Shown here: positions 1-54,547 of the stretch, piece by piece
How positions within the stretch are numbered: the first letter of the stretch is position 1
How the letters are laid out: each line of letters begins with the position of its first letter
IMG/VR virus record: IMGVR_UViG_3300043313_000586
Span: 1 to 54,547 of that record
Reading direction: 5' to 3' (one strand)
Source of the DNA: a virus
Length of the DNA: 54,547 bases
The notes under the pieces: model-generated
What the model was told of the DNA's origin: nothing
Database searches by the model: none
What the model saw: the letters and a program-made list of their open reading frames with translations, nothing else
Translations under genes and position numbers: made by a program

Positions 1-42
1 CTGATCACTACCGTCGTGGTGGACTGCAACTTAGGGAGCTAG
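1..42 (+). CDS. C-terminal end of a gene cut by the window edge
   Basis: Frame 1 is open from the first base and gives LITTVVVDCNLGS before a TAG at 40-42. The next gene starts 1 nt later, which is the spacing seen throughout this operon. Only 13 residues are visible, so no function can be assigned. Because folE and a DpdA-like gene follow, a preQ0-pathway or nucleotide-metabolism gene would fit here, but that is only context. Confidence 0.45.
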   Translation: MITTVVVDCNLGS

Positions 43-43
43 G

Positions 44-268
44 ATGTCACGTAAGACAGGCTTGAGTTCGTTTCAGAAGTACAAGACTATTATAGTCGAC
101 AGGAAAAAGAAGATCATTCCTAGAGACTTTGGCAATCCTGATGACATCATCATGTTGGGTGCTACGCATGCAGAAATGATTAAGAATCGCGGACGGAAGT
201 GGCACCGTGAGATCTACATTAAGAACTCTCCCTGGCATGGAAAGAAGGTGCCAGCTAAGAATGGCTGA
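44..268 (+). CDS. hypothetical basic protein, 74 aa
   Basis: A small, lysine- and arginine-rich protein with no recognisable domain. The ATG at 44 follows an AGGGAG ribosome-binding sequence. The middle of the protein is acidic or neutral (FGNPDDIIMLGATHAEM) and both ends are basic, so nucleic-acid contact is possible but unproven. It overlaps the next gene by 8 nt, so the two are probably translationally coupled. It is the first complete gene of the plus-strand DNA-metabolism operon. Confidence 0.65.
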   Translation: MSRKTGLSSFQKYKTIIVDRKKKIIPRDFGNPDDIIMLGATHAEMIKNRGRKWHREIYIKNSPWHGKKVPAKNG

Positions 269-443
269 GATTGTTAAGGAAGTGTTTTACCATAGCTGTC
301 ATATGGAGATCCAAGGTGTAGACAGGTCTGATCTTATCTCGGGTAGCATCGCTAAGTGTTCATGTGGTAAAACGTTCATTAAGGTTGAAGACCAAAGGGA
401 TGGTTACTACTGGAAAGAGTGTAACGGTGACTACAACGGATGA
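261..443 (+). CDS. hypothetical protein with Cys/His pairs, 60 aa
   Basis: The ATG at 261 overlaps the end of the preceding gene. An in-frame ATG at 207 also exists, but it lies deep inside the previous gene and has no ribosome-binding site. The protein has HSCH near residues 11-14 and CSC near residues 33-35, so it may bind a metal ion. I do not recognise the family. The next gene overlaps its end by 17 nt. Confidence 0.6.
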   Translation: MAEIVKEVFYHSCHMEIQGVDRSDLISGSIAKCSCGKTFIKVEDQRDGYYWKECNGDYNG

Positions 444-732
444 TCCTGAAGCATTCAAGGAATATATAGACGTTATCCTACGGGCAATGGCTACAAGGCC
501 TACAATACCTGGACAGAAGCTCATTATCGACAAAACTGAAATACCAGGACATACTACGGTATATTCTGAAGGTGTGCAAAAGATAAAGCTCTGTTGTGTT
601 CCCTCAGGCGTCTGGGACGCTTATTGGGAATCACTCAAAGCACAAACACAACCAGTTAGGTTTCCTTGGGAGCCAATCGGCTTAAACCAGTTGTTTGGTA
701 TTCCTGTACTAATAGCGGAGGAAGAAAAATGA
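427..732 (+). CDS. hypothetical protein, about 101 aa
   Basis: I place the start at a GTG at 427, which has GGAAAGAG about 7 nt upstream. In-frame ATGs at 364 and 400 would overlap the previous gene much more. The product begins VTTTDDPEAFKEYIDVILRA and contains a hydrophilic middle and a WEPIG segment. No family is recognised. It ends 4 nt into folE, so the two are likely co-translated. Confidence 0.6.
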   Translation: MTTTDDPEAFKEYIDVILRAMATRPTIPGQKLIIDKTEIPGHTTVYSEGVQKIKLCCVPSGVWDAYWESLKAQTQPVRFPWEPIGLNQLFGIPVLIAEEEK

Positions 733-1313
733 TTGATACCGTAACTGAAGTCCTCCAAACCTTTGCAGGCCTTAACCCTGAGAGTGATCATGGTAAAGAG
801 ACTGCACAACGTTTTGTACAAATGCTTGACGAACTAACTAAGTGCAAATCCAATGGAAACTATGAGCAGAATAAACAACACATCCAAAACTGTATCAAGT
901 GGAAATTGTTCAATGCTGACAAACAAGACATGATCGTTATTGAGAAAATTCCCTTCGTTAGTTTGTGCAACCACCATTTGGTACCGTTTATGGGTCATGC
1001 TCATATTGGTTATGTGCCACAAGAAAAGATTGCTGGACTCAGTAAGTTTGCACGCGTTGTCAAACACTTTGCACGACAGTTGCAAGTGCAAGAAGGTTTG
1101 ACAAATGAGATTGCAGACTTCCTAGAAGAGAAGCTTGAACAGCCTAAAGGTGTTGCAGTGGTAATTCGTGCAGAACATATGTGCATGACTATTCGTGGTG
1201 TACACGCCCTAGGAACTGTTACGACAACTTCAGCCATGCGTGGAGTGTTTGCAGATCATGCACGTACAGCTAAATCTGAATACATGCAAATTATCTCTGG
1301 GAGCCTTAGGTGA
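729..1313 (+). CDS. folE: GTP cyclohydrolase I
   Basis: Converts GTP to 7,8-dihydroneopterin triphosphate, the first step of folate synthesis and, in phages, of preQ0/7-deazaguanine synthesis. The 194-aa product has the canonical SLCNHHLVPFMGHAHIGYVP motif, with zinc ligands C80 and H83 and a third at C152 (EHMCMTIRGV). The C-terminal core is typical; the N-terminus is shorter than in bacterial enzymes. A GAGGAAG ribosome-binding sequence precedes the ATG. Its stop overlaps the next gene's GTG. A DpdA-like gene 1 kb downstream makes a role in DNA base modification more likely than folate supply. queC, queD and queE homologues are not visible and would have to lie upstream of the window or come from the host. 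Confidence 0.96.
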   Translation: MIDTVTEVLQTFAGLNPESDHGKETAQRFVQMLDELTKCKSNGNYEQNKQHIQNCIKWKLFNADKQDMIVIEKIPFVSLCNHHLVPFMGHAHIGYVPQEKIAGLSKFARVVKHFARQLQVQEGLTNEIADFLEEKLEQPKGVAVVIRAEHMCMTIRGVHALGTVTTTSAMRGVFADHARTAKSEYMQIISGSLR

Positions 1314-1720
1314 CATTGCAGACTGTTAGTGAGGATGAGCTTACTCCTGGAACTTGTAAATTTACTAATAACTTTCCTGCTATGTGGGATGGAACTAGGT
1401 GGAAGCGAATGGTAACTCTTGATGACTTTATCAGGATGTGCCGTGAAGATACTGCACGCTGGTTTCCTCAGGTTAAGGATGACCTTGCGCACATGGTCCT
1501 AGCACTGAACGAAGAAGCTGGTGAAGTCGCAGGAGCTCTTAAGAAGGGTCAACGGGGATCTATCGACTATGAAAAGGCTCTTAGAAAGATTGCAGACGAG
1601 AGTGTTGATGTACTGATCTACCTTTGTAACATCTGGGGAATCCTAGGTATTGATCCAGTAGAAGTATTCAATACTATTCGTATTAAGAACGAGAAGCGAT
1701 TTGGGAAGAATGATGCCTAG
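1310..1720 (+). CDS. mazG: MazG-like nucleoside triphosphate pyrophosphohydrolase
   Basis: Members of this all-alpha family hydrolyse (d)NTPs or ppGpp to monophosphates and pyrophosphate. The 136-aa product has EExxE at residues 68-72 (NEEAGEV) and ExxD at 97-100 (DESVDV), the metal-binding residues of MazG. A typical C-terminal helix ends in NEKRFGK. The N-terminal 40 residues (PAMWDGTRWKRM) are an extension I do not recognise. It starts at a GTG that overlaps the folE stop. The phage role is probably control of the nucleotide pool or of the host alarmone, which is an inference from the family. Confidence 0.88.
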   Translation: MTLQTVSEDELTPGTCKFTNNFPAMWDGTRWKRMVTLDDFIRMCREDTARWFPQVKDDLAHMVLALNEEAGEVAGALKKGQRGSIDYEKALRKIADESVDVLIYLCNIWGILGIDPVEVFNTIRIKNEKRFGKNDA

Positions 1721-1946
1721 AGTGGTTATGTCTATCTTAGGTGCCAGCATTGAGATTGAAGATGAAACTTCTACTAGTATCAAACTGGTTAACTTGGCAA
1801 TGAAGAGTCTAAGGGAAGCTATCGAGATTCCAACTCCTAAGAGTGGTGGTCCAGGTTCCGCAGGCTTTCACATTGAGACTGCACCACCTAGAGCCGAAAA
1901 CGTTTATGCTCCAGCTACACTACACCCAGATGCACGAAAGAGGTAG
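1713..1946 (+). CDS. hypothetical protein, 77 aa
   Basis: The ATG at 1713 has GGGAAG 4-5 nt upstream, and an adjacent ATG at 1710 is possible. Residues 1-40 look like one beta strand followed by a helix (SILGASIEIEDETSTSIKLV). The C-terminus is proline- and glycine-rich. It overlaps the end of mazG by 8 nt and is followed after 2 nt by the next ORF. No family is recognised. Confidence 0.55.
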   Translation: MPRVVMSILGASIEIEDETSTSIKLVNLAMKSLREAIEIPTPKSGGPGSAGFHIETAPPRAENVYAPATLHPDARKR

Positions 1947-1948
1947 TC

Positions 1949-2287
1949 ATGGCTGAGGAAGAGCTACCAGAACTCATACAAGCATTGTCAAATCAATTTG
2001 ATGCTGAGTGTCAACGCCGACACGAGATGGGTCAAGTTAAATATGGTCCAGTTAGATTCCTTGAGGTTAATGCTCTTGAAGAAGCTATGGCAGAAGTTGT
2101 AGACCTCGCCAACTATGCACGGTACATCTGGATTAAGTTTGCACTCATGGCCCATCTAGATGGCTCCACTGATCGAAATGTTGCAGGGTTCGAAGAGCCA
2201 AACACCCCTGTGGAGATCGATCAGCCAACAGACACAAATTCGAATACATATACTTCAGGTTTCTTTAATCCATTAAGAAGGAGTTAG
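1949..2287 (+). CDS. possible MazG-superfamily helical protein, 112 aa
   Basis: Residues 25-65 form a helix-rich segment with KYGPVRF followed by NALEEAMAEVVDLANYARY. The spacing of acidic residues (ExxxEExxAExxD) resembles the first metal-binding helix of all-alpha NTP pyrophosphatases, but I do not see the second ExxD helix clearly, so enzyme activity is uncertain. The C-terminal 40 residues are polar and probably disordered. It lies 2 nt after the previous gene and 3 nt before the DpdA-like gene, in the same operon. Confidence 0.55.
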   Translation: MAEEELPELIQALSNQFDAECQRRHEMGQVKYGPVRFLEVNALEEAMAEVVDLANYARYIWIKFALMAHLDGSTDRNVAGFEEPNTPVEIDQPTDTNSNTYTSGFFNPLRRS

Positions 2288-2290
2288 ACA

Positions 2291-3082
2291 GTGCAAGCAG
2301 CACTTATTCCGCCACGTGGACTTGAAAACTATATTCTGCATTCCACCTTTCATCTGGCACTAGCTATCCCGCAGTGCATGAGTAATTATGACTATACCAA
2401 CGCATACTCTGATGCAGCAACTCGTGGTGACTATATCGTAGTTGACAACGGTGCCGCTGATGGTGGATTGGTTAGTAATGAGGAACTCCTAGATGCTGCC
2501 TTTATGCTTGCGGCTAAGGAGATTGTAGCTCCTGATGTGTTCTACGACAAAGCAGCCACAATTGTTAAGGTGAAGGAGTTCCTTCGTAAGTTCCAACTAC
2601 CCTTGGTTCCATATAAGATTATGGCAGTAGCTCAGGGTACTAGTCCAGCTTCAATCCGTAGGTGCATAGATGTCTATGCTACTCTTCCAGAGATTGACGT
2701 TGTAGGCTTGCCAAAGCATATGCTGACAACTTTGAACGTTAAAGCAGCTAGGCTGGATATGGCTAAGTGGATTGATGAATGCTTTCCGGGCAGATTTCAA
2801 ATTCACATGCTAGGAACTAATCCTGTTTGGCTCAAGGAGATTGTTTCTGTTGCTAAGTATGCACCGTTCGTGCGCTCTGTTGATTCTGCACTACCCTTCA
2901 ACTATGCTCTTGCATCACAAGACCTTGCAATGACTAAACTCGAGCTGACACGTAACCCTGAATACTTTGATCTTGACTGGTCTGAAACAGCTTCCACTAG
3001 GCACGTCAATAATAACATCAAGACATTCATGGGGTGGGCGAATGCAACCAGCGTCAAGGAAACATCCACTTGCGAACTGTGA
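2291..3082 (+). CDS. dpdA: DpdA-like DNA 7-deazaguanine transglycosylase (TGT superfamily)
   Basis: Phage DpdA proteins are short relatives of tRNA-guanine transglycosylase that exchange guanine in DNA for preQ0 or a derivative. The 263-aa product has landmarks in TGT order: an acidic residue in IVAPDVF (D82), the QG of MAVAQGTS (115-116), DVVGLP, HMLG (172-175), and SVDSALP with D198 in the position of the nucleophilic aspartate. The C-terminal zinc site of tRNA enzymes is missing, as in phage DpdA. It starts at a GTG with AAGGAG 8 nt upstream. The pairing with folE in one operon supports the call. Which base is made cannot be told from this window. Confidence 0.8.
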   Translation: MQAALIPPRGLENYILHSTFHLALAIPQCMSNYDYTNAYSDAATRGDYIVVDNGAADGGLVSNEELLDAAFMLAAKEIVAPDVFYDKAATIVKVKEFLRKFQLPLVPYKIMAVAQGTSPASIRRCIDVYATLPEIDVVGLPKHMLTTLNVKAARLDMAKWIDECFPGRFQIHMLGTNPVWLKEIVSVAKYAPFVRSVDSALPFNYALASQDLAMTKLELTRNPEYFDLDWSETASTRHVNNNIKTFMGWANATSVKETSTCEL

Positions 3083-6000
3083 GGCTTGTCCTCTTTTTGA
3101 GAACAAGAATGCCTTTGTACCTACAGAGTTCGCAGAAGCTCCAAAGCTCGTAGTAGTTGGTGAGGCTCCAGGTTATTATGAGACTGCTCAAGGAAGACCC
3201 TTTATGGGTCCCTCAGGACAGCTACTGAATAAAGTTTTGTCTCATAATGGTTATCGAAGAAGGGATATAACATACACAAATGTTTGCTTATGTCGTCCTG
3301 AAGGTAACGCAACTCCTAGTAAAGCTGCGATTAATGCATGTCGTCCACGTCTCATACATGACATCGTACAATCAGGGAAGGCTGGAGCTGAAGACGTCCT
3401 TGCACTTGGTGGGACGGCGGCTTCGGCACTCATTCCAGATGGTAGGACAATCACACATCTCAGAGTCGGGCCGCCAAAGGAGCCCATCCAATCTCTCAGG
3501 GACTCAGGCATTAAAAGAGTTGTCCCGAGCTGGCATCCTGCATATTGCGTTGACCCTGGAACAAAAATCCTCACGGCAGATCTACGTTGGGTAGAAGCAG
3601 GAAGCCTAGAGATTGGTGAAGAACTTATAGGCTTCGACGAGTACCCTAGCGACGCGTCCTTTGCCCGTAGAAAATTCAAACCTACTAAGGTAACTGGAAA
3701 CGAACGTATACGAGCGTCTGTTTGGGAAGTCGAAACTCCTAAGGGTGTAATTACATGTAGTGGTGATCATTTGTGGCTAGCGCGCAAGCGTAAGAAGTAT
3801 TACACGCCGTATGTATGGATAGCCACTATGCACCTAACAGAAGAGTACGATCTCTTCCACTTCATAGATCCTTGGGTAGTTGATGATACCAGAGAAGGCG
3901 GATACGTAGCGGGCTTCTTGGACGGTGAAGGTTGGGTAACACATCCCAATGGCCTCGGATGGGCTCAAAATGATGGAGACGTAGCAGAACAAGTTTGTAA
4001 ACTTGTTGAAGAGAAAGGCTTTACACTTACTAAGGGATACGTAGGTAATTGTGGACGATATTACATGGGAGGTCCACGTGATTCTATCCGTGCCCTTGGA
4101 ATATTTCGACCTGCAAGATTGCTGCCAAAAGCCAACAAGCTTTGGGAGCGACAATGCTCCACCAAGGCTGTACCAGTAGTACGTGTAGAGCCTTTAGGTG
4201 TTGGTGAAGTTATAGCACTCAACACAACTGAACGTACATATATAGCCGAAGGGTTGTTGTCCCATAATTGCCTTAGAACTGCAGATGCATTCCCAGCGCT
4301 CGTTTCAGATATATCCAAGCTGAAGGATGTGAAGAGGAATGCATGGAGTCCTCCTAGATGGAAATACTTTGACGATCCTGCACAGGCCCGATTGGCAATT
4401 CGGGAACTACGAACGAAATACGATCGCCTTGTCGTTGACATTGAGGTCGGTATTGAAAAAGATCTCTCTTTCGGTCACCCAAATGAATACGATCTCCTCT
4501 GCGTGGGCCTTGCATATAAAGCAGGGTCAGCAGTGGTCATTGGGTCTGGTGCACTTACCGACGCTGATGTACTCAATGATCTTAGGGAGCTTTTACAAAA
4601 CGTCAAGCTCATTGCACACAATGGCAAATTTGATTTGGCAGGACTCTATCCCACTCTTGGACCACTTGAACTCTGGTTCGACACAATGCTTGCAAGTTAC
4701 TGTATCGACGAACGTCCGGGAAACCACGGACTTAAAGTTCTTGCAGTGGAAAAGCTTGGAGCCCCTCAGTACGACCTAGAGATTCGAAAGTATGTTCCTA
4801 AGGGTGGTAACTACGCCAATATTCCAAGAGAGCTACTGTATAAGTATAATGCCTATGACGTAGTTTGTACCTGGGACCTCTACGAGATGTTCGTTCCGCA
4901 ACTCGAGAAACCAGGACGTTGGCCTTATACAGATCGTCCAGCTAAGACACTGCGCGATGTTCATGACTTCCTAGTTAAAGCGTCCAACCAACTAATGTAC
5001 CTTGAACTTAATGGCATTACTATTGACAAAGAATATCAACGTGAACTTGGTATCATCTTCCAGGAACGAATTAGTAAGCATGAAGATGCGCTTAACTACA
5101 TTGTTAACAGTTGCTGGTCAGAAGAAGCTGGAGACTTTGTCTTCCAGGCTAACATACAAACTGACGACCGTGAAATAGTCAAGAGCATTAATCCAAGGTC
5201 ACCTAAGCAGATTAAGGAGTTCCTTGCCTCACAGCACCTCCTCGTTGACTCAACGAACGTCGACACTATCAGCAGAGTCATTGAAGGCCTTCAGGGAGAC
5301 ACTCCCGTCAAACGCTTCTGCACAACTCTCCTTCTTCACCGTAGACAACAAAAGCTCTACTCTACATACGTCGATGGAATTAGGAAGCGTACATATAGGA
5401 GACGTGTTTACACAACTTACCTACTCCATGGATCTACATCAGGACGATTGGCATCTCGTAATCCGAATCTCCAGAACATTGTTCGTGACAAGGACATCAG
5501 AAAGCAATTTAGCGTCAGTAACCCTGAAAACGTACTAATCCAATGTGACTATAAAAATGCCGAGCTTAGAGTTATGGCAACTCTAGCTCAGGATGAATAT
5601 CTAAGACATCTGCTTAGCAATCCAGATCCTAACTATAAGTTCTTCAATGAACTATCCGATCAGTTGTATGGTGTAGACAATTGGGATAAGGAAGACTATA
5701 TTCGAACTAAGGCATTCGTTTACGGTATCGGTTATGGTCGAGAGCCTTATTCAATCGGTCTTGAGTTTGGTATGGATAGCAAAGAAGCTAACAGACTATA
5801 CCACAGCTTTATGGATCTGATACCTGCAACTGCTACTTGGCAAGTAGATACACGAAAGAGGGTGCTTGCAGGTGAAGACCTCGTCACTCCTTTCGGCCGT
5901 AGAAGGCGTTTCTACCTTATTACTGAACAGAACAAAAAAGATGTCCTCAATGAGGCTCTGTCGTACCTGCCGCAGAGTACCTCTTCAGACATCTGCCTTT

Positions 6001-6212
6001 CGGCTGCTATCGATCTGCGAACCATGCTCAGAGGCACTGCGTTCCTGCGTCTTCTGATCCACGACGCTATCGTTGCTGAAACACACAAAGATAAAGCGGA
6101 GCAAGTCATAGCAATGATGCAAGAAGTAATGATGGCTAAGGGTAGCGAGTTTACAGACTACGTACCATTTCCTGTCGACGTATCAGTAGGATCACATTGG
6201 GGCAACCTCTAG
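3042..6212 (+). CDS. polA: uracil-DNA glycosylase / DNA polymerase I fusion, interrupted by an intein
   Basis: The replicative polymerase, fused at its N-terminus to a family 4 uracil-DNA glycosylase as known for phage SPO1. The 1056-aa precursor starts at ATG 3042, within the 3' end of dpdA. The UDG part has four cysteines (C13, C16, C84, C100) spaced as in 4Fe-4S family 4 enzymes, plus GEAPG and SWHPAY. An intein spans residues 169-409. The rest holds a DEDDy 3'-5' exonuclease (DIEVG near 465, HNGKFD near 524, YNAYD near 605) and family A polymerase motifs: TSGRLASRNPNLQNI, DYKNAELR near 835, the RTKAFVYGIGYG helix near 889 and IHDAIVAE near 1006. All catalytic acids are present, so the spliced enzyme should be active. 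Confidence 0.95.
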   Translation: MQPASRKHPLANCEACPLFENKNAFVPTEFAEAPKLVVVGEAPGYYETAQGRPFMGPSGQLLNKVLSHNGYRRRDITYTNVCLCRPEGNATPSKAAINACRPRLIHDIVQSGKAGAEDVLALGGTAASALIPDGRTITHLRVGPPKEPIQSLRDSGIKRVVPSWHPAYCVDPGTKILTADLRWVEAGSLEIGEELIGFDEYPSDASFARRKFKPTKVTGNERIRASVWEVETPKGVITCSGDHLWLARKRKKYYTPYVWIATMHLTEEYDLFHFIDPWVVDDTREGGYVAGFLDGEGWVTHPNGLGWAQNDGDVAEQVCKLVEEKGFTLTKGYVGNCGRYYMGGPRDSIRALGIFRPARLLPKANKLWERQCSTKAVPVVRVEPLGVGEVIALNTTERTYIAEGLLSHNCLRTADAFPALVSDISKLKDVKRNAWSPPRWKYFDDPAQARLAIRELRTKYDRLVVDIEVGIEKDLSFGHPNEYDLLCVGLAYKAGSAVVIGSGALTDADVLNDLRELLQNVKLIAHNGKFDLAGLYPTLGPLELWFDTMLASYCIDERPGNHGLKVLAVEKLGAPQYDLEIRKYVPKGGNYANIPRELLYKYNAYDVVCTWDLYEMFVPQLEKPGRWPYTDRPAKTLRDVHDFLVKASNQLMYLELNGITIDKEYQRELGIIFQERISKHEDALNYIVNSCWSEEAGDFVFQANIQTDDREIVKSINPRSPKQIKEFLASQHLLVDSTNVDTISRVIEGLQGDTPVKRFCTTLLLHRRQQKLYSTYVDGIRKRTYRRRVYTTYLLHGSTSGRLASRNPNLQNIVRDKDIRKQFSVSNPENVLIQCDYKNAELRVMATLAQDEYLRHLLSNPDPNYKFFNELSDQLYGVDNWDKEDYIRTKAFVYGIGYGREPYSIGLEFGMDSKEANRLYHSFMDLIPATATWQVDTRKRVLAGEDLVTPFGRRRRFYLITEQNKKDVLNEALSYLPQSTSSDICLSAAIDLRTMLRGTAFLRLLIHDAIVAETHKDKAEQVIAMMQEVMMAKGSEFTDYVPFPVDVSVGSHWGNL
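3546..4268 (+). other. intein with LAGLIDADG motif, inside the UDG active-site motif
   Basis: A 241-aa protein-splicing element. It begins with Cys1 (CVDPGTKILTADLRW, block A), has a block B of the TxxxH type (GVITCSGDHLW), and ends with a block F/G of YIAEGLLSHN followed by Cys+1. The middle holds YVAGFLDGEGWV, a single LAGLIDADG-type motif. No clear second copy is visible, so the homing endonuclease may be monomeric-type or decaying. Excision joins SWHPAY to CLRTAD, restoring the HPAxxLR motif that family 4/5 glycosylases need. The polymerase part is therefore produced only in frame through the intein. Confidence 0.93.
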
Positions 6213-6397
6213 TGGTAACGTATATCATATCGTGTCACGTATGTGATGAAGAAAACATTGACAACTCTATAGCTGGAAGTACTTGGTTTGTATCTGAGGA
6301 TACATTTGAATACATTAAGGACTATTTAGGTGAGCCTACTGGATCTGTAATGGGTCAAGGTGACAACCAAGTAATAATCATGCACGGAGAAGGATGA
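6212..6397 (+). CDS. hypothetical protein, 61 aa
   Basis: A GTG at 6212 overlaps the last base of the polymerase stop codon, a coupling pattern used repeatedly here. The product contains CHVCDEEN near the N-terminus, which could be half of a metal site, and then an acidic and aromatic middle (STWFVSEDTFEYIKDYLGE). No family is recognised. Confidence 0.55.
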   Translation: MVTYIISCHVCDEENIDNSIAGSTWFVSEDTFEYIKDYLGEPTGSVMGQGDNQVIIMHGEG

Positions 6398-6723
6398 TGG
6401 GACTCCTAACCGAACAGGGCGTTAGAGACTGTATAACTTTTGAGACACAAGAAGATATGTCCATGAATGCTTTGATACTTCGTGGTGTATTTACAACCTA
6501 CAGTCAAGTCCTCATTACACACGAAGAACTATCATCTGCAATAAACGCACAGATGATTATGGACTTTGAACGTGAAGCAGTTACTAAACAGATCATACGT
6601 ATGGTTCATACAGCTGAACTAGAACAGGAATTGCAAAGGCTTCGAGAACTAGAAGCAGCATGCTACAACTGTGCACACTGTGCTGAACAACAAAAATACT
6701 TCACCTTCACATTGAGGCGCTAG
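6394..6723 (+). CDS. hypothetical protein with C-terminal Cys/His cluster, 109 aa
   Basis: Tandem ATGs at 6394 and 6397 follow AGAAGG. The protein has a long helical region (residues 45-90) and ends with CYNCAHCAEQQ, a CxxCxxC group with a histidine that probably binds zinc. The helical part could form a coiled coil. It overlaps its upstream neighbour by 4 nt and abuts the next gene. No family is recognised. Confidence 0.6.
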   Translation: MMGLLTEQGVRDCITFETQEDMSMNALILRGVFTTYSQVLITHEELSSAINAQMIMDFEREAVTKQIIRMVHTAELEQELQRLRELEAACYNCAHCAEQQKYFTFTLRR

Positions 6724-6939
6724 ATGATAAAAATTGAGGTATTCGAAACAGTTCACCGGGAAGATCGAAGAATAAGAGAACATGAGGAGCTCAAGTCAAG
6801 AATAGAGACTGACAACAAACAAGCCGCTGCAGCATTCCTTAGGGCGCTTGCTGAAACTCTTGATCCTAGCCCCAAGAGGCCTGCGATGCGAGGAGGTGTG
6901 ACTACGGATGCCCCGAGGCACGAGAGCGAAGCTGGGTGA
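6724..6939 (+). CDS. hypothetical charged helical protein, 71 aa
   Basis: Starts immediately after the previous stop (TAGATG). The product is highly charged and helical (HREDRRIREHEELKSRIET), followed by an Ala-rich helix and a disordered tail. It overlaps the HNH-like gene by 32 nt. No family is recognised. Confidence 0.5.
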   Translation: MIKIEVFETVHREDRRIREHEELKSRIETDNKQAAAAFLRALAETLDPSPKRPAMRGGVTTDAPRHESEAG

Positions 6940-7234
6940 CATTTGTATAGCTCAGAATGGTTACAGTTACACCCAAACAGAACTTGGACGCAAGCTGACA
7001 CATCATCTCGTTGCCGAAAAGAAGTTGGGAAGACCTCTTAAGGGTAATGAGCGCGTTAGCTTTGCAGATGGTGACAAGACTAATTTTGATCCTAAGAACA
7101 TTATGATCAGTATCAAAGGTGAGAACAGTATCAACAAACGGATCGCCAGGATCAATAGCCAGATTTATGAATTGGAACAAGAACGTTCAGCGCTGCTAGA
7201 GCTGCAAAGAGAAACCAAGCTTAGGAAAGTTTAG
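6908..7234 (+). CDS. HNH-endonuclease-like DNA-binding protein with degenerate active site
   Basis: Residues 25-70 (HHLVAEKKLGRPLKGNERVSFADGDKTNFDPKNI, given here only as its key parts HHLVAEKKLGRPL, DGDKTN and DPKNI) follow the phage HNH homing-nuclease pattern H.LVxxxLGRPLxxxExVHHxDGxxxNxxxxNL. The catalytic VHH is replaced by VSF, so cleavage is unlikely, while the fold and DNA binding may remain. The C-terminal 45 residues form a coiled coil. The ATG at 6908 is preceded by GAGGTGTGACTACGG. It may be a domesticated homing nuclease now acting as a DNA-binding protein. Confidence 0.65.
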   Translation: MPRGTRAKLGDICIAQNGYSYTQTELGRKLTHHLVAEKKLGRPLKGNERVSFADGDKTNFDPKNIMISIKGENSINKRIARINSQIYELEQERSALLELQRETKLRKV

Positions 7235-7240
7235 AGAAAC

Positions 7241-7336
7241 GTAAAAAGACATAGTTAGACTTTAGTAAGACTTAAGTTTACATATAGCTAAATACCTTTA
7301 CATAGCTAGAAAATTTCTCAAGTCTTACTAAAGTCT
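7241..7336 (+). repeat. intergenic structured element, copy A
   Basis: One of four full copies in this window. It begins with GTAAAAAGACATAGTTAG, then a left arm AGACTTTAGTAAGACTT (7257-7273). The loop contains ATATAGCTAAATACC, and a right arm at 7320-7336 is perfectly complementary to the left over 17 nt. It begins 7 nt after the stop of the HNH-like gene and points in the direction of transcription. There is no T-tract after the right arm, so it is not a simple terminator. Confidence 0.8.
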
Positions 7337-7403
7337 CACATTAACTTCTAAATTCCTATCTATGATAACCTCCAGTAGCAAGACTCCACAGGGGCTTAGA
7401 GAG

Positions 7404-7643
7404 ATGGTTCGCATGAGTGGTGTAGTCTGGTCAATTGGGAGACGCTTTGGTAAGACTCTAACAGTTGTTATGTGGCTATTAGAGGACCCTGATAATCGTG
7501 AAGTGTGGTGTAGCTCTATTGATCAGGCAGATCAGTTCCTCAACTATCTAATGCAATTCGAAGATTCGCGTGTACTAGCACACAATAGGAAGTACTGGCA
7601 AAATCGAGTCGTTATAGGAAAGATGCCTGATGGAGCTGTCTGA
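7404..7643 (+). CDS. small P-loop protein resembling the N-terminal end of a phage ATPase/terminase
   Basis: The product contains SIGRRFGKTLTVVMWLL, a Walker A motif very like the CCGRRFGKS of this phage's own large terminase, followed by REVWCSSIDQADQFL. No Walker B or nuclease part follows, so it looks like an isolated ATP-binding N-terminal fragment, either decayed or adopted for another task. Starts at 7362, 7404 or 7416 are all possible. I prefer 7404 because GCTTAGAGAG precedes it, while 7362 has no ribosome-binding site. It overlaps the RuvC-like gene by 14 nt. Confidence 0.5.
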   Translation: MVRMSGVVWSIGRRFGKTLTVVMWLLEDPDNREVWCSSIDQADQFLNYLMQFEDSRVLAHNRKYWQNRVVIGKMPDGAV

Positions 7644-8145
7644 ACTACCTGCTATCCTAGCTCTCGATCCTGGTGGTACTACTGGCTGGTGCTCTTACGA
7701 TTCTAGTACAGGTCTACAACGTGGACATATCGACGATGGCAATCACTACTTCAAACTGTTCAACATTATAATAGGAATCATCGATACACGAATTAGTCGG
7801 AAGATCCATATTGTCTGTGAACGATTCGAATTTAGGAAGAGTGATGCTGATAGAGATAAGATCGATTACATATCTGCAGAGTATATCGGTGTGGTCAAGC
7901 TTATAGGTCAGATGTACAAGGCGAATTCAAACGTCAAGCTGGTTATGCAAAGTGCTTCACAGGTGAAAGGTCGAAAGGATGCTAACGATGATCCTACGGT
8001 CTTCTTCAACGATGATAGGCTAAAGAAGCTAGGTCTCTGGTTACCTAACATGCGACACGCAATGGACGCTACTAAGCACTATGCATACTACAGAACTTTC
8101 ACACTTAATGACAAGACATACTTTCATCAGTTGCGGGAAGCATAA
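7630..8145 (+). CDS. RuvC-like Holliday junction resolvase / RNase H-fold nuclease
   Basis: Cleaves branched DNA in related phages, resolving recombination and replication intermediates before packaging. The 171-aa product has the RNase H-fold triad in order: ILALDPGGTTGW with D13, IVCERFEFR with E64, and HAMDATKHYAYY with D146 and H150. The length is close to typical RuvC (about 160-170 aa). ATG 7630 follows AGGAAAG. Its last codons contain the first copy of a 22-nt direct repeat that recurs at the end of the next gene. Confidence 0.85.
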   Translation: MELSELPAILALDPGGTTGWCSYDSSTGLQRGHIDDGNHYFKLFNIIIGIIDTRISRKIHIVCERFEFRKSDADRDKIDYISAEYIGVVKLIGQMYKANSNVKLVMQSASQVKGRKDANDDPTVFFNDDRLKKLGLWLPNMRHAMDATKHYAYYRTFTLNDKTYFHQLREA

Positions 8146-8552
8146 TATGAATAACTTTAATTTCTTACCAACTTGGTTGGCCTTAAAAGATTTACCAGAG
8201 TTGCATAACGGTACCCTTGTAGGAAAATATCTCAACAACTACAAGGACATGGGATCTTGTGTTCGAATTGAGCTTGAATTTGGTAATGCAACCTATAGTG
8301 GTAACGGTTCTTGGATCTTTGCCAATCTTCCCAAGAACTTAAAGTACGCAGATAGAGGACATCTATATCTGTACAAGTTTGGTGTGGAGAAAATATTTGA
8401 TCGATCTGTTGTATACGACACAGCAAGAAACCAGGTTCTACCCTTTCATAACACTTGGGGTATAGATTTTATAACTCCATGGATGTGGGGTCATGGTGAT
8501 AGGCTAGCGATTACCCTTGCTGCTGAACCGTTAATGACAAGACATACTTTCA
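8105..8552 (+). repeat. 22-nt direct repeat, 426 bp apart
   Basis: An identical 22-nt sequence beginning TTAATGACAAGACATACT occurs at 8105-8126 and 8531-8552. It sits near the 3' ends of two adjacent unrelated genes and is read in different frames. This suggests a small duplication or a recombination scar rather than shared protein sequence. Confidence 0.85.
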
Positions 8553-8560
8553 CGCTTTGA
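8147..8560 (+). CDS. beta-rich protein resembling a tail-fibre tip domain, 137 aa
   Basis: A strand-rich sequence (PTWLALKD, VGKYLNNYKDMGSCVRIELEF, WIFANLPKNL, LAITLAAEP). Its pattern of aromatic and small residues resembles the C-terminal domain of the phage's minor tail protein at 13255-14337 (WVPTLTN, ARYRKMGKTLDFRFKF, RFSLPF). It would then be a stand-alone copy of a beta-sandwich tip domain, encoded away from the structural genes. The resemblance is by eye only. ATG 8147 follows a GGGAAG sequence that overlaps the end of the RuvC-like gene. Confidence 0.6.
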   Translation: MNNFNFLPTWLALKDLPELHNGTLVGKYLNNYKDMGSCVRIELEFGNATYSGNGSWIFANLPKNLKYADRGHLYLYKFGVEKIFDRSVVYDTARNQVLPFHNTWGIDFITPWMWGHGDRLAITLAAEPLMTRHTFTL

Positions 8561-8570
8561 AGGATCTTAC

Positions 8571-8747
8571 ATGAAAACAACGTATAACTGCCCCGGTCTA
8601 GAAGCGGGTTTCTACATCAAAGGTAACAGTGCACATCGTTACGAACGCTATGTCTGTGCTAAGCGGATAGGTTGGTGGAGAAAGAATCTTATTGGTCAGT
8701 GTGCTGAGTGCGTGGAGGAAGAGTATCGAAGAGGCACTAGGGACTGA
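8571..8747 (+). CDS. hypothetical Cys-rich basic protein, 58 aa
   Basis: A short ORF with AAGGAT upstream of ATG 8571. The product has C-x20-C spacing and CAEC near the C-terminus, with many Arg/Lys and Trp residues (RIGWWRKN). Probable zinc-binding microprotein; function unknown. It is the last plus-strand gene before the convergent hairpin. Confidence 0.6.
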   Translation: MKTTYNCPGLEAGFYIKGNSAHRYERYVCAKRIGWWRKNLIGQCAECVEEEYRRGTRD

Positions 8748-8759
8748 CCACTAGAGAAA

Positions 8760-8813
8760 GATAGACCCTGGCATTGAGGGATGATCCGTGAAGGACCAAT
8801 GCCAGGGTCTATC
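8760..8813. terminator. 16-bp perfect hairpin between converging gene blocks
   Basis: GATAGACCCTGGCATT (8760-8775) and its exact complement (8798-8813) enclose a 22-nt loop. The hairpin lies between the ends of the plus-strand and minus-strand gene blocks. It can fold from either strand and is best read as a bidirectional terminator or 3' stabiliser. No strong T-tract is present, so termination efficiency is uncertain. Confidence 0.75.
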
Positions 8814-8816
8814 TGT

Positions 8817-9281
8817 CTATTCCGAAGGCTTTGACATCCTTGTGCCGTTGACGCTTACCATCTCGCGTAATTGTTCAATAGTAGCGTATGGACTCAAGAT
8901 TGCCGCTGTGAGCCTCCGCATAAGATATAGGGATTCATCCGAGGACCTTCGCGCTTCTGTTGCTTCCCTCTGAGCCTGAGCTGCTTCACGTCTAGCTTCC
9001 GCAGCTTCCATACGCGCCTGGTTAACTTCCTTCCTGGATTCCTCTCTAGCTTGAACAAGCTCCGCTCGAGCAATTTTGACTTGTTCACCTGCGGCTTCGA
9101 TCGATCTCTCTGCATCGTTCCGAACGGTCTCGATGATGCTATTAGCTGATTGGGCTAACTTTGCCGCAGCGTCAGCATTCGTCGTTTTGCGTTGTAGAAC
9201 CGCTTTTACGATTTGGGTGATACCATACAGCGCCGCGCCCCCGAAGCCGGCGCCAAATACGGTACCCCAGTCAAAGGCCAT
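8817..9281 (-). CDS. membrane-anchored coiled-coil protein, 154 aa
   Basis: Residues 5-30 (WGTVFGAGFGGAALYGITQIV) form one membrane segment. They are followed by about 95 residues of Ala/Glu/Arg-rich coiled coil with heptad repeats (AEARREAAQAQREATEARR). A short C-terminal domain follows. The ATG at 9281 has AGGTGA upstream; a longer form from 9302 is possible. It closes the lysis cluster downstream of a multi-pass membrane protein, so it could act in lysis, for example by bridging membrane and wall, but there is no recognisable spanin signature. Confidence 0.65.
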   Translation of the reverse strand: MAFDWGTVFGAGFGGAALYGITQIVKAVLQRKTTNADAAAKLAQSANSIIETVRNDAERSIEAAGEQVKIARAELVQAREESRKEVNQARMEAAEARREAAQAQREATEARRSSDESLYLMRRLTAAILSPYATIEQLREMVSVNGTRMSKPSE

Positions 9282-9705
9282 CTGCTTCACCTGCCTGAAC
9301 AATATCAGTTATGACTTTAATCTCTTGCCCTATCTCTAGAGACCTAATAGTGTTAGCTACCATCCAAGCTATAATGAAGCCTACACTAAAGGCAGCTTGA
9401 GATCCAGTAAACATAATTAATGCACCCAGGATGAGAAATAGCGCACCTGTACATATAGTTAATGCACCACGTTCCATTTGTAGCACAAACACAGTACGTC
9501 GCCAAAGACTAGCCCAAGTACCTATGAGTCCTGATACTAATAGCCCTATCGCCCACGATATAACAACCCAACGGGGCGATAGGGCTTGCAAAGACTGGGG
9601 TGGAGGAACCGATACAAACAGGTAGCCAATGCTCAAGATTATGCTCAAAAGAAAGAACAGAGTCTCATGCGCTTGGTACTTGCCAGTGACGATTTCCACA
9701 CCCAT
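9271..9705 (-). CDS. multi-pass membrane protein, holin-like, 144 aa
   Basis: Four hydrophobic segments are visible near residues 15-33, 46-66, 80-100 and 104-120, and the C-terminus is charged. It lies directly after the lysin-like gene with a 2-nt gap. Position and topology make a second holin or holin regulator plausible. No family motif is seen, and a different membrane role in superinfection control cannot be excluded. Confidence 0.6.
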   Translation of the reverse strand: MGVEIVTGKYQAHETLFFLLSIILSIGYLFVSVPPPQSLQALSPRWVVISWAIGLLVSGLIGTWASLWRRTVFVLQMERGALTICTGALFLILGALIMFTGSQAAFSVGFIIAWMVANTIRSLEIGQEIKVITDIVQAGEADGL

Positions 9706-9707
9706 GA

Positions 9708-10499
9708 TTACTCCTCAACAGGTCCAAAGGTTAGCGTTCCACCAGTAACATTGGCAGTTCCTACAACTGGAGTAGAGCCACCGTCAGTAGCAGGTTTGAC
9801 AAGAGGTCCACCACCCTTAAGAAGCGATGGCATGTCAGGGTACTCCAGAAGGGGAACTCCTGCAGCTTTAAGCGGTCCACCAGTGAGTCCCCACTGACCT
9901 TCCGGAAGAGGACGTGTGTTGAGTCCATCCGAGATGTAGATTGACGGGTTCTGGTCACCGATTACTTTCAGCATAAACATATCTATGGATCCCTTCACGT
10001 ATTGCCGGAAGAACCTCTGGACCAATGGTGCCAATGGTTTGTTTTCAGCGTCACGGAACCGACTGCAGTGAGAATGCTTCAAGTGTGACTTATCACCACT
10101 ATTTCGCTTCTTCAGTCGATCCCAACGCTTAACATTTACACCATCAGGAGTGTAGATAAACGACCGAATGTCAAGAGTGTCAGGTGCCCCAGCTTCGAGC
10201 TCCTTTACCATCCATAGATTGAAATCTATCAAGGTCACACGCTTGCCACCGATTACCTTGTCGAACCACCCAAAGTCGATAGCAGAAGCTGCATTCGTCT
10301 TGTGGCTCCAATCCCGAGAAGACTCTTCCCAGGAGTAATCATTTAGTTGGCCGTTTGAGATCCTGCGATTATCCCAACCCTGATGATAACCACCATCGTG
10401 AGCCGTATCACCTACGATGCCGACTTCGACATCAGGTAAGCCTGTATACTCTTGATATACATGACGTGTATCTAGCAACGTTCTAGGAGCATAGGACAT
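9708..10499 (-). CDS. M15-like peptidase, probable endolysin
   Basis: Expected to cut peptide cross-links of the host wall. The 263-aa product has a pattern like M15 zinc peptidases: SHKTNAASAIDFG at 65-77 gives the SxH...AxD motif (H66, D75), and SHLKHSH at 138-144 supplies a downstream histidine. Residues 1-60 are GYHQGWDNRR-containing and compatible with this fold. The C-terminal 60 residues are Gly/Pro/Thr-rich, possibly a linker or wall-binding tail. Neighbouring holin-like genes on both sides support a lysis role. The metal-ligand assignment is by eye. Confidence 0.65.
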   Translation of the reverse strand: MSYAPRTLLDTRHVYQEYTGLPDVEVGIVGDTAHDGGYHQGWDNRRISNGQLNDYSWEESSRDWSHKTNAASAIDFGWFDKVIGGKRVTLIDFNLWMVKELEAGAPDTLDIRSFIYTPDGVNVKRWDRLKKRNSGDKSHLKHSHCSRFRDAENKPLAPLVQRFFRQYVKGSIDMFMLKVIGDQNPSIYISDGLNTRPLPEGQWGLTGGPLKAAGVPLLEYPDMPSLLKGGGPLVKPATDGGSTPVVGTANVTGGTLTFGPVEE

Positions 10500-10500
10500 A

Positions 10501-10821
10501 CTATTCTCCAGATGTTTGAGCAGCCTCTATAATTGCTTTGTCACTAGCAGTAGTGACACCTTCACCAGCAGAGACCTGCTTGGGATTGTTTGGATCGTCC
10601 ATATAGACGACAACCTTTGCATTAGGCGTAACAGCCGGCTTCGTCCAGAATGCTTGTGCCATAGCGAACACTGCACCGATCAGAACGATGAATGCATTTG
10701 GAACAGTATCGCTGACAGCTATACCAAGTGAAGTCAACGCCCAAATGGTCGACATGATGACCCCACGATAAAGTGCAGGATTAAGGTTAACTAATCGCCA
10801 CCAAAAATCACTCTTCTTCAT
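10501..10821 (-). CDS. holin-like protein with two membrane segments, 106 aa
   Basis: Two hydrophobic helices (residues 21-38 and 43-59) separated by a short polar turn, a basic N-terminus and a hydrophilic C-terminus of about 40 residues match class II type holins of actinophages. It is encoded immediately upstream of the lysin-like gene with a 1-nt gap. It would form the membrane lesion that triggers lysis. Confidence 0.7.
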   Translation of the reverse strand: MKKSDFWWRLVNLNPALYRGVIMSTIWALTSLGIAVSDTVPNAFIVLIGAVFAMAQAFWTKPAVTPNAKVVVYMDDPNNPKQVSAGEGVTTASDKAIIEAAQTSGE

Positions 10822-10831
10822 ATCATCCCTC

Positions 10832-11440
10832 CTAGTCCTTCACTGAATTCTTTCTTTTCTTCCCCTCCAATATTACAGGCGGAAGCTCTTTAACAGGTTC
10901 GCTTCGAGGCAACCTGTTTCTAATTGGTTCACGATCAGAAATGACACGTTTCTGTGTTCGTGTATCTTTAAAGTTTTTCCTGATATCACTAACGTGCTCA
11001 TGCTTAGCTCTAACTGCTTCAACATCAAAAGGACATGTACGCTTAATAAAGTCGAGAGGATCTTCTTCTGCAGCAGCTGCAAACTTGTTATCTACAGGAC
11101 TGGCAGTTAGTGCTGCAGCTATCTGAGCCTTCGAAGCAGCCTTCTTAGGTTTCTTATCCTTCTTGAACTCGTCAATCTTTTCCTTGTGCAAAGTTCTAGC
11201 TGCTTCAGCAGATATTTGTAGAGGTGAAATATTTTCCACATGAGGTTCGTACAGAACCAAATCAACAAGCTCATCCAAGTCGTGAGTGTCATACACAGCA
11301 GCTAGCCACTCTAACGTTTCAGGATGAAAACTCTGACCTGCATATTCGATTGTATCGTCGTCTAGAACTATTTCTTTTGCGACCTCGATGAAGCCTGTCT
11401 CTTCGTTGTACAGAGCTGATAGCACACGTAAAGACTTCAT
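10832..11440 (-). CDS. hypothetical charged protein, 202 aa
   Basis: The ATG at 11440 is chosen because it follows the end of the fibre gene by 1 nt, with AGGACA upstream. The longer ORF reading overlaps that gene. The first 75 residues look folded (LRVLSALYNEETGFIEVAKE). Residues 95-202 are Lys/Arg/Glu-rich and probably disordered. It lies between tail fibre genes and holin. It could be a tail or assembly protein, but I do not recognise it. Confidence 0.6.
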   Translation of the reverse strand: MKSLRVLSALYNEETGFIEVAKEIVLDDDTIEYAGQSFHPETLEWLAAVYDTHDLDELVDLVLYEPHVENISPLQISAEAARTLHKEKIDEFKKDKKPKKAASKAQIAAALTASPVDNKFAAAAEEDPLDFIKRTCPFDVEAVRAKHEHVSDIRKNFKDTRTQKRVISDREPIRNRLPRSEPVKELPPVILEGKKRKNSVKD

Positions 11441-11441
11441 G

Positions 11442-12173
11442 TTATGTTGTCCTAAAGTTCCAGAAGCTAACGAACTTGTTTCCAGTTGTGGTAGAGAACC
11501 TGACAATAAAACTAGAAGCGGAGAAGTTCTCAATACCCCACTGGATCGTTGTACCACTCACTCCCACGCTAAACACTGGAGCTACGATGGTAGTAAATGG
11601 AATGAAGTAAGTATGCGTCCAAGTAGTAAAACCTGATGTTGCAGTGAACCAACCAGAATATAAACCATCGTTAGCGCTAGCTTGAACTTGATTAGCCCAT
11701 ATACCATGGAACAGGAATCCGATTGAATCTTGTCGAATGTAAGATTCCGCACCAGTAAAAGGCTGCCAACTTAGAATTGAATAGTCTCTAGTTAGTAGAA
11801 TTTTACCACCGTCAGGATCGAGCCCGCTTTCCTTAGCAACGTAGAGTTGTACAGCTTGGTTGGGAACTAATGGGTCAGCGTTGAAATCAAATGCAAATAG
11901 CGAAACTAGATGCGTATCAGTCTCACCTAATGGAAACATCCTAATCTCTGGAATATCTCCATGGATGATTCGCATTACAATGGAGCCATCGGTCTCACTG
12001 ACAATAATGTCACCATTTCGTACTGTGAAGTCACCATTCTCAATAGCTGTGTGACCTGCTTGCAATCCTGTTTCTAGATCCTTGATACGTTTGCCCATTA
12101 GTTGGACATGCTCTGTAATATTCTTTTGACCCCTTAGTCTATTCGGGTCAACGTCATATCTGTTTGCAAGCAT
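11442..12173 (-). CDS. minor tail / fibre protein, 243 aa
   Basis: A short helical N-terminus (residues 10-40, KDLETGLQAGHTAIENGDF) leads into a beta-rich body with repeated NGDI/NGDF turns. The C-terminal domain (FTTWTHTYFIPFTTIVAPVFSVGVSG) has the style of receptor-contacting fibre tips. It is the most distal gene of the tail module and directly follows the baseplate protein. Probably a short tail fibre or tip protein. Confidence 0.7.
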   Translation of the reverse strand: MLANRYDVDPNRLRGQKNITEHVQLMGKRIKDLETGLQAGHTAIENGDFTVRNGDIIVSETDGSIVMRIIHGDIPEIRMFPLGETDTHLVSLFAFDFNADPLVPNQAVQLYVAKESGLDPDGGKILLTRDYSILSWQPFTGAESYIRQDSIGFLFHGIWANQVQASANDGLYSGWFTATSGFTTWTHTYFIPFTTIVAPVFSVGVSGTTIQWGIENFSASSFIVRFSTTTGNKFVSFWNFRTT

Positions 12174-12174
12174 C

Positions 12175-13245
12175 TTAATCCTCTCCCTCGAAGGCTAGAC
12201 GTGCAAACTCTACGTGATCATCAGATGATGGATAGTACTCCCATCCGAGGATACGTGAAGTGAATAGTTGTGTTGAAGGCTCTGGATGACTCGGATCTAC
12301 AAAGTAGACCTTAGCAGCATCACCCAAACCATAACCACCAAATACTGGTTCTAGATTACCCTTTACCTCAGCTGTAATAACAGGTACACCGGCTTTTCTA
12401 ATTATAGCAGCTTGTGTAGTCAAACTTGTTAGCTGAGTCGGATCAGATATACCCTTGAAGCTTATACTTGTATCGTATCTAGGAAAGCGTGACGATATAA
12501 GATCACTATGAATGACTTCTTGTGTTACCATAGTAGAGCCTTCGCCAGAACCTAAACCAAAGATATTTGTACCGTGCTGAGCCATAGAACCATTTTGCCA
12601 GTAATTTAGAACACTTCCAGGGTAGTCGAACACTACAGACTCAACTGATCCTAAGGTTGGATAACCGATTCGAAGTGTTCTAGTGTAAGCTCCGCCCACC
12701 CTAGCAACATCAATTGTCCAATCAAAACCATCATCACCATTAGTAATGGTATCCATTACCTCTCGATATGTTTTGAACTCGAAAGCCTTAATATCCAAGG
12801 ACTTGGTAATGATTGTACTAAACGATGCTGGCAAGTCTATTTGAAGGCTATTAGGATCAGCCATCATTGTTGACCAAAGAGTTCGAAATATGTTGCGCTG
12901 TTCTACATCGGTTTGTAGGATGTCGCTTCGCACAAATCTGTATTCTGGATAGTGTTCAAAAGCTCTACAATAAAGTTGGAAGATTTTAGCTTGACTTTGA
13001 TAGGTTCGAGTCCAAACAAATCCACCCCATATAGGTTGATTGTCTCGTTCGCAGATAACGTAGGAACGACCTTGTTCAGTGGCAGCTATGAGGTCGCTAT
13101 TACTCTTTCCTGTTTGATCTAGTTGGAAAGATCCTCTAAACTCTCCTTGGCCGAACCCACGTGTCATAGATACACCCTGGAGTGGGATTTCATCAATCAC
13201 AGCACCAGTAAGTACATCTCCAAATACGTAGGTTACTTTTGCCAT
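12175..13245 (-). CDS. minor tail protein, baseplate hub type, 356 aa
   Basis: The protein opens with strands (VTYVFGDVLTGAVIDEIPL), contains GEFRGSFQL and IWGGFVWTR, and has a long mixed domain typical of siphovirus tail-hub proteins (gp27-fold 'minor tail protein' of actinophages). It binds between the distal tail protein and the tip fibres. Position after the tail-fibre-like gene in the minus-strand tail module supports this. No enzymatic motif is seen. Confidence 0.72.
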   Translation of the reverse strand: MAKVTYVFGDVLTGAVIDEIPLQGVSMTRGFGQGEFRGSFQLDQTGKSNSDLIAATEQGRSYVICERDNQPIWGGFVWTRTYQSQAKIFQLYCRAFEHYPEYRFVRSDILQTDVEQRNIFRTLWSTMMADPNSLQIDLPASFSTIITKSLDIKAFEFKTYREVMDTITNGDDGFDWTIDVARVGGAYTRTLRIGYPTLGSVESVVFDYPGSVLNYWQNGSMAQHGTNIFGLGSGEGSTMVTQEVIHSDLISSRFPRYDTSISFKGISDPTQLTSLTTQAAIIRKAGVPVITAEVKGNLEPVFGGYGLGDAAKVYFVDPSHPEPSTQLFTSRILGWEYYPSSDDHVEFARLAFEGED

Positions 13246-13254
13246 TAATTTTCC

Positions 13255-14337
13255 TTATGCTAGTTCGACAGTTCCACTACATGACATAGTGTCATTAGTG
13301 GTCCAGGTAAATGGAACTGTAGCTGTAGTAGCGGCCTCTGAGGCAATAGCTGTTGCAGCGTTAATAGACATAAGTTCAAGTGTAGTAGAGTTGATCACAC
13401 GAACCGACCCAATATAGTTAGCTGTGCCAGCATCATACAACATTACGGTAGCCGTAATAATATCTTCCAAGGTTACATAAGATGCATGCATCGCAAAGGG
13501 CAAAGAGAACCTTGGAGATGTACCAATAACTGATCCAGCACCAAGTTTGAACTTAAAGCGGAAGTCTAACGTCTTGCCCATCTTTCGATACCTGGCTGTA
13601 GTAACACCTGCTCCAGCTGTGATGTTCGTTAGCGTGGGTACCCATGTAGTCCAGGCACCGGAGAAGTAGATCTCATTATAGGCAGCGCCATCCCAGATAT
13701 AAAGCTTGTCAGCATCAGCAGTCCAAACTAGCTGACCTTCACCAATGTTCAACGTGCCAGGACGAGCAGCATCGTTCCTAGCTTTAATAACACCGCCAAC
13801 ACCTGCCATGTAAAAGCGTGCATCAGTAATGTTACCGTTGATGATGGATGTGACACCTGCACCAACAAGTACTTGTGCAATTGTGATAGAGTTGTTAGGT
13901 GCTGTGGGTGCTACGGGTGATCCAGCAGGTGTACCTGCAACAACTTGCAATTGTGAGTCATTACTAGCACCACTATAAACCTGATCACGAACGTTCACAA
14001 CCACAATATCGATGCGAGGCAATGTAGCATGTGCTGCTGTAATAGTCAGAGTAACAATCGCATCATTTGCTACGAAGTAAGTACCCTGTGTATTGCTCTC
14101 GTTGCCTGGAATAGCTGCTACACCAGGACCTACTAGAACAGTCATGTTGGGTGACCCTGCTTGGGTAACTACCCATTCAGTTCCAAGATCTGGATGCAGA
14201 CCACCCAAAGGACGTAGGGTATCACCACTAGCACCAGCAATACCAGCTAGGACACTACCGGTGTAGGTACGCATCTGAGCTGCAGTGTGTGTAGCACCAG
14301 CATTTTGTAGCCATCCTGGTGGGTTCATCAGCGTCAT
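13255..14337 (-). CDS. minor tail protein / tail fibre, 360 aa
   Basis: The N-terminus (MNPPGWLQNAGATHTAAQMR) and the following beta-rich domain are typical of actinophage minor tail proteins that attach to the baseplate. Residues 200-230 contain the WTADADKLYIWDGAAYNE segment common at the junction to the tip. The C-terminal domain (ARYRKMGKTLDFRFKF and RFSLPF) is a beta-sandwich-like tip. A shorter, similar domain is encoded separately at 8147-8560. Confidence 0.75.
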   Translation of the reverse strand: MTLMNPPGWLQNAGATHTAAQMRTYTGSVLAGIAGASGDTLRPLGGLHPDLGTEWVVTQAGSPNMTVLVGPGVAAIPGNESNTQGTYFVANDAIVTLTITAAHATLPRIDIVVVNVRDQVYSGASNDSQLQVVAGTPAGSPVAPTAPNNSITIAQVLVGAGVTSIINGNITDARFYMAGVGGVIKARNDAARPGTLNIGEGQLVWTADADKLYIWDGAAYNEIYFSGAWTTWVPTLTNITAGAGVTTARYRKMGKTLDFRFKFKLGAGSVIGTSPRFSLPFAMHASYVTLEDIITATVMLYDAGTANYIGSVRVINSTTLELMSINAATAIASEAATTATVPFTWTTNDTMSCSGTVELA

Positions 14338-14352
14338 GTGGTTCTCACTCTC

Positions 14353-15210
14353 CTATCTCCACGCAGAATGGAACGCTACATCCATACTACTACCAGTGCC
14401 TGTAAGTGCATTGTACCTAAGGAATGTCTGACCCTTAGGCAGGAAGAACCAATCGGGATTAACCAAAGTTCCACGTCTGTTTGTAGCGCCATTCAACAAT
14501 ACTGTCTTGTACTGTGTATTCACTACAAGTGTTTCGCCAGCAGCTAATGATATGTTGAACGTTAGTGCATGACCGTGTGTATCGTCACGAATCGTAGGTG
14601 TTTCACTAGGACCGTTAATGGTGAAGATTACAGGTGTTGGTCTGTTGCCTGTATTGTTAACAAACGCTCCATCAGAACCAGCCGAACCACCAAAGCCGAA
14701 GTTGAAGCTTAAGTTGAATCCGAATCCCAAACTACCACCTGTGGCGAATGGAATGTTCAAAGAGGTGAGCGCTGAATCATAAATACGTGGATCTTCAGCG
14801 TACATCGAAAACTGTATACGGCTTTGTCCTGTACGTCGTACTGTCTCCCAATCATATTTACAACCAAGAGGTTTAACGCTCAAGTAGCGCTCACTAACAC
14901 CAGGAGCTTTTAGATAGAACGGAACAAGCGAAGTACTTGGTGCGTAATTCTCTTTCAAAGCATCTAGATAAGTTTCCATAGTTAGTGTATCACAGTACAC
15001 ATCACCTGTTAGTAGTATTCTACGACCCTTTTCAAATTCTGCATCCATAAAACCACCGTCATCACCTTCATGATCACGTTCGGTTTCTCTGTATGCAGCA
15101 TTGTCCAAACCTGAAACGCTTGTGATGTCTACGAATGGTAGTGATACATCGGTGTTCAACTCTACACCTGAGTTACCGAGCTTGAAGGTAAAATCGCTTG
15201 TTAAAGCCAT
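14353..15210 (-). CDS. distal tail protein (Dit-like), 285 aa
   Basis: Forms the ring at the tail end to which fibre proteins attach. The N-terminal 130 residues (PFVDITSVSGLDNAAYRETE, GRRILLTGDVYCDT) resemble the Dit/phage tail family fold. A Gly-rich linker (GGSLGFGFNLSFNFGFGG) leads to a beta-rich C-terminal domain. It directly follows the tape measure gene and overlaps its end by 1 nt, the usual place for Dit in siphoviruses. Confidence 0.75.
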   Translation of the reverse strand: MALTSDFTFKLGNSGVELNTDVSLPFVDITSVSGLDNAAYRETERDHEGDDGGFMDAEFEKGRRILLTGDVYCDTLTMETYLDALKENYAPSTSLVPFYLKAPGVSERYLSVKPLGCKYDWETVRRTGQSRIQFSMYAEDPRIYDSALTSLNIPFATGGSLGFGFNLSFNFGFGGSAGSDGAFVNNTGNRPTPVIFTINGPSETPTIRDDTHGHALTFNISLAAGETLVVNTQYKTVLLNGATNRRGTLVNPDWFFLPKGQTFLRYNALTGTGSSMDVAFHSAWR

Positions 15211-18200
15211 TACAACTTCCCTTCCAGCTCGAACCCAAGCTCCGTAGCAGTAGCGCGTGGATCGATCTCATTGGTGTATACGTTCACAGTGACGTTATTG
15301 GTTTTCGTCGGCATGAATGGCGACCCGGTGCTAGCTCCAAGAGCCACAGGGGCTAGATTACTTTGGTTTGACAAGTTAGGAATGGGAGTAACTGCATCGG
15401 CTAGGTTAAGGGAAGCACTGCGAACTGCTTCTGTTTGATACATCATACCAGCTGCAAGCATGTCAGCAATTGCTTGGCCAGACTTGAATGGGCTTCCAGA
15501 TCCGGACAGCGGCCCAGTCTTCGCAGGTGAGCTTGGGAAGAAGTCCTTGATCTTTTGGGTGATCTCTTTAATCTTGTCTGTCAGCTTCTTCATCTTGGAG
15601 GTGATACCATCAATCAATGAATCAACTATGTTACTACCTGAGTTGTACAAGTCCAGTGCAAGGTTCTTGAAGAAGTCACGTATATTAGTTGACAATGATA
15701 TAAACGTGTTGATAATTCTATCACGCCAGCCAGTAAAGAACCTTTGTAGGAATTCTAGTGCATCGGTAACTGTATGCACAACAGTGTTCCAAGTATCTTT
15801 AACCATGGCAACGTAGGTATTCCAAATGTCTACTGCTGTATCGCGCATAGTCTTTGAAACGTTGTTGATACCTTCCCAAGTGGATTTAACAGTACCACCA
15901 ATGACGGACCAGGTAGCTTCCCAGATCTGTCGTAGTCCCTCAATAACAGCACGAATAGGTAGAAGTGCAATTGTAATTCCCAGATCAATGGTTGCCTTAG
16001 TTAACTCCCATGCAGCCTTAATAGGCTCTCCGAAAGCAGCCCAGAACGCTTCCCATATACTACGTAGGAAGTCAACTGTACTAGTGAACATTCCTACTAC
16101 AGTTGTCCAAAAACTGTTCCAAGTATCGCTTACTGCACTAGTTCCACTTGATGCGGAACTTGTAAGAAAGTCTATGAACGAACCTATTGCAGACTTAACA
16201 AACTTGAAGACTTCTACGATAGCCATGAATGTGCCCACTAGCACACCAACAGTAGCTATAATAACAAGGATGCCACCAACTATTCCAGAGCCAACTATCA
16301 CAGCGGCAATGATAAGGAACCACTTAACCATTTGCGCTGCAGCCTCGATGAAAGGCATGATTTCTTTCTTGTTCTTGCCCCACCAGTCTGCAAGTTTTGT
16401 TACTGCTGGAATAACATAATCGTTAATGACCTTGCCAATAAATTGTAAAGCACTTTCTGCGTATCCGCCTATGAGCCTAAAAGCTTCAACAATCTTAGGC
16501 ATCATAATATCCGCAACTTCTTTTTGGAAGATGCGAAGTGCTGGTAGAACACGCGTTTCAATTATGTCTTGTAGTCGCTCAAGAGCAGGTGCACCATAAG
16601 TCTTAAATGCACTACGAACTTTGCCACCAAGCGTTTCGATCTCTTTCCAAAGATTCCTAGCGTCAGTAACCATATCGCGAACAATACTTCTGAACTGCTC
16701 GCTCTTAATCCAAGCCAATCCGAGAGCAGCAGTTACAGCACCAACACCTGTTGCAAGACCAACAAGCACACCTATGATGATAAGTATTTCTGTACCAGCA
16801 GCAACTACTGCAGCTACAATGCCTGCAAGAATACCAAGGAAGATTAGTGCTACACCACCTACGATAGACAGTGCAGTAGCAACCAACATAACATTGGTAA
16901 CCATCTTTTTGGTAGCTGGGCTCAAATTATTAAACCAGTTAAGTAGCTGGCTGAAGAGAGCCATAATCTTCAATAGAACAGGTGCTACAGCCTCACCAAA
17001 GGTTACCTTCAAGGTTTCCCATCGGTTGGCAAGCAATTGCGTCTTGGACGCTGCAGTGTCAGCCATTTCGCCGTACTTATCACCCATAACGCCAGCAGCT
17101 GATCCCATGGACTTAAGTAGATCTTCAAAGTTCTCAAGCTCACCAGCACCGAGTACTACCTGCTCAAGGAACCGTCGAGCCTGAATGTTAAAGCCTGCAC
17201 CCTTAAACATATCAACCAGTGTTGCGACTCTATCAGACTGTGGGATCCTCAATAGTTGTACACGTAGCTGCTTTAGGATGTCAATCAAAGGTAGGTAGTT
17301 ACCCTTAAGATCCTGAACCTTAACACCCATTGCTTGGAGGCTTTGAACTGCTTTAGGATGTGTAAAGAGCTCAAGTGCACGAGCAGCAGCAGTAGCAGCC
17401 TGTGCCGCACTCTGACCGTTACGGGTCATGAATGCCAACATGGCTGCTACTGTTTCAAAGGATTGCTGTGAACGGTTAGCAGCAGGAATAATCCTACCAA
17501 AGACTTTAGCGAACTCTTCGTAGGTACCAACACCCTTACGAACAAGTTCGAACTGTACATCTAGGACTTCGTTGACTCTCTCAAACGGAATGTTCAAACC
17601 GTTCATGATGGCAAGAGTACCACGAGCAGCTGTCTGAATATCTGTTTGACCCGCAACAGCAGCTTTGGAGAAGCTTCTAAGAAGCATCTCGGATTGTGCC
17701 AAGTTAGCATTAGTCGACGAAAAGATATCGAACAGTGCTGGTTGAATTTGTTCGAACGCTACAGGAATTTCATTAGCGACGCGCAAACCGATCTCACTGA
17801 CATCTTTAAGAGATGCAGTGAAGCCGTCAATTTGAGTATGCGTAAGAGCTACTTGTCGTTGATATTCCTGGAAGGACTTGAATGATTGAATAAAGAAGTA
17901 GGATATTGCAGCGCCAGCACCAAGCAGACCTACACCTATAGTGCCCAGTGCAGCACCTGTGGCTACAATACCTTGTGCGAGTTGTCTCCTAAGTCTATGA
18001 CTTCGTTCTAGCTCAGAAGACTGCCTATCAAGCATACGAATCTCTGCGACCATAGCAGAGGTTTCTTTATCCATTACACGTATTTTATTGTTGATCTCTG
18101 CAGCTTCAGCCTTGAGTCGTCGCTCCACTTCACGCATAGAATAAATACGTTGGTCGGAAACGCCCAAACTTCTAGCATCAGCTATTCGCTTGCTTTGGGC

Positions 18201-18422
18201 AGCTGCAGCAGCTATCTTCTCCGATGCAGCTACCGAAAGCAAAGCGGCTTCTTGACGTCTTGCAGAGACTTCTCGTTGCAGCTCCGTAGCCCTAGTGCGC
18301 ATAGCAGCAGCTTGTATGACTGCGGAGGACCTAACAAGTTCAGAGCTAAAGCCGCGAAGGACACGTGAGGCTTCGTCACGTGCCCTAAGTAGTAGGAATA
18401 CCTCCCTAGTACTGGCGGCCAT
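15210..18422 (-). CDS. tape measure protein, 1070 aa
   Basis: Sets tail length and helps DNA entry. It is the longest virion gene of the tail module, with an N-terminal coiled coil (1-150), a hydrophobic segment near 155-180, and the phage tail tape-measure core with IQTAARGTLAIMNGLNIPFE. Further hydrophobic segments near 505-560 and 695-730 are followed by amphipathic Trp-rich stretches. The C-terminus has SGSGSPFKSGQAIADMLAAGM, as in many actinophage proteins. Its start overlaps the end of the frameshifted chaperone by 17 nt. Confidence 0.93.
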   Translation of the reverse strand: MAASTREVFLLLRARDEASRVLRGFSSELVRSSAVIQAAAMRTRATELQREVSARRQEAALLSVAASEKIAAAAAQSKRIADARSLGVSDQRIYSMREVERRLKAEAAEINNKIRVMDKETSAMVAEIRMLDRQSSELERSHRLRRQLAQGIVATGAALGTIGVGLLGAGAAISYFFIQSFKSFQEYQRQVALTHTQIDGFTASLKDVSEIGLRVANEIPVAFEQIQPALFDIFSSTNANLAQSEMLLRSFSKAAVAGQTDIQTAARGTLAIMNGLNIPFERVNEVLDVQFELVRKGVGTYEEFAKVFGRIIPAANRSQQSFETVAAMLAFMTRNGQSAAQAATAAARALELFTHPKAVQSLQAMGVKVQDLKGNYLPLIDILKQLRVQLLRIPQSDRVATLVDMFKGAGFNIQARRFLEQVVLGAGELENFEDLLKSMGSAAGVMGDKYGEMADTAASKTQLLANRWETLKVTFGEAVAPVLLKIMALFSQLLNWFNNLSPATKKMVTNVMLVATALSIVGGVALIFLGILAGIVAAVVAAGTEILIIIGVLVGLATGVGAVTAALGLAWIKSEQFRSIVRDMVTDARNLWKEIETLGGKVRSAFKTYGAPALERLQDIIETRVLPALRIFQKEVADIMMPKIVEAFRLIGGYAESALQFIGKVINDYVIPAVTKLADWWGKNKKEIMPFIEAAAQMVKWFLIIAAVIVGSGIVGGILVIIATVGVLVGTFMAIVEVFKFVKSAIGSFIDFLTSSASSGTSAVSDTWNSFWTTVVGMFTSTVDFLRSIWEAFWAAFGEPIKAAWELTKATIDLGITIALLPIRAVIEGLRQIWEATWSVIGGTVKSTWEGINNVSKTMRDTAVDIWNTYVAMVKDTWNTVVHTVTDALEFLQRFFTGWRDRIINTFISLSTNIRDFFKNLALDLYNSGSNIVDSLIDGITSKMKKLTDKIKEITQKIKDFFPSSPAKTGPLSGSGSPFKSGQAIADMLAAGMMYQTEAVRSASLNLADAVTPIPNLSNQSNLAPVALGASTGSPFMPTKTNNVTVNVYTNEIDPRATATELGFELEGKL

Positions 18423-19028
18423 TTGATTTTCTCTTCTCGTCTAGGCTTTTACGTTCGAGTCTGGCAGATTCGTAATGAGACAATACATAAACAAACAAAC
18501 TGTCTTGATCGTTCAAACCACCAGCTCGCGGGAGTGTTCGCATTTCCTTGCAGAGGATAATGCTATTCAACCACTCGTTGCCATCTTCTTCTAAGTCGTC
18601 AGTGAACTTTCTATTCGCTACGACAAAGTCTCGGATGGCTCCGACAAGTTTCCCACTTCTTCATCTGCCTCAAAGTTGTTGAGGTTATCCATAAGTGTGC
18701 TGATCTCTTCGCCGATCGGTCCCTTTAGCATTTGCACATCAGCAGCAATCTTGAAATTCAGCTTACGCCCTGACTTGTCGGTCAAGTTGTGATCTACGAT
18801 ACAAGTCGCAAAGTCATATAGTTCTGTAGCAGTGTTGAAGGCTTCGATAACTGTCTCGACGTCCTTCTTACCCTTACCAGCTTTCATAGACATCTTGCTG
18901 GAGAGCTGGCGACGATGCATCTTCTGACCATGCGAGAGCCTCTGAAGCATAACGAATCCATCTGGTGGGCAGGTCTTCAACTGCTCCGTAACCGGTTCAT
19001 CATCTGGACTAACTGTTGCAATAGGCAT
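18406..19028 (-). CDS. tail assembly chaperone, -1 frameshift product, about 207 aa
   Basis: Ribosomes that slip back one base at GGGAAAC (18654-18648) continue for about 80 more codons, beginning LVGAIRDFVVANRKF and ending RKSNGRQY before a TAG at 18408-18406. This extension equals the T domain of lambda gpG-T, which contacts the tape measure and tube subunits. The reading frame is open without interruption and ends 17 nt inside the tape measure gene. The extension has no start codon of its own with a ribosome-binding site. Confidence 0.88.
18618..19028 (-). CDS. tail assembly chaperone, unshifted form, 136 aa
   Basis: Counterpart of lambda gpG: it coats the tape measure protein and recruits tail tube subunits. 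The start at 19028 (MPIATVSPDDEP) has GAGGGATCC upstream; longer readings run into the intergenic repeat element. It is encoded between the major tail protein and tape measure genes, as in nearly all siphoviruses. A slippery sequence ten codons before its stop allows production of the longer form. Confidence 0.85.
   Translation of the reverse strand: MPIATVSPDDEPVTEQLKTCPPDGFVMLQRLSHGQKMHRRQLSSKMSMKAGKGKKDVETVIEAFNTATELYDFATCIVDHNLTDKSGRKLNFKIAADVQMLKGPIGEEISTLMDNLNNFEADEEVGNLSEPSETLS
18648..18654 (-). promoter_or_regulatory. programmed -1 ribosomal frameshift site GGGAAAC
   Basis: The heptamer is in the correct phase (G GGA AAC) for a canonical X XXY YYZ slip. It lies ten codons before the zero-frame stop, and the -1 frame beyond it stays open for 80 codons. 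I did not identify a downstream stimulatory structure with confidence. Confidence 0.88.
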
Positions 19029-19139
19029 AGTTCGGGATCCCTCTTCCCTAACAATGATCTGATAAATAGCGAAATATTTAAATGTTTTCTTTGCTGCTAT
19101 ACAGAACGCCACAGGGGCTAAGACGAAGCGCCTAAAGTA

Positions 19140-19239
19140 CTTAGACTTTAGTAAGACAATCAGATACATACGACCCTCAGTTGGGTATTTAACCTATATG
19201 AATTGTTAGTCTTACTAAAGTCTAAGCATGTCTTTTTAC
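19140..19239 (-). repeat. intergenic structured element, copy B
   Basis: A minus-strand copy of the element at 7241-7336. The arms (19140-19157 and 19209-19226) are complementary over 18 nt, the loop carries TTCATATAGGTTAAATACCC on the minus strand, and the conserved GTAAAAAGAC flank lies at 19239-19230. It begins 8 nt after the stop of the major tail protein and precedes the tail assembly chaperone. In siphoviruses expression has to drop sharply at this junction. Confidence 0.8.
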
Positions 19240-19247
19240 TTTTCTTT

Positions 19248-20519
19248 TTAGACTGCAATATCTTCTTGCGTTTTAACGGTGATTGTTGCTGCAACACCCG
19301 AACCATTGATCATTGCGCGATAAGTAATAGACCCACGAACAAGATCGCCCTGACCACTAAGGTTGGTAGCGTAGGATTCTTTAATAGCTACAGGTGTGAA
19401 TAGTGTGATGAGGTTATTGATACCTTTAGAGCTTGTCAGTGTAATGCTTTGCGAAGTAACAGATTTGAACAAGTCGTAATCTGCACGGGTAAGGAAGTCT
19501 CGTTCCATCGAAATGGTAAGATCTCGCTCACCATACTTAGTGAAGTCTGAGCCACGACCGGTAGACTTCAACCGGAACTGCATCTCTGCGTTGTTTTCGA
19601 CACTCCACTCAAAGGTGTCAGTGTCGGTAACTGTAGTTCCTGTGGGGATTTCGATAGTGTAGGTACCAGCACCGAAAGGAGCTGTAGTAGGCCACGTGAC
19701 CGAACCGGGAGTAGCTTGTACTGCTTCGTTACGGGCTGTAAGACTCGCAGCAAAGGTAAGCATGCCTTCATTGATACCAAAACGCGACGAACTTGTAGTT
19801 ACACCAACATAACCGAAAACCTGATCGGAACGAATAATAGTTACGGAAAGAGTACGAGAAGAAACTGCAGCCGAGTTAGGCGTGAACGTGTAGATCCAGT
19901 TCGGTGTAGTACCAGTTTTGACACAGGTATAACGACTTGCAAGAAGCCAATAAGGAATACAATCCTCAAGGGCCTCCATCTCAACGTCGCCTTCAACGTG
20001 TTCGTTACCCGCTACAGCTCCGATAACATCTGCGGACTGTCTAATAGGCCGACGAAATACAGTCGCTTCTGTCATCGCAAATGACTCAGAGTTGAACGGA
20101 ATAAACTTTGTAGGCGCACGATAGTTACCTGGATCAAAAGCTGTATTAGCTAGTGGAAACGCTCCAACTGGAGAACCAGGTGTGGTATCAATGTCAGTGA
20201 CAACTGCACCAACAGTCTTGTACAGAAGCTCAGTACCTGTAGCGCCACCTGCCGCTGTCTTATAAAGCTTATAGCCTGTAGCACCTGTCACAGTTGCCCA
20301 AGTAACAGTTACAGTACTGGTAGAACCAGTAGTAACAATACTCTGCTCGTTGCTGGCGATAGTCTCACCTACAGCATTGATAGCTGTTACGACATAACGA
20401 TAAGTACCCGCAGTAATAGTACCACCAGTTGTAGCAGTTGCTAGAGCTGATTGAACAGGGGCAGGTAGAACCTCAATCGCGACGCCTAGAAGGCCTCCTG
20501 CGCCGATTCCATATGGCAT
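19248..20519 (-). CDS. major tail protein with an inserted Ig/Fn3-like domain, 423 aa
   Basis: Forms the tail tube. Residues 130-420 contain a typical tube-protein pattern: FIPFNSESFAMTEATVFRRP, DVEMEALEDCIPYWL, then strands up to SITYRAMINGSG. Residues 25-115 (TAGTYRYVVTAINAVGE, TVTWATVTGATGYKLYK) form an additional fibronectin type III-like domain, a common decoration of phage tail tubes. A similar domain occurs in the protein at 34046-34597. It stands after the tail terminator and before the chaperone. Confidence 0.85.
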   Translation of the reverse strand: MPYGIGAGGLLGVAIEVLPAPVQSALATATTGGTITAGTYRYVVTAINAVGETIASNEQSIVTTGSTSTVTVTWATVTGATGYKLYKTAAGGATGTELLYKTVGAVVTDIDTTPGSPVGAFPLANTAFDPGNYRAPTKFIPFNSESFAMTEATVFRRPIRQSADVIGAVAGNEHVEGDVEMEALEDCIPYWLLASRYTCVKTGTTPNWIYTFTPNSAAVSSRTLSVTIIRSDQVFGYVGVTTSSSRFGINEGMLTFAASLTARNEAVQATPGSVTWPTTAPFGAGTYTIEIPTGTTVTDTDTFEWSVENNAEMQFRLKSTGRGSDFTKYGERDLTISMERDFLTRADYDLFKSVTSQSITLTSSKGINNLITLFTPVAIKESYATNLSGQGDLVRGSITYRAMINGSGVAATITVKTQEDIAV

Positions 20520-20529
20520 GATTCACCTT

Positions 20530-20730
20530 CTATTCGTCGGTAGAAGTCAGCAAGGTAACCTCAACACCCTTAGGCAGGTTAACCTGCGATAGGTGAAGGC
20601 CACGTGAGAAGTGGAAGTTGGCTACTGCATCTGGGTTGATTACTGTGGTACTCTTGGGAGGAAGAACGCCGAGACCATCAATGGTAACGCTCTCCTCCAG
20701 AGTGTTCTCGACCTCGTACCGAATGGGCAC
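20530..20730 (-). CDS. hypothetical small beta protein, 66 aa
   Basis: A short protein (MPIRYEVENTLEESVTIDGL) with alternating hydrophobic residues and LPPKSTTVINPDAV. It resembles small virion-associated beta proteins encoded beside major tail proteins. AGGAGG lies upstream of the ATG. It sits 10 nt before the major tail gene. Function unknown. Confidence 0.6.
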   Translation of the reverse strand: MPIRYEVENTLEESVTIDGLGVLPPKSTTVINPDAVANFHFSRGLHLSQVNLPKGVEVTLLTSTDE

Positions 20731-20744
20731 GACATCCTCCTTCG

Positions 20745-21236
20745 CTATGGAGCTTGAAGTCTTGTCTTACTAATACCTGTCCAAGTCATCTGAACAGCGT
20801 TGTGAAGTGTTCCTCTTTTGTAGGCGTAACCAGGTTCAAGGGTAGTTACCCAACCATGAATAACTATTCTATCACCAGCAACGTTCAAGAGCTGAAGATG
20901 ATTGACGTTCAACCACCTACGAATTACTTGTGCAAGACCAATACATTCTCTACGCGATTGTGCCTTTGGAACATTCAGCGTCGAGTGATATACTAATAGT
21001 TCAACGTTTAGGGTATTTTCAACTTGCGAAGGTACACCTGCCAGAGGACTTCTTACTAGTCCAGGCTCTATAACAAGACAAGGTGTTCTTGGGTCGGTTT
21101 CATCATCACCAAACCAAACATCTTGTAGTGTTACAGTGGAAGTACCCGTATAAATAAACGTAGCCTTAGCAGCATTCAAAAGCGTGTAGAGTCTATCAGC
21201 TACAACGAGAATATCATCAGTCATATTGTCAGCCAT
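20745..21236 (-). CDS. tail terminator / head-tail joining protein, 163 aa
   Basis: The N-terminal half (ILVVADRLYTLLNAAKATF, DVWFGDDETDPRTPCLVIEPG) and the middle (TLNVELLVYHST) match the pattern of siphovirus tail terminators, which cap the tail tube at the head end. A GGGAGG sequence precedes the ATG at 21236, and longer GTG starts are possible. It overlaps the previous gene by one base. Position between the virion morphogenesis gene and the tail tube gene fits. Confidence 0.7.
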   Translation of the reverse strand: MADNMTDDILVVADRLYTLLNAAKATFIYTGTSTVTLQDVWFGDDETDPRTPCLVIEPGLVRSPLAGVPSQVENTLNVELLVYHSTLNVPKAQSRRECIGLAQVIRRWLNVNHLQLLNVAGDRIVIHGWVTTLEPGYAYKRGTLHNAVQMTWTGISKTRLQAP

Positions 21237-21949
21237 CAGAAGCTCGGACCTCCCCACACAGTGCGGACGGAACGGCCTTCAAACCGACCAACCTTTTTAG
21301 CTTCATCCTCAAGCCACTCAGCAAAGACCTGTTGAATATCATCGACGTCATCTTCTTGAAACATAAGAAATTGTCGTTGCGGAATATGAATCTTCGCTTG
21401 TCTACTAGGACTAACTTGGTCTAGTAGTTTAAACGCTAGCTGCGTAATCTGTGCTGGCCTAGCACCCTTAGGTGCCATAGCCTTAGCCATTTTTACGTAC
21501 TTAGCAAAACCACCGTAACCCGATTGGTGAACAGCTCCATACCAGATCTCTTGTGGAAGCTCAATAATAGTTGCACTGTCGTCTTTAATCTTCCAGATGT
21601 GGAGCTTAGTCACGCCTCGCTTCAGCTTACCAGTCCTATTAAGAATAGGTCCAGCATTACCTCGGACGCTCCTAGTATATTCAGCAAGAGGCTCCCAAGG
21701 TACTGGACGACCTTCAGATGCAAAGTTTTTAGCAATCGATGGAATCATTACCTGAACAATTGCACGTGTAATCGGTATGCGAGTATTCTCAATACTCAGT
21801 CCAAGCCTATCGATATCAGCAGCTACTAGACCTAGCGAAGGCGAAATTTGCCAACCTGCTTCGATCTCATGATCGAATCGCATTCCCCCAACAGCAAATT
21901 TCACCATGGAACCATTAATCATGCCTTTAGAGTTTCCAAAGGATGGCAT
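21236..21949 (-). CDS. phage virion morphogenesis protein (gpG/tail completion S type), 237 aa
   Basis: The product has the features of the Mu gpG / P2 gpS group: WEPLAEYTRSVRG followed by PILNRTGKLKRGV, a Tyr-containing AVHQSGYGG, and IPQRQFLMF near the C-terminus. These proteins join head and tail or complete the tail. It lies between the head-tail connector and terminator genes, consistent with that role. Confidence 0.8.
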   Translation of the reverse strand: MPSFGNSKGMINGSMVKFAVGGMRFDHEIEAGWQISPSLGLVAADIDRLGLSIENTRIPITRAIVQVMIPSIAKNFASEGRPVPWEPLAEYTRSVRGNAGPILNRTGKLKRGVTKLHIWKIKDDSATIIELPQEIWYGAVHQSGYGGFAKYVKMAKAMAPKGARPAQITQLAFKLLDQVSPSRQAKIHIPQRQFLMFQEDDVDDIQQVFAEWLEDEAKKVGRFEGRSVRTVWGGPSF

Positions 21950-21960
21950 GTCTCACCTCC

Positions 21961-22425
21961 TTAAAAGGTCGTTCCCATAGAGAACTTGTTCGGACCTAGT
22001 GAAGGATCTTCAAAGGTAGGCAACAGAGCTGAAGATGCATCTGTAGGATAGAACGAAGGAACCCCTGTAAGTACAGTTATTCCAGGAATCTCAATCGAAC
22101 CATCTACTAAGCCAGAGATAATCAGTTCGGCGTTAGCATCAAGCAAGGCAGCATATGTAGCGTCATCCTCCAACATGGACTCGCTATACTGCCTGCGATA
22201 CATCCAAGCAACGAACTTCTTTGCGATCGCAACTCGTACAATCTTTGGTGTTGTGGTTGCGTCCGTCCAAGTAGAGATGTCGTAAGCACCCGTACCAATA
22301 CGAACGACTACCTCTTCTTCGATCTCCGTGAGGAGGTCTACGTTAGGCGAAGTAGCAATACTTACAATGGTAAACTTTGTAGCCTCAACCCACGCTTGTA
22401 CCTCAAGCAATGTTACACGTGCCAC
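21961..22425 (-). CDS. head-tail connector protein (gp6-like), 154 aa
   Basis: A helical N-terminal 110 residues (VTLLEVQAWVEATKF, LTEIEEEVVVRIG, AIAKKFVAWMYRRQY) have the pattern of the adaptor proteins that bind below the portal. The C-terminus is Pro/Ser-rich. It is encoded just after the capsid gene cluster and preceded by a strong 14-bp hairpin (22456-22511) that carries no coding sequence. Confidence 0.68.
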   Translation of the reverse strand: MARVTLLEVQAWVEATKFTIVSIATSPNVDLLTEIEEEVVVRIGTGAYDISTWTDATTTPKIVRVAIAKKFVAWMYRRQYSESMLEDDATYAALLDANAELIISGLVDGSIEIPGITVLTGVPSFYPTDASSALLPTFEDPSLGPNKFSMGTTF

Positions 22426-22455
22426 GATACACCTCCCTCAGGCATATAAACTTAT

Positions 22456-22511
22456 AGGAGGGTGCGGACGACAAGGCTTTCACCCTGATCAGAACCGGTC
22501 CGCACCCTCCT
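22456..22511. terminator. 14-bp perfect hairpin between head genes
   Basis: AGGAGGGTGCGGAC (22456-22469) and its exact complement (22498-22511) enclose a 28-nt loop in the 95-bp gap between two virion genes. It lacks a T-tract, and the downstream ribosome-binding site GGGAGGTG lies outside the stem. It probably attenuates transcription or blocks exonuclease decay to set the ratio of capsid to connector mRNA. Confidence 0.65.
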
Positions 22512-22520
22512 GACGGCACA

Positions 22521-22892
22521 TTACTCAGGCTTAGGCGCTGCTAGACCCGCCTTAGTAGTGCTCGTCGTGGTTGGCTTTGCTACTGGTGCTGCCTTGTCAG
22601 ACTTCTCAGTCTTTACAGGCTCAGTGACCTTACCACCATCAGGAGCGCTACTTTCAATCTCCTCAACCGACTTGTCTTTAGGATTAACGTCCTCACGGAC
22701 CTCCTTGGACAGATCTGGCTGAAGGGCATCCGACGTAGTGCCGTCATCAGCCGCTAGCGCACCGGCATCCCAAAGCTCTTTCATAGCTTCTTTGGAAAGA
22801 CCAGTAACAGTGTCGCCGACCTCGAAGGTGACAGTCTGACCATCAGGCATACCATGTTTGATAGACGTAACAGCCTTGTACGACTTAGGCAT
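22521..22892 (-). CDS. hypothetical head protein with disordered tail, 123 aa
   Basis: Residues 1-50 form a small domain (YKAVTSIKHGMPDGQTVTFEVGDTVTGLSKEAMKELWDAG, an SH3-like or tail-edge pattern). The rest is Lys/Pro/Thr/Glu-rich and disordered. ATG 22892 has AAGGAG 5 nt upstream, and the ATG at 22895 is too close to it. It directly follows the capsid gene with a 9-nt gap, where head-completion proteins are usually found. Confidence 0.65.
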   Translation of the reverse strand: MPKSYKAVTSIKHGMPDGQTVTFEVGDTVTGLSKEAMKELWDAGALAADDGTTSDALQPDLSKEVREDVNPKDKSVEEIESSAPDGGKVTEPVKTEKSDKAAPVAKPTTTSTTKAGLAAPKPE

Positions 22893-22901
22893 CATATCTC
22901 C

Positions 22902-23879
22902 TTATGCAACCGCTGTTTTGATAAGATATCCAGCAATCGACTTGCCGGCATCAGCAGTACCAGCGTCACCAAGAGCCGTGAGCTTGTTGTCGTAACGCCG
23001 ACGCACACGAACCACATCGGACACGCGAGCCTCTTCACGCCACCTATCAACGAACTGCGGACCCCACACGAACTCGTAGCCGTAGGCAGGAACCTTAAGA
23101 CCAGCACGCGGAGGAACATAGGCAAAGATAACATCCTTACCCCAAAGGTAACCAAGGGTAACTGGCTGACCTTCGTTAGCACTGTTGAATCCTACACCTG
23201 GAACCACAACCTGGCCAACGCCAAGAAGGCTAGAGAGCAATTCTGGCGAGAACACAGCTCGCTCAGAATACTTGATACGCTCTAGGAAGTCCGGGTGATC
23301 CTCGAGCTTAGTCATAACCTGATAAGGAATCACGGCTAGGGTAGGCTCAAGGAAGATACGCGAGTGAATAGCCGACTTAGCGACACGCATATCCGAAATT
23401 GGATCGGAGTTAACGTAGTCATTCCACTGTGCAGTACCCGAAAGGGTAGTGGTGTTGGTGGAAGCATAGTTGGCTGCAGTGGTTGCAATGGTCTTCTGAG
23501 CGATCTCACGACCAAGCATCAAGCGCGAAGTGACAAGCTCAGCACCATCACGGTCTGGAGCAAGAGGACTATCAGCGTTTTCACGCTCTTCATCCGTCAC
23601 TGCAATCTGCAGGGCATGCTCCTGACAGAAGTACGTGTCAAGAGAAACAGCAAGACCTGGGATCTCGTTTGCACGAGAGCCAGGAGCACGAACATCTCCC
23701 GACTCAGGGAGCCAACCCTCACGGCCAAAGATGTAGTACTTGTCCGACTGCTTTTTAACAGTCACAGGCAGAAACAACCGATGTCCAACAAGGCCTTGAT
23801 TCGGCCACGCAATAGAGATCTGCGTTAGCGCCTGATCAATGTGAACGTTGCTTGAACCTGTAGGGGCGTACACTGGCAT
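22902..23879 (-). CDS. major capsid protein, 325 aa
   Basis: Builds the head shell. The product has the composition and segment order of HK97-fold capsid proteins of the type encoded beside Mu-like proteases: QALTQISIAWPNQGLVGHRLFLPV, a DEERENADSPL spine helix region, AVIPYQVMTKLEDHPDF, and VRVRRRYDNKLTALGDAG at the end. It follows the decoration protein and protease-scaffold genes. No cleavage site is assigned. Confidence 0.88.
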   Translation of the reverse strand: MPVYAPTGSSNVHIDQALTQISIAWPNQGLVGHRLFLPVTVKKQSDKYYIFGREGWLPESGDVRAPGSRANEIPGLAVSLDTYFCQEHALQIAVTDEERENADSPLAPDRDGAELVTSRLMLGREIAQKTIATTAANYASTNTTTLSGTAQWNDYVNSDPISDMRVAKSAIHSRIFLEPTLAVIPYQVMTKLEDHPDFLERIKYSERAVFSPELLSSLLGVGQVVVPGVGFNSANEGQPVTLGYLWGKDVIFAYVPPRAGLKVPAYGYEFVWGPQFVDRWREEARVSDVVRVRRRYDNKLTALGDAGTADAGKSIAGYLIKTAVA

Positions 23880-23900
23880 TCTGTTTCAACTCCCTTCAGG

Positions 23901-24320
23901 TTACGGCGCGATTTGGCCGATAGTGAGGAACACATCGATAAGGTCACCAGCTGCGATAGTACCCGTAGTCATACAGATACCAATCTGCTGGTTCGTAGAA
24001 GCCGCGATAACAGCACCACCAGCGTTACCCAGCGTAACACGGCTACCCTGGACAATCGAAGCTGCAGTCTGCACGACCAGCTTAGAAGTTCCCATCATCG
24101 CAACAGCCGCTACAGCTTTACCAGTAGCAACTTTAGTCGCATCAATGTCTTCCTGAACGATACCGACACCCAACGTGGTAGCCGCAACGTTCAAGTCGAT
24201 CGTGTCACCAGTGGCAAACTTCACACCGCGGAACTTGGTAACACCTGCAACCGCTGAAGAGTTGTAAGTCGCCAGAACCTTGAAGCCCTTAGTAAGGACG
24301 TAATCTGAACCGTGAGCCAT
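23901..24320 (-). CDS. capsid decoration protein (DUF2190-like), 139 aa
   Basis: A strand-rich protein with repeated Ala/Gly/Val/Thr segments (GVGIVQEDIDATKVATGKAV, GSRVTLGNAGGAVIAAS, TAAGDLIDVFLT-like end). This matches the small beta-barrel proteins that stabilise heads and are encoded next to the major capsid gene. It begins 15 nt after the protease/scaffold gene. Confidence 0.78.
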   Translation of the reverse strand: MAHGSDYVLTKGFKVLATYNSSAVAGVTKFRGVKFATGDTIDLNVAATTLGVGIVQEDIDATKVATGKAVAAVAMMGTSKLVVQTAASIVQGSRVTLGNAGGAVIAASTNQQIGICMTTGTIAAGDLIDVFLTIGQIAP

Positions 24321-24335
24321 TCTTTACACCTCCCC

Positions 24336-25511
24336 TTACACAGACTTCACAATAGCGACTTCGGCACGGTAAGCTTTGTACAGGCCTGGATCCTGCTGTG
24401 CAGCAAGCTCCATAGCATCCGCGACGTTCATCTTGGGGTTGTCTTTCATAAGCTTGTCCCACTTGGAATTGAAGGTAGCTTCAGCCGAAGTGTCACGGAC
24501 ATGTGCAGCATTGGAACGCCCACGCTCACCAAGCTCAACCACAACAGCATTGCTGTCGCGCATCATCTCAAGCAGCTCGAAGAGGGCATCTTGGCCTTCA
24601 TCGTCAAGCTTAAGTGCAATGTTATTGGCCAACTCACGAGCAGGCGTAGTAAGAACCAACTGCGAGGTATCAAACTCAGCAAGCTTCTGAGAAACGGCAG
24701 TCTCACGAAGCAGCTTGGCCTGGTCTTTGTTCGTCGAAACAAGTCCCTCGACGACGCTCATAAGGGTTTTGACGCCCTCGTTCTTCTCCGCCAGCTTCTT
24801 GAGATCCTCAGTGAACTGGAAAGTAGGAGGAACAACTGGAGGAACGATCGGGTCCGCAACAGGAGCAGGAGGGGGAGCAGGCGTGGCAAGTCGCTCGGCG
24901 AGCTTAGCGTACACTGCCTCCTCACCAGCGTCTTCGCTCAGGCCCATGGCCTTCGCGAGCTTTTTAATATCCACTTCTTGTTCTCCCTCTTTAGGGTTAA
25001 TCTGTGGCTTGACCGGAGCAGTGAAGTCCAACTCCGAAAGATTCAGTGGAACAAGATTCTTCAGGAACGGACGGTTAGTGATTCCTCCGCCACGAATGAC
25101 GTTAGAAAACTTTGTTCCATTCTGATCTTCCCACTCAGCCGCGAAGGTAGGTGAGAAATACCTGAACTTCTTACCCTTAATAGCCTTGGCAGCATCATCA
25201 GTCCATTCGACGAACAGCTGCAATCCAGGCTTCTCAGCCTTCGTGTCAAGCTGAACACGTGCGTCCTTAACCCAACCAGCTGCTTCACCATTGAACATCA
25301 TGTGGTCGTAATCGATCACTGGATCGACATTACCCATCACACGGTTCGTAACACTTGCAGCATAGCCCTTTAGAGCTTCAGGACTGAAATCGATCTCGCC
25401 GTAGAATGGATGTTGTACATTACCTATAGGCATGGCATGTAGCCACGTCTCCTTCTGGCCTTCAGCCAGCTCGACCTCCGAAAGGTCGATATAGTAAGTA
25501 ACATCATCCAT
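24336..25511 (-). CDS. head maturation protease and scaffold (Mu gpI-like), 391 aa
   Basis: The N-terminal 170 residues (GEIDFSPEALKGYAASV, PVIDYDHMMFNGEAAGWV, KFRYFSPTF) match Mu protein I-type proteases, which cleave the scaffold during head assembly. Residues 190-391 are helical, Ala/Glu/Lys-rich and contain a Pro-rich linker (ATPAPPPAPVADP), as expected for a fused scaffold. It stands between portal and capsid genes. The catalytic residues are not assigned with confidence. Confidence 0.75.
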   Translation of the reverse strand: MDDVTYYIDLSEVELAEGQKETWLHAMPIGNVQHPFYGEIDFSPEALKGYAASVTNRVMGNVDPVIDYDHMMFNGEAAGWVKDARVQLDTKAEKPGLQLFVEWTDDAAKAIKGKKFRYFSPTFAAEWEDQNGTKFSNVIRGGGITNRPFLKNLVPLNLSELDFTAPVKPQINPKEGEQEVDIKKLAKAMGLSEDAGEEAVYAKLAERLATPAPPPAPVADPIVPPVVPPTFQFTEDLKKLAEKNEGVKTLMSVVEGLVSTNKDQAKLLRETAVSQKLAEFDTSQLVLTTPARELANNIALKLDDEGQDALFELLEMMRDSNAVVVELGERGRSNAAHVRDTSAEATFNSKWDKLMKDNPKMNVADAMELAAQQDPGLYKAYRAEVAIVKSV

Positions 25512-25642
25512 TAATAGCTCCCACGTTGTCGCTTGCTAACGACAGTCTTTTTCTTGGTTTTCTTCTTCATCCCAGTAGCGGTCTTCTTGGCAGTTACCAC
25601 TGCAGCATCCCGTGGCATTGCCTTCGTCCCTTTGGGAGGCAT
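25511..25642 (-). CDS. Lys/Arg-rich microprotein, 43 aa
   Basis: An ORF beginning MPPKGTKAMPRD with AGGAGG 6-9 nt upstream of ATG 25642. About one third of its 43 residues are Lys or Arg (KKKTKKKTVVSKRQRG). Its stop overlaps the protease start by one base (TTAATGG), so the two are probably co-translated. A nucleic-acid or scaffold contact is plausible. It is too short for most automated gene calls. Confidence 0.7.
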   Translation of the reverse strand: MPPKGTKAMPRDAAVVTAKKTATGMKKKTKKKTVVSKRQRGSY

Positions 25643-25661
25643 CGCAGTCCTCCTAGTTTTG

Positions 25662-25691
25662 ATTATATAGTGTCTTGAGCGATGTACGCAA
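25662..25691 (-). promoter_or_regulatory. sigma70-type promoter candidate for capsid genes
   Basis: On the minus strand TTGCGT (25691-25686) and TATAAT (25667-25662) are separated by 18 nt. They stand 20 nt upstream of the microprotein start and would give extra transcription of protease, decoration and capsid genes. The -10 is a consensus match. Confidence 0.55.
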
Positions 25692-25711
25692 CGGGTTTTT
25701 CATACCTTGTA

Positions 25712-27277
25712 TTACCTACCACCCGATACGTCTCGCCCTTGTGACTTCTTACTACCAACCTGTGGAGTCTTGGCCTGCCTTGGAAGGCCAGTCCTACCCG
25801 GCTTGGGCGCCTTAGGTTGGTTAGTATCAACTGAGTCTTCCTCAGCATCTGGATCAGGTTCACCGATAACCCAGCCACGTGAAGTTTCTTCATCACGGCG
25901 AGGCAAGTCGAGCTCACCACGAAGGAAGTCTTCCAAGATGTCATCAGGAATAACGGCACCAGCACCAACGAAGTTTCGAAGTGCAAACGACATAGTGCGG
26001 ATGTCTTCCCATTCACCAATACGACGAACACGCATCTTAGGATACTTACGATTGGTGCCTAACCTGAAGTTGAAATCGACTAGCTGTGGAATGACGTGAT
26101 GATTGAAAACATCACAAACCGTCAAGCCAATGTAACGTGTCGACTTAAGGAACATATCAGTTGACTTAGGATCGACACTTGAATCATCAAGGAACGGTGC
26201 AAGGATGTTTGCCATGATCTGCATGTTGTGGTGTTCGATGCTCTTCATACAATCAACTGGCTGACCTTCTAGAACTGCAAACATAACCTCCCACATAGGT
26301 GGAAGAACAATGTGTGCTCGTTCATTGGTACGAAGGTTCCTGCCCAATTGCTCCGCAGCAGCTTTGTCTGCTGGCGAATAACCAGGAGGCAACTTAATAA
26401 GAGGCACGCCAATACCGTGACGTTCCTTTTGAATAGCATCGATCTTATAGAGTGTATCCTTGTAGTAGTAGTGCTTGTAGGCTGAACGCAAAACAGAAAT
26501 GCCTGACATATCACCAGCTTCAGGTTCCAAAGCAAAGTTAGCCAACTTTGAAATTGGAATGATAACTGGTTCATTGTTCATTTCTGTTTGTTCCATCATA
26601 ACTGCAAATGGTCCACCGTTCTCATCGTACAACCACTCTCGAATATCGAGTGGGTGCCTAGGAGACAACTTACGAAGGACGATCTGCTGCTTTGCATTCC
26701 TCTCAAACACCTTCTCAAAGGTCATGTACCCATACTCACACATGAGTAGGATGTCTCCAAGAAGGTTAGACCAAGAGACGTTCAAGCCATCGAAAATGCA
26801 CTCTGCAATGAACTCTGCAATCTTCTTATCACGTGCACTATCACTAGCAGGCTCAACAAACCAACGTCCAGCTTGAATAGGTGTTTTCAGAAGCCGGAGA
26901 GCCCCCCGAACAATACCATCGGCACGTTTCATTCGATAGTACTCACGGAGACCATCTTTGTCCCGAAGCTTAGGATTCCACTCTTCACGCGTCCAAGCAG
27001 TGAACGGTGAAGGGTGTGAAGAACCCATCTCCCTAAAGCCTGTATCAACCGATAGCGAAGCTCCACGGTCTGCAAGCACTACAAAAGAACCATTTACAGG
27101 ATCGTGAGTAGCTCCTACAAGGTCATACTGTTCCATAGCAGACCTGAGCGTCGTCTGGCGTACCCTTACATAGGCATCCAAAGCTGCAGAACCAGGATCC
27201 TCGTACTCACCAACTTCAATGCGCCCGGCATTGGCTGCTTCAAGAACCACAGGGGCGTTAAGAGATGATTCGGACAT
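25712..27277 (-). CDS. portal protein (Mu gp29 / DUF935 type), 521 aa
   Basis: Forms the dodecameric DNA gate of the head. The product shows the Mu gp29-family pattern: YRMKRADGIVRGALRLLKTPI, FIAECIFDGL, LGDILLMCEYGYMTFEKVFE, KHYYYKDTLYKIDAIQKERHG and a C-terminal Pro-rich tail. It directly follows the large terminase gene (9-nt gap). The family relation fits the gpI-like protease downstream. Confidence 0.87.
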   Translation of the reverse strand: MSESSLNAPVVLEAANAGRIEVGEYEDPGSAALDAYVRVRQTTLRSAMEQYDLVGATHDPVNGSFVVLADRGASLSVDTGFREMGSSHPSPFTAWTREEWNPKLRDKDGLREYYRMKRADGIVRGALRLLKTPIQAGRWFVEPASDSARDKKIAEFIAECIFDGLNVSWSNLLGDILLMCEYGYMTFEKVFERNAKQQIVLRKLSPRHPLDIREWLYDENGGPFAVMMEQTEMNNEPVIIPISKLANFALEPEAGDMSGISVLRSAYKHYYYKDTLYKIDAIQKERHGIGVPLIKLPPGYSPADKAAAEQLGRNLRTNERAHIVLPPMWEVMFAVLEGQPVDCMKSIEHHNMQIMANILAPFLDDSSVDPKSTDMFLKSTRYIGLTVCDVFNHHVIPQLVDFNFRLGTNRKYPKMRVRRIGEWEDIRTMSFALRNFVGAGAVIPDDILEDFLRGELDLPRRDEETSRGWVIGEPDPDAEEDSVDTNQPKAPKPGRTGLPRQAKTPQVGSKKSQGRDVSGGR

Positions 27278-27286
27278 CTCTGGCTC

Positions 27287-28744
27287 CTAAAAGTTATCTA
27301 GGTCGTCTGAATTGAAGAAGCCACCTGTACCCATAGGTAGCTCATCTCGCATGTTATCACGATTTTGCATCATATCGTTGATGTCTACAACGTCTGCAAG
27401 GCTGTGAGTACATCCAAGTTTGAAGATATGCATTAGAGCGTATCGCAACGCATCCAGTGCGTGGTCGTCATAGTTCTTAGCAGCTTCACGAGGGTTAATT
27501 TCGGGTCGAGATTCTTTGGCTCGGTAGTTATTGAATTCTCGAATAGTGTTTGTACACGACGCATCTATAAACATCCACGGCGACTGCTGTGGTGTACCAT
27601 ACTCGTCACATACAACTAGCGAACCATTCGGTGAATACACATCTCTTGGCTTCAAGAATTGCTTCATGAGGTCTACACCCTCACGCCAATTCTCTTTAGC
27701 TTCCGGCAGCGCATACGTTGGTACGTAGTTAACGCTCATTTCAATAGCAGCAGCAGGATCAGCAGCATCGCCAAAACCCAGATCCAAGTGATAGCCCGGA
27801 GGATTATCGCGACGGTTCTTTAGAAAGTTGATATGCTCACCAAGTTGCCAAAATGCTTTGTAGTGTTCACGCCAAACGTAGATTCTATCCCAAGGGTCCA
27901 CTTGGAACTCAATAGCAGCCATTGGGTTGGTAAAGCCCCAGTCGAACGCTATGTAGTTTTTCCACTCAGGATTGAATTGGTACTTATCCTGTAAGATATG
28001 CTGGTGAGGATCAAACTCACCGTAAATCTTTCCTAGGAATGCACCAAACTCTGCACCATACTCCTGCATAAACCATTCAAGAGCAGTAGTGTTCTGGATA
28101 AGCTTGATTTCAGGATCATCCCGACCAAGCGGAAATACAACCGGATTATCCCAAGAAGGAAAGCGCCAACTCTCGATCTCCGGGAACTCATTGCTAAGCC
28201 CTAGCATCCATAGATCGTGTAGCCAGTTATAACCTTCAGGAGTAGTAACAAACGTAGCCCAACCACGATAGTCAGAAAGCGCCGCACGAATGTATTGCTC
28301 CCATGTTTCACGGTTATGCTTCGCAGCCTCAGACATAATAACACCATGCAAACCGTCACCAACTAGGGTTTCAGGATGCTTAGCACTACGACATTCAAGA
28401 CGAGTCCCCCAAGGAAACTCGATATACATCTCCCCTGATCGCTTATTATACGCTTTCTTAACGCGTTTATCACGGCCCAACCTAAGACCGACTATCATGT
28501 CCTTCCAAATATACCGGAATTCCTTTTCAGCCAAGTCATACGTTGGGCCGACAATCCAGTATCGCCGATCAGGCACCAGAAGCTCAGGCTCCAAATCTCT
28601 TGCAGCCATAAGTGACTTACCAAACCGTCGACCACAACAGGCAATACGAAAACGTGCCTGTGAATTGTGATACAACCACTGCTTGGGGTGAGGTTTGTGC
28701 CCGAGCTTCTGGAAGTACGCATTCTTATCGACGACCTTACCCAT
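27287..28744 (-). CDS. terminase large subunit, 485 aa
   Basis: The packaging motor ATPase and nuclease. Walker A is CCGRRFGKS at about 36-44, with a Walker B region at GVIMSEAAKHNRE in which the usual aspartate is a serine. Then come a TTPEGYN segment and the nuclease motifs YIAFDWGFTNPMAA and HALDALRYAL. I start at ATG 28744, 1 nt after the previous stop and with AGGTGGG upstream. A start at 28783 has no ribosome-binding site. The portal gene follows. Confidence 0.95.
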   Translation of the reverse strand: MGKVVDKNAYFQKLGHKPHPKQWLYHNSQARFRIACCGRRFGKSLMAARDLEPELLVPDRRYWIVGPTYDLAEKEFRYIWKDMIVGLRLGRDKRVKKAYNKRSGEMYIEFPWGTRLECRSAKHPETLVGDGLHGVIMSEAAKHNRETWEQYIRAALSDYRGWATFVTTPEGYNWLHDLWMLGLSNEFPEIESWRFPSWDNPVVFPLGRDDPEIKLIQNTTALEWFMQEYGAEFGAFLGKIYGEFDPHQHILQDKYQFNPEWKNYIAFDWGFTNPMAAIEFQVDPWDRIYVWREHYKAFWQLGEHINFLKNRRDNPPGYHLDLGFGDAADPAAAIEMSVNYVPTYALPEAKENWREGVDLMKQFLKPRDVYSPNGSLVVCDEYGTPQQSPWMFIDASCTNTIREFNNYRAKESRPEINPREAAKNYDDHALDALRYALMHIFKLGCTHSLADVVDINDMMQNRDNMRDELPMGTGGFFNSDDLDNF

Positions 28745-28745
28745 T

Positions 28746-29036
28746 TTAGCAGTCAACCCACCTTCCATCTCTAATATATCCATGATGATTGCAAACAGTG
28801 CATAGTACAGAAGGCGAAATAGTTAGTGGATCAAAGGATTCTACAGTCCATTTTGCCGCATGAGCAGGAATATAATCGGTTTCAACGTCAAAAGCTACAA
28901 AACCTTCACACAAATTGTCTATTGAGTTTAAGTGCCACTCAACAATACCTATCCAGTTTTCGTTTTTGTCAACAATCTTGGTGTACCAGACACCTTCACC
29001 AATTTTGACAGCATCTTCAGGTAACTCTTCTATCAT
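28746..29036 (-). CDS. hypothetical protein, 96 aa
   Basis: The ATG at 29036 overlaps the stop of the upstream membrane-protein gene as ATGA, which decides this start over a GTG at 29054. The product (MIEELPEDAVKIGEGVWYTK) is strand-rich with VLCTVCNHHGY near the C-terminus, a CxxCxHH group that may bind zinc. No family is recognised. It is co-translated with large terminase. Confidence 0.6.
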   Translation of the reverse strand: MIEELPEDAVKIGEGVWYTKIVDKNENWIGIVEWHLNSIDNLCEGFVAFDVETDYIPAHAAKWTVESFDPLTISPSVLCTVCNHHGYIRDGRWVDC

Positions 29037-29182
29037 CCTATAGCCGCCGGCCACACAGTGATAGCAAGGCCAAGTGCTACAAGCACCATTGCGATGCCAC
29101 CAAGGCTCACAGCCTTATTGACGATCATCTCAACGGTAAGAAGAATTGCTGCTAAGATGAAGCAAATCCATGCTAATATCAT
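29033..29182 (-). CDS. small membrane protein, 49 aa
   Basis: ATG 29182 with GGAGG 7 nt upstream; the product is MILAWICFILAAILLTVEMI continued by a second hydrophobic segment (GIAMVLVALGLAITVW). Two membrane helices with a short Asn/Lys turn. It lies between the fibre gene and the 96-aa gene. Function unknown; holin-like or membrane-modifying roles are possible. Confidence 0.7.
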   Translation of the reverse strand: MILAWICFILAAILLTVEMIVNKAVSLGGIAMVLVALGLAITVWPAAIG

Positions 29183-29194
29183 TTCAACCTCCAG

Positions 29195-32188
29195 CTAGTA
29201 TGTCACGTATACTGCAACCACATTTGCGTCAGGATGCCCTCTAGGCGGAACACCTACTGAAGCATTTCCGTATACTTCACCAGTGTGTTTAACACGTAGA
29301 ATTGGATCACTATTGGATGCTATACCAACAATTATAGCAGGACGACGCTTTACATAGGTAGTATTGCCTGCTACAGTCTTCTGTAGCAAGTAAACCCTAT
29401 GCCTATTTACTGTGCCCATGGAAATACTCCCAGGTAGCGTTATCGGCTGAGCAGTATCAAGTTCTGTAACCATCCCCACCAGTGCACGAAGCTTAGGCTG
29501 TATGGCCCTCGCAGTATCTGTTTCGGTTACCTGGTTAACAGTTCGAATATACCTACGCACAATGGCAAATGCTGTATTGGTCTCAGTTACTTGTCCAATG
29601 AGTTTGATTTTCTTACGTGTAATTGGTTGGCTTGTATCAGTTTCAGTTACTTGAACAACAGCAACAGTTTTCTTCCTACTAATGGACTGTGCGGTATTCG
29701 TCTCAATAACCTGTGTAACTGTCTTGCTTTTTCTGCGAGTAATTGGTTGACTTGTATCAGTTTCTGTAATCTGGCCAACCGCTTTAGTCTTTCGAACTGT
29801 AATTGATTGACTTGTATCAGTTTCAATTACTTGATTCACTACCCGAGCAGCACCTACGACTGTAATAGATTGACTTGTATCAGTCTCAGTAATCTGTCCG
29901 ATCAGTTTAGCTTTGCGCCTATTGAACGGTTGTGCTGTGCTTGTTTCCGTAACCTGCCCAATAAGTTTAGTTTTCTTGCGAGTAATTGCCTGACTTGTAT
30001 CAGTTTCAGTAACCTGTATGACTGTTTTAGCTTTACGTACTGTGATTGACTGACTTGTATCAGTTTCAGTTACTTGTCCAACGGTCTTTGTCTTTTTCCG
30101 TGTGATTGCTTGGCTTGTATCTGTTTCCGTTACTTGACCAATTGCTTTGGTTTTCCGAGCTGTGATTGACTGGCTTGTATCTGTTTCCGTTACACGAGCA
30201 ACAAGCCTAACATGCTTCCATGCAATGCTCTGAGCTGTATTAGTTTCTGTAACTTGTGTGACGCTTCTAGTTTTTCGTACCGTTATAGGCTGTGCTGTAT
30301 CTACTTCTGTAACTTGTCCATTGATTTTGCGCTTGTTCCTAGTAATAGCATGTGCTGTACTAGTTTCAACTACCTGCGTAACAGCAATAAATTTAGGTAC
30401 AAATACACGAGTAATCGATTGTGCTGTATCTGTTTCAGAAGCCTGGCCTATGATACGTGCTTTAACCCTGGTTATCGTTTGAGCTGTATCAGTCTCTGTA
30501 ACTTGACCAATAAGCTTCTGTTTGATCTTCGCAATAGGCTGTGCTGTATCGGTTTCTGTAACTTGGCCAATGGTTATGGCTTTGCGTTTGGTAATAGATT
30601 GTGCTGTATCTGTCTCTACAACCTGTCCGATTGTATTACGTTTACCACCCGTTATGGGCTGAGCTGTATTAGTTTCCGTAACCTGACCAACTGCTACAGT
30701 CTGTCCACCACCTGCAGGCACAGGCAGAATTTCAACGTATACCCAAGCCAAGTTTGTTGAAACAGCATTAGGAAATACATCGATACGCTGCGAAACGGTG
30801 TTAACATCGTCAGGAATAAGTCGCTTGAAGAATCCAAAGGACATTACAGATGGAATCTGGAATGCTGATTTAGATTCAGCTACATAGCAGTCAATACCTG
30901 CTCTAGGAACACCTGTATTATCCCAATCACACAAGGCAAGGAAGCCTTGTCCACCATTACCCTGTGCGGTATAAGCCTGCGAAATGTGTGTAGTTGAAGC
31001 TGAACCAGCCTTACCATGCGCTCCAACTGGTGTCGTTGCATGTTGACCAGTTAGTACCAAAACCTGCAAACCTGCTGCACGATCACCCGATATAGCAGAG
31101 TTGGACACTGAAACTGTCATTGGTGCAGATGTAGTTACGGGCGCTGTCCAAGCTGCTGCCTGACCATCACGAGTAGGTGCATCAGCTCGTGACTGCCAAT
31201 CAGTCAATGTATAAGTTAGGTGCGCACCTAGACTGTCAGTGATAGTCGGTGAAGATGGTCCAGATGCGGTAGATGTGTTACCAGCCCACAAAACCAATAG
31301 TAACGACCCAGCAGGTGGCGTAAACGTTGCAGTAGTTGCTGCTGCTGTTGCACCGACTGCCTGAACAACCATATCTGGTGTTGATTCGTGAATACGTAGT
31401 TTTGTGTCAACAGGCCCGGCGTTAGCAGTTCCCAGCCATGGATTCCGCACACCGTTAGGTGTCAGGCCTTCACCTGGAGCATGCCAGTTAATGTAAGGTG
31501 GTGGATCTTTCTCTGCTGGATCACCAACGAACGGAATGATCTCAATGTATGCCCAAGTTAGATCAGTGCTAGTACCAGGCAGATTAACATTAAGAGTAGA
31601 CAGTCCACCAATTGCATCGTCTGGGTTAGTTCGTCGACCAAATCCGTAAGAGAACAGGCCACCTACATAAGTACCAGAAGCATCCATCGTGAACTGTGAC
31701 CCAGCTGTTTCAGTCCCAACAGCACTCCAGTCACAAGTAACCATGAAGCCTTGTGCATCGTCGGCCGCGGCTGTATACGACTGTGCAATCGCATTCGCCG
31801 AAGCCGACGAGCCTATACCATGCGTACCAACATAAGAAACTGCTGCACCATACAGCACGTACACCTTAACTGCTGTATGTCTATCTGTATTGTCATTGTT
31901 AGTAACTGTTACCGTCATAGCTGCACTAGTGACTACATCGGCAGTCCAGATAGCACACTGACCTTCACGGCCAGTTACCGAGTGCTCGCCCCACTCATGA
32001 CGGGTGTAAGTTAGATGAACACCAAGATTATCGGTAACCGACGGCTGTGGTGGGTCTACTGCCGTTCCAGTGTTACCGGAAAACATAACCAACAGTGTGG
32101 ATCCTGTTGGTGGTGTAAAGCTAGCTGTCGTAGCTGAAGGGCTACCTGTAACGGCCGCAGGTGTCGACGGATCGATAACAAGCGCCAC
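29195..32188 (-). CDS. large repeat-containing fibre protein, 997 aa
   Basis: Likely a virion fibre or surface appendage. It has two copies of a roughly 220-residue beta domain (near 1-215 and 270-490; both contain ATTAxFTPPxGS, NTxTA, LGxHLTYT and similar). These are followed by 21 tandem 20-residue repeats of the type GQVTETDTAQPIT plus a basic linker (RRKxK), and a C-terminal domain (VYLLQKTVAGNTTYVKRRPA) with a strand-rich end. The repeats alternate acidic/Thr and basic blocks, which suggests a long fibrous shaft. It is encoded beside head genes rather than after the tape measure. Confidence 0.78.
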   Translation of the reverse strand: MALVIDPSTPAAVTGSPSATTASFTPPTGSTLLVMFSGNTGTAVDPPQPSVTDNLGVHLTYTRHEWGEHSVTGREGQCAIWTADVVTSAAMTVTVTNNDNTDRHTAVKVYVLYGAAVSYVGTHGIGSSASANAIAQSYTAAADDAQGFMVTCDWSAVGTETAGSQFTMDASGTYVGGLFSYGFGRRTNPDDAIGGLSTLNVNLPGTSTDLTWAYIEIIPFVGDPAEKDPPPYINWHAPGEGLTPNGVRNPWLGTANAGPVDTKLRIHESTPDMVVQAVGATAAATTATFTPPAGSLLLVLWAGNTSTASGPSSPTITDSLGAHLTYTLTDWQSRADAPTRDGQAAAWTAPVTTSAPMTVSVSNSAISGDRAAGLQVLVLTGQHATTPVGAHGKAGSASTTHISQAYTAQGNGGQGFLALCDWDNTGVPRAGIDCYVAESKSAFQIPSVMSFGFFKRLIPDDVNTVSQRIDVFPNAVSTNLAWVYVEILPVPAGGGQTVAVGQVTETNTAQPITGGKRNTIGQVVETDTAQSITKRKAITIGQVTETDTAQPIAKIKQKLIGQVTETDTAQTITRVKARIIGQASETDTAQSITRVFVPKFIAVTQVVETSTAHAITRNKRKINGQVTEVDTAQPITVRKTRSVTQVTETNTAQSIAWKHVRLVARVTETDTSQSITARKTKAIGQVTETDTSQAITRKKTKTVGQVTETDTSQSITVRKAKTVIQVTETDTSQAITRKKTKLIGQVTETSTAQPFNRRKAKLIGQITETDTSQSITVVGAARVVNQVIETDTSQSITVRKTKAVGQITETDTSQPITRRKSKTVTQVIETNTAQSISRKKTVAVVQVTETDTSQPITRKKIKLIGQVTETNTAFAIVRRYIRTVNQVTETDTARAIQPKLRALVGMVTELDTAQPITLPGSISMGTVNRHRVYLLQKTVAGNTTYVKRRPAIIVGIASNSDPILRVKHTGEVYGNASVGVPPRGHPDANVVAVYVTY
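29437..30698 (-). repeat. 21 tandem 60-bp coding repeats in the fibre gene
   Basis: The repeat unit is about 60 bp, encoding 20 residues with core QVTETDTxQxIT followed by a Lys/Arg-rich linker. Units differ by conservative changes (QVTETNTAQ, QVIETDTSQ, QITETDTSQ). The core DNA is more conserved than the linker DNA. Copy number could vary between isolates through recombination. Confidence 0.9.
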
Positions 32189-32223
32189 TGATTAGCTCCC
32201 TCCTAGCTACGAGTCTAACGATC

Positions 32224-32529
32224 TTACAGGAGCTGGATGCCACCCAATAGCTGAGCATTGAACCAGAAGTTGTTAGTAGCCGCCTGAACTGCACCGGCCC
32301 GCGAGATCTGATTCAACTTGTCAAGATCAGTGTACGCTGCTCGGATGGTAGTAATTTCACCACCACTATAGCCAAGCACACCAAGCACAGTATCGTTAAG
32401 GACCGCCGAGTTATCCAACTGATTCAGCTTGAACGATGAAATCGCTCGCAAAGCATTGTTAAGAGCAACGACATGACCACCCATAGTATTGTCAACCGTC
32501 GCCTTGCTGGTGGTATAACCAATAGACAT
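32224..32529 (-). CDS. putative virion protein, 101 aa
   Basis: MSIGYTTSKATVDNTMGGHV at the N-terminus, then an alpha-helical sequence ending WFNAQLLGGIQLL. It lies in a cluster of five virion-like genes between small terminase and fibre, all minus strand with small gaps. A weak AGGAG precedes the ATG. It may be a fibre assembly or attachment protein; no family is recognised. Confidence 0.55.
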   Translation of the reverse strand: MSIGYTTSKATVDNTMGGHVVALNNALRAISSFKLNQLDNSAVLNDTVLGVLGYSGGEITTIRAAYTDLDKLNQISRAGAVQAATNNFWFNAQLLGGIQLL

Positions 32530-32538
32530 TGAGTCTCC

Positions 32539-33075
32539 TTAGCTGTGGATCAAGACTGATAGATCTGTACAGGTAAGAGTATTCGACGCAGAGCTCGTTC
32601 CCCATTGGGCTCCAACTGTCAATGTCTTCACAATCGTCGTATCGATTGTGACTGTGCGAGACGCGGCGACTTCCGGAATGGGACGGATAGTAAACGCGGT
32701 TAGCGATGTCCCCAAGTACAACAGTCCATCACCCTGAATCTGACCAGAGGTACCAGTCGCACGAACCCGACCTCTATACTGTAGCTTCCACGGCCACGCA
32801 GTCGCACCTGTCGTAGTCGTTACCGCAGTCGATGCAGACAAAGCCACACCAGCTACGCCACCGTAATAGAACCCAAGCAACAAGGTCGGAGTACCTGTAT
32901 TGGAAAACTGTCCACGAGCCTCCAACTCCAACTCGGTACCCTCCTCCAGCTGCATCGCGGCCAACTGCTTCTGGGGTGCGCGAGACACATCGGTAAGGGT
33001 AACAGAGGTTGCATAAGCTGTAGCATCTGCCACGTGCAACGGTGGCAATTGCGCAGTCCAGTATTGACGTGGCAT
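32539..33075 (-). CDS. putative virion beta protein, 178 aa
   Basis: Strands dominate (YATSVTLTDVSRAP, QLEEGTELELEARGQFSNTG, TLLLGFYYGGVAGVALSAST, TIDTTIVKTLTVGAQWG). The pattern resembles bacteriophage minor structural proteins that decorate heads or fibres. It follows the 158-aa gene with a 12-nt gap. Function inferred only from context. Confidence 0.6.
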   Translation of the reverse strand: MPRQYWTAQLPPLHVADATAYATSVTLTDVSRAPQKQLAAMQLEEGTELELEARGQFSNTGTPTLLLGFYYGGVAGVALSASTAVTTTTGATAWPWKLQYRGRVRATGTSGQIQGDGLLYLGTSLTAFTIRPIPEVAASRTVTIDTTIVKTLTVGAQWGTSSASNTLTCTDLSVLIHS

Positions 33076-33087
33076 GACCTCTCCTAA

Positions 33088-33564
33088 CTAGGAAGCGCGG
33101 AAGAATCCCGCAGCTGCAATCTGCGCTGTAATATCCGAACCATCAGGCGTAACCACAAAGTCATGCTGAGTCATCGGAACGTTGTTAGCATCCGTACCAC
33201 CGGTGGAATCCGAATCATAGAAGAAAACGATGTCATTCCAACCATCACCAGCAACAATCGCCGTAAATGTCTGGTCCGGCACATCCACATCCGTACGGTC
33301 GTTAGTATCATCTACAGTGATGACAATACCACCCGTAGCATTATCCAACGATTTCCTGGCATAACCCGAGTTCGTCACCTCATTGGTTGTACCTGCTACC
33401 AAAGCTGTAACAGTATCAACGTCAATCAAAGTGGCATCGGCTTCAATACCAGAGGTAGCTAGCACCAAGATCCCAAACACAGAGTTCGTAGGGTCGTTAA
33501 CGTTAACACGGTTCGCATATTCTACAATGCGTCCCTTGGAAATGTTAAACGTAAAGTTAGCCAT
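33088..33564 (-). CDS. putative virion protein, 158 aa
   Basis: Beta-rich sequence with Ala/Thr/Val and acidic loops (VFGILVLATSGIEADATLID, VDVPDQTFTAIVAGDGWNDI). It overlaps the upstream gene by 8 nt, so the two are coupled. The composition is typical of phage structural proteins. Confidence 0.6.
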   Translation of the reverse strand: MANFTFNISKGRIVEYANRVNVNDPTNSVFGILVLATSGIEADATLIDVDTVTALVAGTTNEVTNSGYARKSLDNATGGIVITVDDTNDRTDVDVPDQTFTAIVAGDGWNDIVFFYDSDSTGGTDANNVPMTQHDFVVTPDGSDITAQIAAAGFFRAS

Positions 33565-34036
33565 TAACGCTCACCAACTCAACTTGGAACGTCCAGTCAA
33601 CAGTACTGTTTCCCTCTTTATCCGTAACCTTATCAGGCTGCTTAACAACCTGGTACACTACGGACTTCTTCACCCAACCCTCGGGATCCCACTCTTCCTG
33701 CTTCTCGTCAGCCAAGAGCAACACATCAAAAGTAATCTTATCCGCCTGGTGAAAAGTATGCGTTACAAACCAAGGATCTCCCTCAGGCCCACCCGGCTGA
33801 TGCACAACACGGTGGTTCTCCCAAGTCGCCCAGCCCTCAGCCACCGCCTTAGCAACGTAGTCCATGCTAATAGCGTCCTTAACAGGCGGCTTACCTTCCA
33901 TAGCTACCCCAATAAGGGGCCAAGATTTAGCCTGCCCATCCACTGGATCCACCAGATAAGGCTCACCAGTCATAGGGTCAAAGCGCTTTACACGCGTACC
34001 CTCACTATAATCAGCCAACTTTCGAAAACGAAACAC
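33557..34036 (-). CDS. putative virion protein, 159 aa
   Basis: Begins MFRFRKLADYSEGTRVKRFD and includes PMTGEPYLVDPVDG and a strand-rich C-terminus (WTFQVELVSVNG). Polar and acidic with many Trp and Pro. It is flanked by virion-like genes on both sides. No family is recognised. Confidence 0.55.
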   Translation of the reverse strand: MFRFRKLADYSEGTRVKRFDPMTGEPYLVDPVDGQAKSWPLIGVAMEGKPPVKDAISMDYVAKAVAEGWATWENHRVVHQPGGPEGDPWFVTHTFHQADKITFDVLLLADEKQEEWDPEGWVKKSVVYQVVKQPDKVTDKEGNSTVDWTFQVELVSVNG

Positions 34037-34045
34037 TCTAACTCC

Positions 34046-34597
34046 TTACCGCTTGATGTACACGTTAGTGCTACCTGCACCACGCAACGCAGTCGCCTTA
34101 ATGGCGGTAACACCAAGCCTGCCACCTGTCAAACCCTTAGTTGGATTAATCAAGCCAACACGCCCATCAGCAGTTGTCAGCGCACCAGCCGGCGTAATGC
34201 TACCAGTATCATCCCACGTCCCAGCAACACCAGGCGTGGTATAAGCCATAAACAACTCAGTACCACCCGTACGCCCATACACACCATAAACGCTCGTAGC
34301 CGTAGCATTCGGGAACGTAATGGTACACTTGTTAGTACTACCAGCGCCTACAACCGTAGTCTTCGCTGCCACAGGTGCACTCTCTACACCATTAACAACA
34401 CTAGTAATCCTGTAAGAATACGTAGCAGCACCCAAGGTACCACCAGTACCAGAGTTCGCTATGGTAAAGTCTCCAGCAACAGGTGCAGCCGGCTGAACTC
34501 CCCGCACAGTAGCATTCATGGTCTCGCCGTCAACATTGCGAAAAATAACCGTATCACCAACAACAGCAGTCCTTAGCGGCACAACCCTCACATCCAT
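34046..34597 (-). CDS. putative virion protein with Ig/Fn3-like domain, 183 aa
   Basis: After a short N-terminal strand segment (VVPLRTAVVGDTVIFRNVDG), residues 50-130 (GAATYSYRITSVVNGVESAP, TNKCTITFPNATATSVYGVY) form a fibronectin-like domain resembling the insertion in the major tail protein. The C-terminus contains PTKGLTGGRLGVTAIKATAL. Probably exposed on the virion surface and possibly binding host glycans, as suggested for phage Ig domains. Confidence 0.65.
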   Translation of the reverse strand: MDVRVVPLRTAVVGDTVIFRNVDGETMNATVRGVQPAAPVAGDFTIANSGTGGTLGAATYSYRITSVVNGVESAPVAAKTTVVGAGSTNKCTITFPNATATSVYGVYGRTGGTELFMAYTTPGVAGTWDDTGSITPAGALTTADGRVGLINPTKGLTGGRLGVTAIKATALRGAGSTNVYIKR

Positions 34598-34600
34598 TCA

Positions 34601-34648
34601 TTGAAATTTCAGAATCCCACCCCGGCTTTGCTACAGAGCTCCACAGGG
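34601..34648 (+). repeat. 17-nt sequence and CTCCACAGGG motif, inverted copy at 43630-43669
   Basis: TTGAAATTTCAGAATCC at 34601-34617 and AGCTCCACAGGG at 34637-34648 recur in the same relative order on the opposite strand at 43669-43653 and 43640-43630. The pair brackets a 9-kb segment that includes the divergent promoters and the GATC-dense island. Confidence 0.75.
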
Positions 34649-34702
34649 TCTTAAACAGTTGCTTCGAATTTCTATAGAGTTAAACAGTTTGTTGCTTTCT
34701 AG

Positions 34703-34799
34703 AGACTTTAGTAAGAAGATGAGCTACACATAGGGGGTAGAAAGGTATTTAACTCATATGAATTGTATGTCTTATCAAAGTCTAACTATGTCTTTTTAC
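34703..34799 (-). repeat. intergenic structured element, copy C
   Basis: A minus-strand copy of the element at 7241-7336, lying between small terminase and the next virion gene. The flank GTAAAAAGACATAGTTAG is conserved (34799-34782), as are TTCATATGAGTTAAATACC in the loop and a right arm CTTACTAAAGTCT. One arm carries two substitutions (TTTGAT for TTTAGT), so pairing is weaker than in copies A, B and D. Confidence 0.75.
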
Positions 34800-34902
34800 T
34801 TTTCTCTTTAGTTTTCTAGCTAGCGTTTTTATTTTTAGGTTTTTGTTTTGAATTTTTACGTGTGATGAAGGTGGTTTTGAATTTTTAAGGTGGGATTGTG
34901 GT

Positions 34903-35217
34903 TTAGTGCTTGGTTTGACTTGCACGCTCTTCTGCTGTGGGTTCGCGTGTAACGGTTCCGAAGATACCCTCCCATGGCTCTTTGTCATTACTGGTTTGCT
35001 CGCGTTCCTTGATTCTACCAAGAACACGGTCAGTAATATACTTGCAAGCGTCCAGGCGAGTTTTGTCGCTTTCAGCATAGAGGGCGATCTTAGCAATCTC
35101 TTCCGCAGCCGCTTTGGCGTTCTTGCGGAATGCGTGCTCTGCAGCCTTAGCGTATGTATCTGGATCTGCAGTGAAGACTTGAATTGCTCTGTCGAGGTCT
35201 TCTTGAGTGATCTCCAT
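34903..35217 (-). CDS. terminase small subunit-like protein, 104 aa
   Basis: A helical protein whose middle (AAAEEIAKIALYAESDKTRLDACKYITDRVLGRI) matches the pattern of small terminase subunits that pair with Mu-like heads (repeat of helices with 'TRLxACKYILDRxLG'). Small terminase selects phage DNA and regulates the motor. It is the first gene behind the leftward promoter at 35248-35276, with GGGAGGTG as ribosome-binding site. It stands 6 kb from the large subunit, which is unusual. Confidence 0.7.
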   Translation of the reverse strand: MEITQEDLDRAIQVFTADPDTYAKAAEHAFRKNAKAAAEEIAKIALYAESDKTRLDACKYITDRVLGRIKEREQTSNDKEPWEGIFGTVTREPTAEERASQTKH

Positions 35218-35247
35218 GAGTTATTTCACCTCCCTATCTACTTTCGT

Positions 35248-35276
35248 ATTATATAGCAGCAAGCAAGATCGCTCAA
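35248..35276 (-). promoter_or_regulatory. leftward sigma70-type promoter for virion genes
   Basis: On the minus strand TTGAGC (35276-35271), a 17-nt spacer and TATAAT (35253-35248) stand 31 nt upstream of the small terminase start. This is the best-formed promoter for the 26-kb minus-strand virion block. Confidence 0.7.
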
Positions 35277-35307
35277 CGGTATTTATTCAGTGTTGTCTAT
35301 CTAAGGA

Positions 35308-35382
35308 TTTTTCCGCTTTTCAGATATCACCACGTAGAGAGTCAGTGGCGTGAGTATACAAGTTTTTCTTCCTTTCAGATAT
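35308..35382 (+). promoter_or_regulatory. pair of 20-nt direct repeats between divergent promoters
   Basis: TTTTTCCGCTTTTCAGATAT at 35308-35327 and a copy with 17 of 20 identical bases at 35363-35382, 55 bp apart start to start (about five helical turns). They lie between the leftward and rightward promoters, so they are good candidates for binding sites of a regulator of both. Confidence 0.6.
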
Positions 35383-35397
35383 TCTCCCGTAACGGCC

Positions 35398-35426
35398 TTG
35401 AGGATCTTGAAAAAGGATGATATAAT
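35398..35426 (+). promoter_or_regulatory. rightward sigma70-type promoter for the GATC island
   Basis: TTGAGG (35398-35403), a 17-nt spacer and a consensus TATAAT (35421-35426). The early transcribed region contains AGCAG and CTGCT segments that recur after the second promoter at 37910. It would express the inverted-repeat cassettes. Confidence 0.7.
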
Positions 35427-35577
35427 ATAGTTGATAGAGCAGAAAAAAGATATAGATACTCCAGCTGCTATATCGGATTAATCAACGCGATCGGATGGAG
35501 CCGATAAGGTTGATTGAGACAAGTTCGTTGATAAATCACCCAGCTCGGCTCACGCCGATCGTATAGCTAGGAAGATA
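35427..35577 (+). other. leader of the GATC island without a gene
   Basis: About 150 nt between promoter and first cassette. It holds several short complementary pairs (TCAAC with GTTGA near 35482/35510, CGG with CCG) and dense GATC/CGAT words but no ORF with a ribosome-binding site. It looks like a structured mRNA leader. Confidence 0.4.
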
Positions 35578-35912
35578 GGGTCGATCATCTTCTAGATCGC
35601 CTAATCGGTAGATCAATCACTCAATCCGATAAGGGAGATTAAGATGATCCAGAACATCACGTCGATCGAGAAGATCGAGCAGCTTATCGCTCAAGGAAAA
35701 GGCGATCAGGTAACCGAGGCGCTCGGGTTGATTAGCAACCCAATCCAGGCGATCTGCACAAGCTGCTATATCGAACTAATCGAAAATGGCGATGCAGTCG
35801 ATCCAGACGCCATAAGCATCGTAACCGACCAGGACGCTTGCGAATTCGATCACGAGGCTTAATCAGCTCAAGTAGTTAAGATCGATTAGGCGATCCAGAA
35901 GATGATCGATCC
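35578..35912. repeat. inverted repeat enclosing cassette 1
   Basis: Left arm 35578-35607 and right arm 35883-35912 are complementary over 30 nt apart from one A-C mismatch and one G-U pair (core GATTAGGCGATC...AGAAGATGATCGA on the right arm). They enclose one ORF, 35644-35862, with the ribosome-binding site inside the loop. Confidence 0.85.
35644..35862 (+). CDS. cassette 1 protein, CxxC motif, 72 aa
   Basis: ATG 35644 with AAGGGAG upstream. The product has an amphipathic N-terminus (SIEKIEQLIAQGKGDQVTEA), then CTSCYIELIENGDAV and an acidic C-terminus with a further Cys and His (DACEFDHEA), so a zinc knuckle is likely. Isoleucine and aspartate codons are nearly all ATC and GAT/GAC, which contributes to GATC density. 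Function unknown. It is the first of seven ORFs with private inverted repeats. Confidence 0.7.
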   Translation: MIQNITSIEKIEQLIAQGKGDQVTEALGLISNPIQAICTSCYIELIENGDAVDPDAISIVTDQDACEFDHEA

Positions 35913-35916
35913 GAAT

Positions 35917-36232
35917 CTAGATCACCCCGATGATCCCTTCATCCGATGTAGTAATCAAGCAATCAATCGAATGGAGAGATCATGAATCAAATCGAGGCGA
36001 TCCGCCAACTCACCCAGGTTGACGCATTCGAGATAGGCTACCACCGCGTCTGGATCTGCTCAGACTGCATGAACGCTATCATCGATGACGAAGAGCAAGC
36101 CGCTCAGATCGATCTAGGGCTCATCAAGATCAACGATGATATCGCCAGGTGCGATATAATCGATCTAATCGAGGGCCACGAGTACGCCGCTTAAGTAGTT
36201 AAGCGGATGGAGGGATCATCAGGGTGATCTAG
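35917..36232. repeat. inverted repeat enclosing cassette 2
   Basis: Left arm 35917-35945 and right arm 36204-36232, 29 nt with two differences (right arm starts CGGATGGAGGGATCATC). The left arm begins 5 nt after the right arm of cassette 1. Encloses ORF 35982-36194. Confidence 0.87.
35982..36194 (+). CDS. cassette 2 protein, CxxC motif, 70 aa
   Basis: ATG 35982 with GGAGAG upstream. The product includes FEIGYHRVWICSDCMNAIID, a CxxC preceded by a His and Trp, and an acidic C-terminal half (IKINDDIARCDIIDLIEG) with a third Cys. Probably a small metal-binding protein. The stop is in the GCTTAA context shared by five cassettes. Confidence 0.7.
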   Translation: MNQIEAIRQLTQVDAFEIGYHRVWICSDCMNAIIDDEEQAAQIDLGLIKINDDIARCDIIDLIEGHEYAA

Positions 36233-36269
36233 ATCATTGGTTAAGTAAGCACATTGCTCATGAGGAGCA

Positions 36270-36683
36270 AGATACTTGAGCTGATTAAGCTGCTCGATCT
36301 TCGAATCAATCAATCGATTAGGAGATCAAGATGGCTAAGCGATCAAGCGCAAAAGCGATCCTCGGTAAGCAATCAAGCGTCTACGGTAAGGTCAGCCGCT
36401 CAACCGCTCGAATCCACCACATCGATGGATCGAGCAAGAAAGAAGCGAGCAGGTTGCCTAGGATCAAGGCGCTCAGGAGCTGGACGATCAACAAGAACAG
36501 CTTCGTCAGCGAGGACATGCAAGACGCTCAAGCGGAGAAAGCAATGAATCCACATGGTTGGACCAAGCGACGTAATCCGATCTGCTCGAGCTGCTTTATC
36601 CAGAAAGCGCTCAACGGATCATGTGGATGTAACGCTTAATCAGTAGCTTAAGAGATCGAGCAGCTCAACCAGCTCAAGTATCT
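36270..36683. repeat. inverted repeat enclosing cassette 3
   Basis: Left arm 36270-36300 and right arm 36653-36683, 31 nt with two differences (right arm AGATCGAGCAGCTCAACCAG...). Encloses ORF 36331-36639 only. Confidence 0.87.
36331..36639 (+). CDS. cassette 3 protein, basic with C-terminal CxxC / CxC, 102 aa
   Basis: ATG 36331 with AGGAGATC upstream. The N-terminal 60 residues are Lys/Arg/Ser-rich (MAKRSSAKAILGKQSSVYGK). The C-terminus has ICSSCFIQKALNGSCGCNA, a likely zinc-binding group, so this may be a nucleic-acid-binding protein. The stop context is AACGCTTAATC. No family is recognised. Confidence 0.7.
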   Translation: MAKRSSAKAILGKQSSVYGKVSRSTARIHHIDGSSKKEASRLPRIKALRSWTINKNSFVSEDMQDAQAEKAMNPHGWTKRRNPICSSCFIQKALNGSCGCNA

Positions 36684-36684
36684 A

Positions 36685-37018
36685 GATCCTGATCATCTTG
36701 ATGATCTCTTCATCGTAATCCACACGATCAAGGAGATCATCATGAGTCGCTTCATCGCAGATCCAAACTATGTCGAGCAGGTCTACCGAGCAATCGAGAT
36801 GGACAACCCGAACGATCCGGCCGAGGAAATGGATTTGGTAGCTATAGCCGAGGTGGCTAACTACCTCCAGGCGAACGATTACGAGCCGTTCGAGCTAGTC
36901 AGCCAAGACAAGCCAATCGGCATGGCCTACTTCCTCTACGACGCAATCAAGTGGACTAACGCCAACAAGTAGATAGGTAGCTCCAAGCGATGGAGAGATC
37001 ATCAAGATGATCAGGATT
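36685..37018. repeat. inverted repeat enclosing cassette 4
   Basis: Left arm 36685-36715 and right arm 36988-37018, 31 nt with two differences (right arm CGATGGAGAGATCATCAAG...). Adjacent to the cassette 3 right arm (1-nt gap). Encloses ORF 36742-36972. Confidence 0.87.
36742..36972 (+). CDS. cassette 4 protein, acidic, 76 aa
   Basis: ATG 36742 with AAGGAG upstream. Acidic helical protein (VEQVYRAIEMDNPNDPAEEM, IAEVANYLQANDYEPFELV) without Cys pairs. Its shape resembles small phage anti-host proteins that mimic nucleic acid, but there is no specific evidence. It is the cassette ORF without a GCTTAA stop context apart from cassette 7. Confidence 0.65.
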   Translation: MSRFIADPNYVEQVYRAIEMDNPNDPAEEMDLVAIAEVANYLQANDYEPFELVSQDKPIGMAYFLYDAIKWTNANK

Positions 37019-37423
37019 GATCACAACTATCCTCCAGATCACCTGATCGGCTCAAGTACTTACTCAAAGGAGACGATCATGGAGATCACGGTAACCAGGA
37101 CGTACAAGATCGACCTCGACATCGACCAGGCTCACTACGACGAGCTGAACGAGGAAGGCAACCTGACCGATTTGATCGACACAATCACCTACACCTGTGA
37201 TGGTGGCGATCTGAGCGGCACGATGCACCTAGTCCACATCGTCAACAACGAGAACAGCAACATAAACCACATGGCTTGGTCGGTCGATGTAGACGATTGG
37301 TACAGCCCAGGCACCACGAGCACCGTAATCGATTCGGTTAACTTCGAAGTCGAGGATCAAGGGATCAACGCTTAATCCGATCTAGCAACAACCGATCGGG
37401 TGATCCGGTGGATAGTTGTGATG
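37019..37423. repeat. inverted repeat enclosing cassette 5
   Basis: Left arm 37019-37050 and right arm 37392-37423, 32 nt with four differences (right arm CCGATCGGGTGATCCGG...). It starts directly after the cassette 4 right arm. Encloses ORF 37079-37375. Confidence 0.85.
37079..37375 (+). CDS. cassette 5 protein, 98 aa, paralogue of the gene at 48513
   Basis: ATG 37079 with AAAGGAG upstream. The sequence MEITVTRTYKIDLDIDQAHY, DLSGTMHLVHIV, and the C-terminal NFEVEDQG resemble the 100-aa product at 48513-48815 (VTQSYRVTL, DLSDTMYLID, EFEVEDAG). A beta-rich, acidic protein. The paralogue lies outside the GATC island and lacks its codon bias. Function unknown. Confidence 0.7.
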   Translation: MEITVTRTYKIDLDIDQAHYDELNEEGNLTDLIDTITYTCDGGDLSGTMHLVHIVNNENSNINHMAWSVDVDDWYSPGTTSTVIDSVNFEVEDQGINA

Positions 37424-37813
37424 TAGTACCCATTGTTCAACTAGATCGCCTGATCAGATCAATCGCTATCAAAGGAGAGATCATGGATCAAGACGATCAG
37501 CGCGACTACACCGAGGAAGAGTTCAACCGCCAAATCGATAAGGACGAGGTGGACGATAACAACTTCCTCGACTGGCTCAAGGAGATCAACGTAGCAGGTA
37601 AGCGCTACATCTGTCCTAGCCACATAGGCGGTTGGGTGATGACCACCCCGGACGGCTCAAGCGACACATTCGCGGTAGTCGACGAAGTCTTCAGGGTCAA
37701 GCAAGAGGGGATCACCCGGAGCTTCGTAATCGACAAGGACAAGTGCATCTTCTGTAACGCTTAATCAGATCACAATCTGATCGGGCGATCTAGAGGACAA
37801 TGGGCACTACATC
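37420..37813. repeat. inverted repeat enclosing cassette 6
   Basis: Left arm 37420-37459 and right arm 37775-37813, about 40 nt with a short mismatched bulge (right arm starts ATCTGATCGGGCGATCTAG). The left arm overlaps the cassette 5 right arm by 4 nt. Encloses ORF 37483-37764. Confidence 0.87.
37483..37764 (+). CDS. cassette 6 protein, 93 aa, C-terminal CxxC
   Basis: ATG 37483 with AAAGGAG upstream. Acidic N-terminus (MDQDDQRDYTEEEFNRQIDK), then a beta-rich middle with ICPSHIGGWVM and C-terminal DKCIFCNA. The CPSH and CIFC pairs could form one zinc site. The stop context is AACGCTTAATC as in cassettes 3 and 5. No family is recognised. Confidence 0.7.
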   Translation: MDQDDQRDYTEEEFNRQIDKDEVDDNNFLDWLKEINVAGKRYICPSHIGGWVMTTPDGSSDTFAVVDEVFRVKQEGITRSFVIDKDKCIFCNA

Positions 37814-37886
37814 AAGATCCGTAATCGGATTAAGCGATGGATCGCTAATGAGACGATCATCTAATTTAGATCAGCTGTTTGCCTCA

Positions 37887-37915
37887 GTTTTAAGATCCGG
37901 ATCTTGATATATAAT
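37887..37915 (+). promoter_or_regulatory. second rightward promoter candidate with palindromic operator
   Basis: A consensus TATAAT at 37910-37915 with a weak TTTT-type -35 region. The spacer contains the perfect 14-bp palindrome AAGATCCGGATCTT (37892-37905). A symmetric site inside a promoter spacer is typical of a repressor operator. Downstream, TAGCAGC/GCTGCTA can form a hairpin like that after the promoter at 35398. Confidence 0.55.
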
Positions 37916-38007
37916 AGATATAGCAGCAAAAAATACTACAGCTGCTACAGCAGATATGTAATCCATCAGTCTGCTCATATGTTCTTTGACAACTTAAGCA
38001 GGTAGGT

Positions 38008-38534
38008 CTTGATCCTTCCTCGATCCTGTCGATTGATATCTCAATCTGTTCAGCTCAATCCAATCAATCGCAAGATCTCAACAGGAGGAATCATGTCCAA
38101 GATCCAGATCGATGTCATCGAGTTCGCTGCCCAGCGCGTCCTGGCCAACTTCGGCGAGGACCTCAAGGCGAGCGAGATCCGCGATGCAGCCAACGTCGTG
38201 CTCAAGGCCTTCTCGGTCGAGAAGATCGGCGAGGACGACGAGTTGGTGGAGTACCAGGTCACTCAGAACATGATGACCAACTACATCATCAACGGTAGGA
38301 TCGATGGGGCGAAGCGCAAGTCAGCCGCTCAGGTCCGCATCGCCAACGCAGACGTCGAGGCTTTCATCATCAAGTTCGTTGACGCTCGCGTCAATGGCAC
38401 TCAGGGCAAGAGGAACAACGTGGACGCGCTGGCCGAGTCGCTCAAGGGTGAGTTGGCTGAGATGGTCGAGTCCGCCGAGTAAGACCTCTAGGTAAGACAA
38501 CGCACTGAGTCGATGGGATCGAGGAAGGTTCAAG
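38008..38534. repeat. inverted repeat enclosing cassette 7
   Basis: Left arm 38008-38032 and right arm 38510-38534, 25 nt with three differences (right arm TCGATGGGATCGAGGAAGG...). Encloses ORF 38093-38482. This is the last gene of the island with the long-range arrangement. Confidence 0.8.
38093..38482 (+). CDS. cassette 7 protein, helical, 129 aa
   Basis: ATG 38093 with CAGGAGGAATC upstream, the strongest ribosome-binding site of the island. A helical protein (QIDVIEFAAQRVLANFGEDL, ASEIRDAANVVLKAF) with a basic middle (GRIDGAKRKSAAQVR). It is richer in G+C than the flanking regions. It is preceded by its own promoter candidate. Function unknown. Confidence 0.7.
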   Translation: MSKIQIDVIEFAAQRVLANFGEDLKASEIRDAANVVLKAFSVEKIGEDDELVEYQVTQNMMTNYIINGRIDGAKRKSAAQVRIANADVEAFIIKFVDARVNGTQGKRNNVDALAESLKGELAEMVESAE

Positions 38535-38573
38535 ATCTATCATCAAGGTGGATCAAGGCAAGAAGGAGAGATC

Positions 38574-38882
38574 ATGCGGATGGGGCTCGCTTCAGCGACT
38601 ATCGGAGTCGTGTTGAGCATCACTAACGCGTGCCAATCACCCACGACAACTCACCAGCCTGAGCTGATCGTGCAGTCCGGGATCAACTGTTTCGAGGAAG
38701 ATGTCGTGCTCCCTCTAGCGTGCAACGTAGGTCCCCAGGGCGAACCGTTGCTCGGGCAGTGCCCCGCCGAGGACGACGCGATCGATGGAACCGAGGGTCC
38801 GGAGTGCTACTGGTACGAGCCGGACGGCTCAGGCGTCATGTACAACGATGGATCAGGATACATCGCTCCTAAGAGTAGGTAG
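38574..38882 (+). CDS. putative exported lipoprotein, Cys-rich, 102 aa
   Basis: ATG 38574 with AAGGAGAG upstream. The N-terminus MRMGLASATIGVVLSITNAC looks like a short lipoprotein signal ending at Cys20, though the lipobox (TNAC) is imperfect. The rest is acidic with several Cys (NCFEEDVV, LACNVG, GQCPAED, PECYWYE), which would suit an oxidised extracellular domain. If exported it could act at the host surface, for example in superinfection exclusion. This is inference from the signal only. Confidence 0.55.
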   Translation: MRMGLASATIGVVLSITNACQSPTTTHQPELIVQSGINCFEEDVVLPLACNVGPQGEPLLGQCPAEDDAIDGTEGPECYWYEPDGSGVMYNDGSGYIAPKSR

Positions 38883-38889
38883 CTTGGTT

Positions 38890-38916
38890 GGATCGTATCC
38901 ATCACGGATATGATCC
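38890..38916 (+). ncRNA. leader hairpin upstream of the 54-aa gene
   Basis: GGATCGTATCC (38890-38900) pairs with GGATATGATCC (38906-38916) over 11 bp, with one wobble, around a 5-nt loop. The segment CTCCACCTAGTCAAGGAGG follows, in which the ribosome-binding site lies just after the hairpin. The next gene but one has the same arrangement at 39468-39493. Confidence 0.65.
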
Positions 38917-38944
38917 TTCCTCTCCACCTAGTCAAGGAGGAAAG

Positions 38945-39109
38945 ATGACAGTTAAGTGGTCGGTGGACCACCTCCGTGATCCGGAGATCAGGACCATGAG
39001 TCTGTGTGGACAAGGCTACCTGTGGCCATCATCGATTAGCCTTAAGGACCGGATCGAGGACGTCGGCTGCAACAGCTGTATCGACAAGGCCAAAAGGGAG
39101 GAAAGATGA
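38945..39109 (+). CDS. hypothetical protein, 54 aa
   Basis: ATG 38945 with AAGGAGG upstream. The product MTVKWSVDHLRDPEIRTMSL has a C-terminal VGCNSCIDKAKREER, a CxxC plus an upstream Cys, so it may bind zinc. It overlaps the next gene by ATGA. No family is recognised. Confidence 0.65.
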   Translation: MTVKWSVDHLRDPEIRTMSLCGQGYLWPSSISLKDRIEDVGCNSCIDKAKREER

Positions 39110-39456
39110 AGTGTAAGAAGCGCACTCAGAGCAACCAGGTCTGCTCGAGCATCATGTTTAACGGTCCCAAAGGCTACGTCTGCCCCTGCGAAACGAGCCA
39201 CTCGGACGCTCAAGCATATCAGGTTACCATGAGCACCACAGTGCATTTGACGCCTACGGCGCTCAGCAAAACCCGATCGATGCTCGAGCAGCTCTGGCCA
39301 AAACAGGACTGGAGCAACGACAGCGATGTAGTCACCTGGATCGTCAAAGAGCACATCTATGGGGGCGATTACACCGATGTGGTCGATGAAGTCAAAGTAA
39401 GCGTCTCAGGTACCACAGAGGTTGCGCTCGAGCAGGTACGAAGGATTCTCGCTTAG
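39106..39456 (+). CDS. hypothetical protein with N-terminal Cys cluster, 116 aa
   Basis: Starts at ATGA overlapping the upstream stop. N-terminal 35 residues have MKCKKRTQSNQVCSSIMF and YVCPCETSH, a four-Cys zinc-ribbon-like pattern. Residues 45-116 are helical and acidic (TALSKTRSMLEQLWPKQDW). A small zinc-ribbon adaptor or DNA-binding protein is possible. Confidence 0.65.
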   Translation: MKCKKRTQSNQVCSSIMFNGPKGYVCPCETSHSDAQAYQVTMSTTVHLTPTALSKTRSMLEQLWPKQDWSNDSDVVTWIVKEHIYGGDYTDVVDEVKVSVSGTTEVALEQVRRILA

Positions 39457-39467
39457 GTCGCTTAGTT

Positions 39468-39493
39468 CAAGGGTATCCTCATCGATATCCTTG
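39468..39493 (+). ncRNA. leader hairpin upstream of the 69-aa gene
   Basis: CAAGGGTATC (39468-39477) pairs with GATATCCTTG (39484-39493), 10 bp with one G-U, followed by TTCTCCACCTAATCAAGGAGG. This repeats the layout at 38890-38916 with a different stem sequence, so the pairing rather than the sequence is conserved. Confidence 0.65.
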
Positions 39494-39522
39494 TTCTTCT
39501 CCACCTAATCAAGGAGGTCAAC

Positions 39523-39732
39523 ATGAGCACAGTAATGATCGAGACCCGTACGTGTTTGGTGTGTGGCAAAGACGGTCAGGTCGAGGTGCCTCTCAAGGGC
39601 TACATGGACTGGAGGGCTGGAGCGTTCATCCAGGATGCTATGCCAGACGTCTCGGCTGCGGAGCGGGAGCAAATCATCACGGGCACTCATGGCTCCTGCT
39701 GGGACAAGATGATGGACGAGGAAGAGCGCTAA
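39523..39732 (+). CDS. small CxxC zinc-binding protein, 69 aa
   Basis: ATG 39523 with AAGGAGG upstream. RTCLVCGKDGQVEVPLKGYM and ITGTHGSCWDKM give Cys pairs plus His consistent with one zinc site. GYMDWRAGAFIQDAMPDVSA resembles small actinophage proteins I have seen as hypothetical genes. It is the last gene before the terminator. Confidence 0.7.
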   Translation: MSTVMIETRTCLVCGKDGQVEVPLKGYMDWRAGAFIQDAMPDVSAAEREQIITGTHGSCWDKMMDEEER

Positions 39733-39735
39733 AAA

Positions 39736-39787
39736 ATCAGCATCGGGTCGGCTTAGTCCTAAGGGATTAGGTCGGCCCGATTTTTTA
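39736..39787 (+). terminator. Rho-independent terminator
   Basis: ATCGGG (39742-39747) pairs with CCCGAT (39776-39781), with inner pairing of GGCTTAGTCC to GGATTAGGTC-like sequence, followed by TTTTTT (39781-39786). An A-run precedes the stem, so it may also act on the opposite strand. It ends the gene block that begins with the GATC island. Confidence 0.85.
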
Positions 39788-40184
39788 TGTCGCTAGGGGC
39801 AATAAACTGTCCGGCTCAGTTTCATTTACAGGCAGATCGCACTCAAGTCATTGCGTATCATACATATTACTACAACTCGTATTAACTCGTAAGGGTGTGA
39901 GATCCCTGCTCAACGGTATGAGCGTACGCCGGTTTATATAGTTTTGGTGAGTTTGTCTTTAAGCCTTTAGAGTATGGGCGTTAACAAAAGGTAACACATT
40001 ACGTCCAACCTCAATCGATTATCAGATGAATTGCTGATTACACCTCTATACTATATACCAATAAATATTATCTCACGTCTCAGTTACTGCAGGGTGTAGA
40101 ACCTAAACCAGATTTTTTCAAACCTAGCCATGAACGTAGGCAGAAAAAGTGTAGGTTGGAAAGTCGTAAGTATGAGCATGAACG
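39788..40184. other. about 400 bp without a gene
   Basis: No ORF with a ribosome-binding site is present on either strand. I see short AT-rich stretches (TATACTATATACCAATAAATAT near 40060) and a possible TTGCTG/TATATA promoter-like pair near 40033-40060, but no repeat of note and no tRNA. It may hold promoters, an origin or a recombination scar. The function is open. Confidence 0.4.
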
Positions 40185-40213
40185 TTGCTTTTAGCTTTAG
40201 ATCAGAGTATAAT
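40185..40213 (+). promoter_or_regulatory. sigma70-type promoter for the 284-aa gene
   Basis: TTGCTT (40185-40190), 17-nt spacer and TATAAT (40208-40213), 40 nt upstream of ATG 40253. The region between contains AAAGCTGAGAGCAAAGGATG, which supplies the ribosome-binding site. Confidence 0.65.
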
Positions 40214-40252
40214 TAAAACAAAGATAAAGCTGAGAGCAAAGGATGCAAAAGA

Positions 40253-41107
40253 ATGCCAAAAGTAGCATGTGCAAAATGTGGTGGTCCACGAGAACTGGAC
40301 TCACCTTCCAGTTCATATTGTAGAACTTGTAATAGGGCTTACCACAGAAATAGATACCTAACAGAGCGTATGAAGTTAGGCATACCTGTTAAGCCTCGTG
40401 TCATAACTGATCAGTCAACATTAATCGCTAAGGGTGGTACAGAGGCTGAGCGTGAAGAACAGATGCACCACACGTTTATGCGAGTACTACATGGAGAGAC
40501 ACAAGGTGAAGGGCATTGCACAATCTGTCCACAAGGAAATTTTGATGAACCAGTACAACTCTTTCCTGTCTATAGATATAGCATCTCACCTACAAGTCAA
40601 GTTGGCTATGCAACTCCGAGAAAAACTCAGCCAGAACGTATTACTGCGCTAGTGTGTGAAGAATGTAATAAAAATATTGAATACATCAGGGCGGTTGGTC
40701 CTGTACGCATGGGTAGAACTATGGCAGCTGTGATAGATAGCATTAGACCTGACAACACACACGCAAATCCAAATACTCAACCACAAAATAACATACCAAC
40801 AGTACAGCCTAACCAAGGACTTAAAAAGTCTGAAAAGCAGATCAAAGAAGAGTACGAGCATGCCTACAGCGAGGAAATCTACAGGCGCTTGAAGATAATT
40901 CAAGAAGAAGAAAACTGGGACGTAATACAAGATGTCGAACAGCTATACAAAGACAAGGTCATTGCAGAAATAGAAGCGGAGATGAAACAAGGTACGCTCG
41001 TTTACATTGAAGTGGCAGGCGAACTGCGTAAGCAAACGCCAAGGACCAGGTTTACGGAAGACGATAACGCACTAATGCTAAAAGCTTTCCAAATCACAAA
41101 AGATTAA
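40253..41107 (+). CDS. zinc-ribbon protein, 284 aa
   Basis: Residues 1-30 (CAKCGGPRELDSPSSSYCRTC) form a CxxC-x13-CxxC zinc ribbon. A second pair of Cys motifs (CTIC near 95 and CEEC near 135) could form another site like those in HNH nucleases, but I do not see the catalytic His clearly. Residues 195-270 are a long charged helix. It has its own promoter and stands alone between the terminator and the next promoter. Possibly a nucleic-acid-binding regulator; not recognised. Confidence 0.7.
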   Translation: MPKVACAKCGGPRELDSPSSSYCRTCNRAYHRNRYLTERMKLGIPVKPRVITDQSTLIAKGGTEAEREEQMHHTFMRVLHGETQGEGHCTICPQGNFDEPVQLFPVYRYSISPTSQVGYATPRKTQPERITALVCEECNKNIEYIRAVGPVRMGRTMAAVIDSIRPDNTHANPNTQPQNNIPTVQPNQGLKKSEKQIKEEYEHAYSEEIYRRLKIIQEEENWDVIQDVEQLYKDKVIAEIEAEMKQGTLVYIEVAGELRKQTPRTRFTEDDNALMLKAFQITKD

Positions 41108-41190
41108 AACACCCTGTGGATCTTTGTACAATAAATACCACTTTGTAAACTTAATCGATAATGCAAAAATAAATCCTCATTGATGAACTA

Positions 41191-41220
41191 TTGTGTAGGC
41201 ATATGGGGCTCATATATAAT
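41191..41220 (+). promoter_or_regulatory. sigma70-type promoter upstream of the 101-aa gene
   Basis: TTGTGT (41191-41196), 18-nt spacer and TATAAT (41215-41220). It decides the start of the next gene at 41269, because ATGs at 41191 and 41206 lie within or before the promoter. Confidence 0.62.
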
Positions 41221-41268
41221 AGAATTAGCTTAAAATTCCAAAACAAAAAATCTAACAAAGGTAAAATA

Positions 41269-41574
41269 ATGACAGGTAAAAAGCTTTCCAAACAAAAGCT
41301 AGACAGCCTCGTCAATGAAATCAGAAGAGAAATGCAGGGGCACTTTGTACCTCCAAAAAGGAAGACGAAGTTACCTGGCAAAGTTACTCCTAATAGTTTC
41401 AATCAGAATCTTAGGGGTGTGCCAGGTAACTCGAGGGCTAGAGGCATAGTAGGTATTATGCTAATGGCAGATGCATCTGAGACGGGGACTTTGCTGGCTA
41501 CTGAAGCAACCAAATCAAGGCTTAAATTCAGTAGTCAGCATTGTGACACCACAAGAAGTAATTACCTAGTCTAA
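41269..41574 (+). CDS. hypothetical basic protein, 101 aa
   Basis: ATG 41269 with AAAGG upstream. The N-terminal 45 residues are basic and helical (GKKLSKQKLDSLVNEIRREM, PPKRKTKLPGKV). The middle is Asn/Gly/Arg-rich. It is followed by a half copy of the structured intergenic element. No family is recognised. Confidence 0.6.
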   Translation: MTGKKLSKQKLDSLVNEIRREMQGHFVPPKRKTKLPGKVTPNSFNQNLRGVPGNSRARGIVGIMLMADASETGTLLATEATKSRLKFSSQHCDTTRSNYLV

Positions 41575-41600
41575 GAGAAACACAATAGCTAAGCTAGATA

Positions 41601-41670
41601 ACATAAAGACAATCAGTAAGACCTTAGAGACTTTAATAAGACACGATGAATATAGCTGTTAAATATATCT
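41601..41670 (+). repeat. intergenic structured element, half copy E
   Basis: AGACTTTAATAAGAC at 41628-41642 with the conserved downstream GAATATAGCTGTTAAATA, but no complementary right arm is found before the next gene. It may be a decayed copy or a distinct 5' half. Confidence 0.6.
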
Positions 41671-41691
41671 CGATGGGTTATAAGGAGCGAG

Positions 41692-42108
41692 ATGTCTAAC
41701 TCGAATCTCGATGGTAGGGCTTATGCAACATTGGTGACGGCTTTCGAGACTGAAACTGGTGAAGCCAGACTTATCAAACTGTATTATTACAAGCATGTTC
41801 CATGGGAGATACACTTCATAGGAGCCACTTTAATATATCCGGTGGCTAGAAAGCTGCTGCACACTAGCCTGATTGAGAGGCGGAACGCAGGCTTCCACAG
41901 AGTTCTAGTTAGCCCACCTAACTGGAATAACTACATAACCATTAACTTCGAAGGATACGCGCTTAACTTGCCTGCGGCTGATGTTAGACGCGTTTTGTTG
42001 GCCAGTTACGAGATAGTAGATCCGGAGCAGGAGCTTACCGAGAAGTTCCTAGACTTGGTAGTCAAAGGTCTTTACAATAAAAAGTGGATACCAAGGTATT
42101 TCGAATAA
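41692..42108 (+). CDS. SsgA-family (SALP)-like protein, 138 aa
   Basis: SsgA-like proteins of sporulating actinomycetes control septum placement and FtsZ localisation. The product follows their layout: YYYKHVPWEIHFIGAT, then YPVARKLLHTSLIERRNAG, HRVLVSPPN, INFEGYALNLPAADVRRVLL (cf. EALLEAPARALESFL of SsgB) and a final DPEQEL...FLDLVVKGL. Length is close to the family's 130-145 aa. AAGGAG precedes ATG 41692. If the call is right, the phage carries a tool to alter host cell division. The similarity is judged by eye. Confidence 0.55.
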   Translation: MSNSNLDGRAYATLVTAFETETGEARLIKLYYYKHVPWEIHFIGATLIYPVARKLLHTSLIERRNAGFHRVLVSPPNWNNYITINFEGYALNLPAADVRRVLLASYEIVDPEQELTEKFLDLVVKGLYNKKWIPRYFE

Positions 42109-42139
42109 AGATTCTGAGTGGGCTGCGGTGTGCCTGTAC

Positions 42140-42167
42140 TGTTAAGCTTCTTTAAAGAAGCTTAACA
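42140..42167 (+). terminator. 28-nt perfect palindrome, 14-bp stem
   Basis: TGTTAAGCTTCTTT (42140-42153) is followed directly by its exact complement (42154-42167), then AAAAGCATAGG. No T-run follows. It lies between the SsgA-like gene and the 173-aa gene, 18 nt before the ATG. It may act as a weak terminator, an RNA-stability hairpin, or a symmetric protein site. Confidence 0.65.
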
Positions 42168-42184
42168 AAAGCATAGGAGATACT

Positions 42185-42706
42185 ATGAAAATTCGCTTTA
42201 TGTGCCTTAAGCACTACTGCGATTTGGAGATCGATGGCCAGAAGGACAATGGCACTCTGCGTGTCGATACACCTGTTTTGATGGACAACGGTGATGGAAC
42301 GTACGAATTCGACTTTAGCGAATTCAGTTGTCCAGAGCAGGACGTGTACCAAAACCAAGCAATACAAACAATCAATGCAGAAGAGGAGATGTACAAGCAG
42401 GTCCAAAATATTCCGGAGCTGCAGGATAGCATTGTTCAGTATACAGAAACGTACTGGGATGACCTTCGGCAGCAGGTATTCGACGAAGACGAATATCAGT
42501 GCGGCTCAACCTGGACTGCTGTAATGTACTCCAACTTCACCAAGATTGGCGACGACGAACAAAGGTATACCTACAACAAAGACAGCAAAAATTGTATCAC
42601 ACCAGTAGTCAGCAAAAACTGTCCGCACACTAAAGAAGACCAGAGGATTCGTAGGACCGATACAAAGAACATCCTTTGGTGCGCAGGTTGCGGAGACGAA
42701 CTGTAA
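42185..42706 (+). CDS. hypothetical Cys/His protein, 173 aa
   Basis: ATG 42185 with TAGGAGA upstream. MKIRFMCLKHYCDLEIDGQ and EFSCPEQD at the N-terminus and NCPHTKEDQR...LWCAGCGDEL at the C-terminus suggest two metal sites joined by an acidic helical middle. The N-terminal part resembles the products at 42980 and 52471, so it is one of a small paralogous set. Function unknown. Confidence 0.65.
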   Translation: MKIRFMCLKHYCDLEIDGQKDNGTLRVDTPVLMDNGDGTYEFDFSEFSCPEQDVYQNQAIQTINAEEEMYKQVQNIPELQDSIVQYTETYWDDLRQQVFDEDEYQCGSTWTAVMYSNFTKIGDDEQRYTYNKDSKNCITPVVSKNCPHTKEDQRIRRTDTKNILWCAGCGDEL

Positions 42707-42710
42707 TAAT

Positions 42711-42780
42711 ATAAAGGCTTCGGACGGTATATGTTAACTTACTTTTTAGTAAAATAACGTATACCAACCAAAACCTTTAT
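42711..42780 (+). ncRNA. structured leader RE1
   Basis: Outer helix ATAAAGG (42711-42717)/CCTTTAT (42774-42780). Inner helix GGTATATG (42726-42733)/CGTATACC (42758-42765). A terminal hairpin TTACT/AGTAA lies inside. The ribosome-binding site AGAAAGGA follows directly. It is the first member of a leader family with changing stems. Confidence 0.7.
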
Positions 42781-42801
42781 CCAGAAAGGAAAACACAAAC
42801 T

Positions 42802-42963
42802 ATGAAGGAATGTGGCAACACCACAACTACGTACGATCATATTCCATGTCATCTGCCTGAGGATCACAGGGTGTACACTCGATGCTGCTCAGGCTTGTTC
42901 GACGGTAGTAACTGCGAACAAGAGGATGTCTACACCTACGAAAAAGGAATCAAGTCACGATAA
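42802..42963 (+). CDS. Cys-rich microprotein, 53 aa
   Basis: ATG 42802 with AGAAAGGA upstream. MKECGNTTTTYDHIPCHLPE, then TRCCSGLFDGSNCEQED. Five Cys and two His in 53 residues point to zinc or disulfide structure. CHLPEDH is like His-Cys residue clusters of bacterial CHC-type microproteins found in actinophages. Function unknown. Confidence 0.65.
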   Translation: MKECGNTTTTYDHIPCHLPEDHRVYTRCCSGLFDGSNCEQEDVYTYEKGIKSR

Positions 42964-42979
42964 GAAGGAATAAACAACG

Positions 42980-43417
42980 ATGAAAATCGAAATATGGTGC
43001 AACACACATCGTAGTCCTGTGATCCCTGGTAGAGACAGCGATAGTCTTTATTGGCTGACTCAGGGACCTGGAGAGTTTGAACTGAGCTACAACGCCTTAG
43101 AGTGTACAGGTGGTAGAGGTGATCACGAGTTTGTGGTGACTGCTATCAACAGCCTGGGTGTAGGTATCTACGACAACTCAAACACAAGTCCTGACTACAT
43201 CAACAATAAAGTTGGTGGACCGAGTAACAAGAACGACGGCACTTGCTGGTGCTGCGGTGGCCTGGAAGGTACGCATGTAGTTAGAAGCTGTGCGGGCCAA
43301 AGCTACACAGGCACCAAAACAGAACCTGCAACACCAATTGACGATAACGCAGAAGAGCCAACGATCGTCCACACCAAAAGAGAAGACGACTACATAGGAG
43401 AGTTGGAGGAATGGTGA
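42980..43417 (+). CDS. hypothetical Cys-rich protein, 145 aa
   Basis: ATG 42980 with AGAAGGAA upstream. It starts MKIEIWCNTHRSPVIPGRDS like the products at 42185 and 52471, has GTCWCCGGLEGTHVV (CxCC) in the middle and an acidic C-terminal tail. The overlap with the next gene (GTGA) suggests coupling. Function unknown. Confidence 0.65.
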   Translation: MKIEIWCNTHRSPVIPGRDSDSLYWLTQGPGEFELSYNALECTGGRGDHEFVVTAINSLGVGIYDNSNTSPDYINNKVGGPSNKNDGTCWCCGGLEGTHVVRSCAGQSYTGTKTEPATPIDDNAEEPTIVHTKREDDYIGELEEW

Positions 43418-43605
43418 CAATGAACCCAAACACCCTACTCAATGAGATTCGAGAGCTGGCTAACAAGCAAACTCCGTTCAAGGAAGATCGCTGGGATTAC
43501 ATGGTAACAGCTCTTGAGAAATTCCAGTACCTTGATAATTGGCTAACAGCTAAATCTTGCGGAGGCAAGGGTGGCTACCTACCTGATGATTGGGACATCA
43601 GCTAA
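43414..43605 (+). CDS. hypothetical helical protein, 63 aa
   Basis: The GTG at 43414 has GGAGG 5 nt upstream and overlaps the previous stop; ATG 43411 and ATG 43420 are alternatives. A helical sequence (LLNEIRELANKQTPFKEDRW, VTALEKFQYLDNWLTAKS) ends with a Gly-rich turn. No family is recognised. Confidence 0.6.
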   Translation: MTMNPNTLLNEIRELANKQTPFKEDRWDYMVTALEKFQYLDNWLTAKSCGGKGGYLPDDWDIS

Positions 43606-43629
43606 CAAGAGCCGGAGCACCTATTAACA

Positions 43630-43669
43630 CCCTGTGGAGTTTGAGCGATATAGGATTCTGAAATTTCAA
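43630..43669 (-). repeat. CTCCACAGGG motif with 17-nt inverted partner of 34601
   Basis: On the minus strand TTGAAATTTCAGAATCC (43669-43653) precedes ACTCCACAGGG (43640-43630), repeating the order found at 34601-34648. GAGCCGGAGCA just upstream recurs before the motif at 48856. Confidence 0.75.
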
Positions 43670-43684
43670 TATATGGCTGCGAGC

Positions 43685-43727
43685 GGAGTGCAATCCGAAT
43701 ACCTAACAGGTACAAAGATTGTGCTCC
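43685..43727 (+). ncRNA. two-step leader hairpin
   Basis: GGAGTGCAATC (43685-43695) pairs with GATTGTGCTCC (43717-43727), 11 bp including two G-U pairs. Inside it TACCT (43700-43704) pairs with AGGTA (43708-43712). It stands 31 nt before the start of the 102-aa gene and holds no ORF. Confidence 0.7.
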
Positions 43728-43757
43728 AATCGGAACCCTTTATTTGAAGGAGGATCA

Positions 43758-44066
43758 ATGTTCGAGAAAGAGATCGCTGCTGGTATAGGACTTCTGAACG
43801 AGAAAGGTCCAGGAGGTTGGCGAGAGCAGGTTATAGCCAACATCGACTATCTGGACATTAGCGATGCATACAGTTGTATCCTTGGTATCGCCTACCGATA
43901 CATCGGTGATGGCTACTTCCCATACTCTCGAGGACTGAAAGCCCTTGGACTATGGGAAGACATCAGATTGAGCTGTGAGTATGGCTTCTCAACTGGAAGC
44001 GCACGCGATGATCTGTCAGATCAACTGACACGAGAGTGGAAAGCAGCACTACAACCGAAGGAGTAA
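43758..44066 (+). CDS. CILG-family protein 1, 102 aa
   Basis: ATG 43758 with AAGGAGG upstream. It belongs to a family with members at 44342, 44638 and, more distantly, 48056. Shared features are an N-terminal EIAAGIGLLNEKGPGGW helix, a Cys-containing CILGIAYRYIG segment, GLKALGL, YGF and a C-terminal EWKAALQP. The Cys-Leu-Gly core is conserved in all. Function unknown. Confidence 0.72.
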   Translation: MFEKEIAAGIGLLNEKGPGGWREQVIANIDYLDISDAYSCILGIAYRYIGDGYFPYSRGLKALGLWEDIRLSCEYGFSTGSARDDLSDQLTREWKAALQPKE

Positions 44067-44068
44067 CA

Positions 44069-44257
44069 ATGTTCGATGTAGTGATCAGTGTTGCAGGCGT
44101 CATTATCGATGACGAGAACAATGGCTACACAACTACGCAGGTCTTCAGACTCGACCTGGAAGGCAACAGCCAAGAAGTAATCGACGAGTTCGTAGCACAC
44201 ATCAAGGAGCTCCGCGGTGTCGTACACGTCGAGCAGTTGGTAGCTAAGCCTGTGTAA
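44069..44257 (+). CDS. hypothetical protein, 62 aa
   Basis: ATG 44069 with AAGGAG upstream. A compact alpha/beta sequence (MFDVVISVAGVIIDDENNGY, EVIDEFVAHIKELRGVVHVE). It lies 2 nt after CILG protein 1 and its stop codon is part of the outer helix of leader RE2. No family is recognised. Confidence 0.65.
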   Translation: MFDVVISVAGVIIDDENNGYTTTQVFRLDLEGNSQEVIDEFVAHIKELRGVVHVEQLVAKPV

Positions 44258-44323
44258 AGATTTTGAGCGGTACATACCTTTTAACCACATAGATTACTTG
44301 GTATGTACCAATCAAAACCTTTA
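44255..44323 (+). ncRNA. structured leader RE2
   Basis: Outer helix TAAAGATTTTGA (44255-44266)/TCAAAACCTTTA (44312-44323), one mismatch. Inner helix GGTACATACC (44269-44278)/GGTATGTACC (44300-44309), 10 bp. The outer left strand begins at the stop codon of the previous gene; the ribosome-binding site AAGGGAG lies just after the right strand. Confidence 0.78.
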
Positions 44324-44341
44324 ATCAGAAGGGAGCAATAA

Positions 44342-44641
44342 ATGTTTGAAGAGCAAATCAATCGTGGAATCGATCTATTGGACGCATACGGTTTAGAGGA
44401 TTGGCGAGAGAAGGCTCTTTCGAACCTTGATCGCCTTAACATGTACGACACTACAAACTGTCTCCTTGGCATCGTTTACGGTCAGTATGGTCTAGGGCTA
44501 CAAGCTCTTACTGGCCAGTTGGCTGGTTGCGGTGCTCCTGACTGTGGCTTCAACATCAGGAGCACGTGGGACGAAGAGTACGATGAAATCATGAGCAAGT
44601 ACGCTATTCTCACCGAAGAATGGAAAAAGGCACTACGATGA
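44342..44641 (+). CDS. CILG-family protein 2, 99 aa
   Basis: ATG 44342 with AAGGGAG upstream. It follows the family pattern (QINRGIDLLDAYGLEDW, CLLGIVYGQYGLGLQALTG, EEWKKALR). Relative to copy 1 it has an inserted Cys pair (GCGAPDC). The stop overlaps the next start as ATGA, so copies 2 and 3 are translated together. Confidence 0.72.
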   Translation: MFEEQINRGIDLLDAYGLEDWREKALSNLDRLNMYDTTNCLLGIVYGQYGLGLQALTGQLAGCGAPDCGFNIRSTWDEEYDEIMSKYAILTEEWKKALR

Positions 44642-44958
44642 GTAGATATATGTACACAGAAGAGGTCAATGCAGGTATCGACCTTCTCAACGCAAAAGGT
44701 CCTACGGGCTGGCTCAATCGCATCAACAAAGATCAGCTAGACATGGTCGAGGGTGGCTACTGCATCCTCGGATGGGTATACGGCCATTTTACTGACGGGC
44801 TCGATGCTCTTGGGTTGGAGCTAGATGATTCAGTCTCCTATGGCTTCTGTCTTCCTCTGAAAACTAGCTGGGAAGAGTACGAGTACTTGAAAGAGGCGTG
44901 GCTAGATGCCTTGACACCTAAAGAGAACACAGGAACAGAAAAAGGTATCGAGCTGTAA
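44638..44958 (+). CDS. CILG-family protein 3, 106 aa
   Basis: The third tandem copy (EEVNAGIDLLNAKGPTGW, YCILGWVYGHFTDGLDALGL, YGFCLPL, EAWLDALTP). The middle shows the same Cys-Ile-Leu-Gly core. Tandem triplication followed by divergence is seen for small anti-host proteins, but the function is unknown. Confidence 0.72.
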   Translation: MSRYMYTEEVNAGIDLLNAKGPTGWLNRINKDQLDMVEGGYCILGWVYGHFTDGLDALGLELDDSVSYGFCLPLKTSWEEYEYLKEAWLDALTPKENTGTEKGIEL

Positions 44959-45010
44959 CGATAGAGGGCGGTACATATCCAATCAAGGATGTGTACCAAC
45001 CTAAATCTTT
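44957..45010 (+). ncRNA. structured leader RE3
   Basis: Inner helix GGTACATATCC (44970-44980)/GGATGTGTACC (44987-44997), 11 bp with one G-U, 6-nt loop. The outer helix between GTAACGATAGAGG and CCTAAATCTTTAC is imperfect but present. The ribosome-binding site AGGAGGG follows. Confidence 0.7.
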
Positions 45011-45024
45011 ACAGGAGGGCAGAC

Positions 45025-45270
45025 ATGGAGGAGAGAAACGTAGGAGGCATAGACGATCTATTCGAGCAAATGCAACAAGACGAGATCGCCGATGCAGCTG
45101 AAGAGTCAGGAACAATTAAACCAACTGTGTACGCTAAGATGCGTGGTATATTTGCTCAGAGAGTGTACGCAGCAATTCGTAACGGTAGACTAGAGTCATA
45201 TAAATGTGCTTGTCGGAGTACAGTTATCAATCTAGATGAGGCCGACACACTATTTGGATTCAAGAAATGA
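45025..45270 (+). CDS. putative small DNA-binding protein, excisionase-like, 81 aa
   Basis: ATG 45025 with AGGAGGG upstream. Residues 35-81 contain VYAKMRGIFAQRVYAAIRNG and a following strand region ending TVINLDEADTLFGF. This matches the pattern of MerR/excisionase-type winged helix proteins (A..xGV...TV...I..G.L). The N-terminus is acidic. Possible regulator; the fold is inferred from pattern alone. Confidence 0.58.
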   Translation: MEERNVGGIDDLFEQMQQDEIADAAEESGTIKPTVYAKMRGIFAQRVYAAIRNGRLESYKCACRSTVINLDEADTLFGFKK

Positions 45271-45343
45271 GTAAAGTTTCGCACAGCCTTTATCAAGCTT
45301 AGGATCTTCCTAGGTACGTATAAAGGTTGTTCAAAGCTTTTAC
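45271..45343 (+). ncRNA. structured leader RE4
   Basis: Outer helix GTAAAG (45271-45276)/CTTTTAC (45337-45343). Inner helix CAGCCTTTAT (45284-45293)/ATAAAGGTTG (45320-45329), 10 bp with one G-U, and a further TAGGA/TCCTA hairpin inside. It precedes the polyproline ORF. Confidence 0.72.
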
Positions 45344-45375
45344 CACAAGGGTAGAAGCCTAGTTAAGGAGAAATA

Positions 45376-45477
45376 ATGTCGAACCCTGGAGGCCCAACTC
45401 CTCCGCCGACTCCGTATCCAGCACCTCCACCTCCCCCGCCGACCCCCATTCCGGGTCCACCTCCGTTCAAGGAGTAA
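45376..45477 (+). CDS. polyproline microprotein, 33 aa
   Basis: ATG 45376 with AAGGAG upstream. The product has 18 prolines in 33 residues, in runs of three and six (PAPPPPPPTPIPGPPPFKE). Translation would stall without elongation factor P. It is flanked on both sides by structured leaders (RE4, RE5), whose outer strands reach its start region and stop codon. It may be a ribosome-stalling leader peptide or a protein-binding proline ligand. Confidence 0.68.
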   Translation: MSNPGGPTPPPTPYPAPPPPPPTPIPGPPPFKE

Positions 45478-45548
45478 AGGTTTAGCACAGCCCTCACCTA
45501 TTTAATTTACATGCAGTCCTTAGGTGAGGGCTGTTCAAAGCTTTTACT
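45474..45548 (+). ncRNA. structured leader RE5
   Basis: Outer helix AGTAAAG (45474-45480)/CTTTTACT (45541-45548). Inner helix CAGCCCTCACCTA (45488-45500) with its exact complement (45521-45533), 13 bp. The left outer strand contains the stop of the polyproline ORF. The ribosome-binding site AAGGAG follows at once. Confidence 0.8.
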
Positions 45549-45562
45549 GCGAAGGAGTTAAC

Positions 45563-45832
45563 TTGGAGGAACCAAAGAAACCCTTCAGACGTAGACGTAA
45601 GTATCAAGGCTCGGACTGGACACCAGCAAATCAACCTGCATTACCACCAGATGGAGCTTGGTGTCGTACGTGTAAAACTCGGCACGGATATATGACTATG
45701 GGTTTCGCATATGAACGTAGAAAAGTAAGTGGCGTTCTAGTGTGGATTATATTGTGGTCATGTAGAAAAACTGGAAATGTAATCGAGGAGATGGAACTAC
45801 CAAGGAGAACAGATGACAAGAATAGCGATTAA
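45563..45832 (+). CDS. hypothetical basic Cys protein, 89 aa
   Basis: A TTG at 45563 with AAGGAG at the right distance is the likely start; an ATG at 45524 lies within the leader structure RE5. LEEPKKPFRRRRKYQGSDWT, then WCRTCKTRHGYM and VLVWIILWSCRK. A CxxC plus His suggests one metal site. Function unknown. Confidence 0.6.
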   Translation: MEEPKKPFRRRRKYQGSDWTPANQPALPPDGAWCRTCKTRHGYMTMGFAYERRKVSGVLVWIILWSCRKTGNVIEEMELPRRTDDKNSD

Positions 45833-46001
45833 TCTCGAGGTCCCGAGCGAGGAAGCTGACAGGGTCATTTCTACGTTAGAAAAACTATTCAACAGCGACG
45901 ACGCCCTTGAAGGGGGCGATCTGTTGGATTGTTACTTAGGCCTCCTTAGTATTGAAGCAGTTCAGATCCGCAGAATATGGGAGTCTTCAGATGGAAATTA
46001 A
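45813..46001 (+). CDS. hypothetical protein, 62 aa
   Basis: ATG 45813 with AAGGAG upstream, overlapping the previous gene by 20 nt. A strand-helix pattern (RIAINLEVPSEEADRVISTL, DLLDCYLGLLSIEAVQ). No family is recognised. Confidence 0.58.
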   Translation: MTRIAINLEVPSEEADRVISTLEKLFNSDDALEGGDLLDCYLGLLSIEAVQIRRIWESSDGN

Positions 46002-46245
46002 TTCAATCCTGAACGATATTGCTAGGGATGTTGCAAACGACATCGTTGATGCAGTTGTTGACAACGATAAACTGAACGAGTTCGCTGCTAAGCTTGCAGG
46101 AACTGCCATGAAGGCAATCCAGGATCTTGACTTCGAAGACCCTAAGTATGTTGAGTACAGGCAAAAGTTGTTAGATTTGTGCATTGCTATATCAGTTCGC
46201 GTCATGAGTGAGGTGCTCAAGAACAATGGTGAAGTACACGGTTAA
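45991..46245 (+). CDS. hypothetical helical protein, 84 aa
   Basis: ATG 45991 overlaps the previous gene by 11 nt. Mostly amphipathic helix (NSILNDIARDVANDIVDAVV, FAAKLAGTAMKAIQDLDFED). The start at 45952 seen in a longer reading lacks a ribosome-binding site. No family is recognised. Confidence 0.6.
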   Translation: MEINSILNDIARDVANDIVDAVVDNDKLNEFAAKLAGTAMKAIQDLDFEDPKYVEYRQKLLDLCIAISVRVMSEVLKNNGEVHG

Positions 46246-46444
46246 GCTTTATTTTGGTAGTAACGCTAGTATTACACTAGTGGGCGTAACCTCTAACACG
46301 AATATTCAGGACGTACTAGACAATTACACAGAACCCAAAACTAAATGGTTAGACCTGATTACACCTAATCGAGTAGTCAGAGTTCGTACGGATAGCATCG
46401 TTGCCATTATAGCTGAGGAGGAGAAAAATGAGCCCAGCGCATAA
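46226..46444 (+). CDS. hypothetical small beta protein, 72 aa
   Basis: ATG 46226 overlaps the previous gene by 20 nt. Strand-rich product (MVKYTVKLYFGSNASITLVG, RVVRVRTDSIVAIIAEEE) resembling a small SH3-like or host-interaction protein. It overlaps the next gene by 17 nt. Confidence 0.6.
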   Translation: MVKYTVKLYFGSNASITLVGVTSNTNIQDVLDNYTEPKTKWLDLITPNRVVRVRTDSIVAIIAEEEKNEPSA

Positions 46445-46844
46445 GACTTTGTGGACTGAGTTCCACGCTGCAGCTGGTAACGCTGGACATACAACAGACT
46501 ACTACAACGGTGACAACGAAGTGCGATGCAGTCTATGTGATCGCATCGTCCGAGTGCTCTTCGGAACTCTTGAGGCTACAACCGATCAATACAACTATCA
46601 GACCAAGTCTTGGTGGTCTGATGACGAGAGTGAAATCCTAGACAGCTATCGCATGGGTGACTCTAAAAACTGGTCCGAGGAGCAGTGGCTAGAGCACGTC
46701 CTTACTTCCTCGAAAAGGCGCTTCGAAGACCAAAAGGGAACAACGGACGATCCTTTTGTACGCTGTGAGGTGCGTCGCTGGAAAACAGTAACGTACAAGC
46801 GTGATACAGAAGTGCTCTGGAAGAGCGATGGACACGCGGTGTAA
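46428..46844 (+). CDS. hypothetical protein with Cys pair, 138 aa
   Basis: ATG 46428 with GAGGAGGAGA upstream. VRCSLCDRIVRVLFGTLE holds a CxxC; the rest is Trp- and charge-rich (SKNWSEEQWLEHVLTSSKRR). Possibly one zinc knuckle followed by a helical domain. Function unknown. Confidence 0.62.
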   Translation: MSPAHKTLWTEFHAAAGNAGHTTDYYNGDNEVRCSLCDRIVRVLFGTLEATTDQYNYQTKSWWSDDESEILDSYRMGDSKNWSEEQWLEHVLTSSKRRFEDQKGTTDDPFVRCEVRRWKTVTYKRDTEVLWKSDGHAV

Positions 46845-47136
46845 ATTCTGCGGAAAAAAGAACTTCCTGACAAAAGGCTTTGCACTAAAATGGAACGAAC
46901 TATTCGTAATAGAAACTGGCAAGACCGAGGAGATGCAAGTCTATCACTGCCAAGGTGGTGAGTACTGGCATCTGAGAACTAAGGACAAAAGGAACGTTTG
47001 CTCAAAAACTAAACGCGCACGAAAAAGAACACAGCACAAAAAGATATACCAATTGTTGTTACTGCTACTCGAAAAGAGGCTACATGGCACAGGTAACGAC
47101 AACAACAGTCTTAGCACACAGCCTGAAGAAGGGTGA
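46828..47136 (+). CDS. zinc-binding basic protein, 102 aa
   Basis: ATG 46828 overlaps the upstream gene by 17 nt. MDTRCKFCGKKNFLTKG is followed by VYHCQGGEYWHLRTK, giving CxxC and C..H ligands. The C-terminal 45 residues are strongly basic and helical. It overlaps the following gene by 53 nt, so its exact end region may be shared or one of the two may be weakly expressed. Confidence 0.55.
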   Translation: MDTRCKFCGKKNFLTKGFALKWNELFVIETGKTEEMQVYHCQGGEYWHLRTKDKRNVCSKTKRARKRTQHKKIYQLLLLLLEKRLHGTGNDNNSLSTQPEEG

Positions 47137-47347
47137 CATGGTCGTTAAGTTCTCCGGAACTTACGCGGTCATAGCACATCCTTCTCTGATCGGTACTGAT
47201 GTGGAGTTCGAACTGGAATACGTTAAGGATCGTGTTATCGACGATCGAAATGGTTCGATCAAGTACTACGGCCATAGGCATACCGAGACAGCCACAATGA
47301 ACGAGGCAATCAAAATTCTCGTCGGTGGAAATGCAGGAGGATTGTAA
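47084..47347 (+). CDS. hypothetical protein, 87 aa
   Basis: ATG 47084 with AAGAGG upstream. The product (AHSLKKGDMVVKFSGTYAVI, DVEFELEYVKDRVIDD) is strand-rich and resembles small beta-barrel proteins. The C-terminus is Gly-rich. No family is recognised. Confidence 0.62.
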   Translation: MAQVTTTTVLAHSLKKGDMVVKFSGTYAVIAHPSLIGTDVEFELEYVKDRVIDDRNGSIKYYGHRHTETATMNEAIKILVGGNAGGL

Positions 47348-47348
47348 C

Positions 47349-47651
47349 ATGATTCGCTACAGCAACCGTTTCAAAGCAGGCACTCGGAAGAACAAGAAGT
47401 GGGCGAAGAGTAATGGCCCGGATCGACACAAAGGGCTTGCGAAGGATGTGCTGCAGTCGGTAATCGATTCGCTGCACTCACAGGGCTTTTCGTACTTCCC
47501 GCTGCAAGGTATTCCTGACGGTGCTTACGGTAACAAGCCGAATCACGCTGCCCGAGTACTGAACGTCGACTGGAAGGCTCTTAAGGAAGCTAGGATTGCA
47601 GAAGAAATCATTCAAGCCGCTATTTTTGAGAGCAAAAATGTACAGTCCTGA
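47349..47651 (+). CDS. hypothetical basic protein, 100 aa
   Basis: ATG 47349 with AGGAGG upstream. The N-terminal 30 residues are very basic (RYSNRFKAGTRKNKKWAKSN). Then AKDVLQSVIDSLHSQGF and a C-terminal helix. It overlaps the next gene by 14 nt. Possible nucleic-acid contact. Confidence 0.62.
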   Translation: MIRYSNRFKAGTRKNKKWAKSNGPDRHKGLAKDVLQSVIDSLHSQGFSYFPLQGIPDGAYGNKPNHAARVLNVDWKALKEARIAEEIIQAAIFESKNVQS

Positions 47652-47928
47652 GGAGCTAGCAAGGATCGCTGAGACAGGATCCAACAACATTAGTAAGGCG
47701 AGTCCGGAGTGGAAAGCTATTCTGGAACAAGCTCGCAGGGAACACGAAAGCTGTAGCACAGAATGTCAGTATGACATTCACCACGCCTATAGGCTAGCAA
47801 ACGAAAGTGGTGCTCCTTGGAACAAGTGTTCTAACTGCGGTAGCCCTTACGTCGTTACTAGCGTGGGATCACACTGTAGTCCAGAGTGCTACAACGAAGA
47901 GGTCGACGCTCTAATGAGGGAATGGTAA
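47638..47928 (+). CDS. hypothetical protein with C-terminal zinc motif, 96 aa
   Basis: ATG 47638 overlaps the previous gene. The N-terminal half is helical (SPEELARIAETGSNNISKAS). The C-terminal half has KCSNCGSPYVVTSVGSHCSP then EC, a CxxC...CxxxC zinc-ribbon-like group. Function unknown. Confidence 0.65.
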   Translation: MYSPEELARIAETGSNNISKASPEWKAILEQARREHESCSTECQYDIHHAYRLANESGAPWNKCSNCGSPYVVTSVGSHCSPECYNEEVDALMREW

Positions 47929-47955
47929 TAGATATATTCAAATGTTAGTCGTTTG

Positions 47956-48030
47956 TGCTGAACAAAGCTCCACAGGGCGATAGAGACTTGGTTCGAATAG
48001 AAAAACAAACCCTGGAAAAGTTTTGTTCAG
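47956..48030 (+). ncRNA. structured leader with CTCCACAGGG motif
   Basis: CTGAACAAA (47958-47966) pairs with TTTGTTCAG (48022-48030), and inside it AGGG (47974-47977) can pair with CCCT (48010-48013). The loop holds AGCTCCACAGGGC and a GGTTCGAAT word. The ribosome-binding site AAGGAG of the 154-aa gene follows. Confidence 0.62.
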
Positions 48031-48055
48031 TGCAATCCTCTAACAAGGAGAGTAT

Positions 48056-48520
48056 ATGGAACCGAACAAGGAAAATATCCGGCTGCTCGTTGCTGCACTT
48101 AGGTCTGGCGAATTTGAGCAGACTAGGAGTACACTGACCAGGATATACGATAACGGTACTACAAAGAACTGTTGCCTCGGTGTGGCTTGTCATGTCGCAA
48201 GAGCAAACGGAGTGAACATCAATTTGGGTCGAGCAACCGACCTTCTCGATGGTTCCAACGAACCAGAAATTGGTGTCTGGTATCAGGACCTACCCCCCGC
48301 GAGAGAAGGCCACACGTGGTCGAGAAGCGTGATGCCTACTGGAGTTCAAGAGTTCTACGGCATCAATAGTAATCCGTCGCTTGAACATCCAGAACATCCT
48401 GCTGACCAGATCGCTTCGTACTTCAACGATACAGTTCACTGGGACTTCAACAAGATCGCCGATGCATTCGAGTACACGTTCCTTCGGGAAGATTGGAATG
48501 CGAGGCAAAACAATGAGTGA
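48056..48520 (+). CDS. hypothetical protein, distant CLG-family member, 154 aa
   Basis: ATG 48056 with AAGGAGAG upstream. Residues 10-50 (IRLLVAALRSGEFEQTRSTL, then NCCLGVACHVARANG) share the helix-then-CLG layout of the three tandem proteins at 43758-44958. A YGI segment and a C-terminal W also agree. The middle is longer. Similar CCLG proteins occur in other phages as unknowns. Function unknown. Confidence 0.65.
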   Translation: MEPNKENIRLLVAALRSGEFEQTRSTLTRIYDNGTTKNCCLGVACHVARANGVNINLGRATDLLDGSNEPEIGVWYQDLPPAREGHTWSRSVMPTGVQEFYGINSNPSLEHPEHPADQIASYFNDTVHWDFNKIADAFEYTFLREDWNARQNNE

Positions 48521-48815
48521 TCCGATTCTGGTAACACAGAGCTACAGGGTTACGCTTAAGGGTAGCGCTGAAGAGATCAAGCAAGACCTGTTGGACTTGA
48601 GCCAAAGCTTCGATTACATGCTTGACTGCATCTGTCAGAGTCCTGACCTTAGCGATACTATGTACCTTATCGACACTTCAGGTGATATCGAGTGGTTCAC
48701 TGATAAGGAATTCGACGCAAGCTTTACAGAAGAGTTCAAAAAGCTCGATGTCACTGTTCTCTACAAGGTAGAATTCGAAGTCGAGGATGCAGGTTTCGAG
48801 ATTCGCATAGTGTAA
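48513..48815 (+). CDS. hypothetical protein, paralogue of cassette 5, 100 aa
   Basis: ATG 48513 overlaps the previous stop. The product (VTQSYRVTLKGSAEEIKQDL, DLSDTMYLIDTSGDIEWF, VEFEVEDAGFEIRIV) matches the order of motifs of the 98-aa product at 37079-37375. Acidic and beta-rich. The C-terminus is complete. Function unknown. Confidence 0.68.
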   Translation: MSDPILVTQSYRVTLKGSAEEIKQDLLDLSQSFDYMLDCICQSPDLSDTMYLIDTSGDIEWFTDKEFDASFTEEFKKLDVTVLYKVEFEVEDAGFEIRIV

Positions 48816-48835
48816 TGTCCTAAGTTTGCTCAAAG

Positions 48836-48872
48836 AGCCGGAGCAGAAGATTACAGCCCTGTGGAGCTTTGA
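48836..48872 (+). ncRNA. hairpin with inverted CTCCACAGGG motif
   Basis: GCTCAAAG (near 48835-48842) pairs with CTTTGAGC (near 48866-48873), enclosing GCCCTGTGGAG. The 15-nt GCCCTGTGGAGCTTT (48856-48870) is the exact reverse complement of 47964-47978, so the two motifs bracket the two genes between them. Confidence 0.65.
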
Positions 48873-48909
48873 GCATTCTTACAACATTAACTCGAATCTA
48901 GGAGTTTAT

Positions 48910-49143
48910 ATGTCGTTATACAAACAAGCGCTACCTAAGGCATTCCCTTGGTTGACACAGATTAGAGGATTCGAGATTGAATTCTTTGTTGGGTCACTTG
49001 CAGGGCACGCTAGCTTTGCACTAACAATGGAAGATGCCCACCGAGACATTTACAACCTTTGGATGTCTGAGCACGGCTATGGTATCTTGAGCCAAACAGA
49101 TTGTCTAAAGGGTGTATTCGTACGAGGAACTAAAGGAGAGTAA
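48910..49143 (+). CDS. hypothetical protein, 77 aa
   Basis: ATG 48910 with TAGGAG upstream. YKQALPKAFPWLTQIRGFEI, then FFVGSLAGHASFALTMEDAH. Mixed alpha/beta, no Cys pairs. It ends 1 nt before the next gene. No family is recognised. Confidence 0.62.
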   Translation: MSLYKQALPKAFPWLTQIRGFEIEFFVGSLAGHASFALTMEDAHRDIYNLWMSEHGYGILSQTDCLKGVFVRGTKGE

Positions 49144-49144
49144 C

Positions 49145-49390
49145 ATGGACTCTGCTGAAGTGTTAGGAACTATTCTTGGCGAGTTGATTAACAAGCATCG
49201 ACAAACCACTATAGCACTTCAAGAACTGATTATAATTGTTCGTTCGATGAACGACGATTTGGAAGCACAAAGAGCTTTTAACGAACGTCTGATAGAAAAT
49301 AACAATGAGCGGGACAAGGTCATTAGCGATCTACGACAAGACGTCATACGGCTGAGGAACAAACTTGATCCGAAGGATAGGTATCGATGA
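49145..49390 (+). CDS. coiled-coil protein, 81 aa
   Basis: ATG 49145 with AAAGGAGAG upstream. Nearly all helix with heptad pattern (LGELINKHRQTTIALQELII, NERLIENNNERDKVISDLRQ), ending DPKDRYR. It overlaps the next gene as ATGA. It could oligomerise or bind other helical proteins of this cluster. Confidence 0.65.
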   Translation: MDSAEVLGTILGELINKHRQTTIALQELIIIVRSMNDDLEAQRAFNERLIENNNERDKVISDLRQDVIRLRNKLDPKDRYR

Positions 49391-49623
49391 GCGAAGCATT
49401 GGAAAATGTCAGGAGAAGGCTTGCTAGAGCAATCAGGTACGTTTCTGATGCTGGCAACTTTGACAATGGTAAGCCTGATCCTGATAAAACAGCACGTGCA
49501 GTTTATACAATCATCATGAATGATGTACCAGGCTTGCTCCAAACTGTAGAAGCTTACAAACTAGTAGTCAAAGAGCAACGCGAGTACATCGAGCAATTGG
49601 AAAGGAAGCTTCGTGGAGATTGA
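49387..49623 (+). CDS. helical protein, 78 aa
   Basis: ATG 49387 overlaps the upstream stop. MSEALENVRRRLARAIRYVS and VEAYKLVVKEQREYIEQLER are amphipathic helices separated by a short loop. It overlaps the following gene by 11 nt. Function unknown. Confidence 0.62.
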   Translation: MSEALENVRRRLARAIRYVSDAGNFDNGKPDPDKTARAVYTIIMNDVPGLLQTVEAYKLVVKEQREYIEQLERKLRGD

Positions 49624-50053
49624 TGCGGCAATAGAGGTCTTGAAGCAGCTTAAGCGTCTCGGAGCTACAGAGATCTTGATTGCTAGAGACTTCGCACCAG
49701 GTGGAGAGTTCACTTTCAAGCACATTCCGTCACCCAATCCTTACCACCAGGTAGCCTGGATCGATGAGACTCCGGACGACATTACTAAGCTGCGAGACGA
49801 CCACATCGAGAAGCTTATCAAGATCGATGAGGTTCTTGTAGAAGCTGGCTTTGCATATCCTAGAGGCCTTAACGGCGTCAAGGATATGGCTAAACTTTAC
49901 AAGTGGGCTATAGGTGAACTTAAGGAAAAGGAAGAAGAGCTTAAGGAACTCGAAAACGAGATCATAAGCTTGAAGGAAGAAAAGGATAACCTCGAAGAGC
50001 TCCAGGCGTACAACACTCAGGAGTTGCTTGAAAGGAATAGTAATGACGTATAA
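49613..50053 (+). CDS. hypothetical protein with long coiled coil, 146 aa
   Basis: A GTG at 49613 within the end of the previous gene. N-terminal 70 residues are compact (EIDAAIEVLKQLKRLGATEI, DFAPGGEFTFKHIPS). Residues 95-140 form a Lys/Glu coiled coil (ELKEKEEELKELENEIISLK). It is the third consecutive gene for a coiled-coil protein. Confidence 0.62.
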   Translation: MEIDAAIEVLKQLKRLGATEILIARDFAPGGEFTFKHIPSPNPYHQVAWIDETPDDITKLRDDHIEKLIKIDEVLVEAGFAYPRGLNGVKDMAKLYKWAIGELKEKEEELKELENEIISLKEEKDNLEELQAYNTQELLERNSNDV

Positions 50054-50228
50054 CGAGCCGAAGATTATGCGGATCAAACGTCCAGAGCTACAGGCTCTCA
50101 ACCCAAATGGTCGACCATGTGAAACGTGTAACGGCCCTATGAAAGATCACGAGTGGACTGACATGGATCGTGACGGATTCGTCGTAAGGTGTAGTAATGG
50201 TGAAGCAAATGAAGAAAAAGAAGCCTAA
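50043..50228 (+). CDS. small Cys protein, 61 aa
   Basis: ATG 50043 with AAAGGAA upstream. RPELQALNPNGRPCETCNGP then MKDHEW and VVRCSNG: CxxC, a His and a further Cys could make one zinc site. It overlaps neighbours on both sides (11 and 32 nt). No family is recognised. Confidence 0.6.
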   Translation: MTYNEPKIMRIKRPELQALNPNGRPCETCNGPMKDHEWTDMDRDGFVVRCSNGEANEEKEA

Positions 50229-50475
50229 GAGCACCAAGTATATTGTACCTGTATATGGGGTTCGTGAGGAGATACCACAGAGCTACTCTGCAACGCTAGA
50301 CATGCCTGATGGTACCACCAAAACAGTAGCCTGGGGCCCTGAGAACTGGTACAAAGCGCTTAAAGACTTCCAAGATAAGTACATGCAAGACGGCTCTGTG
50401 CTGCATGCACTGGTAATCAATAGCAACACAGGTGATTTTGTAGCAGAGTGTTGGTGGCATCCTAAGAAGCCTTAG
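50197..50475 (+). CDS. hypothetical protein, 92 aa
   Basis: ATG 50197 with AAGGTG upstream. A lysine run at the N-terminus (MVKQMKKKKPKSTKY) precedes a strand-rich region (SATLDMPDGTTKTVAWGPEN, ALVINSNTGDFVAECWWHPK). Its stop codon lies in the left outer strand of leader RE6. No family is recognised. Confidence 0.62.
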   Translation: MVKQMKKKKPKSTKYIVPVYGVREEIPQSYSATLDMPDGTTKTVAWGPENWYKALKDFQDKYMQDGSVLHALVINSNTGDFVAECWWHPKKP

Positions 50476-50541
50476 TTTCGTCAGTTACATATCCAGATTG
50501 ACCTTATGGTTCTTTTAGATATGTAACTGCCAAACCTAAGG
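50470..50541 (+). ncRNA. structured leader RE6
   Basis: Outer helix CCTTAGTTT (50470-50478)/AAACCTAAGG (50532-50541, one bulge). Inner helix CAGTTACATATC (50482-50493) with its exact complement (50518-50529), 12 bp. The right outer strand overlaps the ribosome-binding site AAGGAGG (50538-50544), so folding would hide it. Confidence 0.8.
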
Positions 50542-50548
50542 AGGTGTA

Positions 50549-51034
50549 ATGAAGATTAAGAAGCTCGACGACTTTGAGGTAGAAGAATGCCTCATTCAGT
50601 TCTACCAACGTGTGCCTTTGGCAGATGCTAGAGGCAACTACGGTTGGTGGTGGCATTGCATCACTTGTAATGATGCCTCTGCTAAATATCGTGACCGTGA
50701 TCGTAGACGTAAAAAGCTTCGCAGTCATGGACACAAAACCGAAGCTGATGCTATGTGTGGTGCTACAATGCACGCAAAGCAAAAGCGTAGGAATCGTCAG
50801 GCTAAGCTTTGGATGGATTGGTGGTGGCACGAGGTCCTTACTACTAGGGATATCGACTACTTCCGAAAGCTCCAGCAGGCTGATCACTTTTACTGGCGAG
50901 GATATGAAACAAAGACGGACGAAGAGACACAAGAGTGGATGGATAAGATTCAAAGTGATCCATTCTTTAAGACCAAACTGAAAGGAATCAAACGTGCAAG
51001 ACGATCTGGAGATGAAGTTCCACAAAGTCTGTAA
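50549..51034 (+). CDS. hypothetical basic Trp-rich protein, 161 aa
   Basis: ATG 50549 with AAGGAGG upstream. KIKKLDDFEVEECLIQFYQR, then GWWWHCITCNDASAKYRDRD followed by RRRKKLRSHGHK and TMHAKQKRRNRQAKLW. CxxC with several His and a highly basic region suggests a zinc-containing nucleic-acid-binding protein. The C-terminal 50 residues are acidic and then basic. Not recognised. Confidence 0.65.
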   Translation: MKIKKLDDFEVEECLIQFYQRVPLADARGNYGWWWHCITCNDASAKYRDRDRRRKKLRSHGHKTEADAMCGATMHAKQKRRNRQAKLWMDWWWHEVLTTRDIDYFRKLQQADHFYWRGYETKTDEETQEWMDKIQSDPFFKTKLKGIKRARRSGDEVPQSL

Positions 51035-51269
51035 GGGCTTTGGCGCTCTAGAAGCAATCGATGCACATGCTGGTGCGTACTATCGAGGTGTGAACGTGCA
51101 TCCCGGACATAAAGGTTTTTGTCCTACGTGTCTAAGGTACGCTAGTGCTTTGATCGCAGGACATACGCACGATGAAGCAGCACACCTCTTGTGTGAAGAC
51201 ATGCAGGCGTGGATTAAGTGCGTCCAAGATGCACGCGATATTATCGTTCAAGAAGGGAAAGATCTATAA
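50994..51269 (+). CDS. hypothetical Cys/His protein, 91 aa
   Basis: A GTG at 50994 with AAAGGAA upstream, overlapping the previous gene by 41 nt; ATG 51012 is an alternative. NVHPGHKGFCPTCLRYASAL gives CxxC, with more His and Cys downstream (HTHDEAAHLLC). Likely one metal site in a helical protein. Function unknown. Confidence 0.6.
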   Translation: MQDDLEMKFHKVCKGFGALEAIDAHAGAYYRGVNVHPGHKGFCPTCLRYASALIAGHTHDEAAHLLCEDMQAWIKCVQDARDIIVQEGKDL

Positions 51270-51607
51270 TGCGGAAAGTTCTTGTCGGATCTGCGGCTCT
51301 CCTTGTGCTCGCTGCTTGTGCACCCAAGAAGGTCGATCCTACACCAAAGCCCAAACCAACTATTGCATTCTCCTATGTGGAACTATGTGTGAATCTTTCC
51401 ACACTGATTCGTTTTCCAGAGGATGACTGTGGCACACCTGGAAATGGTGAACGCTGGGTGTATGTCAAGAATATTCCTGGCATCCCCACAGAGCTTCCTG
51501 CAATCGGACAACAGCTTACAGCTGGTCGAGGCGTTCTTGAGGAGCCACTCGATGTTACAATCGGACGCGTACCTCCAGAGGGAGCGTACTTCGAGGAGAT
51601 ACAGTAA
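51269..51607 (+). CDS. lipoprotein, 112 aa
   Basis: ATG 51269, overlapping the previous stop. MRKVLVGSAALLVLAACAPK is a clear lipoprotein signal with lipobox LAAC (Cys17), followed by a Lys/Pro linker (KVDPTPKPKPTIAF) and a folded part with Cys pairs (ELCVNL, EDDCGT). It should be anchored to the outer face of the membrane. Phage lipoproteins often block superinfection or receptor use, which is inference here. A small membrane protein gene follows directly. Confidence 0.78.
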   Translation: MRKVLVGSAALLVLAACAPKKVDPTPKPKPTIAFSYVELCVNLSTLIRFPEDDCGTPGNGERWVYVKNIPGIPTELPAIGQQLTAGRGVLEEPLDVTIGRVPPEGAYFEEIQ

Positions 51608-51810
51608 TGTTTAAAGCATCCTTATGGGTCATGTTAGGAATTCCGCTGCTGTCATTAGCTGTAGCGGCTATAGCATACGTGGATGCTCGCTTCCTAGCAC
51701 CTGGCTTTGGTCTTACGGTGCCGCACTTCGGAGCGTTCTTTGTCGTAGCAATTATCAACATAGTAATATCCATTCCCATCTACCTACTTTCTAACGCTAT
51801 AAAGAGTTAA
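51607..51810 (+). CDS. small membrane protein, 67 aa
   Basis: ATG 51607 shares a base with the lipoprotein stop. Two hydrophobic helices (LWVMLGIPLLSLAVAAIAYV and FGAFFVVAIINIVISIPIYL). Co-translation with the lipoprotein suggests the two act together at the membrane. Its stop is 7 nt before structured element D. Confidence 0.72.
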   Translation: MFKASLWVMLGIPLLSLAVAAIAYVDARFLAPGFGLTVPHFGAFFVVAIINIVISIPIYLLSNAIKS

Positions 51811-51817
51811 GAGACGA

Positions 51818-51916
51818 GTAAAAAGACATAGTTAGACTTTAGTAAGACAAAAGGAATCTAGTGGTTAAACCCCCTTCTACGGGTAGCTAGGATCTCAATG
51901 TCTTACTAAAGTCTAA
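51818..51916 (+). repeat. intergenic structured element, copy D
   Basis: GTAAAAAGACATAGTTAG starts at 51818. Arms 51832-51849 and 51899-51916 are complementary over 18 nt, and the loop holds GTGGTTAAACC and a CTAC/GTAG hairpin. The outer sequence is identical to copy A although the loop differs, so the arms are the conserved part. Confidence 0.82.
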
Positions 51917-51983
51917 TAAAGGTTGAAGTCCTGCTACGTAATTCGGGTTCGTAACCGAACAGGATACGAGAAAGGAGCTAGAC

Positions 51984-52154
51984 ATGGAATGTACAAAGCA
52001 TAAAGTCTGCACTCAAGGGTTCGTCCAAACGCCTGCAGACGTGTCTGACATACTACGTTGCCTCGTGCAAAGGGGAACGCTCAGGTCGTATAAAGGACAT
52101 TACTGGCTTTTTTGGAGGGGCTATGAATCTAGTATTGAAATTGCGGAGGACTGA
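51984..52154 (+). CDS. hypothetical protein, 56 aa
   Basis: ATG 51984 with AAAGGAG upstream. MECTKHKVCTQGFVQTPADV, then ILRCLVQRGTLRSYKGHYWL. The second part has the look of a winged-helix wing. It overlaps the next gene by 32 nt. The leader before it contains TCCTG/CAGGA and TTCGG/CCGAA complementary pairs. Confidence 0.62.
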   Translation: MECTKHKVCTQGFVQTPADVSDILRCLVQRGTLRSYKGHYWLFWRGYESSIEIAED

Positions 52155-52383
52155 GCAACTAGTTGCTAGCGATGCAGATCTAATCCTTAGGAGTGCATTC
52201 AGAATGAAAGAACGAGACATGGAGCTGTACTTCCAGGAGTTAGTTAGTGAGGGCATCGTAGAGTGTCTTATTAAGGATGGCAAGCATTACTATTCAGCAG
52301 TTAACGGTCCATCGCTGTATAGTGCCATACAAGAACGTGTTCTGACTAACCTTATGGAGGATCAAGAAAATGACCAGGGTTAG
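52123..52383 (+). CDS. hypothetical winged-helix-like protein, 86 aa
   Basis: ATG 52123 with GGAGGGG upstream. LVLKLRRTEQLVASDADLIL, then ERDMELYFQELVSEGIVECL and KDGKHYYSAV resemble helices and a wing of small DNA-binding proteins. The C-terminus is acidic. Possible regulator; low certainty for the function. Confidence 0.62.
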   Translation: MNLVLKLRRTEQLVASDADLILRSAFRMKERDMELYFQELVSEGIVECLIKDGKHYYSAVNGPSLYSAIQERVLTNLMEDQENDQG

Positions 52384-52474
52384 AGTCCGACAAGGATTCA
52401 GCACTAAGACTAAGGTCTATTGGTGCATAGCTGTTTTCGTAGCAGGCTTTATTACAGGAGTGTTATCACGATGA
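52370..52474 (+). CDS. single-pass membrane microprotein, 34 aa
   Basis: ATG 52370 with GGAGGATC 8-12 nt upstream, inside the end of the previous gene. A basic N-terminus (MTRVRVRQGFSTKTK) precedes VYWCIAVFVAGFITGVL, one membrane helix. The stop overlaps the next start as ATGA. Function unknown. Confidence 0.62.
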   Translation: MTRVRVRQGFSTKTKVYWCIAVFVAGFITGVLSR

Positions 52475-52734
52475 AGATTGCAGTATTCGCACGTTGTGTT
52501 GCACACAGGTGCAATCTGGAGCTTCAGGATACACAGCTCACGCACAACGGTACAACCATGATCAACGGAAGGGCATTTCATCAGTTCGACATTACTGGAT
52601 GGGTATGTCCTGAAGCTGCGAAAGCAGAATCCGATCAAGATAAGTTCTACATCAACACAGCAGGACAAACGGTAGAATCAGCTAACGGTGGACCTAAGTG
52701 GGTCTGCGAAGACACTTGGCTGATGCTACCGTGA
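52471..52734 (+). CDS. hypothetical Cys protein, 87 aa
   Basis: ATG 52471 overlaps the upstream stop. MKIAVFARCVAHRCNLELQD and ITGWVCPEAAKAESD resemble the start of the products at 42185 (FMCLKHYCDLEIDG, FSCPEQD) and 42980, so this is a third paralogue. Cys and His placement suggests a metal site. Function unknown. Confidence 0.65.
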   Translation: MKIAVFARCVAHRCNLELQDTQLTHNGTTMINGRAFHQFDITGWVCPEAAKAESDQDKFYINTAGQTVESANGGPKWVCEDTWLMLP

Positions 52735-52844
52735 TGAAAGTGTGGAAGGTACTAGACGATATCGCATATCACATCTGGTACCCTGTAAGAGACTTCTGTA
52801 TGTGGCCGATAGAAAAGCTCATTAAGAGGTTCAAACGTGGATAA
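52734..52844 (+). CDS. basic aromatic microprotein, 36 aa
   Basis: ATG 52734 overlaps the previous TGA by one base. MKVWKVLDDIAYHIWYPVRD then CMWPIEKLIKRFKRG: an amphipathic, Trp- and Lys-rich peptide that could associate with a membrane surface. It overlaps the next GTG start by 8 nt. Confidence 0.58.
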   Translation: MKVWKVLDDIAYHIWYPVRDFCMWPIEKLIKRFKRG

Positions 52845-52977
52845 GTACAAAGTAGAAAAAGTTATAGTCGAACGATTCATTGTAGTAGATGAATCCGGTA
52901 GACGATGCAGTGCCTACTACGAGCGAGGGAACGAAGCAGAAGTGATCTGCAATTGCTACAACAAGCTTAACAAGTAA
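52837..52977 (+). CDS. hypothetical microprotein, 46 aa
   Basis: A GTG at 52837 with AAGAGG upstream. MDKYKVEKVIVERFIVVDES, then RRCSAYYERGNEAEVICNCY. Strand-rich with three Cys. Its stop codon is immediately followed by the hammerhead ribozyme, so its mRNA would acquire a defined 3' end only 24 nt after the stop. Confidence 0.62.
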   Translation: MDKYKVEKVIVERFIVVDESGRRCSAYYERGNEAEVICNCYNKLNK

Positions 52978-53031
52978 AGGACGAAACGCCGGGATGGCGT
53001 CATCAGCTTAGAGCTGGTCTGAATGAGTCCT
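52978..53031 (+). ncRNA. type II hammerhead self-cleaving ribozyme
   Basis: Stem II AGGAC (52978-52982)/GTCCT (53027-53031). The core GAA (52983-52985) is followed by stem III ACGCC (52986-52990)/GGCGT (52996-53000) with loop GGGAT. C53001 is the cleavage-site base. Stem I is ATCAGC (53002-53007)/GCTGGT (53013-53018) with loop TTAGA. The second core strand is CTGAATGA (53019-53026). All three stems pair completely. The only deviation is one extra base in CUGANGA (CUGA-AU-GA). Cleavage is predicted between 53001 and 53002, separating the 46-aa gene from the downstream operon. Confidence 0.85.
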
Positions 53032-53060
53032 AGTTAATGAAGCCTTCGGGCTTGCACAGA

Positions 53061-53072
53061 GATCCACAGGGC
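53061..53072 (+). repeat. CTCCACAGGG-type motif, copy before the 114-aa gene
   Basis: GATCCACAGGGC at 53061-53072, followed by TATTTAGAATATGGTTAGGAGG. It is one of seven intergenic copies (7383, 34637, 41112 reversed, 43630 reversed, 47964, 48856 reversed, 53061). Confidence 0.65.
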
Positions 53073-53098
53073 TATTTAGAATATGGTTAGGAGGCATA

Positions 53099-53443
53099 AT
53101 GGGTGGCGAGCTTACCAAACTACTAGCCGCAAGGCTGTCGAAGCTTACACCGGCGAAGATTGAATCGATGGCTCATGCGTGCGAGCATTGGGTACGATTG
53201 AAAGCAGATCTTCGCAACTGCACTACTAAACACAAACTTGCTTGGTTGCGTATGTATCTTGACACTGAGGATACTGTTCTCGATTGCTGTAGTGATGAGA
53301 TGCGCGAAATCCAAGCCCGGCACTACCTATACCAAATGCATCGCAGCGGACTAATCGATCTGCTGCCTAAAGACTTCAGCTTTGCTGATCGACTCAATTG
53401 GGTCAAAGAAGTAACCATTAGAGATGATTGGACAGATGTATGA
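53099..53443 (+). CDS. hypothetical protein, 114 aa
   Basis: ATG 53099 with TAGGAGG upstream. A helical protein (ELTKLLAARLSKLTPAKIES, HKLAWLRMYLDTEDTVLDCC) without known motif. It is the first gene after the ribozyme and shares an ATGA overlap with the next gene. Confidence 0.65.
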   Translation: MGGELTKLLAARLSKLTPAKIESMAHACEHWVRLKADLRNCTTKHKLAWLRMYLDTEDTVLDCCSDEMREIQARHYLYQMHRSGLIDLLPKDFSFADRLNWVKEVTIRDDWTDV

Positions 53444-53712
53444 ACAGGGATCGCGCAGTTACTCGTGCCTTCGAGGTCGTAGAAAAACTGGATACAAACC
53501 TTGCAGATCTTAATGCTCTTGGACTACTGAGATTGGTTAGCGAGATCGCCGATGCTCTCCAGGAAGCTTACGATCACGGCACTAGCGCAACACTGGCACT
53601 TACAACTACCCCTGCAGAGGCTATTACCCAAATCCCGATGCCTCTTCGTAAGCAGCCTGTTAAGGCTACCTGGAAAGATGCTATGGAGACCGACAAAACA
53701 CAGGTACTCTGA
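53440..53712 (+). CDS. hypothetical protein, 90 aa
   Basis: ATG 53440 overlaps the previous stop. N-terminal helix (RAVTRAFEVVEKLDTNLADL), then LRLVSEIADALQEAYDHGTS and a Pro-rich tail. Function unknown. Coupled to the genes on both sides. Confidence 0.62.
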   Translation: MNRDRAVTRAFEVVEKLDTNLADLNALGLLRLVSEIADALQEAYDHGTSATLALTTTPAEAITQIPMPLRKQPVKATWKDAMETDKTQVL

Positions 53713-53897
53713 TGAACAAACGTGAAGCTAAAAATCTGGGGTGGGTTATCCTTTTGGGTGTCATGGTAGTAGCCTTTAGTATCGCTTGTCTAGGTTGGGC
53801 TAATCAAAAATTCATAGACGAGTGTGAGAAAAACGGTGGAACAGTGGGTTCTACTTCTAACGGCTACAAAACATGTACAGGAGGAAATCAAAAGTAA
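53712..53897 (+). CDS. single-pass membrane protein, 61 aa
   Basis: ATG 53712 shares a base with the previous stop. One hydrophobic helix (WVILLGVMVVAFSIACLGWA) is followed by a Cys-containing outside segment (DECEKNGGTVGSTSNGYKTC). The two Cys could form a disulfide. It precedes the SPFH gene, so a joint membrane role is possible. Confidence 0.65.
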   Translation: MNKREAKNLGWVILLGVMVVAFSIACLGWANQKFIDECEKNGGTVGSTSNGYKTCTGGNQK

Positions 53898-53899
53898 CC

Positions 53900-53974
53900 T
53901 GTTGAAGGTTGCAGGCGGAGCTTCTCTAGTCCAAATACAACTTCATGGAGGAGCTCCAACTGGAGCATTCAACA
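53900..53974 (+). ncRNA. structured leader of the SPFH gene
   Basis: TGTTGAA (53900-53906) pairs with TTCAACA (53968-53974), and GCTCC/GGAGC form a hairpin with loop AACT near 53953-53966. The right strand ends at AAGGA (53974-53978), the ribosome-binding site of a 7-codon ORF. Confidence 0.55.
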
Positions 53975-53978
53975 AGGA

Positions 53979-54002
53979 ATGCCCAGACAGAATAGAGATT
54001 GA
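53979..54002 (+). CDS. possible 7-aa leader peptide MPRQNRD
   Basis: ATG 53979 with AAGGA directly upstream, ending in TGA one base before the ATG of the SPFH gene (TGACATG). The close spacing would allow re-initiation. It is too short to be more than a candidate. Confidence 0.4.
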   Translation: MPRQNRD

Positions 54003-54003
54003 C

Positions 54004-54547
54004 ATGTTATGGTTGATCATACTGATCATCCTAACGATCGTTGCGCTTGGTGTTTCATACATAGTGTCTCAGCGGGATGAGAGCCAATCGCATCCGATTC
54101 AGGGCTTGGCTACAGCAGTAGTTCTTGTTTCCATCTTGTGGCTAGCGTTCAGCTTTACTTCGGTGGATGCTAACTCACAGGAAGTAAGGACCTCCTTCGG
54201 AAAGCCTACCGGAGTTATTGGCAATGGTCCTCACTTGGTTGCTCCTTGGTCTACTGGTACGTCATTCTCGAGTGCGAGGCAGTTCATCGTGTTCAAGGAT
54301 AAGCCAGGTGAGAACGAGCAGCCTCGCGTTGCTACTCGCCTAGCTGGTCAGGCAACTGCCGACGTCGAAGGTGTCGTCAGCTACACGCAGCCTTCTGGAA
54401 AGGTAATTGAACTTTTTAGAAGCTGGAAGACTGAGGATCGCATTCGTAATCTTTTCGTGTTCCAAGAAGCTAAGGGCGCAATGTGGACTGATATCTTTGC
54501 CAAGATGAATCCGGTGCCTGCTAACCTGAGCATTTCAGGCATCTGTG
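54004..54547 (+). CDS. SPFH/band-7 membrane protein, N-terminal part (gene runs off the window)
   Basis: Members of this family (prohibitin, stomatin, flotillin, HflK/C) form membrane-bound ring assemblies. The visible 181 residues have two hydrophobic segments (LWLIILIILTIVALGVSYIV and ATAVVLVSILWLAFSFTSV). The band-7 entry follows: SQEVRTSFGKPTGVIGNGPH, LVAPWSTG, FIVFKD, and a region like 'VxYR...' (DVEGVVSYTQPSGKVIELFR). The ribosome-binding site is weak, so coupling to the short upstream ORF is possible. In a phage it may organise host membrane or protect it, which is speculative. Confidence 0.82.
   Translation, partial: MLWLIILIILTIVALGVSYIVSQRDESQSHPIQGLATAVVLVSILWLAFSFTSVDANSQEVRTSFGKPTGVIGNGPHLVAPWSTGTSFSSARQFIVFKDKPGENEQPRVATRLAGQATADVEGVVSYTQPSGKVIELFRSWKTEDRIRNLFVFQEAKGAMWTDIFAKMNPVPANLSISGIC

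Follow-up and report, generated by a model that had tools for sequence, protein, structure and literature searches.

The DNA studied here (the window: all 54,547 nucleotides of the IMG/VR virus record IMGVR_UViG_3300043313_000586) raises the question of why an intein should sit within the active-site motif of a uracil-DNA glycosylase (UDG) that is fused to a DNA polymerase I (PolA), and whether it serves there as a regulatory switch or merely resides as a selfish element. Our analysis indicates that a class 1, single-LAGLIDADG intein of a compact phage family very probably invaded motif B of the UDG in a UDG-PolA gene, and the insertion resembles a selfish element at a newly recognised site more than an established regulatory switch. 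Motif B is the part of UDG superfamily proteins that provides the pocket histidine and the DNA-probing loop. The open-access literature, the scope of our search, describes UDG-PolA fusions and many phage inteins but no intein in a UDG, so that this site seems to be a previously undescribed one for an element of a familiar kind.

The open reading frame, whose most plausible start is the ATG at 3042 (the mechanical ORF opens at a TTG at 2967), encodes UDG, 3'-5' exonuclease and PolA domains in this order, and the PF03167, PF01612 and PF00476 matches within a single ORF bear out the original prediction of a UDG fused to DNA polymerase I (Table 1). UDG-PolA fusions are known from phages of the PaBG/Lupandier group (PMC7412058); these, along with Brevundimonas phage StAshley and our relatives from uncultivated phages (L001-L133), have the domain order and motif B in common with the window's gene, but their motif B is free of an intein. 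Since this gene provides the sole PF00476 match within the window, its polymerase is likely replicative. Its polymerase motif A (CDYKN) carries no intein. Megablast with the first 25 kb of the window returned no close nucleotide relatives among named phages, and a search of genome contigs for hosts or prophages gave no match to the polymerase or the intein.

Table 1. Features of the UDG-PolA gene and its intein (positions in the window).
Feature	Position	Strand	Details	Basis
UDG-PolA fusion ORF	3042..6212	+	1056 aa precursor, 815 aa if spliced	translation, Pfam, homologues
N-extein, UDG domain up to HPAY	3042..3545	+		PF03167 4.9e-22
Span of four predicted 4Fe-4S cysteine codons	3078..3341	+	C13 (3078-3080), C16 (3087-3089), C84 (3291-3293), C100 (3339-3341)	alignment to 1vk2/1ui0
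Class 1 intein	3546..4268	+	241 aa	sequence, homologues, AF2 model
Block B histidine	3768..3770	+	intein H75	invariant in intein family
Single LAGLIDADG subunit	3867..4163	+	intein residues 108-206	modelling, structure matches
LAGLIDADG motif	about 3903-3938	+	YVAGFLDGEGWV	
Blocks F/G	4209..4268	+	end S-H-N	H240, N241 invariant in 20 family members
C-extein start	4269..4361	+	rest of motif B (CLR) and UDG C-terminus	alignments
3'-5' exonuclease domain	4488..4907	+		PF01612 9.9e-12
Family A polymerase domain	5163..6203	+		PF00476 8.9e-56

The boundaries predicted for the 241-aa intein proved exact to the base: the Cys1 codon occupies 3546-3548 and the final Asn codon 4266-4268, the 723 nt between these limits are an open frame throughout, and the element, residues 169-409 of the precursor between HPAY and CLR, corresponds to a gap of 241 columns in homologues. 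It begins with Cys1, ends with His240-Asn241 and is followed by Cys at +1, as in class 1 inteins, and Cys1, the block B His75, His240 and Asn241 are invariant across 20 members of its family, so the splicing residues, whose absence from homologues was to speak against the original prediction, are retained. Block B conforms to TxxH, with Ser (S72) in the Thr place here and in most of the family, and in block F the window's intein has Arg (TTERTYIAEG) where some relatives have His; both departures count against our explanation of the element. An AlphaFold2 model (pLDDT 94, pTM 0.90) adopts the HINT fold, with the Ssp DnaB intein (1mi8) as the best structural match (Z 19.0, 1.9 A over 131 residues). 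We infer from these sequence features that the intein undergoes protein splicing. The GC content of the intein is 46.5% versus 48.0 and 45.2% for the exteins, giving no signal of foreign composition.

To place the insertion within the UDG, we used the joined extein, which aligns, from its first two cysteines as far as HPxYxLR, to the family 4 UDGs of Thermotoga (TM0511, 1vk2; E 1e-24) and Thermus (1ui0; E 1e-20), showing that the intein does split the active-site motif as had been proposed. The proposal that four cysteines match 4Fe-4S ligands also held, as C13, C16, C84 and C100 align with the cysteines of 1vk2 and 1ui0, and 71-72 of 74 relatives retain them; together with E41, E47, F54, N80 and H165 the conserved set is kept in 69-72 of the 74. 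The two bacterial enzymes and the window's domain share the sequence marks of family 4 (the four Fe-S cysteines, GE(A/G)PGxxE and the motif B signature, here HPAxxLR), but the former are free-standing, with neither polymerase nor intein. TIGR00758 (family 4) is the best-scoring UDG model for the joined extein (107.9 bits, versus 80.4 for UdgX) yet stays under its curated cut-off of 125.3, and we therefore call the domain family-4-like, a fair wording for what the sequence supports. Because motif B is interrupted after the Tyr, the UDG of the unspliced precursor is plausibly inactive.

Intein-free alleles, which the original prediction had proposed to look for in related phages, turned out to be the rule. 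In the alignment of four homologues that are 56-60% identical, one gap of 241 columns separates HPAY from [C/T]LR, and a wider search yielded 80 loci from uncultivated phages, nearly all UDG-PolA fusions. Of these relatives, 74 have long ORFs and none carries an intein at the UDG site (one fragment has two extra residues), and their alignment, like that of the four homologues, shows the precise insertion of a class 1 intein; some of the 74 loci duplicate one contig, so that they represent fewer than 74 independent lineages. At the position following HPAY, 51 of the 74 have a native Cys, 8 a Thr and 4 a Ser, and the splicing nucleophile at +1 therefore most likely predates the arrival of the intein. 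Pattern scans of viral contigs for further occupied UDG sites gave chance matches or none, leaving the window's copy as the only occupied motif B found and homing at this particular site putative.

At other sites, the intein has many relatives. By tblastn, it matches over its full length the terminase-gene inteins of Bixzunavirus (C1) mycobacteriophages (38% identity, E 3e-38, far beyond chance). These inteins (e.g. ET08 gp239) share the compact one-LAGLIDADG layout and the class 1 splicing residues, but differ in residing in a terminase-like gene, in their +1 Ser and in their length of 269 aa, whereas the portal-protein inteins of the Gordonia phages Anamika and Lidong, 31% identical to the window's intein over the full length, have a portal gene as host, +1 Thr and 275 aa. 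In uncultivated phages, the family occupies PolA motif A, the Walker A motif of UvsX, an endolysin, a head-tail adaptor and other sites. In one sibling UDG-PolA (L119), the UDG motif is intact and an intein of the same family (37% identical to the window's) precedes the CDY of polymerase motif A. The intein tree is star-like, with branches too poorly resolved to name either the nearest donor or the direction of transfer. Some phage PolA genes seem to hold several inteins: that at L038:2152-6735 apparently has three before the polymerase domain resumes (one of the window's family, one Hint with NUMOD4/HNH features and one third Hint region), and in the PolA ORF at L011:1592-5467 the family intein at motif A seems to be preceded by a second, unrelated one that starts CMPAGELVLTDRGYLPVEQ and ends THN.

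The terminase genes reveal that such an intein can move. Of the 192 phages carrying the C1 terminase gene, 120 match over 80% or more of the query, while among the matches listed most of the remaining genes cover about 73% of it; the three that we read (Yucca, Sebata and HyRo) are shorter by exactly one intein (807 bases). The inteins of Phusco and Wally are 99.88% identical versus 98.60% for their exteins, and the Wally extein is nearest to that of intein-free Sebata (99.37%), whereas Phusco and Koguma have exteins that are 99.77% identical and inteins that are only 90.46% identical. Because presence and absence vary and the history of the intein disagrees with that of its host gene, the terminase intein has moved between alleles by the sequence record, and a single-motif member of the family is thus mobile. 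Two types of C1 terminase intein, about 90% identical, are swapped between near-identical phages (L014, L134-L139). In a reporter assay of five terminase inteins, Pham3880-g of ScottMcG, a C1 terminase-like intein, underwent splicing but left some precursor, and it was the only one of the five whose precursor could readily be seen (PMC5050341); matched by description, the ET08 gp239 intein is probably the Pham3880-g of Kelley et al. 2016 (PMC5050341).

With respect to the endonuclease, residues 108-206 modelled alone form the helix-strand-strand-helix-strand-strand-helix arrangement, corresponding to one alpha-beta-beta-alpha-beta-beta-alpha subunit of the I-CreI type in the predicted model. 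The closest matches include I-CvuI (Z 9.7, 2.5 A over 89 residues), I-CreI (Z about 9) and part of PI-PfuI (9.5), and WhiA ranks alongside these endonucleases (Z 9.8). Sequence and structural model agree with the original prediction of one clear LAGLIDADG motif: there is one motif in one subunit of about 99 aa, as opposed to the monomer with two motifs (blocks C and E) that is typical of inteins, and the single-motif layout is common to the whole family. In its predicted fold, the window's subunit resembles one half of the homodimeric endonucleases I-CreI and I-CvuI (Z about 9), but these are encoded in group I introns whereas it is embedded in an intein. Cutting as a homodimer would be the obvious mode for such a domain, but recognition of DNA by a homodimer gains no support from the target sequences, because 20 empty family sites were no more palindromic than positions drawn at random from these genes (at best a mean of 3.6 out of 11 matches versus a null median of 3.6).

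Homing plus persistence at a conserved site accounts for all observations on the UDG intein. The Hint domain would excise itself through an N-S acyl shift at Cys1, transfer to the native Cys+1 and cyclisation of Asn241, so that HPAY is ligated to CLR and the UDG loop is made whole again. Probably as a homodimer, the endonuclease would cut intein-free alleles, whose repair would copy the intein in, and selfish homing together with the heavy penalty for inexact loss from a conserved motif would suffice for persistence, making a regulatory role unnecessary.

Could the endonuclease instead be dead, the intein being a decaying homing element that still splices and is vertically kept as a remnant? 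The single LAGLIDADG motif, the one occupied copy of the site and a PF14528 score under its cut-off would fit such decay, but D126 and E128, the acidic residues of the motif, do not vary among 20 members, the whole family has the single-motif layout and a single-motif relative has moved horizontally in recent times, rendering this reading unlikely. We regard it as improbable that the UDG has lost catalysis and serves the polymerase only as a structural part, such that the insertion would matter little for base excision: while the joined domain does score under the TIGR00758 cut-off, the conservation of E41, E47, F54, N80, H165 and the four cysteines across the relatives argues against this reading.

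The original prediction had the insertion control both UDG activity and polymerase maturation, a claim that we found unsupported. Conditional splicing that gates the UDG, and perhaps maturation of the polymerase, would draw on the separation of the motif B His from its Leu-Arg, on the predicted Fe-S site and on the visible precursor of Pham3880-g, alone among its peers (PMC5050341). Yet all 74 relatives manage without an intein at this site, and there is no sign that the exonuclease or polymerase needs splicing, because both domains lie whole after the intein in the precursor; moreover, placement in conserved motifs is usual for inteins in general and for this family. A post-translational switch is thus very unlikely, and it is hardly to be expected that splicing would sense the infection state or redox and turn on the UDG so that uracil excision joins replication late.

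This family of small inteins recurs in the active-site motifs of phage genes for replication, recombination and packaging, and among sibling phages one fusion gene carries members of the family at two distinct active sites. These two sites and more than 70 empty alleles constitute a natural test bed for why inteins choose catalytic motifs, and the same system bears on whether a half-size LAGLIDADG domain within an intein works as a homodimer.

Finally, we inspected the surroundings of the gene. PF00692 (dUTPase) gave no match in window positions 1-54547, despite the UDG domain on the polymerase. The gene at 2291-3082, overlapping the UDG-PolA start, has weak similarity (24%, E 8e-6) to the one immediately preceding UDG-PolA in Brevundimonas phage StAshley, where this counterpart comes after queC/queD/queE-type genes; it is possibly a DpdA/TGT-like DNA-modification gene, and Pfam gave no match for it. 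Genes for GTP cyclohydrolase I and a MazG-like protein lie just upstream (666-1720) and would fit a role in the metabolism of 7-deazaguanine or other nucleotides. A short way past the polymerase, an HNH endonuclease gene (6908-7234) is a possible free-standing homing endonuclease.

Follow-up and report, generated by a model that had tools for sequence, protein, structure and literature searches.

Each of seven neighbouring small open reading frames (ORFs) in the genome of an uncultured phage from the IMG/VR collection lies within its own private inverted repeat of ~30 nt, an arrangement that recurs in related phages behind a shared promoter-like motif and a boxA-like element. The resulting helices are well supported as conserved paired elements, and the pattern of mismatches within them points to sense RNA rather than DNA. 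We consider it likely that the region gives rise to a protein-coding transcript with the build of a ribosomal RNA (rRNA) operon, combining boxA antitermination with leader-trailer helices that are probably cleaved by the RNase III of the host. We found no precedent for such a layout in phages in the open-access literature.

The window analysed here is the entire 54,547-base virus record. Since it carries genes for terminase, portal, major head and tape measure proteins, the record represents a tailed phage; among named phages, its closest large terminases are those of Arthrobacter and Microbacterium phages, at 33-35% identity. Searching the named phages with the DNA of the 35.6-38.5 kb region gave no match, nor did two of the cassette proteins.

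Seven adjacent ORFs are each enclosed by a private stem

An earlier note on this DNA had listed seven pairs of complementary arms between 35.6 and 38.5 kb, and all of them were indeed present, at or within a few nucleotides of the positions given there:

35578-35607, + strand: 5' arm of cassette 1, pairs with 35883-35912
35644-35862, + strand: ORF of cassette 1, whose 72 aa fall in no known family
35883-35912, + strand: 3' arm of cassette 1, pairs with 35578-35607
35915-35945, + strand: 5' arm of cassette 2, pairs with 36204-36234
35982-36194, + strand: ORF of cassette 2, 70 aa
36204-36234, + strand: 3' arm of cassette 2, pairs with 35915-35945
36260-36300, + strand: 5' arm of cassette 3, pairs with 36653-36693 in a stem with the A.C mismatch pair around 2 bp
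36331-36639, + strand: ORF of cassette 3, encoding 102 aa of the MAKRSS family, with orthologues in relatives G001 and G002
36653-36693, + strand: 3' arm of cassette 3, pairs with 36260-36300
36686-36715, + strand: 5' arm of cassette 4, pairs with 36988-37017
36742-36972, + strand: ORF of cassette 4, 76 aa; a 130-aa cassette protein of G002 is orthologous to it in its C-terminal part
36988-37017, + strand: 3' arm of cassette 4, pairs with 36686-36715
37020-37050, + strand: 5' arm of cassette 5, pairs with 37392-37422
37079-37375, + strand: ORF of cassette 5, 98 aa
37392-37422, + strand: 3' arm of cassette 5, pairs with 37020-37050
37419-37459, + strand: 5' arm of cassette 6, two paired segments, pairs with 37775-37814
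37483-37764, + strand: ORF of cassette 6, 93 aa
37775-37814, + strand: 3' arm of cassette 6, pairs with 37419-37459
38003-38032, + strand: 5' arm of cassette 7, pairs with 38510-38539
38093-38482, + strand: ORF of cassette 7, 129 aa, of a family present in most phages with the layout
38510-38539, + strand: 3' arm of cassette 7, pairs with 38003-38032

The arms of cassettes 3 and 7 proved longer than first described (full extents as listed), and the stem of cassette 6 is bipartite, with 37419-37436 pairing with 37797-37814 and 37441-37459 with 37775-37793. Cassettes 3 to 6 are packed arm to arm with gaps of -4 to +1 nt, as had been claimed. No comparable stem accompanies the genes from 38574-38882 onward.

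Scored as local complementarity between the 100-nt flanks of each ORF, the seven pairs reached 20-28.5, versus dinucleotide-shuffle means of 7.2-7.8 (SD ~1.1, maximum 13.5). True cross-pairs between the flanks of different cassettes scored at most 15, and the arms share no common terminal motif, in agreement with the claim that their sequences differ from cassette to cassette; the high off-diagonal scores of the combinations (4,2), (5,3) and (6,4) arise because these flanks overlap the arm of a neighbouring cassette. When the whole region was shuffled, the threshold passed by the seven observed inverted repeats was passed by none in 200 dinucleotide shuffles.

Folding predictions agree with the earlier proposal that each ORF would sit in a closed loop of the mRNA, every stem of the window being part of the predicted minimum-energy fold. 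For the 2.4-kb array 1 transcript, all stems appeared in the predicted minimum-energy structure with mean pair probabilities of 0.61-1.00, and the stem of cassette 7 has a predicted pair probability of 0.93.

The layout recurs in part of a phage family

Related virus records in IMG/VR, about 14 of them, share the layout, and 42 stems were catalogued (median arm 31 nt, n = 42). The enclosed ORFs encode 48-155 aa, possess ribosome-binding sites (RBSs) and without exception run in the direction of their promoter; the loops measure ~190-570 nt, and the stems sit just outside the RBS and the stop codon, leaving both free. Up to six cassettes follow one another behind a single boxA.

Among relatives identified by their large terminase, the layout is present in G001, G002, G003, G005 and L020, G002 having six cassettes in a row, mostly packed arm to arm. 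It was not seen in nine relatives that are longer and more distant. Independently, a pattern for the promoter motif alone (GATCTTGAAAAA-N5/6-TATAATATAGTT), run on 2.9 million viral contigs without reference to stems, found nine loci, and in all nine enclosed ORFs lay directly downstream; five new phages were among them (L089/L090, L093, L094, L095 and L096). L224 came up with a looser promoter pattern and brought two further stems, and a small-terminase scan yielded L104, L107 and L122. Scanning with the cassette-7 family brought up no relatives, probably owing to divergence of the confirming sequence. The layout is missing from several small-terminase relatives that have kilobases of sequence upstream, and the feature is thus limited to part of the family. 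As a control, 681 kb of other phage DNA put through the same inverted-repeat scan yielded two inverted repeats; Wollypog, Krampus and the initial 50 kb of Shrew had no arrays of such repeats.

According to the earlier note, related phages carrying the same genes without complementary flanks would speak against its reading. This was found in part: a homologue of cassette 7 occurs without an enclosing helix in two of the more distant relatives, G009 and G010; in the leader of G010 there is a local hairpin, and a boxA is retained.

A promoter-like motif common to the arrays and a boxA of rrn type precede the arms

The earlier note had overlooked what accounts for the layout best, namely that the arrays have a promoter-like motif in common and a leader boxA of rrn type. 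In the window, these are:

35403-35432, + strand: promoter-like element of array 1, GATCTTGAAAAA-N6-TATAATATAGTT, conserved in relatives
35523-35540, + strand: boxA-like element of array 1, GTTCGTTGATAAATCACC, 55 nt upstream of the first arm, matching 15/20 of the rrn boxA consensus
37900-37919, + strand: second promoter-like element, GATCTTGATATATAATAGAT, same motif class as array 1
37981-38001, + strand: boxA-like element of cassette 7, GTTCTTTGACAACTTAAGCAG, whose start lies 22 nt upstream of the arm, 15/20 of the consensus

With a spacing of 8 nt between TTGAAA and TATAAT, the array 1 element is not a canonical sigma70 site. In the arrays examined, the promoter motif is followed by a boxA-like element ahead of the first arm, and in most phage leaders this element starts 19-27 nt upstream of the arm; it reads GTTCTTTGATAACTAAACAGCG in G005 and G003, GTTCCTTGAAAACTAAACAGTGTG in L104 and GTTCATTGACAACTTAATAG, in two copies, in G001. 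Scored against the rrn consensus, the leader boxA ranks first or joint first in 13 of 15 loci, fifth in L095 and joint second among the 109,094 positions of the window, where both elements are imperfect (15/20). Because some of these phages had contributed to the consensus, the pattern was also checked outside them. A first, narrower pattern had no match genome-wide; the second, applied to 85,000 prokaryote genomes, had 77, of which 55 are located 62-350 nt upstream of 16S rRNA and most of the others near contig ends. In complete rrn loci inspected as controls, boxA lies within or adjoining the leader arm of the 16S helix.

Compensatory changes and a strand-specific mismatch signature

The proposal that pairing itself is under selection is backed by compensatory changes between orthologous cassettes. 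Nine orthologous stem comparisons, with the register set from the 5' arm only, provided 278 aligned pairs: 171 were unchanged, 72 were altered on both sides yet still paired, 11 were altered on one side with pairing retained and 18 were lost or gained, the few remaining ones being mismatched in both. An illustrative example is cassette 1 of L089 and L224, in which 7 of 28 pairs had changed on both sides and none on one side with pairing kept, and in which the two stems have a central C.A mismatch in common.

The stems also carry a recurrent motif, first spotted by eye and then tested, in which A.C mismatches flank exactly 2 bp. It is present in 11 stems versus 1.0 expected (0 of 5,000 permutations were as high), within 2 nt of the centre in 10 of the 11, and 5'-CUNA is its most common form in the 5' arm. 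Of the two L224 stems, which were obtained after the motif had been noticed, one has it as well. A function at the DNA level would make this motif and its mirror form, G.U flanking two pairs, equally frequent; the mirror form was seen in a single stem, which argues for sense RNA. By contrast, a plain excess of G.U over A.C does not serve as proof of RNA pairing: across all stems it is not significant (50 versus 41, P = 0.40), and it emerges (50 versus 19) only once the central motif is removed, a post hoc step.

Alternative explanations for the stems

The prospect that the stems are a product of chance or low complexity is negligible. GATC is indeed ~8-fold over-represented in 36001-38000 (57 versus 7.5 expected), but 12-mer block shuffles, in which the GATC-rich words are preserved, gave 0.005 inverted repeats per shuffle versus the 7 observed, and the layout is found again in phages built from quite different words; along with the cross-pair and dinucleotide controls, this excludes such an origin. 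The earlier note had also suggested that each cassette might be a DNA unit able to be excised, inverted or copied. Inversion is not supported: all catalogued ORFs point away from the promoter, no inverted copy was seen, the mismatch signature is specific to the sense strand, and the arms, which differ between cassettes and phages, have no common terminal sequence for a recombinase. Loss or gain of a whole unit fared better: a 106-aa cassette of G005 (L062, 992-1406) is replaced in its near relative G003 by 8 nt, AGGCTTCC, between flanks that are 94.6% and 97.1% identical, which means that cassettes can come or go as units, albeit without target-site duplication. Such behaviour would be allowed for any unit with its own RNA ends, and the cassettes always lie within promoter-boxA arrays. 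That they are mobile DNA units with terminal inverted repeats, which move, excise or invert, is therefore highly improbable. Barely credible is a scenario in which template switching or gene conversion during replication keeps the arms complementary with no function in RNA. The surplus of two-sided over one-sided changes, which is larger than expected from stepwise compensation, would suit it; correction of one arm by the other would, however, erase the strand-specific central mismatch pair, and neither the constant framing of an ORF by the arms nor the promoter and boxA upstream of them would be explained.

Alternatively, the helices might act in RNA without being cut, the closed loop shielding the message from RNases or coupling stop to start. 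Stems that are predicted to fold, and that are placed just beyond an RBS and a stop codon which both stay free, would be well suited to this, and the same sequence evidence fits any function in sense RNA. Yet the recurrent central mismatch pair would be left unexplained, as would boxA, which in rrn operons accompanies processing helices, and we regard an uncut helix as unlikely.

A protein-coding transcript probably built like an rRNA operon

The phage thus appears to give protein-coding messages a packaging and processing layout of the rRNA type. The combination of boxA with long-range helices around each product is familiar from ribosomal RNA. In Escherichia coli, RNase III cleaves the leader-trailer helices of rRNA; NusB/S10 is recruited by boxA, which suffices for formation of the antitermination complex (PMC10250234). 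The phage elements follow in the same order as in rrn operons, boxA and then the helix, here around ORFs.

In the rRNA-operon reading that we favour, the conserved promoter would produce a transcript whose leader carries boxA, and we infer that this boxA would load the Nus antitermination complex of the host. Each ORF with its RBS would then be enclosed by a leader-trailer helix of ~30 bp, unique in sequence to that ORF; as both arms lie outside the translated part, ribosomes need not melt it. Host RNase III would most likely cleave each helix near its centre and so release one message per gene with paired ends, the presumed benefit being that a single transcript escaping Rho would yield stable and separate messages. 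A phage-encoded RNase III or NusB was not found in the phages carrying the layout, so that host enzymes have to be assumed. RNase III cuts leave a 2-nt 3' overhang, and the exact two-bp spacing of the central mismatches would suit a staggered cut by a symmetric enzyme of this kind. Several observations weigh against the favoured reading: the imperfect boxA elements of the window, the lack of a significant G.U excess over all stems, the large surplus of two-sided changes, and the helix-free cassette-7 homologues of G009 and G010. We are evenly divided on the fuller proposition that this phage lineage has adopted the rRNA operon design as such, with a boxA-modified polymerase, looped messages, an RNase III cut at a dedicated central mismatch and monocistronic mRNAs with closed ends.

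The likeness to rrn operons comprises the leader boxA (20-mers from G005 and L104 match the pattern found just upstream of 16S genes), its place beside the leader arm, the long helix round each product and the tandem arrangement. The phage units differ in being ORFs of 48-155 aa with an RBS instead of rRNA, in having loops of ~190-570 nt with up to six behind one boxA, and in giving each helix its own sequence, often with a central A.C mismatch pair. Among phage systems, the lambdoid nut and HK022 put sites are likewise antitermination elements of leader RNA, and lambda nut includes boxA, but the boxA of the present arrays is of the rrn type and tied to enclosing helices. The early mRNA of T7 is also polycistronic and is cut into smaller messages by host RNase III, the enzyme that probably acts here; the T7 sites, however, are local hairpins between genes, whereas the arms described here are ~190-570 nt apart around a gene. 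Integron cassettes and elements with terminal inverted repeats resemble the arrays as tandem single-gene units bounded by inverted repeats; the arrays differ from them in having no shared repeat, recombinase site or target duplication, and in their RNA-strand signature.

If true, boxA plus enclosing helices on protein-coding phage genes would constitute a portable expression device. It would become testable whether boxA antitermination and leader-trailer helices jointly process RNA independently of ribosome assembly, and a short synthetic array with one reporter per loop would offer a simple tool for obtaining several separate mRNAs from one promoter.

Enclosed proteins and RNA families

Comparison of the cassette proteins with Pfam and PHROG returned nothing reliable. 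For the cassette-7 family, a winged helix was considered but is unsupported by the predicted fold, which has five helices (mean pLDDT 85) and no match in the PDB with E below 0.15. The window has no Rfam match at gathering thresholds, two sub-threshold matches (E ~0.1) being implausible, and accordingly no 16S, 23S or 5S rRNA; the enclosed units are ORFs. Local hairpins are also present in the window outside the seven-cassette region.

Word enrichment and variation in cassette arrays

Word enrichment was recorded at window 36001-38000, in the arrays of L089 and L093-L096, phages with enclosed ORFs that were reached by the promoter-motif search, and in the L064 array. Within these 2 kb of the window GATC occurs 57 times, against 7.5 expected, an excess confined to the surroundings of the cassettes. 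The arrays of other phages are enriched in different words (CGGATA/CGGACATA, AATCGG/AACCGG), and the enriched words are present within the ORFs too.

The 130-aa cassette protein of G002, a related virus record (L081 1896-2288), is a cassette-4 orthologue that bears an additional domain at its N terminus, an arrangement resembling the fusion of two cassettes. Comparison of two near relatives (L062 2030-2072 versus L082 11347-11573) revealed an unrelated small hairpin at one shared position and a difference of ~185 nt, the flanking sequence being otherwise similar.

Putative regulatory elements

GATCAGCTGTTTGCCT is kept 5′ of the second promoter-like element in two phages (window ~37869-37890; L078 ~9880-9900) and is perhaps a regulator site. 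Among the control rRNA operons, some records from Actinomycetota and related groups (L138, L145, L151, L170, L176, L179, L181, L192) show complementarity between the trailer and the boxA of the 16S leader itself, which would place boxA in the paired part of the leader-trailer helix.

Other features of the window

Eight local hairpins, mostly intergenic, have arms of 22-29 nt and loops of 20-49 nt, and may constitute processing sites or terminators; two of them share TTAGACTTTAGTAAGAC.

7254-7339, hairpin
8755-8818, hairpin
19140-19226, hairpin
44250-44328, hairpin
45473-45548, hairpin
47943-48045, hairpin
48813-48889, hairpin
50470-50541, hairpin

An ORF resembling DNA polymerase A (window 2967-6212) carries an intein-like insertion (CVDPGTKILTADLRWVEAGS...LLSHNC), and another in the structural region (window 29195-32188) contains many tandem copies of a ~20-residue motif of the VTETDTAQ/SITRRK type.
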